DNA from: a bacterium
Lineage (GTDB): Bacteria > Desulfobacterota > Anaeroferrophillalia > Anaeroferrophillales > Tharpellaceae
Length of the DNA: 37,535 nt
Assembly (NCBI GenBank): GCA_029932385.1
Contig: JAOZQE010000009.1
Location: forward strand, 1-37,535
Reading direction: 5' to 3'
The position numbers and the translations under genes are program-made. Below are positions 1 through 37,535 of the stretch, one piece after another; position 1 is the first letter of the stretch, and every line of letters starts with the position of its first letter. Under the pieces are notes generated by a model, which saw only the letters and a program-made list of their open reading frames with translations, ran no database searches and was not told the origin of the DNA.

Positions 1-251
1 AGAGAAATAAACGAACGATGGTTGGTAATGTAACCAGTGACAAAATGGATAAAACTGTTGTTGTCCAGGTTTCAACCAAGGTTAAGCACCCTACTTATAA
101 GAAATATATTAGTAAAAGTGCTAAATATAAAGCCCACGATCCCGAGAACAAATGTGCTGTTGGTGATACGGTGGCGATTACTGAGTGTCGTCCTTTGAGC
201 AAGGATAAATGTTGGCGTGTTAGTGAAATTATTGTCCAGGCTATCAAATAA
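1..251 (+). CDS. rpsQ: 30S ribosomal protein S17, 5' truncated by window edge
   Basis: [17 protein letters not shown]...[13 protein letters not shown] motif. The frame stays open upstream of the ATG at 18 ([10 protein letters not shown]), matching the usual S17 N-terminus, so the true start is outside the window. Confidence 0.95.
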
Positions 252-298
252 GTACGTCTCGATGTAGATAGAGCAGGCGTTATACGGGAGAATTTAAG

Positions 299-667
299 AT
301 GATACAGGTTGAGACGCTCCTTGACTCGGCAGATAATTCCGGAGCAAAAAAGATGTTATGTATCAAGGTTTTGGGCGGATCACGCCGGCGCTATGCCCGG
401 GTTGGTGATGTTGTTAAGGTCTCGGTAAAAGAGGCTCTGCCTAATTCCAAGGTTAAGAAAGGTGAGGTTCTTGAAGCAGTTATTGTGCGTACTGCAAAAG
501 AGGTACGCCGGGCTGACGGCAGCTATATCAAGTTTGACTGTAACTCTGCGGTATTGATCAATGCCCAGAATGAGCCGCTTGGAACCCGTATTTTCGGGCC
601 GGTTGCGCGGGAGTTGCGGGCTCGGAATTTTATGAAGATTATCTCTCTGGCCCCGGAAGTTCTGTAA
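299..667 (+). CDS. rplN: 50S ribosomal protein L14
   Basis: [33 protein letters not shown]; 122 aa; operon position. Confidence 0.98.
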
Positions 668-720
668 ACACAATTTACCGGAAACCAGAAACGGCGAAAA
701 ATATAATTTGGAGTTTTGCA

Positions 721-1038
721 ATGATGGGGCTTAAAAAAGATGACAAAGTAATGGTCATCGGCGGGAAAGATAAAGGTAAAAGCGGTAAGATTAAGCGGGT
801 ACTGCACGCAAAAGATCGGGTTGTAGTTGAGAAACTGAACTTGGTCAAGCGGCATACTAAACCGGGGATGGATCAGACTCAAGGCGGTATTATTGAGAAA
901 GAGTCCTCAATCCACCGTTCGAATGTTATGCTTTTTTGTGAAAAGTGCGATAAACCGGTTCGTTATGGAGTACGCACAATGGAAGATAACAGTAAGGTTC
1001 GCTACTGCAAAAAGTGCGAAGAACTTTTTGACAAGTAG
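721..1038 (+). CDS. rplX: 50S ribosomal protein L24 with C-terminal CxxC...CxxC ribbon
   Basis: KKDDKVMVIGGKDKGKSGKIKRV KOW motif; start at 721 or 724. Confidence 0.96.
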   Translation: MMGLKKDDKVMVIGGKDKGKSGKIKRVLHAKDRVVVEKLNLVKRHTKPGMDQTQGGIIEKESSIHRSNVMLFCEKCDKPVRYGVRTMEDNSKVRYCKKCEELFDK

Positions 1039-1061
1039 TTGATTCCGGAGGATAGATCTAG

Positions 1062-1601
1062 ATGGGCTTGTTTAAAGAAAAATATAAGCAGGAAGTAGTG
1101 CCGGCCATGCGCAAACGCTTTGCGTACAAAAATGTCATGGAGATCCCGAAGATTGAGAAGGTCGTGGTCAATATGGGGCTTGGTGAGGCGGTTCAGAATG
1201 TCAAGATATTAGAGTCCGCTGTGACCGAGATGGCGGCTATCACTGGCCGTAAACCGGTAATTACAAAGGCGCGTAAATCAATTGCGCAGTTTAAGTTGCG
1301 TGAAGGAATGCCGATCGGTTGTATGGTTACACTGCGTCGGGACACTATGTACGAATTTCTTGAGCGGCTGGTTACAATTACATTGCCCCGAGTACGTGAC
1401 TTCAAGGGTATTTCGGGTAAGGCTTTTGATGGCCGGGGAAACTATTCATTAGGTTTTCGCGACCAGGTTGTTTTTCCAGAGATTGATCTTGAGAACGTTG
1501 ATAAAATCAAGGGTATGAATATCGCAATCGTAACCAGTGCTAAAAATGATGAAGAGGGGCGTGAATTGTTATCTTTGTTTGGTTTTCCCTTCAGGAAATA
1601 G
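1062..1601 (+). CDS. rplE: 50S ribosomal protein L5
   Basis: [21 protein letters not shown]; 179 aa. Confidence 0.98.
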
Positions 1602-1672
1602 TTTTCAGGACAGTTACTTAAAGCTCTTTATTGTTAGAAAGAATATGATAACGACAGCTTAGGAGTTGTTAG

Positions 1673-1858
1673 ATGGCAAAGAAGTCAATAATGGTCAAAG
1701 CTTTCCGGCCGAAGAAATTTGCAGTACGTGAATACAATCGTTGTCCTTTGTGTGGTCGCCCGCGTGCTTACTACCGTAAATTTGGTATGTGTCGGATCTG
1801 TTTTCGGACACTTGCTTCAAAAGGTGATATCCCGGGTGTAATTAAATCCAGTTGGTAG
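1673..1858 (+). CDS. rpsN: 30S ribosomal protein S14, zinc-binding (type Z)
   Basis: 61 aa, [22 protein letters not shown] (two CxxC). Confidence 0.97.
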
Positions 1859-1910
1859 TCCATCTGAGATTGTTTTTTTCTGTTATAAATATTTATATAA
1901 GGTGAATAAA

Positions 1911-2312
1911 ATGTCGGCAACCGATCTGATCGCTGATATGTTGACCAGAATTCGTAATGCGAATATGGTTAAATTTGAGCAAGTTGACATCATTTTGACC
2001 AAGATGAACCAGAACTTGGCGGATATCCTCAAAGAAGAGGGCTACATCAAGAATTATAAGGTTTTGAGTAGCGATGATGATCATGGGATTCTGCGTCTTT
2101 ACCTGAAGTATGACGAACAGGACCGTCCTGTAATTAACGGGATACGTCGTGAGAGTCGCAGCGGGTTGCGGAATTATGTTAAGCATGATGACATTCCGGT
2201 GGTTCGAAATGGACTGGGTACCTGCATTCTTTCAACTTCGAAAGGAGTTGTTTCAGGTGAAAACGCTGCCAAGCTTCATGTTGGTGGCGAATATATCTGT
2301 TCTGTCTGGTAA
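1911..2312 (+). CDS. rpsH: 30S ribosomal protein S8
   Basis: [18 protein letters not shown]...[26 protein letters not shown]. The ATG at 1911 has AAGGTG upstream; the ORF track start at 1902 is less likely. Confidence 0.96.
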
Positions 2313-2342
2313 GCTGCTTTAATAGTTTTTTGGAGATAAAAG

Positions 2343-2876
2343 ATGTCTCGAATTGGAAAAATGGAAATTCCACTGCCGCAGGGGGTTGAGGTTAGCGTCG
2401 CCGGCGGAGTGGTGAAAGTAAAAGGGCCTAAGGGCAGTTTGCAACAGCCTCTAGTAGAGCGGGTTGGTGTTGAAGTTGAAGATAAAACTGTTAATGTCAC
2501 CCGGGTTTCTGATGATCGCAGGTCACGGGCGTTTCATGGTTTGATGCGGTCGTTGATTGCCAATATGGTTGCCGGTGTGACTGGGGGATTCAGTAAATCC
2601 CTGGTGATTAACGGCATCGGCTACAAGGCTAATGTTGCAGGTAAGACCCTGAATCTTGCTCTGGGTTTTTCTCATCCGATTGCCTATCCTATACCGGATG
2701 GTATTTCGATTGCAGTAGATCGTGAAAATGTTAAGGTCGAAGGTATCGATAAGCAACTGGTGGGTGCAGTAGCAGCTGATATCAGAGCTTTTCGTCCGGT
2801 TGAGCCTTACAAGGGTAAAGGCATCAAATATGTAGACGAATATGTTATTCGTAAAGCCGGAAAGGCTGGTAAGTAA
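2343..2876 (+). CDS. rplF: 50S ribosomal protein L6
   Basis: MSRIGKMEIPLPQGVEV...RPVEPYKGKGIKY. Confidence 0.98.
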   Translation: MSRIGKMEIPLPQGVEVSVAGGVVKVKGPKGSLQQPLVERVGVEVEDKTVNVTRVSDDRRSRAFHGLMRSLIANMVAGVTGGFSKSLVINGIGYKANVAGKTLNLALGFSHPIAYPIPDGISIAVDRENVKVEGIDKQLVGAVAADIRAFRPVEPYKGKGIKYVDEYVIRKAGKAGK

Positions 2877-2905
2877 CCGGTCGGTAATCGTATAGAGGTG
2901 ATGTA

Positions 2906-3268
2906 GTGGACTCAGTTAAAAGAAAAAGAGTTGTAAGGGCGAAGAAGAAGCGTAAAATTCGGGGTACGATTAACGGCACGGCCGATTGTCCCAGACTTTC
3001 TGTCTTCAGATCGTCCAAGAATATTTATGTACAGGCAGTTGATGATAGTAGTGAAAAGACTGTAGCTTCTGCTTCGAGCAAAGAGAAGGACTTCCCTCTT
3101 GCTTCCGGTGGTAACCGGAACGCTGCTAAAGAGGTTGGGCGCCTGATCGCTGAGCGTCTATTGGCGTTGGATATCAAAGATGCAGCTTTTGACCGTAATG
3201 GTTTCATCTATCATGGTCGGATTAAAGAGTTGGCAGAAGCGGCCCGTGAGGGTGGATTGAAGTTTTAA
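2906..3268 (+). CDS. rplR: 50S ribosomal protein L18 (GTG start)
   Basis: PRLSVFRSSKNIYVQAVDD...FDRNGFIYHGRIKELAEAAREGGLKF. Confidence 0.97.
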   Translation: MDSVKRKRVVRAKKKRKIRGTINGTADCPRLSVFRSSKNIYVQAVDDSSEKTVASASSKEKDFPLASGGNRNAAKEVGRLIAERLLALDIKDAAFDRNGFIYHGRIKELAEAAREGGLKF

Positions 3269-3323
3269 TTTTTCTTGGCTGTTTTTATACCGAATAAGAG
3301 TTTATTTTTAATGGAGGTGTGGC

Positions 3324-3818
3324 TTGGAAAGGCCCAGATTTGAAGATGAAGTAACCGAACGGGTGGTTAAGATCAACCGGGTTGCTAAGGTAGTTAAAGG
3401 TGGACGTCGTTTCAGCTTCAGCGCCCTGGTTGTTGTTGGTGACGGCAAAGGTCAAGTAGGCTTTGGTCTTGGTAAAGCTAATGAGGTTCCGGAAGCTGTA
3501 CGCAAAGGTACCGAGGCTGCACGGCGAAAGATGATTGATGTTGCCCTGGTTGGGACGACAATCCCATTTCAGGTCGTAGGTAATTTTGGCGCCGGTAAAG
3601 TTCTGTTGCGTCCAGCATCGCCCGGTACCGGTGTTATCGCCGGTGGCGCAGTGCGGGCGGTATTGGAATCGGTTGGCATTAAAGATATTCTGACTAAGTG
3701 TATTGGTTCGAATAATCCTCATAATGCTGTGCGGGCGACCCTGGAAGGATTGTCCCAGCTGCAGACTGCAGAACAGGTTTCCCGTAATCGGAATAAACCG
3801 GTCACCCTGGGCAAGTAG
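3324..3818 (+). CDS. rpsE: 30S ribosomal protein S5 (TTG start)
   Basis: [37 protein letters not shown]. Confidence 0.98.
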
Positions 3819-3903
3819 TTCAAGGAGCAGCTTTATTGGTTGCAACTCTACATTTTAGTGATAAAAAGATAAAGTACGCTGGAGCGGTAAACTGGAGCTA
3901 AAC

Positions 3904-4083
3904 ATGAGTAGCGTTAAAATAACATTGAAGAGAAGTTGTGCCGGTCGTCTTGAAAAACACAGGAAAACGGCAGAAGCTTTAGGTTTGCGTAAAATACGTC
4001 AGAGCGTAACCTTGACAGAGACCCCGCAGATTACGGGGATGATTAATAAGATTTCTTATCTGGTAGATGTTGAGAGGGATTAG
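3904..4083 (+). CDS. rpmD: 50S ribosomal protein L30
   Basis: Own translation (below ORF-track cutoff): MSSVKITLKRSCAGRLEKHRKTAEALGLRKIRQSVTLTETPQITGMINKISYLVDVERD*; 59 aa between rpsE and rplO. Confidence 0.95.
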   Translation: MSSVKITLKRSCAGRLEKHRKTAEALGLRKIRQSVTLTETPQITGMINKISYLVDVERD

Positions 4084-4156
4084 TTCACGGTTAAAATTAA
4101 GTGAGCTTGATACTCTATCGATAGTAACCGGAAGATGACATAATATTGAGGGTAAA

Positions 4157-4612
4157 ATGGTCGATTTAGCTTCATTGCCGGCTGATAGCGGAGCCGCTAA
4201 AAAGAGAAAAAGAGTTGGACGTGGTATCGGATCTGGCTATCATAAGACAGCCGGTCGTGGACATAAGGGACAGAAGTCTCGTTCAGGTGGTGGTATTCAT
4301 CCCTGGTTTGAGGGTGGCCAGATGCCTCTGCAGCGCCGGATACCGAAACGCGGCTTTACGAATATTTTTCGTCAGGAATTTGCTATTGTCAATGTTCATC
4401 AGCTTAATTGTTTTGAAGATGGAAGTGTTGTTGATGCTGCGGCTCTTATCGAGCAGGGTCTGGTTAACTCCCGGGCCGGACGCATAAAAATCCTCGGAAA
4501 TGGTCTCCTGAATAAGAAGCTGACCGTTAGGGTCAGCGCCTTGAGTGCTACCGCGAAAGAGAAGATCAGTCAGGCCGGCGGCCAGGTTGAAGAGGAGACT
4601 AAGGTTGCTTAA
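4157..4612 (+). CDS. rplO: 50S ribosomal protein L15
   Basis: KKRKRVGRGIGSGYHKTAGRGHKGQKSRSGG. Confidence 0.97.
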   Translation: MVDLASLPADSGAAKKRKRVGRGIGSGYHKTAGRGHKGQKSRSGGGIHPWFEGGQMPLQRRIPKRGFTNIFRQEFAIVNVHQLNCFEDGSVVDAAALIEQGLVNSRAGRIKILGNGLLNKKLTVRVSALSATAKEKISQAGGQVEEETKVA

Positions 4613-5912
4613 GGGTATCGAGAATATCGGTAATATCCCGGAGTTGCAGAAACGCTTAGGCTGGACATTTTTCCTTCTCTTTGTTTATAGAATCGGAATT
4701 CATGTCCCGACTCCCGGAATTGACGGCCAGGCTCTGGCGGCATTCTTTGTCCAGGCAAAAGGAACCCTGCTGGGCATGTTTGACATGTTTTCAGGTGGTG
4801 GACTGAGTAAGCTGTCGGTCTTCTCTCTAGGGATCATGCCTTATATCAGTGCTTCTATTATTATAGAACTTCTGGCGATGGTTGTGCCGACGTTGGAACG
4901 TCTTAAGAAAGAAGGTGAAGCCGGCCAGCGTAAGATTACTCGCTATACCCGTTACGGAACAATTTTGTTAAGTGTGATCCAGAGTTTCGGGATTGCGGTC
5001 GGCCTTGAAAGTATGCAGGGGCCGGCGGGCGAGATGATTGTCATGTTTCCGGGTTGGGGTTTCAGGCTTCTGACTATTATTACTCTGACTTCCGGTACAG
5101 CATTTATCATGTGGATTGGGGAGCAGATTACCGAACGTGGTATCGGTAACGGTATTTCATTAATTATTTTCGCTGGTATTGTGGCTCGAGGTCCGGCTGC
5201 GGTGATTAACTCTATTCGCCTGATAAAGACTGGTGAGATGAGTCTTTTTGTCATGCTGCTTATCATTATTCTGATGGCGGCAACCATTGCCATAATTGTT
5301 TTTATCGAGATGGGGCAACGCCGTATTCCGATTCAGTATGCCAAACGGGTACAGGGACGGCGTATGGTCGGGGGACAGAGTACGCATCTTCCTTTGAAGA
5401 TCAACACCGCCGGGGTTATTCCGCCGATTTTTGCATCATCGATAATCATGTTTCCGGCAACAATTGCGAATTTTATTGATATCCCGATAATGAAGAAATT
5501 TTCTGCAGCCTTTGTGCCGAGCAGTATTTCCTATAATATTGTCTATGTAATTTTAATCTTTATTTTCTGTTATTTCTACACCGCGGTTACCTTTAAGCCG
5601 GATGATGTTGCAGATAACTTGAAAAAATTCGGCGGCTATGTTCCGGGAATCAGGCCGGGTAAACGTACAGCTGAATATCTGGATAAAATTTTAACTCGCC
5701 TGACCTTCTGGGGCGCAGTTTATGTCTCAATAGTTTGTGTTCTGCCGATGTTGCTGATTGGTAAATTTAATGTACCTTTCTTCTTCGGCGGTACGGCATT
5801 GCTGATTGTAGTTGGGGTCGGTATCGATACGATTCAGCAGATTCAGTCACACCTTATGTCAAGAAATTATGAAGGGCTGATGCAGAAAGCCGGCGGCAAG
5901 CGGCGGCGTTAG
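4605..5912 (+). CDS. secY: Preprotein translocase subunit SecY
   Basis: FVYRIGIHVPTPGID..., multiple TM segments. The TTG at 4605 gives MLKGIENIGNIPELQKR, 435 aa, overlapping the rplO stop; the upstream part of the track ORF is rplO shadow. Confidence 0.97.
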   Translation: MLKGIENIGNIPELQKRLGWTFFLLFVYRIGIHVPTPGIDGQALAAFFVQAKGTLLGMFDMFSGGGLSKLSVFSLGIMPYISASIIIELLAMVVPTLERLKKEGEAGQRKITRYTRYGTILLSVIQSFGIAVGLESMQGPAGEMIVMFPGWGFRLLTIITLTSGTAFIMWIGEQITERGIGNGISLIIFAGIVARGPAAVINSIRLIKTGEMSLFVMLLIIILMAATIAIIVFIEMGQRRIPIQYAKRVQGRRMVGGQSTHLPLKINTAGVIPPIFASSIIMFPATIANFIDIPIMKKFSAAFVPSSISYNIVYVILIFIFCYFYTAVTFKPDDVADNLKKFGGYVPGIRPGKRTAEYLDKILTRLTFWGAVYVSIVCVLPMLLIGKFNVPFFFGGTALLIVVGVGIDTIQQIQSHLMSRNYEGLMQKAGGKRRR

Positions 5913-5962
5913 GTATCACTGTAATTCTTAGTTTAAGTATGCTTAACTGTAAGGAGAATGTT

Positions 5963-6604
5963 ATGAATTTGATTTTGTTGGGACCTCCCGGGGCAGGCAA
6001 AGGAACGCAGGCCAAGAAGATGATCGACGCACTGCAGATTCCGCAGATTTCAACAGGTGACATTCTTCGGGCTGCAGTTAAGGAAGGTACCGATATGGGT
6101 ATCGAAGCTAAAAAATATATGGATGCCGGTGGTCTGGTTCCGGATTCTGTAGTTATCGGTATTATAGATGACCGCTTGAAAGAGGATGACTGTGTCAAGG
6201 GTTTTATCCTGGACGGCTTTCCCCGGACGGTTGATCAGGCCGCTTCTCTGGCCGATATGCTGGATAAGGCTGGGCGTAAGATTGATCATGTTGTCAGCAT
6301 TGAAGTTCCGGATGCCGATCTTCTTGCCCGTTTAACCGGTCGTTGGATGTGTACCTGTGGTGCAAGTTTTCATAAAATCTTCAACCCATCTAAAGTTGAT
6401 GGAATTTGTGACCTCTGCGGGGCCAAGCTTTATCAGCGCGACGACGATAAGGAAGCAGCGATCAAGGTACGTCTTGAAAACTATCATAACCAGACGGCCC
6501 CTTTAATTGATTTTTACAGCAGCAAGTCGCTCTTGCGGTCGATTCCCGGAACCGGTAGTCCTGATGAGATCTATGCAGCGATCATGGCTGTTATTAATGG
6601 ATGA
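5963..6604 (+). CDS. adk: Adenylate kinase with Cys-containing LID
   Basis: MNLILLGPPGAGKGTQAKK, LID CTCGASFH...CDLCGAKL. Start at 5963 preceded by AAGGAG. Confidence 0.97.
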   Translation: MNLILLGPPGAGKGTQAKKMIDALQIPQISTGDILRAAVKEGTDMGIEAKKYMDAGGLVPDSVVIGIIDDRLKEDDCVKGFILDGFPRTVDQAASLADMLDKAGRKIDHVVSIEVPDADLLARLTGRWMCTCGASFHKIFNPSKVDGICDLCGAKLYQRDDDKEAAIKVRLENYHNQTAPLIDFYSSKSLLRSIPGTGSPDEIYAAIMAVING

Positions 6605-7350
6605 TTGCATTACGTTCCAGGCGTGAAATTGTCAAACTCAGGGCTGCTAATCTGATGGTAGGCCAGGTTTTGCAATTGGTAAAAAAAAGTGTAGAGCCCG
6701 GAGTTACAACGGCTGCACTGGATAAAATAGCTGAGGATGAAATCATCCGGCAGGGGGCAAAGCCGGCATTTAAAGGCTATGCCGGTTTTCCGGCGACGCT
6801 GTGTACCTCGGTAAATTATGAGATAGTACATGGTATCCCTTCAAAAAAGCGGAAGCTTAAAGAGGGAGATATCATCAGCATTGATGTTGGTGTCTGTCTC
6901 GATGGGTATTTTGGTGATGCCGCGATGACTGTTCCGGTTGGTACAGTCAGTAAAGCAGCTCAGAAACTGATGCGGGTTACGAAAGAGTCACTTATGCTGG
7001 CAATCGAATGTGCTGTTGCCGGAGAAAAACTCTACACTCTGTCACACAGTGTGCAGAAACATGCGGAAGCGAACGGTTACAGTGTGGTTCGTGATTTTGT
7101 CGGCCACGGGATTGGGACCGAATTGCATGAGCCACCGCAGATACCTAATTATGGAAAGGCGGGAACCGGCTTAACTCTGCAGCCCGGGATGGTACTGGCG
7201 ATTGAGCCGATGGTCAATATGGGAAGTTACGGGGTTCAGGTTCTGGATGATGGTTGGACAGCGGTAACCTCAGATCGGAAACTTTCGGCCCATTTTGAGC
7301 ACACAATTGCAGTTACTGAGGGTGAACCCCAGATTTTAAGTCAGATTTGA
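6601..7350 (+). CDS. map: Methionine aminopeptidase type I
   Basis: GHGIGTELHEPPQIPNYG, IDVGVCLDGYFGDAA; ATGA overlap with adk. Confidence 0.97.
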   Translation: MIALRSRREIVKLRAANLMVGQVLQLVKKSVEPGVTTAALDKIAEDEIIRQGAKPAFKGYAGFPATLCTSVNYEIVHGIPSKKRKLKEGDIISIDVGVCLDGYFGDAAMTVPVGTVSKAAQKLMRVTKESLMLAIECAVAGEKLYTLSHSVQKHAEANGYSVVRDFVGHGIGTELHEPPQIPNYGKAGTGLTLQPGMVLAIEPMVNMGSYGVQVLDDGWTAVTSDRKLSAHFEHTIAVTEGEPQILSQI

Positions 7351-7395
7351 TCCTGAAATTTGGCAATACAAATGTAATAAATTACGGGAAAAAAG

Positions 7396-7617
7396 ATGTC
7401 AAATAAAGAAGATGTCATTGAAGTTGAAGGGACTGTAGCTGAAACCCTTCCCAATGCAATGTTTCGGGTTGACCTGGAGAATGGACATCGCGTATTAGCC
7501 CATATTTCAGGAAAAATGAGAATGCATTTCATTAAGATATTACCCGGAGATAAGGTAACTGTACAGTTATCTCCCTATGATTTAAGTCGCGGTCGGATCA
7601 CCTACAGATCACGTTAA
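7396..7617 (+). CDS. infA: Translation initiation factor IF-1
   Basis: [42 protein letters not shown]. Confidence 0.98.
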
Positions 7618-7655
7618 CCGATTTGAATCAGATATAATTCAGAGTGGAGTTAGAG

Positions 7656-7769
7656 ATGAAAGTTCGAGCATCAGTAAAGAAAATGTGCGACAAATGTAAA
7701 TTGGTTAAACGTCGTGGTGTTGTCCGGGTAATCTGTGAGAATCCCAAACACAAACAACGACAGGGTTGA
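7656..7769 (+). CDS. rpmJ: 50S ribosomal protein L36 (zinc type)
   Basis: Own translation (below ORF-track cutoff): [37 protein letters not shown]; 37 aa. Confidence 0.96.
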
Positions 7770-7801
7770 TAAATTACGCACTAGTTTAGGAGGAGAATCA
7801 A

Positions 7802-8170
7802 TTGGCTAGAATTGCAGGGGTGAACTTGCCCCGGAAGAAAAGAATTGTCATTGCCCTGACCTATATTTATGGTGTCGGACGCAGTCGAGCTCAGAAACTA
7901 CTTGCTGAGGTTGAGATCGATCCCAATACCAGCAGTGATGACTTAACTGATGAGCAGCTTGCTCGTATTCGTGATAAGATCGAAAATGATTATCGGATTG
8001 AAGGTGACCTGCGTCGAGAGGTAACCATAAATATCAAGAGATTGATGGATATTGGTTGTTACCGGGGCCTGCGTCACCGCCGGAAATTGCCGGTTCGAGG
8101 TCAGCGGACTAAGACTAATGCCAGAACCCGTAAAGGTCCGGCTCGTGGTCCGGTAGTCAGGAAAGGTTGA
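7802..8170 (+). CDS. rpsM: 30S ribosomal protein S13 (TTG start)
   Basis: [26 protein letters not shown]...[18 protein letters not shown]. Confidence 0.98.
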
Positions 8171-8247
8171 TAAGTAGATAAATAGTTAGATTAGAGCAGG
8201 TATTAACTGGTGGCGGACAGGGATGTCTTAAGCTGCTAGGAGGAAAA

Positions 8248-8643
8248 ATGGCTAATCCGAAGAAAGGAAAAACCGGTAAAAGCCGGGTAAAAAAGAATGT
8301 CCCTGTTGGGATCGCTTATGTACTGGCGACTTTTAATAACACGAAAGTCAGTTTCACGGATCCGCAGGGAAATGTGATCGCTTGGGCGAATGCCGGTGTT
8401 GTTGGTTTCAAAGGTTCAAGAAAAAGTACACCTTTTGCCGCGCGTCAGACGGCAGAGGAGGCGGCAAAGAAAGCGATGGATCACGGTATGCGTACCGTTG
8501 ATGTTCATGTAAAAGGGCCGGGTTCCGGAAGGGAATCCGCAATTCGCGCAATTCAGAGTGTTGGTATGACAATTAACGTGATTAGAGATATTACTCCCAT
8601 TCCGCATAACGGGTGTCGTCCCCCGAAGCGGAGAAGAGTTTAG
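8248..8643 (+). CDS. rpsK: 30S ribosomal protein S11
   Basis: [24 protein letters not shown]...[18 protein letters not shown]. Confidence 0.98.
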
Positions 8644-8658
8644 TCTAAGGAGGAAGTT

Positions 8659-9285
8659 TTGGCACGATACAGAGAATCTGTCTGTCGCCAGTGTCGGCGT
8701 GAAGGGGCTAAACTGTTTCTTAAGGGAGACCGTTGCTATACTGAAAAATGTGCCTTTGATCGCCGGGCTTACGCACCGGGTCAGCATGGACAGCGCAGAA
8801 CCAAAATTACAGAGTATGGGATGCAGTTGCGGGAAAAGCAGAAAGTTCGTCGTATCTACGGCCTGCTTGAGAAACAGTTTCGCAGCTATTTTGCTAAGGC
8901 CGATCGCCAGCGGGGAGTAACCGGTGAAAACTTGTTGATTCTGGTTGAGCGACGCCTGGATAACGTTGTTTTCCGTATGGGCTTTACCAATACCCGAGCC
9001 GAGGCTCGGCAGCTGGTTTCCCATGGTCATTTTGTTGTTAACGGCAAACGGGTTGATATCCCTTCTTTTCAGGTTTCGATTAGCGATGTGGTTGAGGTCT
9101 GCGAAAAAAGTCGTAAGCTGAATCGTATCAGTGAGGCTTTAGCTGCTGCCGCAAGGCGTTCTTTACCCGAGTATCTCGAAGTCGATAAGGAGAAGGGGCG
9201 CGGAGTGCTTAAGGCTCTGCCGAAACGTGAGGATATCTCACAGTCGATTAATGAACAGTTGATAGTTGAATTTTATTCCCGTTAA
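8659..9285 (+). CDS. rpsD: 30S ribosomal protein S4 (TTG start, C+ zinc form)
   Basis: [26 protein letters not shown]4 domain [33 protein letters not shown]. Confidence 0.98.
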
Positions 9286-9303
9286 ACCTTATTGGTGCCG
9301 TAT

Positions 9304-10350
9304 ATGTCATTGATTTATAAGAATTGGCGCGAGCTGATTAAGCCGACTGAAGTTGTATGCGACGAAGGTGCATTGACCGCGACCTATGGTAAGTTTGTGG
9401 TTGAACCGATGGAACGTGGCTATGGCATTACCATGGGTAATGCTCTGCGGCGGGTTCTGCTTTCATCCCTGCAGGGGACGGCCATAACATCCTATCATAT
9501 TGATGGTGTTAATCATGAGTTCTCGGCTATTCCCGGAGTCCATGAGGATGTAACCATTATCTCATTGAATCTCAAGGGTGTTTCCCTGAAGATGCATAGT
9601 GAGAATTCTAAAACTATCTATATCGATGCTAAGGGCAGCGACAAGTCGATAGTCACTGCCGGAGATATTCTTGTTGACCAGGATATTGAGGTCTTGAATC
9701 CTGATCACCATATTGCGACGCTGGAGAGTGATGCCGTTTTGAAAATGGCACTTACCGTGCAGACCGGTAAAGGATTTGTTCCAGTAGCTCAGATTGGGGA
9801 TCAGCAGTCATATCCGATTGGGACAATTCTGCTGGACGGAGTTTTTGCCCCGGTGACTAAAGTAAACTATGTTGTGACAAATGCCCGGGTCGGACAACAG
9901 ACCGATTTTGACAAGTTAACGATTGAGATCTGGACTGATGGTACGGTTGAGCCGGTTGATGCCTTGGCATATTCTGCTAAGATTATCAAGGATCAGATGG
10001 CGGTTTTCATCAATTTTGATGAAAATATAGAACCGGTTGAAGTTGAGGTTGAAGAGGCTGAAGAGAAAGAGGTGGTTAATGAAAACCTCTATCGTAATGT
10101 CAGTGAATTGGAGTTGTCGGTTCGGTCGGCAAATTGTTTGAAGAATGCTGAAATTGACTTGATTGGTGAACTTGTACAGAAGAGTGAATCAGAGATGTTG
10201 ACGACGAAGAATTTTGGTCGTAAATCTCTACTTGAGATTAAGGAAATACTGACCAGTATGGGTCTTTCTCTGGGCATGACTTTGCCGGAGTTTGATCCTA
10301 AAAATGCTGAGATGATTAAGAAAGTTATGAGTGACGATTACGAAGAGTGA
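9304..10350 (+). CDS. rpoA: DNA-directed RNA polymerase subunit alpha
   Basis: ATYGKFVVEPMERGYGITMGNALRRVLLSSLQGTAI and alpha-CTD LSVRSANCLKNAEIDLIGEL. The GTG at 9292 is an alternative start. Confidence 0.97.
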   Translation: MSLIYKNWRELIKPTEVVCDEGALTATYGKFVVEPMERGYGITMGNALRRVLLSSLQGTAITSYHIDGVNHEFSAIPGVHEDVTIISLNLKGVSLKMHSENSKTIYIDAKGSDKSIVTAGDILVDQDIEVLNPDHHIATLESDAVLKMALTVQTGKGFVPVAQIGDQQSYPIGTILLDGVFAPVTKVNYVVTNARVGQQTDFDKLTIEIWTDGTVEPVDALAYSAKIIKDQMAVFINFDENIEPVEVEVEEAEEKEVVNENLYRNVSELELSVRSANCLKNAEIDLIGELVQKSESEMLTTKNFGRKSLLEIKEILTSMGLSLGMTLPEFDPKNAEMIKKVMSDDYEE

Positions 10351-10409
10351 TCGGGTTTGAGTAAAGTTGGCTCTACCCCACTTTTTGATTCTGAAGGAGA
10401 ATAAAGAAT

Positions 10410-11027
10410 ATGCGACATAGAGTTTCCGGTCGACGTTTAGGGCGTAGTTCTAGCCACCAGAAGGCGATGTTTAGATCCCTGGCTGCGGCCTTGATTACCC
10501 ATGAACATATTGAAACGACTGATGCCCGCGCCAAAGAGTTGCGTCGGGTGACAGATCGTCTGGTTACGCTGGGCAAAAGGGGAACCCTTCATGCCCGGCG
10601 TCAGGCTTATAAATTTCTGAACAACCATCAGCTTGTCCAGAAACTTTTTGATGAGATTGCACCGCGTTTCAGCGAGCGTCCGGGCGGTTATACTCGCCTG
10701 ATTAAGTCCCGGATCAGGTTTGTTGATCAGGCGCCGATGACTTTCGTTCGTTTTGTCGACAGTGCGATTACCGACGATGCTTCCGAGAAAAAAGAGAGCA
10801 CTGAAATTGCGGCTCCTGTAAGTGTTGAAGAACAGGTCAAAGCCGGAGTTGAAGAGGAACTGCAGGCAACTGCCGATGAGTCTGAGACTGATGACGTTGC
10901 TAGCAGCGATGTTGCCGAGGCTGAAACCGTTGCAGTAGAAGTTGCGGAAGAGGAAGTTCAGGAAGAGGCGGCGGCAGTGGCAGAAGAAACCGAGGCGGCA
11001 GTAAAAGAGACTGAAGAAGAGAAGTAA
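10410..11027 (+). CDS. rplQ: 50S ribosomal protein L17 with long acidic C-terminal tail
   Basis: MRHRVSGRRLGRSSSHQKAMFRSLAAALITHEHIETTDARAKELR; tail of about 75 aa rich in E/A/V. Confidence 0.96.
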   Translation: MRHRVSGRRLGRSSSHQKAMFRSLAAALITHEHIETTDARAKELRRVTDRLVTLGKRGTLHARRQAYKFLNNHQLVQKLFDEIAPRFSERPGGYTRLIKSRIRFVDQAPMTFVRFVDSAITDDASEKKESTEIAAPVSVEEQVKAGVEEELQATADESETDDVASSDVAEAETVAVEVAEEEVQEEAAAVAEETEAAVKETEEEK

Positions 11028-11064
11028 GCTACTACCTTCGGCAGCAGATTTATAGGATTTTTGC

Positions 11065-11110
11065 AAGAGGCGGATTTCAGTAGAACTGAAATCCGCCTCT
11101 TTTCGTTTTT
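11065..11110 (+). terminator. Rho-independent terminator of the ribosomal super-operon
   Basis: AAGAGGCGGATTTCAG-TAGAA-CTGAAATCCGCCTCTT (perfect 16-bp stem) followed by TTCGTTTTT. Confidence 0.9.
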
Positions 11111-11121
11111 AGGCTGGGGGC

Positions 11122-13185
11122 TTAAACTGTCGCTGAAGTTTGTTGCGCGAGTCGCTTTTTCTGGAACATGTAGAGAGCTCCCAAAATTACCAGACCTATA
11201 GGATAGGCTAGATATTTGTTGGGTAGTGAGAGACGATCGGCGAGGAGCTCGGGTCGGAACATGATCAGAGAGATTCCGAGCAGGATCACCAGGTCATACC
11301 ACTTGTTCTTCATCAGGAACCAGCCCTGGGTTGCCGAAGCGAAAGCACAGGTGCCGATGCAGGCCATGATAAAGATCATGATGCCGAGGGGCCAGCTGTT
11401 GATGTTATGGAGAATCAGGTCGCTGTTAAAGATGAACATAAAGGGCAGAATGGAGGTTCTGATGTCATACATGAATCCCTGAATGCCGGTTTTAATTGGA
11501 TCCGACCGGGCCAGGGCCGCCGCCGCGTACGAGGCGAGTCCGACCGGTGGAGTATCATCGGCCAGGATGCCGAAATAGAAACAGAACAGATGGGCCGCCA
11601 TCAACGGAACGACAAAATTGTTCAAGCCGCCGACTTGGACAATAATCGGTGCGGTCAGAGAGGCCATGACAATATAGGTCGCCGTAGTTGGCAAACCCAT
11701 GCCGATCAAGAGGCTGGCAATGGCAGTGATTATCAGCATGAGATAGATATTGCCGCCCGAGAGCTGTTCGACAATCTGGGTGATCATACCGCCAATACCC
11801 ATATTAACAACCCCGACAATGATGCCGGCAGAGGCACATGCAACGGCTACGGTAACCATGTTCTTCGCACCGGAAGAGAGACCTTCGTAGACAGTCGACA
11901 AACTCTTTTTGATGCTTTGTCCCATAGTTCTGGATGCGCCGCGACCGTCAATTATGTCCTTGGCAAAGACTACCAGCAGCAACCATAAAATTGAGTTGAA
12001 AGCTGATTTGTCAGGGGAGTGGCGCAGGTAGATCAGTTCATAAAGCAAAGCCCCGATCGGAATCAGATAATGCAGACCTCCTAATAAAGTCTGGAGAAGA
12101 ATCGGCAGTTCATCTTTACGCAGCCCTCTAAGACCGAGTTTGGAGGCTTCGATATGGGTGATGTAGAGCAGGGCAACGTAAGAGGCAAAGGCCGGAATTG
12201 CGGCCGCCTTGACTACGGCGATATAGGGGACATTGACATATTCTGCGATAATAAATGCTGCAGCTCCCATGATCGGCGGTGCCAGCTGGCCGTCAGTACT
12301 GGCCGCAACTTCAATTGCTGCCGCTTTGGTAGCGGGATAACCCACCTTTTTCATCAAAGGTATCGTGAAGGTTCCGGTGGTCACGATATTAGCAATACTG
12401 GAGCCTGAGACCATTCCGGTAAAGCCGCTTGCCAATACCGCTGCTTTCGCCGGCCCCCCCTTGTAACGTCCTAGAAAACATAAGGCCAAATCGATGAAAA
12501 ACTTTCCTGCCCCGGCTTTTTCGAGCAGGCCACCGAGAAGAACATAGAGAAAGACAACCCGGGCAGAGACATCCAGAGGGATGCCGTATATGCCTTCACC
12601 GGAGAGCGTGATCTGGCTTAAGTAGCGAGTTAAGGAGACCCCGCGGAAGGCCAGGATGTCAGGCATATAAGGGCCGAAATAGGCATAAACGCTGAAGGTT
12701 ATGGCAATTACTGACAGAGCCGGCCCTAGGGCTCGTCGGGCCGCTTCAAGTAGAAGCACTAGCAGGATAACGCCAAACACTACGTCCATAGTTGTCGGCA
12801 TTCCGGAACGGTTGGCGATACTTTCCCAGTTGACGTAGAGATACATGGCGCTTACGGCACCCAGAATGGCGCAGAGGTAGTCATTCCAGGAGATGTGATT
12901 ACGGGCCGAGAGGAATTTGAGAAAAGAGTGGGGTTTTTTGAAAAAAGGAATATTGAGAAAAAGGAGAACCAGAGCAAAGGCCAGGTGAATTGCCCGAATC
13001 GCAATGGAATCAAGCAGTAGCCAACTTGATACCGAAAGTTGAAAGAGTGACCAGATAACCGCTATAATCGGTACCAGATGACGTTCAAATCCATGGAGAA
13101 CCCGGATCTCACCACTCTCTTCAGCGATAATTTCCTGCAGGATTGCATCCTGTTCCTGTTCTGATCTTTCTTCCGGTTTAGTCAT
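11122..13185 (-). CDS. TRAP transporter, fused 4TM/12TM permease (TAXI-type family)
   Basis: 687 aa polytopic; GLPTTATYIVMASLTAPIIVQVG, ASTDGQLAPPIMGAAAFIIAEYVNVPY, FYFGILADDTPPVGLASYAAAALARSDPIKTG. Confidence 0.93.
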   Translation of the reverse strand: MTKPEERSEQEQDAILQEIIAEESGEIRVLHGFERHLVPIIAVIWSLFQLSVSSWLLLDSIAIRAIHLAFALVLLFLNIPFFKKPHSFLKFLSARNHISWNDYLCAILGAVSAMYLYVNWESIANRSGMPTTMDVVFGVILLVLLLEAARRALGPALSVIAITFSVYAYFGPYMPDILAFRGVSLTRYLSQITLSGEGIYGIPLDVSARVVFLYVLLGGLLEKAGAGKFFIDLALCFLGRYKGGPAKAAVLASGFTGMVSGSSIANIVTTGTFTIPLMKKVGYPATKAAAIEVAASTDGQLAPPIMGAAAFIIAEYVNVPYIAVVKAAAIPAFASYVALLYITHIEASKLGLRGLRKDELPILLQTLLGGLHYLIPIGALLYELIYLRHSPDKSAFNSILWLLLVVFAKDIIDGRGASRTMGQSIKKSLSTVYEGLSSGAKNMVTVAVACASAGIIVGVVNMGIGGMITQIVEQLSGGNIYLMLIITAIASLLIGMGLPTTATYIVMASLTAPIIVQVGGLNNFVVPLMAAHLFCFYFGILADDTPPVGLASYAAAALARSDPIKTGIQGFMYDIRTSILPFMFIFNSDLILHNINSWPLGIMIFIMACIGTCAFASATQGWFLMKNKWYDLVILLGISLIMFRPELLADRLSLPNKYLAYPIGLVILGALYMFQKKRLAQQTSATV

Positions 13186-13225
13186 GAATCTTTCCTCATT
13201 ATTCTGCGGTTAGCAAATTTATAAT

Positions 13226-13687
13226 CTATGATTGCTGCTTTTTTTCCGGAGTTCTGGTGACGAGAATGCTGGTTCTGGCCCGGCGGACAATTTTTTCAGC
13301 TGTCGTTCCATAATAATATTTCAAATCCAGATTAGAACGCCCGTGTGAGCCTATGACCACCAGATCAACAGGGTTTTTGTCAAGCTCATCCAGAATCTCG
13401 ACGTAAGGGACACCTCGGCGGAGATGGTAAGAGTAGGAAATCTCTTTTAATTCCGGGAAACGTTTAACCATATTTTCAAGCTCAAGCCGGGCATCATCCA
13501 GAGCCCCCTGTTTGAGTCTCTCATACTCCTTCTCACTGAGATAGTGGTAGAGCATGCTCTCATCGTGATTGACGTGGAGTATGGTCAGGGGACACTGGCG
13601 CCGTTTGGCAATTTCAATTGCATGGCCTAAAGCATAATAGGAGTCTTCGGAAAAATCGGTGGGTACTAAAATCGAGGTTATCTGCAT
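13226..13687 (-). CDS. Universal stress protein (UspA family)
   Basis: MQITSILVPTDFSEDSYYALGHAIEIAKR... VVIGSHGRSNLDLKYYYGTTAEKIVRRARTSILVTR. Start placed at 13687, internal to the track ORF. Confidence 0.92.
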   Translation of the reverse strand: MQITSILVPTDFSEDSYYALGHAIEIAKRRQCPLTILHVNHDESMLYHYLSEKEYERLKQGALDDARLELENMVKRFPELKEISYSYHLRRGVPYVEILDELDKNPVDLVVIGSHGRSNLDLKYYYGTTAEKIVRRARTSILVTRTPEKKQQS

Positions 13688-14070
13688 AGTCAGTCCTCTT
13701 CTAAAAAAAGCTGTTGTCACAAGATTAGAACAATCTTTTCCTAACATATCAGCCAGTAATTGCAACTTCTTTTTTCATCTATTGTATCTCTGTAGCCGGT
13801 ATCCTGACTACAGTTGCAGACCATTGCTCAGGCTGATCTGAACAGTTCCCGGATCTTTCTCCGGCGGACAACCTGTAGGGACTCTGTTCTAATGTTTACT
13901 TAAGTAATTGGTTTAGAATTGAGGTTATACCATGTAAATGGTTTCCAAAGAAATGGTCGCAGCCTTTGATGATCGAAAAACTGGTGTCAGGATTCCAACT
14001 GTCAATTAACTTTTTTACCGGTTGGGGTGGGGCAATATCGTCCATTTCGCCAGTGATTACTTGCTTCAGG

Positions 14071-14811
14071 TTAGCCTATAAAGTTTTTATTCAGCAAAAA
14101 AGGAGCCAGAGCCGCGGGTACGGCCTGTTCGACCCGCAGGGTACGGGATCCTAAAGAGAACTGTTTGAGACCGGCCGTCATAAACATCTCCACCTCAAAG
14201 GGGATAAAACCGCCTTCGGGCCCGATTGCGATCAAAGCAGAATTAAGGCGTGCAGATTTATTTATGCTTATAGCCGGGTCTGAATGCGGGTGCAGAAGCC
14301 AGGCATTTTCGTGCTTCCGGGCCAGGTTTGGGACGTCATCTTCTACAAAGGGGCGAAAAAGGGGTTTAAGGGTTATCTCTGGGAGTTTGGTGTCGACTGC
14401 CTGCTCAAGGGCTAAACGACTGATCTCGTTTAATTTATCCGCTTGCAACAGGGGTGTCTGCCAGTAGCTTTTGTCGACCCGCCAGGTATTGAAAATAAAT
14501 ATTTTCTTAACTCCCATGGTTATCGCCGCGCTTAGTACTCGCTTAAAAACCTTGGGTCGCGGCAGGGCCAGAAGCAGGGTTACGGGCAACGCTTTCGGGG
14601 CCGGATCGGTGAGTTCAACTTCAAACTCGACTCGAAAGTCACTGATCGTACAAATCAGGCCATCCCCGATTTTACCATTGACCAGGCCGGTTCTGATTCT
14701 GTCCCCGGCTTTGGCACGTAGCACGTTGATAACATGCCGGGCTCGGCGATCCTTCAGCAGTACCCGGCGCGGGCCGATAAAGTCGGCTTTTTTAATGAGA
14801 ATAATATTCAT
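14071..14811 (-). CDS. rsmE: 16S rRNA (uracil1498-N3)-methyltransferase RsmE
   Basis: LALPRPKVFKRVLSAAITMGVKKIFIFNTWR, AIGPEGGFIPFEVEMFMTAGLKQFSLGSRTLRVEQAVPAAL. Start MNIILIKK at 14811. Confidence 0.92.
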   Translation of the reverse strand: MNIILIKKADFIGPRRVLLKDRRARHVINVLRAKAGDRIRTGLVNGKIGDGLICTISDFRVEFEVELTDPAPKALPVTLLLALPRPKVFKRVLSAAITMGVKKIFIFNTWRVDKSYWQTPLLQADKLNEISRLALEQAVDTKLPEITLKPLFRPFVEDDVPNLARKHENAWLLHPHSDPAISINKSARLNSALIAIGPEGGFIPFEVEMFMTAGLKQFSLGSRTLRVEQAVPAALAPFLLNKNFIG

Positions 14812-14859
14812 AAATTTTCTTGTTGGGGTAGTGAAAATTAAGGCTGCCGGGAAAAGCAG

Positions 14860-14889
14860 TTGACACCAGTGCCTGAAAATCATTAGTAT
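14860..14889 (+). promoter_or_regulatory. Candidate sigma70-like promoter for the ligase gene
   Basis: TTGACA (14860-14865), 18-nt spacer, TAGTAT (14884-14889), about 100 nt upstream of the ATG at 14987. Confidence 0.35.
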
Positions 14890-14986
14890 TAACGGACCTC
14901 TTTTTTACCGGAAACAGGTTATAACCATTGAATTAAGATTGCAACTATTTTAATTGCTGCCATATTTATCTGGGACGCCGTAATCC

Positions 14987-16843
14987 ATGTCTGTAAAATC
15001 AAGTAATATCTCAATTGAGAGACTGGCTGCAAAGCTTGAAAAATATAATCATGCCTACCGTCAGGGGCAACCGCTGATCAGTGATGTCGAGTATGACAAC
15101 CTTACTGAAGAGCTTCGCAGTCTGGCCCCGGAGCACATTTTTTTACATCAGGTCGAACCGGAAAAGCTTTCCGGGCGTCGCGAAATTCGTCATCCTAAGC
15201 CCATGCTCTCGACGGAAAAAGCTTACACTCAGGAGGCCCTGAAGCGTTTTATCGAAAGAGCCGAGAAAAGTGCGCTTGAGTACAACCGGCCTCAACCGGA
15301 AATCCGCCTGACGGCCAAACTTGACGGTCTCGCGGCGCGGGATGACGGTCAGATTTTTGCGACCCGGGGGAACGGTGAAATTGGTTACGAGATCAGCTCG
15401 GCTTTTAGAAAGGGAGTAGTTGCGATTGGTGGCCGGGGTCAGGGTCTGGGTGAAATCGTGATTACAAATTCATATTTCAACGAATACCTGGCGGCCCATT
15501 TTGAGCATCCCCGAAATCTTGTGGTCGGAATTATCAATTCAGACACCTTGAACCCTTATGCGGAAAAAGCCCTGGCTGCCGGGGCCGTACAGTTTGTGCC
15601 CTATTGTCAGCTTCCGGCATGGCAGGGAAGCGGGATTGAACTTTTGGACAAACTTGATAAAATCAGGGAAGATCTCGAAAGTCAGACTGATTATCCGCTC
15701 GATGGGATGGTAGCTGAGATCAGCGATGTCAATTTGCAGGAAATTTTAGGTTATACCGATCATCACTATCGTTGGCAGATTGCGATTAAGAGTAAAGGTG
15801 AAACCGCTCGCACTGAAGTTGTTGATATCGTTTGGCAGGTTGGTCGAACCGGAACTGTGACCCCGGTTTTGGAGGTTGTTCCGGTTAATGTTTCCGGGGC
15901 GACTATTCGTCGTGTCACTGCGCATAACGCCGGAATGGTGAAAGAGAAAAATCTGGGGCCGGGAGCTTTAATTGAGATCATCCGCAGTGGTGAGGTAATT
16001 CCCAAACTAGAAAAAGTCATAGAAAGAGCTCCCGAGTCGAAGTTGCCGGAGCATTGTCCCAGTTGCAGCTGGATATTGGTCTGGAATAATGATTTTCTAA
16101 AGTGTCAAAACCCGCACTGTCCGGCCCAGGCGGAACAACGGATATGGCACTGGTTTAAGACCTTAGGCACGGTCGACTGGTTCGGAATTAAGACGATCCG
16201 GCGTCTGGTAGAAAATAGCTGTGATACTCTAGAGAAGATTTATGCCCTGCGGGAGGATGATTTTCTGGCCTTTGATTTCGGCCCGCAGCAGGCGAAAAAC
16301 CTTTTTGCAGCATTACAGTTGAGTTGTAGCAAGGAGGTTGATGATTGGCGTTTTCTCGCAGCTTTCGGTATCCCTTCTCTGGGGCGCGGCGACAGTCGCC
16401 GACTGCTCAATGAAATTTCTTTAGCACGTTTAATCGACGGAATTGAAATTGAAGATGTGGCAGTGATAGAGGGCTTTGCCGAGCTCACCGCGAAAAATAT
16501 TGTAAATGGTATCAAACAGCGCCGTTCTGAGATCAAACACCTTATGGGTTTAGGTTTTAACCTGCGCTTGACTGAACCGGTGGCGACCGTAGTTGATGAA
16601 CATCTGTTTAAGGGTAAAGGGCTGGTTTTTACCGGCAAGCTGAAAAGTGGAAGCCGGGAAGAGATTGAGGCTGATGCCCGCCGGTTTGGGGCCCGGGTTC
16701 AGAAGTCGGTCAGTTCAAAGACTGATTATCTGGTGTGCGGAGAGAAAGTCGGCGCCCGAAAAATTGAGAAAGCTACTCAACTCGGTATTAACGTAATCAG
16801 TGAGGAGGATTATCTAAAGTTTACGGGAACGGAGTTAGTTTAA
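14987..16843 (+). CDS. NAD+-dependent DNA ligase-like protein (LigA family, divergent, 618 aa)
   Basis: KLDGLA, TRGNG, WQVGRTGTVTPVLEVVPV, Cys4 CPSC...CQNPHCPAQ, helix-hairpin-helix region, C-terminal BRCT (KGKGLVFTGKLKSGSREEIEADARRFGARVQKSVSSKTDYLVCGE). Confidence 0.9.
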   Translation: MSVKSSNISIERLAAKLEKYNHAYRQGQPLISDVEYDNLTEELRSLAPEHIFLHQVEPEKLSGRREIRHPKPMLSTEKAYTQEALKRFIERAEKSALEYNRPQPEIRLTAKLDGLAARDDGQIFATRGNGEIGYEISSAFRKGVVAIGGRGQGLGEIVITNSYFNEYLAAHFEHPRNLVVGIINSDTLNPYAEKALAAGAVQFVPYCQLPAWQGSGIELLDKLDKIREDLESQTDYPLDGMVAEISDVNLQEILGYTDHHYRWQIAIKSKGETARTEVVDIVWQVGRTGTVTPVLEVVPVNVSGATIRRVTAHNAGMVKEKNLGPGALIEIIRSGEVIPKLEKVIERAPESKLPEHCPSCSWILVWNNDFLKCQNPHCPAQAEQRIWHWFKTLGTVDWFGIKTIRRLVENSCDTLEKIYALREDDFLAFDFGPQQAKNLFAALQLSCSKEVDDWRFLAAFGIPSLGRGDSRRLLNEISLARLIDGIEIEDVAVIEGFAELTAKNIVNGIKQRRSEIKHLMGLGFNLRLTEPVATVVDEHLFKGKGLVFTGKLKSGSREEIEADARRFGARVQKSVSSKTDYLVCGEKVGARKIEKATQLGINVISEEDYLKFTGTELV

Positions 16844-16884
16844 GATCTCTGGCCACTCTTTTAAGTTAATGCAATGTTTAACCC

Positions 16885-17958
16885 TTAACCTTGCAGTTTC
16901 TCCCGGCGGCTCCTGACGGCCGCGGCCAGATCAGCAAAAATTTTCGCAGTCTGTTCGATCGAGATACAGGCATCGGTAATACTCTGGCCATAGCAGGATG
17001 AGTCTTTATCCGTATATTTCTGTTTTCCAGCCACCAGATGACTCTCCAGCATGACCCCGCAGATAGTGTCTGTGCCGGTGGCAATCTGGCGGCTCACGTC
17101 AGCGGCTACTTCGATCTGTTTTAAGTGATCCTTGAAACTGTTGCCGTGGCTGCAGTCAACCATAAGGAAAGGCGGCAGGTTTTCTTTTTCAAGTAGAGCC
17201 ACCGCCTTTTTTACTTCAGCGGCTTTGTAATTGGGGCCGCTTTTGCTGCCGCCCCGTAAAACAATATGACCCCACTCATTGCCTTTGGTCGCCAAGATGG
17301 CCGCAACTCCCTCTCGGGTGATTGAGGGGAACCACTGCGGGGTCCGGGCCGCCCGGACCGCATCGATTGCTACCTGAATATCACCGGCAGTACCGTTTTT
17401 AAAAGCCACCGGCATCGATAAGCCGGAGGCCAGATCACGATGAATCTGACTTTCAGTCGTGCGGGCGCCGACCGCTCCCCAGCTGATCAGATCAGCAATA
17501 AACTGCCCGATAATCGTGTCCAGAAATTCGGTCGCCGCCGGTACTTTGAGATCGGTAATTTCCACCAGCAGCTTCCGGGCAATCTCCAGGCCTTCATTAA
17601 TGGCAAAACTGCCGTCAACTCCGGGGTCGTTGATCAGACCCTTCCAACCGACCACGGTTCGCGGTTTTTCGAAATATACCCGCATTACCACGAAGAGCTC
17701 TTTTGGATAAAGCTGGGCCAGCTCCTGAAGCCGTCGGGCATATTCCAATGCGGCTTCAGGGTCGTGAATAGAACAGGGGCCGGCAACGACCAGGAGCCTT
17801 GAGTCATTTCCGGTCAGTATTTCAGCAATCTTCTGCCGACTTTCCAGAACGAATCTGGATCCGTCTTCAACCAGAGGATATTTATTCAGCAGCACCGCCG
17901 GCGGTGACAGATGCCGGGCTTCGCTAATCCTTAAATCACTGGTCTGTAAATTTATCAT
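16885..17958 (-). CDS. 3-deoxy-7-phosphoheptulonate synthase (class I, AroF/G/H-like)
   Basis: LLVVAGPCSIHDPEAALEYA, VMRVYFEKPRTVVGWKGLINDP, MVDCSHGNSFKDHLKQ. Confidence 0.95.
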   Translation of the reverse strand: MINLQTSDLRISEARHLSPPAVLLNKYPLVEDGSRFVLESRQKIAEILTGNDSRLLVVAGPCSIHDPEAALEYARRLQELAQLYPKELFVVMRVYFEKPRTVVGWKGLINDPGVDGSFAINEGLEIARKLLVEITDLKVPAATEFLDTIIGQFIADLISWGAVGARTTESQIHRDLASGLSMPVAFKNGTAGDIQVAIDAVRAARTPQWFPSITREGVAAILATKGNEWGHIVLRGGSKSGPNYKAAEVKKAVALLEKENLPPFLMVDCSHGNSFKDHLKQIEVAADVSRQIATGTDTICGVMLESHLVAGKQKYTDKDSSCYGQSITDACISIEQTAKIFADLAAAVRSRREKLQG

Positions 17959-18008
17959 GATTTTACCTTCCCGGCCGAGCCGGAAATAAACCTTGTTTAC
18001 AGTTTTTT

Positions 18009-18353
18009 TTACTTACATCCGACGGGAACCAGACACATCATTCGCAGACCTTTGCTGCCCGCCGTCAGATTATGCATGGTTCCGCCTGGGATAAAGACCA
18101 CATCGCCGGGTTTTATCAGTTTTGTCTCACCTTCGATGGTCAGGTGTCCATTTTCGGCCAGAATAAAAATTTCATGCTCCCAGTCATGTGAGTGGTAAGG
18201 TGTATGGCCGTCCGGTTCAAATTCGAAGATACGCATGGCAAAAGTAGGCGCGCCGTCGGTCTCATCTATAACCCAGCGGACGCTTACCTTATCCGCTCCC
18301 TCAACCGCAACTTTTTCTGCGGCAACCTCGGTATAATGCAGATGTTTGAACAT
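18009..18353 (-). CDS. Small cupin-domain protein
   Basis: HTPYHSHDWEHEIFILAENGHLTIEGETKLIKPGDVVFIPGGTMHNL: both cupin motifs. Confidence 0.88.
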   Translation of the reverse strand: MFKHLHYTEVAAEKVAVEGADKVSVRWVIDETDGAPTFAMRIFEFEPDGHTPYHSHDWEHEIFILAENGHLTIEGETKLIKPGDVVFIPGGTMHNLTAGSKGLRMMCLVPVGCK

Positions 18354-18365
18354 ATTGATTTCCTT

Positions 18366-21149
18366 TTAGACCAGTTGTTTAAGACATTTGGGACAGATTT
18401 CGGGAAATTCGGCCGCATCCGGGGTCAGCTCTTCGCTGTAGCACCAGCAGCGGGTACATTTTTCACCGGCGGCAGGCTTGACTTCAACTTTCAGTTCAGG
18501 ATTGTCTTCCAGACCGCAGTCACCGTCAGCTAAATCCTTCAGCGTAACCTGTGAAACGATAAAAATATCAGCCAGTTGTGCCTGATAACGTTTCAACAAA
18601 ATTCCACTCTGCCCCTTGGCTTTAAGTTCAACCCGGGCCTCGAGGGAATTGCCGATAACTTTCTCCTGGCGAGCACCTTCAAGCACTTTCAGAACCTGGC
18701 GGCGCAGACTTAAAAGTTCATCCCAGGTAGCGGCAAGTTCGCTGTTTTCATACTCTGGCGGCAGTTCAATAAATTCGTGCAGATGAATACTTTCGTCTGC
18801 TTTACTCCCGGGCATAAACGGCCAGACTTCATCCGTGGTAAAGGCCAGGATCGGAGCGCAGAGTCGGACCAGGGTGTTTAAGACTGTATAGAGTACGGTC
18901 TGGGTTGAACGGCGCACCGGATTATCGGAGCGCAGAGTATAGAGTCGGTCTTTGCCGATCTCAAGGTAGAAACTGCTTAAGGTTATCGCGCAGAAGTTGT
19001 GGATGGCATGATATATGATATGAAATTCATACTCATCATAGGCTTTTAGCACCCGTTTCTGGAGTTTCTGCAGTTCATGCAGGATATAACGATCGATCTC
19101 CTGGAGTTCGTTATAAGCAAGGGTGTCGGTTGCCGGGTTGAAATCGTTTAAGTTTCCGAGGAGAAACCGGAAAGTATTGCGGATCCGGCGGTAGGCTTCA
19201 ACCAGTCGCGAGAGAATTTCATCCGATATTCTGATATCATCACGGTAGTCCTGGGCCGCGACCCAGAGTCGTAAAATTTCAGCGCCATAGCGTTTGATTA
19301 CCTTCTCCGGAGCGACCACGTTGCCGGATGACTTGGACATCTTCTTGCCCTTGCCGTCGACGACAAAGCCGTGGGTCAGCACAGATTTATATGGGGCCAT
19401 GCCGGTAGTTCCGACGGCAGCCAGAAGTGAGCTGTGAAACCAACCCCGGTGTTGGTCGCTACCCTCAAGATAGAGATCCGCAGGAATCCCACCTAAGTAG
19501 TCGCGGTTCTGTAGAACCGCTGCAAAACTGACACCCGAATCGAACCAGACATCAAGAATATTGCCCTCTTTGACAAATTCCGTGGCCCCGCAGGCGGCAC
19601 AGGAGAAATTGTCGGGCAGGAAAAAAGCGGCCTCTTTGTCAAACCAGATATCAGCACCGTGTTCAGTAAAGAGATCGGCGATCTGGAGCATGATTTTTTC
19701 ATCGGCGACCACATGCCCGCATTTTTCGCAGTTAAAAACTGTTATTGGTACTCCCCAGATACGCTGGCGGGAGACACACCAGTCGGGCCGGTTTTCGATC
19801 ATACCGTAGATCCGTTCCCGGCCCCATGACGGAATCCATTTGATCTGGTTGATTTCGGTCAGGGCTTTCTGCCGCAATCCACCCTTCTCCATGGAGATAA
19901 ACCACTGCTCAGTGGATCTGAAAATGATTGGTTTTTTACAGCGCCAGCAGTGCGGATAGGAGTGGCTTAAAGGTTTCTCCGCAACCAGTTTACCGAACTC
20001 TTTTAATTTTTCTATGACATTCGGGTTGGCTTTGAAGACAAACTGGCCGGCAAAAAATTCAACCTCATCGGTAAAACAGCCGCGATCGTCAACCGGAGCG
20101 TAGACCTCCAGGTTGTAACGCAGGCCGACTTCGTAATCCTCCTGTCCATGTCCGGGAGCCGTATGGACACAGCCGGTACCTGCTTCAAGAGTTACATGAT
20201 CGCCGAGAGTGACCAGTGACTTACGGTCGTAAAGCGGGTGCTTACAGGTGCGATTTTCCAGTGCCGATGCCTCAATCGTACCCAGAACTTCAACCTCTTT
20301 AAGCTCGGTTTCAGCAATGAAGGTATCTTTAAGACCGGTCGCGACAATCATAACTCCCGCTTCGGTCTGCAAAGCTACGTAATCTAAATCGGGATTGAGG
20401 CAGACAGCGAGGTTGGCCGGGATGGTCCATGGGGTCGTAGTCCAGATTACCAGTGCCGTTTCGACTCCCGCCAGGAAAGGGTAGAGGTCTCCGAGATCAT
20501 CGGTAAGAGTGAATTTAACGTAGATTGAGGGTGAGCTTTCATCCTCATACTCAACTTCCGCTTCGGCCAGGGCCGTGGAGCAGGGGGCGCACCAGTAGAT
20601 CGGTTTTTTGCTTTTAACCAGGGTTCCGTTGGCGACAAAACGACTTAAGGCGCGGACGATCTCACCCTCATAAGGGTAGTTCATGGTCAGGTAGGGACGG
20701 TCCCATTCGCCGAAAACCCCGAAACGTTCAAACTCATCACGTTGAATGGCGACAAATTTCTCGGCATAGCGGCGGCAGGCCTGGCGGATCTCAGCTTGTG
20801 ACATTGCGGCTTTTTTCTTGCCCAGATCCTTATCCACCTGATGTTCAATCGGTAGGCCGTGACAATCCCAACCCGGAACGTAGTGACAGAGCCGGCCCGA
20901 CATACTTTTGGATTTTATGATTATATCCTTTAAAATCTTGTTGAGGGCATGACCAATATGAAGATGGCCGTTGGCGTAAGGAGGGCCATCGTGGAGAACA
21001 AAGGGCGTCTGATCCCGGTGACGTTCCAGAATCTGCTCATAGATTTTCTCTTCATGCCAGCGGGCAATCGTATCCGGTTCGCGCTGAGGCAGGTTGCCCC
21101 GCATCGGGAACTTGGTCTGCGGCAGATTTAAGGTTTCTTTGTATTCCAT
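18366..21149 (-). CDS. ileS: Isoleucyl-tRNA synthetase
   Basis: HIGH-type [16 protein letters not shown] in [11 protein letters not shown]-terminal CTRCW...CPKC zinc site; 927 aa. Confidence 0.98.
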
Positions 21150-21161
21150 CGTAAACTCCTG

Positions 21162-21203
21162 AAAAAAAAAGAGCCGCTTGCCATCAGGCGAGCAGCTCTT
21201 TTT
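21162..21203 (-). terminator. Intrinsic terminator/attenuator between tRNA-Asp and ileS
   Basis: Minus strand AAAAAGAGC-TGCTCGCC-TGAT-GGCAAGCG-GCTCTTTTTTTTT (one wobble, one mismatch), ending about 12 nt before the ileS ATG. Confidence 0.8.
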
Positions 21204-21211
21204 AAGATTAA

Positions 21212-21288
21212 TGGCGGGAGCGACGAGACTCGAACTCGCGGTCTCCGGCGTGACAGGCCGGCGTTATAACCAACTTAACTACGCCCCC
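21212..21288 (-). tRNA. tRNA-Asp (GTC), CCA encoded
   Basis: GGGGGCGTAGTTAAGTTGGTTATAACGCCGGCCTGTCACGCCGGAGACCGCGAGTTCGAGTCTCGTCGCTCCCGCCA; anticodon loop CTGTCAC. Confidence 0.95.
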
Positions 21289-21298
21289 AATATAGCAA

Positions 21299-21371
21299 TA
21301 GGCGGAACAGGGCTCGAACCTGTGACCCTCGGCTTGTAAGGCCGATGCTCTCCCAACTGAGCTACCCGCCC
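21299..21371 (-). tRNA. tRNA-Val (TAC), CCA not encoded
   Basis: GGGCGGGTAGCTCAGTTGGGAGAGCATCGGCCTTACAAGCCGAGGGTCACAGGTTCGAGCCCTGTTCCGCCTA; anticodon loop CTTACAA. Confidence 0.95.
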
Positions 21372-21387
21372 GCAAAGCTTTTAATTC

Positions 21388-21660
21388 TTAATTCAAACTA
21401 TCTTTTAACGCTTTACCAGGCTTGAATTTCGGTACATTACTGGCTGCAATTTGAATGCTGTCGCCAGTTCTCGGGTTGCGACCGGTACGAGCCGGGCGAG
21501 CAACGGCATAAAAAGTTCCGAATCCAACCATAGCAACTTTCTCACCTTTACCAAGTTCTTCTTTAACGACTTCGGTAAATGCTTTTAGAACTTTTTCTGA
21601 ATCAGCTTTAGTTGCACCAGATTTTCCAGCAATAGCATCAATCATTTCGCCCTTCGTCAT
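21388..21660 (-). CDS. HU/IHF-family DNA-binding protein
   Basis: MTKGEMIDAIAGKSGATKADSEKVLKAF...GFGTFYAVARPARTGRNPRTGDSIQIAASNVPKFKPGKALKDSLN. Confidence 0.97.
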   Translation of the reverse strand: MTKGEMIDAIAGKSGATKADSEKVLKAFTEVVKEELGKGEKVAMVGFGTFYAVARPARTGRNPRTGDSIQIAASNVPKFKPGKALKDSLN

Positions 21661-21749
21661 AGTCCCTTCCCCCGTCTTAATTTAATGGCTTAAAGTATGC
21701 GACTTTATAGCAAAGCCAAGCATCCTAAGTCAAGGCAAAAAAGCCCTAT

Positions 21750-23021
21750 TTAGGCTGATTTTGCCTTATTTTTATGATTATCTTTATTTTCATATAAATA
21801 GAGTGGCTGAGCCCCGTTGATAATGACCTCATCCTCAATTACACATTTAACCGCATCGCTCTCCGGCAGGTCAAACATTATGGAGTTCATGACACACTCC
21901 AAAATCGAGCGTAAACCCCGGGCCCCGGTCTTCTGTTCGACTGCCAACTGGGCCACTTTTTCCAGGGCAGCGGGAGTGAAGTCAAGCTCAACCTGATCCA
22001 TATCAAAGAGTTTACGATACTGTTTGACCAAAGCATTGCGCGGCTCTGTAAGAATTCTGACCAAGGCTTCCTGATCAAGTTCACCCAGGCTCGCAATTAC
22101 CGGCATACGTCCGATAAATTCAGGAATAAGACCGAATTTAAGAAGATCGGCCGGGGTGATATCGCGGCTCGGATCATTGTCCGCGAAACCAGGTTTTTCA
22201 ACATTGGTCTGAAAACCTAAAGTGTTGCCCCGGAGGCGGCGCTGGACGATATCTTCAAGCCCGTTAAAGGCTCCGCCGCAGATGAAGAGAATATCCTGGG
22301 TATCGAGTTTGATAAACTCCTGCTGGGGATGTTTGCGGCCGCCTTTAGGCGGGACGTTGGCAATCGTTCCTTCAAGAATTTTGAGCAATGCCTGTTGTAC
22401 CCCTTCGCCGGAGACATCCCGGGTGATTGAGGGGCTGTCTCCTTTACGGGCGACCTTGTCAATTTCATCAATATAGATGATCCCACGCATGGCCTGTTCG
22501 ACATCGTAGTCGGCAGCCTGAAGCAGGGAGACCAGAATGTTTTCAACGTCTTCGCCAACGTAACCGGCTTCAGTCAGGTTGGTTGCGTCGACAATCGTGA
22601 AAGGAACCTTTAAAATCCGGGCCAGAGTCTGGGCCAGCAGGGTCTTCCCGCTACCGGTCGGCCCGGCCAGAAGAATATTGCTTTTTTGAATTTCAATCCC
22701 GTCATCGGAGCTTTTAAGGTCACGGGAGGCGATGCGTTTGTAGTGGTTGTAAACGGCTACAGCAAGTTTGCGTTTAGCTTCGTCCTGGCCAATTATATAC
22801 TCGTCCAGACTCTCTTTAATCTGCCGCGGCGGCACCAGGGTTTCCTGTAGATCAGCCAGAGTATCGCGTTCATTTTCTCCGTCAATGATATCATTGCAGA
22901 GGTCAACGCACTCGTTGCAGATGAAGACCGAGGGGCCGGCAATCAGTTTTTTTACACTATTCTGATTTTTGCCGCAGAAAGAGCAGCGCATCATCACTTC
23001 CTGATCTTTTTTTCGCGTCAT
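21750..23021 (-). CDS. clpX: ATP-dependent Clp protease ATP-binding subunit ClpX
   Basis: N-terminal Cys4 [16 protein letters not shown], Walker [32 protein letters not shown]. Confidence 0.98.
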
Positions 23022-23027
23022 ACCTTT

Positions 23028-23627
23028 TTATTCCTCCCCGGCTACCATACGTTTGGAGATCACTTCATCGATCACCCCGTAGGTGACCGCCTCTTCACTC
23101 GACATAAAGAAGTCACGGTCGGTGTCCTTCTGCAGGCGTTTAAGATTTTGTTTGGTATGGTGTTCCAGAATCAGGTTTAAATCTTGTTTAAGGCGTAAAA
23201 TCTCACGTGCATGAATCTCAATATCAGAAGCCTGTCCCTGAAAACCACCCATCGGTTGATGCAGCAGAATTCTTGAGTGTGGCAGAGCATAGCGCTTACC
23301 CGCAGCTCCGGCAGCCAGGAGTAGAGCCCCCATGCTAGCGGCCTGTCCGACACATATCGTTGTGACATCAGATTTGACAAACTGCATGGTATCATAGATG
23401 GCCATGCCTGCGGTCACTGAACCGCCGGGTGAGTTTATATAGATGTTAATGTCTTTATCCGGATCGTCGGCTTCCAGAAACAGAAGCTGAGCTATAATCG
23501 CGTTGGCAACATTATCATCAATCGGGGTTCCTAGAAAAATAATCCGGTCGCGTAGCAGCCGGGAGTAGATGTCGTAAGCACGCTCACCCCCGGGACTTTG
23601 CTCCACCACCATCGGCAGAAAACTCAT
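23028..23627 (-). CDS. clpP: ATP-dependent Clp protease proteolytic subunit
   Basis: [55 protein letters not shown]. Confidence 0.98.
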
Positions 23628-23701
23628 ATCGATAACCTCAAAATTGTAACTTCTTGATTAAATATTCTCACTTAATTTACGGGCAACGCCCACATCTATC
23701 A

Positions 23702-25057
23702 TTACTCGGCACTTTCTGCAGACGTCTCTTCTCCGGTCTCTGCGGCGTCACTCTTTTCCGCAACAGCTTCTTTGTAGGAAACCTTTTCGAGAAGATGGCT
23801 GATTGTTTTATCCATAATAACTTCACGTTGGAGCATGCCGGTCAAGTCACTCTCGCGGCCTTTGAACTGTTCGAAAATATCCTGCGGATTACTGCCGGAA
23901 CTCTGAATAAATTTCTGAAAACGTTCGCCGACTTCATCGGAGGTACTCTCAATTTTTTCCAGTTCCGCCAGTTTTTCAAGAATTAAGGTGTTCTTGACGG
24001 TCTCCGCGGCCTCGGTTTCAATCTGTTCCTGGTGGCTGTTGATCAGCTCGTCAGCTTTTTCCGGAGCGATTCCTTGTGAGGTGAAACGTGAACGAGCGGC
24101 TGTCAGGGCGCGTTCGCGCTCATCTTTCAACATGGATTCCGGCAGCTCAAAATCGGCCCGTTCCCGTAAGGCTGCAAGAATCTCCGAAGTGTACCGGTTC
24201 CGGATCATATCTTTTTTGGAAGAAGTGATATATTCAGTCATTTTCTCCCGCAGGGCCCCCACCGTCTCCATCTCTCCGCCGGAGATCTGAATTGCCAGAT
24301 CATCGTTTAATTCAGGTATATTCTTTTCCTTGATTGATTTGACGGTGACCGTAAAGACGGTATCTTTGCCGGCAAGCTCCTCTTTATGGTAATCTTCCGG
24401 AAAAGTTGTTTCAAGATCGTAGCTTTTTTCCAGTTCCAGACCGGCTAACTGCCGCTCAAGATCGGGGATGAAACGGCCGCTGCCGATTTCGATGGAGAAG
24501 TTTTCAGCGTTGCCGCCTTCAAATTCTTCACCATTGAGTCGACCGACAAAGTCGATTTCAACAGTATCACCCTCCTGGGTTGACCGTTCATCGATTGTCT
24601 TAAACTGAGCCATGCTCTGCTGCAGTTTTTCAAGCTCTGCGTCAATTTCGGACTCTTCAACTTCGGTAGACTGTTTTTCTAGTTCAATGTCGTCGTAGGT
24701 TCCTAAGGTAATCTCGGGCAGAATTTCAACCTTGGCCGTGAAGGTAAGGGATGTGTCATCTTCAGGGAATGAGACATTTTCAATTTCAGGGGCAGCTATC
24801 GGGGAAATATCATGCTCCTGCAGAGCCGCGCTGTAAGCTTCCTGAAGCATCTCTTCCATAACTTCCATCCGGGCCTGTTCGCGATAGAGTCGTTTAACTA
24901 TATTTAACGGAGTCTTACCGGGTCGGAAACCTTTTATTTTAGCTTTCTTCTGCAGCCGTTTGTAAGTCTTGGCCAGGTTTTTTTCGATCTCTTCAGAGCC
25001 GACTTCAATCGATAGCTCTTTTTTTACAGTACTGATATCTTTAATCGTAACACTCAT
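23702..25057 (-). CDS. tig: Trigger factor
   Basis: KIKGFRPGKTPLNIVKRLY, FKBP region GDTVEIDFVGRLNGEEFEGG; upstream of clpP. Confidence 0.96.
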   Translation of the reverse strand: MSVTIKDISTVKKELSIEVGSEEIEKNLAKTYKRLQKKAKIKGFRPGKTPLNIVKRLYREQARMEVMEEMLQEAYSAALQEHDISPIAAPEIENVSFPEDDTSLTFTAKVEILPEITLGTYDDIELEKQSTEVEESEIDAELEKLQQSMAQFKTIDERSTQEGDTVEIDFVGRLNGEEFEGGNAENFSIEIGSGRFIPDLERQLAGLELEKSYDLETTFPEDYHKEELAGKDTVFTVTVKSIKEKNIPELNDDLAIQISGGEMETVGALREKMTEYITSSKKDMIRNRYTSEILAALRERADFELPESMLKDERERALTAARSRFTSQGIAPEKADELINSHQEQIETEAAETVKNTLILEKLAELEKIESTSDEVGERFQKFIQSSGSNPQDIFEQFKGRESDLTGMLQREVIMDKTISHLLEKVSYKEAVAEKSDAAETGEETSAESAE

Positions 25058-25175
25058 GAGAGCAACCTCTTCTGAAAATTCTGACCGGAATCGGTCTTGC
25101 CTTTTTCAGCTGTGAATCGTTAATATATTATCTTACTTTACACTTTATATGAAAGCCGGATAAGGAGCCGGAAAA

Positions 25176-25259
25176 TGGTGCGAAAGGGGGGACTCGAACC
25201 CCCACGGTAAAACCGCTAGATCCTAAGTCTAGTGCGTCTGCCAATTCCGCCACTCTCGC
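25176..25259 (-). tRNA. tRNA-Leu (TAG), CCA encoded
   Basis: GCGAGAGTGGCGGAATTGGCAGACGCACTAGACTTAGGATCTAGCGGTTTTACCGTGGGGGTTCGAGTCCCCCCTTTCGCACCA; long variable arm. Confidence 0.95.
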
Positions 25260-25308
25260 AAATTTTTCCCCGTATCTTATTCAACTCTGATCAGTTCTAA
25301 TGATACTT

Positions 25309-26430
25309 TTATTGACCCATGGTCAGAAATATACCGGCAGCGACTACAGTGCCGATGACTCCGGCAACATTGGGTCCCATCGCGTGCATCAACAGAAAGT
25401 TGCGCGGGTCTTCGTCGGTTCCCATTTTCTGTACGACCCGGGCCGCCATGGGTACGGCTGAAACTCCAGCGGCACCGATCATCGGGTTGATTTTTTCTTT
25501 CGAGAAAACATTCATCAGTTTAGCCAGCAGCAGGCCGCCGATAGTGCTGAAAGAGAAAGCCACCAGGCCCATGCCGAAAACCATCAGTGCTTTCGGGTTT
25601 AAGAAAGCCTCGGCACTCATGGTACCGCCGACCGCAATTCCTAAAAAGATGGTAACAATATTCATCAATTCATTTTGAGCAGCTCCGCTCAGACGTTCAA
25701 CCACACCGGACTCGCGAAAGAAATTGCCGAGCATGAACATCGCCATCAAAGCTGCGGATGCGGGAACAAAGAGGCAGACCAGGCCACAGGTAACCAGCGG
25801 GAAGATAATCTTCTGACGTTTTGAAACCGGCCGCAATTGTTTCATGCGGATCAGGCGTTCTTTTTTTGTCGTCAGAGCCCTGATGATGGGCGGCTGGATT
25901 ACCGGTACCAAGGCCATGTAAGAGTAGGCCGCTACCGCGGTTGCTCCGAGCAGGTGCGGGGCCAGGGCAACGGTGGTGAAAATCGTCGTTGGGCCGTCGG
26001 CACCACCGATAATGCCAATCGAGCAGGCTTCCGGAATAGTGAAACCTACACTTAGGGCAAAGAAGAAGGCGATATAGACACCGAACTGGGCCGCAGCCCC
26101 CAGGAGCAGGGTTTTCGGGTTGGCGATAACCGGGCCGAAATCGGTCATGGCGCCCAGGCCGAGAAAAATAATCGGCGGAATTAACTCCCATTCCAGGCCG
26201 TAGTGGTAGAAAATATGGAGAATGTTATGATTTTCCATCAGGTGCGTCAAAGGCAGGTTGACAATGAAGATGCCGAAGCCGATCGGGATCAGCAGCAGCG
26301 GCTCAAAACCTTTACGAATGGCCAGAAACATCAAGCCAAAAGCGATCACCCACATGATCAGGTTGCCTACCGTCAAATGGTAGAGACCCATTGAGTTAAT
26401 AAATGAAAATAGCGTGTCTGACATAACCAA
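25309..26430 (-). CDS. Na+-transporting decarboxylase beta subunit (OadB/MmdB/GcdB family)
   Basis: SIGIIGGADGPTTIFTTVALAPHLLGATAVAAYSYMALVPVIQPPIIRALTTKKER; 373 aa polytopic. Confidence 0.93.
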   Translation of the reverse strand: MVMSDTLFSFINSMGLYHLTVGNLIMWVIAFGLMFLAIRKGFEPLLLIPIGFGIFIVNLPLTHLMENHNILHIFYHYGLEWELIPPIIFLGLGAMTDFGPVIANPKTLLLGAAAQFGVYIAFFFALSVGFTIPEACSIGIIGGADGPTTIFTTVALAPHLLGATAVAAYSYMALVPVIQPPIIRALTTKKERLIRMKQLRPVSKRQKIIFPLVTCGLVCLFVPASAALMAMFMLGNFFRESGVVERLSGAAQNELMNIVTIFLGIAVGGTMSAEAFLNPKALMVFGMGLVAFSFSTIGGLLLAKLMNVFSKEKINPMIGAAGVSAVPMAARVVQKMGTDEDPRNFLLMHAMGPNVAGVIGTVVAAGIFLTMGQ

Positions 26431-26546
26431 CTCCTAGAAAAACAAGCGAATAAAAAAGTTCTAATTATCAGACCGGAATAAAAAAAGCTCAGTCTGAATG
26501 AAAAATATCATGTATGAGTTGCCTTAAGTTCCAGATGAAAAGACAG

Positions 26547-26687
26547 CTACTTTTTTTTCGGGTTTGGGGTAAATTTTTCGATCAGAACCCTGGTGATAAT
26601 TACCGTTATGGCGAGTGCTCCAAGAACAAAGAACACTGACGAAAAACCGAAAGTAAAGATTTTCATCGCTTCAGCCCATTTATCCAT
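26547..26687 (-). CDS. 46-aa single-TM protein, candidate OadG-like gamma subunit
   Basis: Own translation (not in ORF track): MDKWAEAMKIFTFGFSSVFFVLGALAITVIITRVLIEKFTPNPKKK*; immediately upstream of the beta subunit. Confidence 0.65.
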   Translation of the reverse strand: MDKWAEAMKIFTFGFSSVFFVLGALAITVIITRVLIEKFTPNPKKK

Positions 26688-26936
26688 CACATAAACCTCT
26701 TACCTGATAAAAATATTTCATTATAAATCTATTTAAGCCTATTCCCAGCAGGTGGTTAATAGGCAATAATTTCTTTTCCTGTCCGAAAAGGGAGGGAAGA
26801 GAGGCTTTCTACATCATTTGCCTGGTAAAAATCAACCAAAATTCGCCTGTACGGCTCATTTTAAGGTAAAAGCTAAGCTTAAAACCCGGTGTTGGTACCG
26901 GTGCAGCGGTTCGGTGCAGAGATATTTGTTTAACAA

Positions 26937-27872
26937 TCAGAATTTCTTCTGATAGATATGACAGTAGGGGCGCTGTTTTTTACGGTCATAGTAGTTCTGG
27001 TGGTAGGCCTCGGCTGGCCAGAAGGTCTCAGCCGGAAGAACTTTTGAAACGACATCATAACCTTTGGCTTTGAGTTTGTCGATTAACTCATGCAGAATTT
27101 TCTTCTCTCCGTCGTTTTTATAGAAGACAGCGGAAAGATATTGCGAACCGATATCCGGCCCCTGACCATTAGCCTGGGTGGGGTCGTGGATTTCAAAAAA
27201 GAATTTCGCAAGATCCTCGTAACTTACTGCCGCAGGATCATAAGTTATGGCAACCGTTTCCAGATGACCGGTTGTGCCGGAGGTTACGTCCCGGTAGGTC
27301 GGTTCTTCAAGAGCACCTCCCATGTAACCCGAAACCGCCTCTAAGACCCCGGTTTTATGCTCAAACAGGTACTCGACTCCCCAGAAACAACCGCCGGCAA
27401 AATAGGCTTTCTGCGGGCGGAGCGGGGTTGCGGCCGGGACAAATATCATGGAGGTGGAGTTGACGCAGTGGCGAATATTTTTATTCGTCAGCTGTTCGCC
27501 GCTGAAAACGTGGCCCAAGTGGGCACCGCAGTTGGCGCAGACTATCTCGGTTCGGCACCCGTCCGCATCCGTTTGTCTTTTGACGGCGCCTTTAATCTCA
27601 CCGTCAAAACTGGGCCACCCGCAGCCGGACTTGAATTTGTCATCAGAGTTGTAAAGTGCGGCGTTGCAGCGCTTGCAATGGTAGACTCCCTTGGCGAACA
27701 GGCTATTATACTCCCCGCTGAAAGGAGCTTCCGTACCTTTGTGGAGAATTATTCTCTCCTCTTCACTTGAAAGCTGATTGTAATCAGACTCTGCCAAAGC
27801 TGTCCCTCCCGGGTAGATAATGAAGATGAAAACTAATATCAGTAAAGCCAATATTTTTGCAAAATTAGGCAT
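26937..27872 (-). CDS. Exported bifunctional methionine sulfoxide reductase, MsrB-MsrA fusion
   Basis: Signal-peptide-like N-terminus; MsrB GCGWPSF, CANCGAHLGHVF, RHCVNSTSM; MsrA AGGCFWGVEYLFE, GHLETVAITYDP. Confidence 0.93.
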   Translation of the reverse strand: MPNFAKILALLILVFIFIIYPGGTALAESDYNQLSSEEERIILHKGTEAPFSGEYNSLFAKGVYHCKRCNAALYNSDDKFKSGCGWPSFDGEIKGAVKRQTDADGCRTEIVCANCGAHLGHVFSGEQLTNKNIRHCVNSTSMIFVPAATPLRPQKAYFAGGCFWGVEYLFEHKTGVLEAVSGYMGGALEEPTYRDVTSGTTGHLETVAITYDPAAVSYEDLAKFFFEIHDPTQANGQGPDIGSQYLSAVFYKNDGEKKILHELIDKLKAKGYDVVSKVLPAETFWPAEAYHQNYYDRKKQRPYCHIYQKKF

Positions 27873-27891
27873 ATTTTGTGAGCTTTTAATC

Positions 27892-28623
27892 TTAAAGATT
27901 TCCAGTTGATTTTTCCGTGGTCAGGTCGGGCTTGATTAAAACCAGGAAAATAGCTGACGAGATACCTGCAGAACCAAAGATCATACACATTACCATAATC
28001 TGATATCTGACCGCAATCAACGGCGAGATGCCGGATAAAATCTGGCCGGTCATCATGCCGGGAAGTGAGACTAACCCGACGGCAAAGAGGGTGTTGGTTA
28101 TCGGTATCAGCGAAGCTTGAAACGCGGTATTCCGGGCCGGCTCATATTGAACTCCCCGGTTGATTTCCGCTTCCAGCCTCTCGCCCGCGAGACTGATACT
28201 GTTCATGGCGTTTGCGAAAATCATTCCCGCAAGAGGAATCATGTAGCTGGGCAGGTACCACGGCTGCAGGTTGAGAACAGATTGCGTCATCAGTCCCAGG
28301 ATCAGGCTGCCGCCGAGTAAGATCGAACAGAACGATTTCAAGTAGAGGATCCGGCGCGGGATTTTAATAGTTCGCAAGGCAATCCAGCTTGATGAAGCCA
28401 GCATGATCATGAGGACGGAGAGCACCACTAAACTGCTGTCGGTCTTAAAGATATAGGTTAAAAAATAGCCGATCAGCAGTAGCTGAATCAGCATCCGGGC
28501 AACAGCGTAGAGTGAATTTTTATAGCCCAGTTTCCAGCGCTGGATAATGATGATAACCACAACCACCGGTATGAAGGCCAAGGCCAGATTGATAAAAGGA
28601 ATTATCTGAATGGGATTTTTCAT
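27892..28623 (-). CDS. ABC-type permease, FetB/YbbM (UPF0014) family
   Basis: RMLIQLLLIGYFLTYIF, IPLAGMIFANAMNSISLAGERLEAEI, SLIPITNTLFAVGLVSLPGMMTGQILSGISPLIAVRYQIMVM. Confidence 0.88.
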   Translation of the reverse strand: MKNPIQIIPFINLALAFIPVVVVIIIIQRWKLGYKNSLYAVARMLIQLLLIGYFLTYIFKTDSSLVVLSVLMIMLASSSWIALRTIKIPRRILYLKSFCSILLGGSLILGLMTQSVLNLQPWYLPSYMIPLAGMIFANAMNSISLAGERLEAEINRGVQYEPARNTAFQASLIPITNTLFAVGLVSLPGMMTGQILSGISPLIAVRYQIMVMCMIFGSAGISSAIFLVLIKPDLTTEKSTGNL

Positions 28624-28643
28624 AACTATTTTTCCGGTATTGG

Positions 28644-29537
28644 TTATTCTTGTTCTAACTCTTTCTCTGTTGCGATAAGCTTTTCCGCAAAGAGTCGCCC
28701 CAACTCCAGAGTTCCTTTAGAATTGAAGTGTACGCCGTTGGCCATTGCGCAGTTTCTGCTGTCGACATAAACAATTGATTTATGCTCTGCGGCCAGATTT
28801 TTTTGTGCCTGTACTACCTGTTGAATAGCCGGGGAGCCGGTTTTGAACTTAGTGTTAAATCCGAGCAGTACAACCAATCCGGGGGCGGCTAGATCTTGGC
28901 GGAGAGCATTGATCATGGTGTTGAGATTGTTTTCGTATTTGCCAGCGTAACGATCATTGCCGTCACTCTCTCCCTGAACCCAGACCAGCGCCCGGATCCG
29001 CATGCTCAAACCTTTTTCGGCGGCCTTTCTGATGGCAGTCCTGGTTTCGGAGACAAGAGCTTGATAGCAGTTAAACTCTTTTGCAGCGGCGTGGTGTTGC
29101 CATTCGGTGACGCTGGTTCCATTGTAGGCGATCTTGATAACGGCAAGCGGTTGTTCCGGTTGGTGTTGCAGCAGGGTACGCGCTAATCCGATTTCCGGGC
29201 CGAAGCCGCCTTCAAGGTTTCGGAAATTAGGGTTTGACTGTTTCAGGCTGTTACTCTGACCCTGAGTTTGATTCGGTTGGGCCTGCAGATTTGTCCATTG
29301 GTGATTGGAGGTCGAATCAAATTTGTCTGCGGGCGGGGCCCCGCAGCGCCACCAGAAAAGTATTTTTTTGTCCAGCGGGCTGAATGTCAGTTCCCTGGTC
29401 GAAGTATCAAACCCGACTGCATTCGACTGGCCGGCGACTATAATCAGATCAACGGCTCTGACGTTTCGATTTGTAGCTTCAGCCCATCCGGTGGAGCAGA
29501 GAATGATTACGAATATGAGTGTGTGAACTGTTTTCAC
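28644..29537 (-). CDS. Exported SASA-type (sialate O-acetylesterase-like) esterase
   Basis: IIVAGQSNAVGFD, ALVWVQGESDGNDRYAGKYENNL, DSRNCAMANGVHFNSKGTLELG; signal peptide. Confidence 0.85.
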   Translation of the reverse strand: MKTVHTLIFVIILCSTGWAEATNRNVRAVDLIIVAGQSNAVGFDTSTRELTFSPLDKKILFWWRCGAPPADKFDSTSNHQWTNLQAQPNQTQGQSNSLKQSNPNFRNLEGGFGPEIGLARTLLQHQPEQPLAVIKIAYNGTSVTEWQHHAAAKEFNCYQALVSETRTAIRKAAEKGLSMRIRALVWVQGESDGNDRYAGKYENNLNTMINALRQDLAAPGLVVLLGFNTKFKTGSPAIQQVVQAQKNLAAEHKSIVYVDSRNCAMANGVHFNSKGTLELGRLFAEKLIATEKELEQE

Positions 29538-29710
29538 AGACGGTTACCTTATGAATCGGAGTCGAAAATTGCAGTTTAAGGGTTCGTAGGCATGAGATCA
29601 GTTTTAGAGCCTTGTTCAGATCAATAACTTAATCCATACATTTAACCTCAGTAAGATGTCAAGCTGCAAAAATAGTGTAAGAAGGGAATCCAGTGGGCCT
29701 ATAACTGAAA

Positions 29711-29747
29711 AGGCGAAGTGCAAACCTGAAAGATTCACACTTCGCCT
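29711..29747 (-). terminator. Candidate intrinsic terminator of the glutamate-synthase-like gene
   Basis: Perfect 10-bp arms AGGCGAAGTG (29711-29720) / CACTTCGCCT (29738-29747); minus-strand 3' flank TTTTCAGTT. Confidence 0.6.
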
Positions 29748-29793
29748 AATTGTTGCGACTTTAACTCTTTAGCTAAAAGAGTTTTGTTGATTT

Positions 29794-31437
29794 TTATCCC
29801 TTCAAAATTCGTTTGGCAGAATCATCAAGGACATCGGTCAGGAAGGGGACGCCGGTTACGGTTTCGGTCTCCCGGTTGCCGGAGAAAAGCTCATCCCGAG
29901 TGATATCATTAACGTTGAATTTCCGGGCACCGGCCAGCAGTTGCTGGAGGCCGGCCGCCAATTTGTCCGCCATCGTGAACATGGCGATGGCGCCGTAGGG
30001 GATATTTTTCATCTCGTCGGCTCCGACTTTTTTCACAACATCGTAGTAGCTGGCAAAAATCTCATCAGCGGAACGTCCGTATTGAGCAACGTTTGGTGGC
30101 AGAGCATCCCAGTTGCCGCTTAAGCGTTGGCGCTCATCCGGTTTAACGACCCCTTCAATGTTGGCGCCGAGGTAGCCGGGGATCATTACGGCCCGTCCCA
30201 TGAGGGCGAGTTTTGTGAACGGGGCACCCAGAGAGAGAGTTTTGAAGATATGGTCTTCACGAGAGAAACCACCGCCTAAGCAGAGGTCGACGACTTTATC
30301 TCCCTGGTTGGCCAAAATGCTGGCATATTCATAAGCTTTGGAATGTAGGTGAATTGAGGGAACACCCCAGGTTTCCATCATGTTCCAGGGGCTCATGCCG
30401 GTGCCGCCGCCGGAGCCGTCAATGGTCAGTAAGTCAAGCTTGGCTTCGGTTGCGAACTTGATCGACATAGCCAGAGCTTCCATACCGTAGGAGCCGGTTT
30501 TTAACGTGATTCGTTTGTAACCCAGGCCGCGCAGATAGTCGACGGAGTTCATGAAATCTTCCTTGACCTCGTCAACTCCATTAAGATTGGTGTAGCCTAA
30601 ACGACTGTGACGGGCGAAGGAACGAATGGCGCCGTGTTTGAAGGCTTCCTGAACTTCCGGCAGCGTCGGATCGGGATCGACGATGTAGCCGCGACCTTTA
30701 AGGAACTGAGCGTATTCAATACTGGTGACCTGGATTTCACCACCGATATCTTTAGCTCCCTGGCCCCATTTAAGCTCGATGATGACTTTTTCGCCGCCGT
30801 ATTTGCTGATGATATATTCGGCCACGCCGTTACGTGTATCTTCAACGTTCATCTGGACGATAATCGCACCGTAGCCGTCGTAGTAGCGCAGGAAAGTGTC
30901 GATGCGGCGGTTAAGTTCCGGGGCATTGACAATCTTGCCATCTTTGAGAACCGATTCTTTATCAACTCCGACAACGTTTTCACCGACAACAATCGGAAAA
31001 CCGACCAGAGCCGCGCCGACGGCAAATGATTCCCAATATTTGGCGGCGATGAAGGTTGATCCGAGAGCGCCGGAGAGCAGCGGAACCCGGCATTTGGTTT
31101 TCATCTCCTGGCCGAATTCGGTCTCGATATTAACATTCGGAAAGATACAATCATCAGGATCGTTGGTCAGTCCTTGAGCCAAGCCGTGAGCGCCGTAGTT
31201 GTAACCCTGAATCCGCAGAGAGTTGTAATTAACCCCGACATGGGTGGTGTTAGCGCTGCCCGCTGTAATCGTGCCGAAGTCTCTCGGATAGAGGAGTTTG
31301 CGACCTCGGATGCTTGAGAGCCAGGTTTCACATTTTCCTTTGCAGTCGGATCGACAGAGCGTGCACAGACCCGATTCACAGGGGTTTCCCCGGTTGACGG
31401 TTCCCAGAGCGTCGTTTGCTTTCGGCCATTGGATCAT
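29794..31437 (-). CDS. Stand-alone FMN-binding glutamate-synthase-like protein (547 aa)
   Basis: TIDGSGGGTGMSPWNMMETWGVPS, VIIELKWGQGAKDIGGEI, KRITLKTGSYGMEALAMSIKFATEAKLD; N-terminal cysteine cluster CESGLCTLCRSDCKGKC. Confidence 0.88.
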   Translation of the reverse strand: MIQWPKANDALGTVNRGNPCESGLCTLCRSDCKGKCETWLSSIRGRKLLYPRDFGTITAGSANTTHVGVNYNSLRIQGYNYGAHGLAQGLTNDPDDCIFPNVNIETEFGQEMKTKCRVPLLSGALGSTFIAAKYWESFAVGAALVGFPIVVGENVVGVDKESVLKDGKIVNAPELNRRIDTFLRYYDGYGAIIVQMNVEDTRNGVAEYIISKYGGEKVIIELKWGQGAKDIGGEIQVTSIEYAQFLKGRGYIVDPDPTLPEVQEAFKHGAIRSFARHSRLGYTNLNGVDEVKEDFMNSVDYLRGLGYKRITLKTGSYGMEALAMSIKFATEAKLDLLTIDGSGGGTGMSPWNMMETWGVPSIHLHSKAYEYASILANQGDKVVDLCLGGGFSREDHIFKTLSLGAPFTKLALMGRAVMIPGYLGANIEGVVKPDERQRLSGNWDALPPNVAQYGRSADEIFASYYDVVKKVGADEMKNIPYGAIAMFTMADKLAAGLQQLLAGARKFNVNDITRDELFSGNRETETVTGVPFLTDVLDDSAKRILKG

Positions 31438-31473
31438 AGTGGTCTCCTTTTACTTTTTTAAAAGTGGTTTTGT

Positions 31474-31487
31474 GGCAAAGGTTTGCC
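31474..31487. promoter_or_regulatory. Palindrome, candidate NrpR operator 2
   Basis: GGCAAA-GG-TTTGCC, perfect 6-2-6 inverted repeat (equivalently GGCA-N6-TGCC), 36 nt upstream of the glutamate-synthase-like start. Confidence 0.55.
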
Positions 31488-31587
31488 GGATAGGGTGTAA
31501 GCTTTTCCCTCTACCATTAACTATTATTCTCTGTCAAGTGGGTAATATATTCTTTTTTACCGTAGAGTAAAAAATGGTTTATTTTTT

Positions 31588-31615
31588 AATTAATCGGCAA
31601 TTTTGCCGATTAATT
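31588..31615. promoter_or_regulatory. Palindrome, candidate NrpR operator 1
   Basis: AATTAATCGGCAA-TT-TTGCCGATTAATT, perfect 13-2-13 inverted repeat just upstream of TATAAT (31624-31629). Confidence 0.65.
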
Positions 31616-31742
31616 TTGTATCGTATAATATATTTATCGCATATGGTGCGCTTTGAGCACTTGACTTTATCGTGGTTCCGACATACTGTAATTATTGTCA
31701 AGTAAGTCTGGATCAGGGTTATATATGAAAAATGGAGAATAG

Positions 31743-32738
31743 ATGAATCGCAAAGAACAGGCTATTTTACGGATTCTCAAAGAGACCGATAAACCGTTGA
31801 GCGGGCGCAAAATTACAAACGAACTTCTGCACACCGGCCACGAGATCAGTGAGCGAACCGTGCGGCTCTATCTGCACAAAATGGACGAAGCCGGCCTGAC
31901 TCAAAATTTTGGTAAGCGCGGCCGTCAGATCAGCGAACACGGTATCGAGGAGCTGGAAGCGACCGGGATAATTGAGAAAGTCGGTTTCCTTTCAGCCAAG
32001 ATCAACCAGATGACCTATCGCATGAATTTTGATTTAGAGAGCGAAACGGGTACGGTAGTGGTCAATGTTTCGCTGGTCAAACCGGAAGAGTTGCTGGCTT
32101 GTGCAGCGGAAATCGAGAGAGTCTTTGCTGAAGGGTTTGCCATGGGGGAACTGTTGTCATTGCTCTATCCCGGCGAGCATATCGGCCGGGCGATTATTCC
32201 GCCAGGCTATGTCGGCTTTGCGACCGTCTGCTCAATCACCTTGAACGGAGTTTTGCTGCAATACGGGATTCCCACAAATTCACGTTTTGGCGGGTTGCTT
32301 GAGTTGCAGAACAAGGAAGCGGTTCGGTTTGTCGAGATTATCAATTATGATGGTACCAGTTTAGATCCCCTGGAGGCCTTTATTCGGAGTGGCATGACTG
32401 ATTATCGGGGGGCGATTGTTTCCGGAGACGGTAAGATCGGAGCCAGTTTTCGCGAGTTCCCGGCTGATAGCCGGGAGTTGGTCGAGAATCTGGCAGAAAG
32501 GCTCGATGGTGTCGGCATGGGCGGGTTTATGGCGCTAGGCTGGCCGGGGCAGTCACTGCTTGATATCCCGGTTAACGAGGGAAATTTCGGGGCTGTTGTT
32601 ATCGGGGGGTTAAATCCGGCGGCGATTCTGGAAGAGAGTGGTTATCGGATTGCCTCACGAGCTTTGGCCGGCCTGCTTGATTGTCAGCGTTTTTTTCATT
32701 ATCGGGAGATGACAAAAAGGCTTAAACTGGGTAGTTGA
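31743..32738 (+). CDS. NrpR-type transcriptional regulator (HTH plus one NrpR/DUF128-type effector domain)
   Basis: N-terminal winged HTH (AILRILKETDKPLSGRKITNELLHTGHEISERTVRLYLHKMDEAGL); effector domain AIIPPGYVGFATVCSITLNGVLLQYGIPTNSRFGGLLE, GMGGFMALGWPGQSLLDIPVNEGNFGAVVIGGLNPAAILEESG. Confidence 0.88.
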   Translation: MNRKEQAILRILKETDKPLSGRKITNELLHTGHEISERTVRLYLHKMDEAGLTQNFGKRGRQISEHGIEELEATGIIEKVGFLSAKINQMTYRMNFDLESETGTVVVNVSLVKPEELLACAAEIERVFAEGFAMGELLSLLYPGEHIGRAIIPPGYVGFATVCSITLNGVLLQYGIPTNSRFGGLLELQNKEAVRFVEIINYDGTSLDPLEAFIRSGMTDYRGAIVSGDGKIGASFREFPADSRELVENLAERLDGVGMGGFMALGWPGQSLLDIPVNEGNFGAVVIGGLNPAAILEESGYRIASRALAGLLDCQRFFHYREMTKRLKLGS

Positions 32739-32749
32739 AAAACATATTT

Positions 32750-32793
32750 GTCGGGCTATCCGACTTGACAACTGTTCTTATGTCGGCTTTATT
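32750..32793 (+). promoter_or_regulatory. Candidate uspA promoter with abutting inverted repeat
   Basis: GTCGG-GCTAT-CCGAC (32750-32764), TTGACA (32765-32770), 17-nt spacer, TTTATT (32788-32793). Confidence 0.45.
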
Positions 32794-32864
32794 GAAATTT
32801 AGAGGTTATTTAGATGTTCGCCGTTATTCGTTGAAAACTTAACGATTGTTATTAAAAGGAGGGT

Positions 32865-33338
32865 ATGATGTTGATAAAAAAAGTTCTGGCTTTGACCGAT
32901 GGTTCGCAAAACAGTCGTAGCGCCTTACGTTATGCGGTTGAGATCTGCCGCAATTTTGATGCATCTCTTCATCTTCTGTCGGTGGTTGAGGACATGCCCT
33001 CTTATGTCAATCTGGAGGTTGGTATTGAGTTTTTCGCCAGTATTCAGGAAACCATCAAGAAGGAGGTGGTTCAGTGTTCCGGTTACTGTGAAACCTCCGG
33101 GGTTGCCTGCACCGGAGAGATTCGTCACGGTGTTCCTTACGAAGAGATCATTAATTATGCCAAGGAGATAGATGCCGATCTGATTGTTATGGCAACTCAC
33201 GGGCATACCGGTCTCTCTCATATTCTCCTTGGCAGTGTTGCTGAAAAAATCGTGCGCCACGCCCCCTGTCCGGTTTTAACCACTCGGGTTGACAATAAAG
33301 ATTGGGATATTCCTAAATCCGATACCTGTGCGGTTTAA
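32865..33338 (+). CDS. Universal stress protein (UspA family)
   Basis: KKVLALTDGSQNSRSALRYAVEICR...DLIVMATHGHTGLSHILLGSVAEKIVRHAPCPVLTTR. Confidence 0.95.
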   Translation: MMLIKKVLALTDGSQNSRSALRYAVEICRNFDASLHLLSVVEDMPSYVNLEVGIEFFASIQETIKKEVVQCSGYCETSGVACTGEIRHGVPYEEIINYAKEIDADLIVMATHGHTGLSHILLGSVAEKIVRHAPCPVLTTRVDNKDWDIPKSDTCAV

Positions 33339-33462
33339 AGGCAGTAAAAGAGCTTCAATCCGAAGATGTATCTTTTTTATCACTGCTGTCCGGTAAGATA
33401 ATTGCAACCCGATATCCCTAAAATTTGTCTATGTAAATTGCCTGCCGGGCAGCAATGCTTTT

Positions 33463-33696
33463 CTATTGATTTTTCAGGGCCTTGTCCATCTCTTTCATTC
33501 GATCATCGCCAAGCGACTTTGTCGCTTTAGCCTTGTCAATCGGGGTGCGAATCCGGTCGCTCATTTCCTTGGCCGCTTTAGTCGTTATCCGGTCAGCCAT
33601 TCCCGCTTCCTCCTCCGCGTCCTGATTCGAGCACCCGGCTCCTCCGAGCATGATAAATAACGCCAGAATCAAGGTTATAGCTTTTATCGTTTTCAT
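33463..33696 (-). CDS. Small putative lipoprotein (77 aa)
   Basis: MKTIKAITLILALFIMLGGAGCSNQ: signal peptide plus lipobox-like LGGAGC; charged remainder. Confidence 0.7.
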   Translation of the reverse strand: MKTIKAITLILALFIMLGGAGCSNQDAEEEAGMADRITTKAAKEMSDRIRTPIDKAKATKSLGDDRMKEMDKALKNQ

Positions 33697-33749
33697 TTTA
33701 CTTCTCCGTAATAATCAAAAAATGATCTTCAGTAAATATAATTCATTCC

Positions 33750-34445
33750 CTACTCTTTCAGGATAATCAAAAGACGTCCATCCGTTATCTTTATCTCCTT
33801 TATTCCGGCGGAAAAACCTTTCCAGAAGCCTGGTTTATGGCCGAATCTTTCAATCAGATCGACATTTTTAAGGTTGCCTAGCCAGGCATTTGGTATCGGT
33901 ACTCCCCAGATACTTATCCCGCGCAAGATGACCAGTGGTCGACCGGAACGAAAGCTTAATTCAACTCCGGCACTGGCCTTGATGGTTTTACCCCCTAAAA
34001 TCGGGAAATCGGGATCAACTGGAAGGATCAACTTGGCACTGGCAAGATCTTCGGAAAAATCGATGGCCAACTTTTTCGCCAGTTCTGTATTCTTGGCCAA
34101 CAGGGAGTTTACCTCGCGCTCACTAAACACAATTTCGCGTCGGGCTCCGACCTCACTGTAGGGTGCCGGTTTTAAGTCGCCCGTAGTCGCCAAATTTGAT
34201 GCTCCCTTTTTTGGCGAATTTTGTTTCCCGTATCCGCCGTCAAAGTTGTTCAGTTTGCGCTGTAAAATCTTTTCTTCTCCGGGGCTGAGATGAACCGGCT
34301 TAAACTCCCGGGGAAAGAGAAAGAAGAATGCAACTCCCAGGAGAATTGCGCCGCTAACGATCATTGCCCCGCAAACTACGAAAAAAAGTTTAAACCAGCT
34401 GAACGATTTCTGTTTCTCTGCAACCGTAGATTGTTCATTTTCCAT
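33750..34445 (-). CDS. Hypothetical membrane-anchored protein (231 aa)
   Basis: N-terminal TM (WFKLFFVVCGAMIVSGAILLGVAFFFLF); soluble part FSEREVNSLLAKNTELAKKLAIDFSEDLASAKLILPVDPDFPILGG. Confidence 0.75.
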   Translation of the reverse strand: MENEQSTVAEKQKSFSWFKLFFVVCGAMIVSGAILLGVAFFFLFPREFKPVHLSPGEEKILQRKLNNFDGGYGKQNSPKKGASNLATTGDLKPAPYSEVGARREIVFSEREVNSLLAKNTELAKKLAIDFSEDLASAKLILPVDPDFPILGGKTIKASAGVELSFRSGRPLVILRGISIWGVPIPNAWLGNLKNVDLIERFGHKPGFWKGFSAGIKEIKITDGRLLIILKE

Positions 34446-34458
34446 GTTGGAACTCCAT

Positions 34459-35778
34459 TTAAAGCTTTAGGCGTAAATGACTACCGATAAGTTTGAGCAA
34501 TGAATGCGGCACATTGTGTTCGGCGGCCAAGTCATTCCATCTTGAAACATGCTCTGTAGTCTCCTCAATTATCCGATCAATTTTCCGTTTACTGAATATC
34601 GGGCTTAATCTCTCAAGACTATAAAAATCTTCTCGGGTAAAGTTGTCTCGCTTGCCATTGAGCTTCATCCAGTGACTATTAACCCAATGGCTTCCTGGCT
34701 TGTAGCTGTAGGCTAAATCATAGGCAGGAGTTAATTGCCACTGCTGTTGATCATCGAGCATGAAGCCAAAGTTTTTGGAATGATCATCATGGTTACGCGC
34801 AACAATATTAAAAACCATGCGTTTAAATATTTGCATTGCATCGTCAGGGCTTAATTTGAGCTCTCTGGCAATTGTGAGTAGTTCGGCATAAGAGTACGAG
34901 CCTGCTTTTTTGTAGCTGACATGGGCCAGACCATTTAATGTTTGTACATGCCGCTTTTTATTGCCATCTCGATCAAACCGCCGGGTGATGAAGTGGCGTC
35001 TATCACCTTCATTCAGCAAGTGGCAGGGCATCATCTCTATCCCGCATGCTTTCGCCATGAGGTGATAAACATACTCCATTGTACCATACCCCATCGGATC
35101 GCCAAAAGTCTCCTTATCTTTGTTATGTTCGCTGACGCCATCAAATTTTATTATAAAATGAGTAAACCCTTCAGGTGCATCTGTTTGCCCTGATCGCACT
35201 TGGGTGAAATCATCGTTAAACGCGAGTACAGCTTTTGGCCTGCCGCCACCTGCACTCACACCGACAGACAATAATGCCATCATGGCTTCTTTATCTTCTT
35301 CTCCCTGTGCGCCAAGGGCTATCCTGAATTGTTCTCGCTTATCTAAGACTTTCTGGGCAATAGAAACCAAAGATTGAATTTCAATATGTTGTGAAGCGTT
35401 TAAGTTTTTTCTTTGGGTCGCAGGGTGATATGTTAATGCCCCCATGCCCCGCTTTCCGGTATATTGAAGACGCTGTATCGGGGTGATGTCAGCTGTCGAT
35501 TTACCTTGGCCGGCTATCCAGGCATTCAATACAGCATTACCAAAATCATCAGGCAATGAGTCCGCTATCATTCCAGGTAACCCGTTGAAGGCAGCAGGAT
35601 CAGCTTCTGGAAATGAATATATTTTTCGAGATAAAGGCATTTTTATAGGCGATAGCTCTATCCCTGTTTTGATAAAGCGAGGTTCAAATTCGAAAGAGCC
35701 TATACCTGTTTCAGTATTGAAACTGACAGCGCCGACATCATGCGCTTTATATTTTACCCTGACGACGTCCTTTACCAT
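34459..35778 (-). CDS. HipA-type serine/threonine kinase toxin
   Basis: GVSAGGGRPKAVLAF, FIIKFDG, HFITRRFDRDG, FNIVARNHDDHSKNFGFMLDD, LTPAYDLAYSY; 439 aa. Confidence 0.92.
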   Translation of the reverse strand: MVKDVVRVKYKAHDVGAVSFNTETGIGSFEFEPRFIKTGIELSPIKMPLSRKIYSFPEADPAAFNGLPGMIADSLPDDFGNAVLNAWIAGQGKSTADITPIQRLQYTGKRGMGALTYHPATQRKNLNASQHIEIQSLVSIAQKVLDKREQFRIALGAQGEEDKEAMMALLSVGVSAGGGRPKAVLAFNDDFTQVRSGQTDAPEGFTHFIIKFDGVSEHNKDKETFGDPMGYGTMEYVYHLMAKACGIEMMPCHLLNEGDRRHFITRRFDRDGNKKRHVQTLNGLAHVSYKKAGSYSYAELLTIARELKLSPDDAMQIFKRMVFNIVARNHDDHSKNFGFMLDDQQQWQLTPAYDLAYSYKPGSHWVNSHWMKLNGKRDNFTREDFYSLERLSPIFSKRKIDRIIEETTEHVSRWNDLAAEHNVPHSLLKLIGSHLRLKL

Positions 35779-36122
35779 GAGGATTTATCCTCTTTTGTCC
35801 GAGTATTCCTGTTTTTAGATCTTGACGCTCGTTGTCTTTCCCGGCCTTTGAGTTTCGCCAACTGGACAGGGGATATTTCTTGTGCAGGTAGAAAAACATT
35901 GAGTTGGTCTGCCATATCCATTGAGACTAATATGGCGACAAGATTCTCCAGCCGAACCTTTCCTTTTTCAGCATTAAGAATAGTCCTTCTATTCAGGCCC
36001 GCTCGTGATGCCACTTCAGCCTGAGTTAAATCAGCATTGAGCCGGGCCTGTTTCAGCCGGTTGCCTAATTCTTCCGCTATAGCGACGGGAGACATATTTC
36101 TAAGTTCCATAATATTACCCAT
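35772..36122 (-). CDS. HipB-type XRE-family antitoxin
   Basis: LGNRLKQARLNADLTQAEVASRAGLNRRTILNAEKGKVRLENLVAILVSM (XRE HTH); overlaps the hipA-like start by 7 nt. Confidence 0.88.
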   Translation of the reverse strand: MGNIMELRNMSPVAIAEELGNRLKQARLNADLTQAEVASRAGLNRRTILNAEKGKVRLENLVAILVSMDMADQLNVFLPAQEISPVQLAKLKGRERQRASRSKNRNTRTKEDKSSW

Positions 36123-36125
36123 TCA

Positions 36126-36258
36126 GCACATTAAATGTGTTTTATTATATCTAAATACACCTTTAGCCACATTGTAACTAAAATAAGTCAAAAAAACAAT
36201 AGAGTTCTTTAAGGTGCATAAAAAGTAACATTGATGGTGTAATACGAGATTAATGTGC
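36126..36258. promoter_or_regulatory. Inverted half-sites GCACATTAA / TTAATGTGC upstream of hipB-like gene
   Basis: GCACATTAA (36126-36134, within CACATT-A-AATGTG) and its exact reverse complement TTAATGTGC (36250-36258). Confidence 0.4.
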
Positions 36259-36393
36259 AGAAATAATTACATTAAGGAGATTGATCGTAGGAAGATGCTC
36301 GCAAATCAGCCGCCGCGCCGGGAAGCTCAAAGAAAAAACGGGCGGCTGTTCGCGGTCGAGCTGTTTGCTCGTCTTAAGGGTAATGCTCTTACT

Positions 36394-37535
36394 TTATTTG
36401 AAGTCTAGCTCTTTATGTTTTGCAGCAATGGTCTCAGCTAAATTCTCAAGGGCTTTGAAATCAGCCGCTTTTGGCGAGCCTTTGATAAGCACCGGATCAA
36501 GTACTTCCACCTTAAGATTAGGAATCAACCCGGCCAAGGTTTCGACCGTCTTACCTCCCCACCCGTAGGAACCGACAATGGATAAAAATTTGGTTTTGGG
36601 ACGTAATGCGTTAGCGAGATAAGTGGCATAAACAGCGCTGGGGTGCGGGCCGGCAAGTACCGTTGGCGTACCCACAACAATGGTTCCGGCATCAACAAGG
36701 GCAATTGCCAGTTTCCCTATATCCGTAACCACCAGATCAAACTGCTCGACGTTGACACCTTTTTCCACCAGTGCCGCAACCAAAAAATCGACCATTTTTT
36801 TGGTACTATGATGCATGGAAACATAAGGAATGACCACTTTGTTTTTCAGTGGTCCATCGATCCAGTCCTTATGGGCATCAATGATAAATGCCGGCCGGGG
36901 ATAGATCTGCCCATGACCCGGTGCAATGAGATCAATGTCATAAGCTGCAACCTTCTCCAGATTCTTTTTAATGACATTACGAAAGGGCATCATGATCTCG
37001 GCATAGTAGCGTTTAGCAGCCTCATAGACCCGGCCTTCATCGACAACAAAAAGATCACTGGTCGCAATGTGTGAACCGAAAAAATCACAACTGAACAGCA
37101 TTTTATCTTCTTTAAGATAGGCAACCATGGTTTCAGGCCAATGGACCCAGGGTGTATGGATGAACTCTAGAGTTTTATCACCAAGCGAGAGAGTTTCTCC
37201 GTCTTTAACCGTGATAAAAGATTCCTCGGATATTTGGAGCAGATCCATAAGAATCCCTTTGGCCTTGGGGCTGGTAATTAATTTCGCCTCCGGATAGCGG
37301 GCGAGAATTTGGGGAATGCAACCAGAATGATCCTGCTCCGCATGCAGAGCAATCACATAATCAAGTTTAGCGACATTCTCAAGCTGTCCCTCCAATTCAT
37401 AAAAGAGTTCCTCTTCAACCGCATCAATCAAAACGGTTTTCTCGCTCCCCTCAATTAAATAAGCGTTGTAACTGGTTCCATCCGGCAGAGGAATAAGCGA
37501 ATCAAAAAGCCGACTGTCCCAATCAATAAAGCCCA
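36394..37535 (-). CDS. Flavodiiron protein (A-type flavoprotein, FprA/NorV-like), N-terminus beyond window
   Basis: HAEQDHSG (HxExDHxG), LIAPGHGQIYPRP, C-terminal flavodoxin domain. The frame stays open to the right edge (GFIDWDSRLFDSLIPLPDGTSYNAYLIEGSEKTVLIDAVEEEL). Confidence 0.93.
   Translation of the reverse strand, partial: GFIDWDSRLFDSLIPLPDGTSYNAYLIEGSEKTVLIDAVEEELFYELEGQLENVAKLDYVIALHAEQDHSGCIPQILARYPEAKLITSPKAKGILMDLLQISEESFITVKDGETLSLGDKTLEFIHTPWVHWPETMVAYLKEDKMLFSCDFFGSHIATSDLFVVDEGRVYEAAKRYYAEIMMPFRNVIKKNLEKVAAYDIDLIAPGHGQIYPRPAFIIDAHKDWIDGPLKNKVVIPYVSMHHSTKKMVDFLVAALVEKGVNVEQFDLVVTDIGKLAIALVDAGTIVVGTPTVLAGPHPSAVYATYLANALRPKTKFLSIVGSYGWGGKTVETLAGLIPNLKVEVLDPVLIKGSPKAADFKALENLAETIAAKHKELDFK

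Follow-up and report, generated by a model that had tools for sequence, protein, structure and literature searches.

The window analyzed here, the whole stretch of 37,535 nucleotides, contains an nrpR gene and a divergent glutamate-synthase-like (gltS-like) gene, with two palindromes in the intergenic region between them (Table 1). The initial annotation had called these genes as nrpR and as glutamate-synthase-like, and both calls stand. NrpR belongs to the family of NrpR regulatory domains (NRDs) defined by PF01995 (E=7.5e-76, 254.9 bits, cut-off 25), while its N-terminus belongs to the winged-helix family PF08461 (E=1.7e-17, 63.6 bits). In the structure model, the helices and wing of the winged helix occupy residues 1-64, and a low-confidence hinge at residues 75-81, which could permit two half-site spacings, joins the winged helix to the NRD. 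The NRD matched that of MJ0159 (PDB 3nek) both in a profile search (E=1.2e-41) and in a fold comparison (E=4.9e-19, TM-score 0.90 over the target). The match of the gltS-like protein to PF01645 is partial (E=8.3e-13, 48.7 bits, cut-off 20.4). Cys 25/28/32/36 of this protein are invariant in 19 homologues, and its fold has moderate similarity to glutamate synthase 1ofe, a top match alongside other FMN TIM barrels. We infer that it may make glutamate. The records of close relatives are labelled Candidatus Tharpella and Deltaproteobacteria. In locus L330 of genome G044, the gltS-like gene is followed on its strand by a carA-like gene (carbamoyl-phosphate synthase small subunit), and the two possibly form one operon. 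Elsewhere in the window, ORF translations alone point to a minus-strand pair of HipA-like and HipB-like (HTH) genes (34459-36122).

Table 1. Features of the nrpR/gltS-like locus, in window coordinates
Feature	Position	Strand	Remark
gltS-like gene, FMN TIM-barrel protein with N-terminal Cys cluster	29794..31437	-	presumed target
Candidate N6-class operator TGGCAAAGGTTTGCCG, target side	31473..31488	.	
-35-like TTGACA of gltS-like gene	31532..31537	-	N6 operator begins 49 bp downstream
Candidate N4-class operator, nrpR side	31588..31615	.	13-bp-arm inverted repeat, core CGGCAATTTTGCCG at 31595-31608
Candidate -10 (TATAAT) of nrpR	31624..31629	+	8 bp after N4 inverted repeat
nrpR, HTH_12 winged helix and one NRD, 331 aa	31743..32738	+	PF01995, PF08461

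We found both palindromes where the initial annotation had placed them, but their description as a perfect 28-bp and a perfect 14-bp palindrome was slightly overstated because the central TT of site 1 and the central GG of site 2 are not symmetric. Site 1, on the nrpR side, consists of the arms AATTAATCGGCAA and TTGCCGATTAATT, which are 13 bp long and 100% complementary, around the 2-nt TT spacer. Site 2 (31474-31487) has the 6-bp arms GGCAAA and TTTGCC around the GG. The half-site previously described as common to both is indeed shared and is one base longer, YGGCAA...TTGCCR, so that the cores read GGCA-N4-TGCC at site 1 and GGCA-N6-TGCC at site 2 (the N4 and N6 classes). Each core has one mismatch-free occurrence in the window, in both cases within the nrpR/gltS-like intergenic region. 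Across the 2.35-Mb assembly (90% complete), mismatch-free patterns with the flanking Y and R number six for N4 and three for N6. The other perfect N4 matches in this genome fall within coding regions, and the sole other intergenic match outside the nrpR locus lies upstream of etfB. Within Candidatus Tharpella (L055, L056, L058), the arms of the N4 repeat reach 12-15 bp in several species, and the outer arm sequence varies by species while symmetry is retained. This suggests that a longer palindrome around the N4 core may be under selection in Candidatus Tharpella.

Conservation was assessed in 80 nrpR loci from GTDB genomes and in further loci from relatives. In the 70 divergent loci, nrpR faces either a gltS-like gene (49 loci) or the glutamate dehydrogenase gene gdhA (21 loci). 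We counted sites with at least 11 of 12 matches at spacings from N3 to N8 in 26.7 kb of intergenic DNA, with first-order Markov shuffles as control. The divergent loci contain 89 N4 sites, 84 N6 sites and 2 sites at any other spacing, where the shuffles lead one to expect 0.25-0.45 per spacing (0.4 for N4 and about 0.45 for N6). After dereplication at 70% NrpR identity, 29 loci retained 36 N4 sites, 35 N6 sites and none at another spacing, while about 150 kb of neighboring coding DNA contained 28 matches with all spacings pooled. According to their record labels, the loci with sites come from Thermodesulfobacteriota/Deltaproteobacteria, Planctomycetes, Hydrogenedentota, FCPU426, Firestonebacteria, Goldiibacteriota, Chitinivibrionales and Victivallales. 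Where gdhA stands in for the gltS-like gene (21/70), the sites are retained, a case of non-orthologous replacement. In bacteria of different phyla that share this gene pair the sites are strongly kept, and the earlier proposal that the two palindromes are candidate NrpR operators gains support, at the level of sequence, from 173 N4 and N6 sites in the divergent loci. About a dozen nrpR loci are missing the motif, and no alternative palindrome was found in common among them.

The 2-bp difference in spacing between the two palindromes had been regarded as a caveat. We found that it is instead a conserved, position-specific property because the order of the classes holds in 59 of the 60 loci that contain both, with all N6 sites confined to the target-gene side and all N4 sites to that of nrpR. 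The same order was observed in 27/27 loci when perfect sites alone were considered and in 22/23 loci after 70% dereplication. The N4 spacer is restricted to A/T in 54 of 56 perfect sites, and the N6 spacer is unrestricted. Spacing class is not tied absolutely to the gene: in G035 both nrpR and an unlinked gltS-like gene have N4 sites, and in G050 a single N6 site precedes nrpR, with gdhA then following 3' on the same strand. These class swaps favor one protein reading both spacings, and it is plausible that NrpR reads the N4 and the N6 geometry.

We next consider the sites relative to promoters. The N6 site of the window begins 49 bp downstream of the TTGACA of the gltS-like gene, which is about +13 if a weak putative -10 (31508-31513) and the corresponding putative start are used. 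Of 37 gltS loci, 30 have a TTGAC box 20-54 bp before the N6 site (2.2 expected). At this distance N6 covers approximately the stretch from the -10 into the early leader, the place in which a repressor would sit and block polymerase. On the nrpR side, site 1 had been assigned to the -35 position of a TATAAT-containing promoter, and a -35 separated from the TATAAT by 17 bp would indeed fall inside site 1; members of the genus have a similar TATAAT or TATAAA at the same spacing after the N4 repeat. This promoter stays a candidate because a sigma-70 consensus scan does not report it. Since TTGAC boxes are weakly enriched on the nrpR side (14 of 66 loci, 6 expected), the nrpR promoter is less certain than the target promoter.

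Sites were also found at targets away from nrpR. The gltS-like gene of G054 is on a different contig from nrpR and has a perfect N6 site 64 bp upstream, that of G035 is separated from nrpR by about 500 kb and has a perfect N4 site just upstream of its ATG, and gdhA of G003, an unlinked target, has its own N6 site. Conversely, none of 12 loci with gltS-like genes in 11 genomes without detected nrpR contains an N4 or N6 site. These data suggest that the sites follow the target gene in trans and co-occur with nrpR, with three exceptions: G018 (96% complete) has a perfect N6 site upstream of gdhA (L210) and no detected nrpR, and G007 (70% complete) and G020 (81% complete) likewise have sites and no detected nrpR.

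The initial annotation had also considered wider targets (glnA, amtB, glnB and nif). For amtB, in the 500 bp before each amtB match from 13 nrpR-bearing genomes and in its first 150 bp, we found no N4 or N6 site above 10/12 and only a few weak 10/12 matches, which argues against that extension. Pattern matching in 18 genomes, rather than gene by gene, listed no perfect N6 site at glnA or nif, and other PF01645 genes (GltB type) have no sites upstream. Among the matches listed for the relatives, most perfect ones outside nrpR, gltS and gdhA are coding, and a few lie outside long ORFs, these without an evident nitrogen gene. As an additional target, etfB has a perfect N6 site 12 bp before its start in the window's genome; it is not supported because the site has a mismatch in G002 and neither G001 nor G005 contains it. 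The bacterial NrpR regulon looks narrow, directed at glutamate and not at amtB, and narrower than that of Methanococcus maripaludis. Site positions suggest autoregulation together with control of the synthase-like gene, as first proposed. In the one genome examined, a perfect N6 site sits where a fumarase-like gene ends, just before korD/korA-like genes for 2-oxoglutarate:ferredoxin oxidoreductase (L202, G054:C118:55980); as a regulon member it is suggestive but isolated.

NtrC/sigma-54, GlnR/TnrA and NtcA control ammonium assimilation by 2-oxoglutarate or glutamine status, and sigma-54 promoters contain GG and GC elements 12 bp apart (TGGCAC-N5-TTGC). Bacterial NrpR would resemble these systems in its proposed control of nitrogen assimilation, but the folds are unrelated, the operators differ and the sigma-54 spacing does not occur here. 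With archaeal NrpR (M. maripaludis; the two-protein system in Methanosarcina mazei) it shares the NRD by sequence and fold, palindromic half-sites starting with GG, and predicted operators at nitrogen-assimilation promoters (84 N6 sites at gltS-like/gdhA), often two per promoter. It differs from archaeal NrpR in its bacterial host, its apparently bacterial promoters, its GGCAA half-site, its second, N4 spacing class and its single NRD, whereas M. maripaludis NrpR has two NRDs. The N6 spacing equals that of GGAA-N6-TTCC, which precedes nif, glnK-amtB and glnA in M. maripaludis (PMC2723118), and two operators are reported at the archaeal nif promoter (Lie et al. 2005, cited in PMC9765008). Unlike in archaea, where glnK-amtB has operators, the predicted bacterial targets are gltS-like/gdhA and nrpR and not amtB. 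Furthermore, bacterial nrpR appears autoregulated, while transcription of archaeal nrpR is reported to be unchanged by nitrogen supply (PMC9765008). A literature search, whose scope left out most subscription journals, found no report of a bacterial NrpR regulon or operator.

We propose that YGGCAA half-sites are bound by NrpR, probably as a dimer, via its winged helices. At the target promoter, NrpR on GGCA-N6-TGCC between the -10 and about +30 would block transcription of a glutamate-forming enzyme, encoded by the gltS-like gene here and by gdhA in other lineages. On the N4-spaced site (GGCAAWWTTGCC) at its own promoter, NrpR would autoregulate. 2-Oxoglutarate rises under nitrogen shortage and, by homology with archaeal NrpR, would then release the repressor and thereby turn on glutamate synthesis. 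The observed conservation, spacing classes, positions and co-occurrence with nrpR and glutamate genes make it very likely that the palindromes are operators through which a bacterial NrpR controls both glutamate synthesis and its own gene. Binding and repression are what we infer from this pattern, and relief by 2-oxoglutarate is likely by homology. The reading as a whole, in which the adjacent NrpR represses glutamate synthesis and itself until relieved by 2-oxoglutarate, has in our judgment a high probability of being correct.

Whether a single protein would serve both spacings is a finer question. One regulator could use two geometries, N6 for its metabolic target and N4 for its own gene, as a code that is kept across phyla and survives the swap from the gltS-like gene to gdhA, with the 2-bp difference setting affinities or 2-oxoglutarate thresholds; we regard this as evenly poised. 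If the affinities or thresholds differ, target and repressor would each be released at a nitrogen level of its own. The A/T-only N4 spacer against the unrestricted N6 spacer could, however, mean two proteins, NrpR for one spacing class and another protein for the other, with the second factor controlling the nrpR promoter, and the classes further differ in spacing and are separated by promoter. We consider two regulators unlikely: the half-site is identical in both classes, we saw no further conserved regulator gene at the locus, and the classes swap roles, with N4 at the unlinked gltS-like gene as well as at nrpR in G035 and N6 alone at nrpR in G050.

Some N4 sites on the nrpR side lie upstream of a TTGAC box, as would suit an NrpR that activates glutamate genes. 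Activation is improbable, however, because N6 sites stand between the -10 and the target gene's 5' leader, a position that blocks polymerase, and because the archaeal homologues are repressors (PMC9765008). It is more doubtful still that the palindromes act as sigma-54 promoters or, at the RNA level, as terminator or leader hairpins. The N4 repeat of the window lies upstream of both predicted promoters and so would be untranscribed; in addition, the stems are short, both arms are retained and the sites are flanked on either side by a gene start. In G035, by contrast, GGCAATTTTGCCG recurs within an unrelated terminator-like hairpin located downstream of the gltS-like gene. The TGGCA...TTGC sequence resembles -24/-12 elements, but sigma-54 would require an N7 class, and none was found in the intergenic regions of the 70 loci. 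Single N4-type cores do arise in coding DNA (15 per 150 kb), yet chance palindromes in A/T-rich intergenic DNA have a vanishingly small probability against 173 sites in 26.7 kb (about 0.85 expected for both classes) in strict order, and for the site family as a whole chance is excluded.

Control of glutamate synthesis and of nrpR by NrpR would give a concrete role, that of a narrow glutamate-synthesis switch, to a family that is known for nitrogen control in archaea but is present in many uncultured bacteria; among 500 candidate stretches (genome_contigs) there were 479 loci coding for relatives. It also raises the question of how one winged-helix protein would recognize two half-site spacings. 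The reading of two geometries by one protein is the part most worth testing, and operator sequences are at hand for a binding assay. At some gltS promoters, N6 sites form tandem pairs 22 or 32 bp apart (L060, L070, L071, L079, L083, L118; L069, L073), a distance of approximately 2 or 3 helical turns that recalls the paired archaeal operators. In another locus (L120), two nrpR paralogues stand face to face, and a 32-bp perfect palindrome with an N4 core, ACGGTATATCGGCAATATTGCCGATATACCGT, lies between them together with further N4 and N6 sites.
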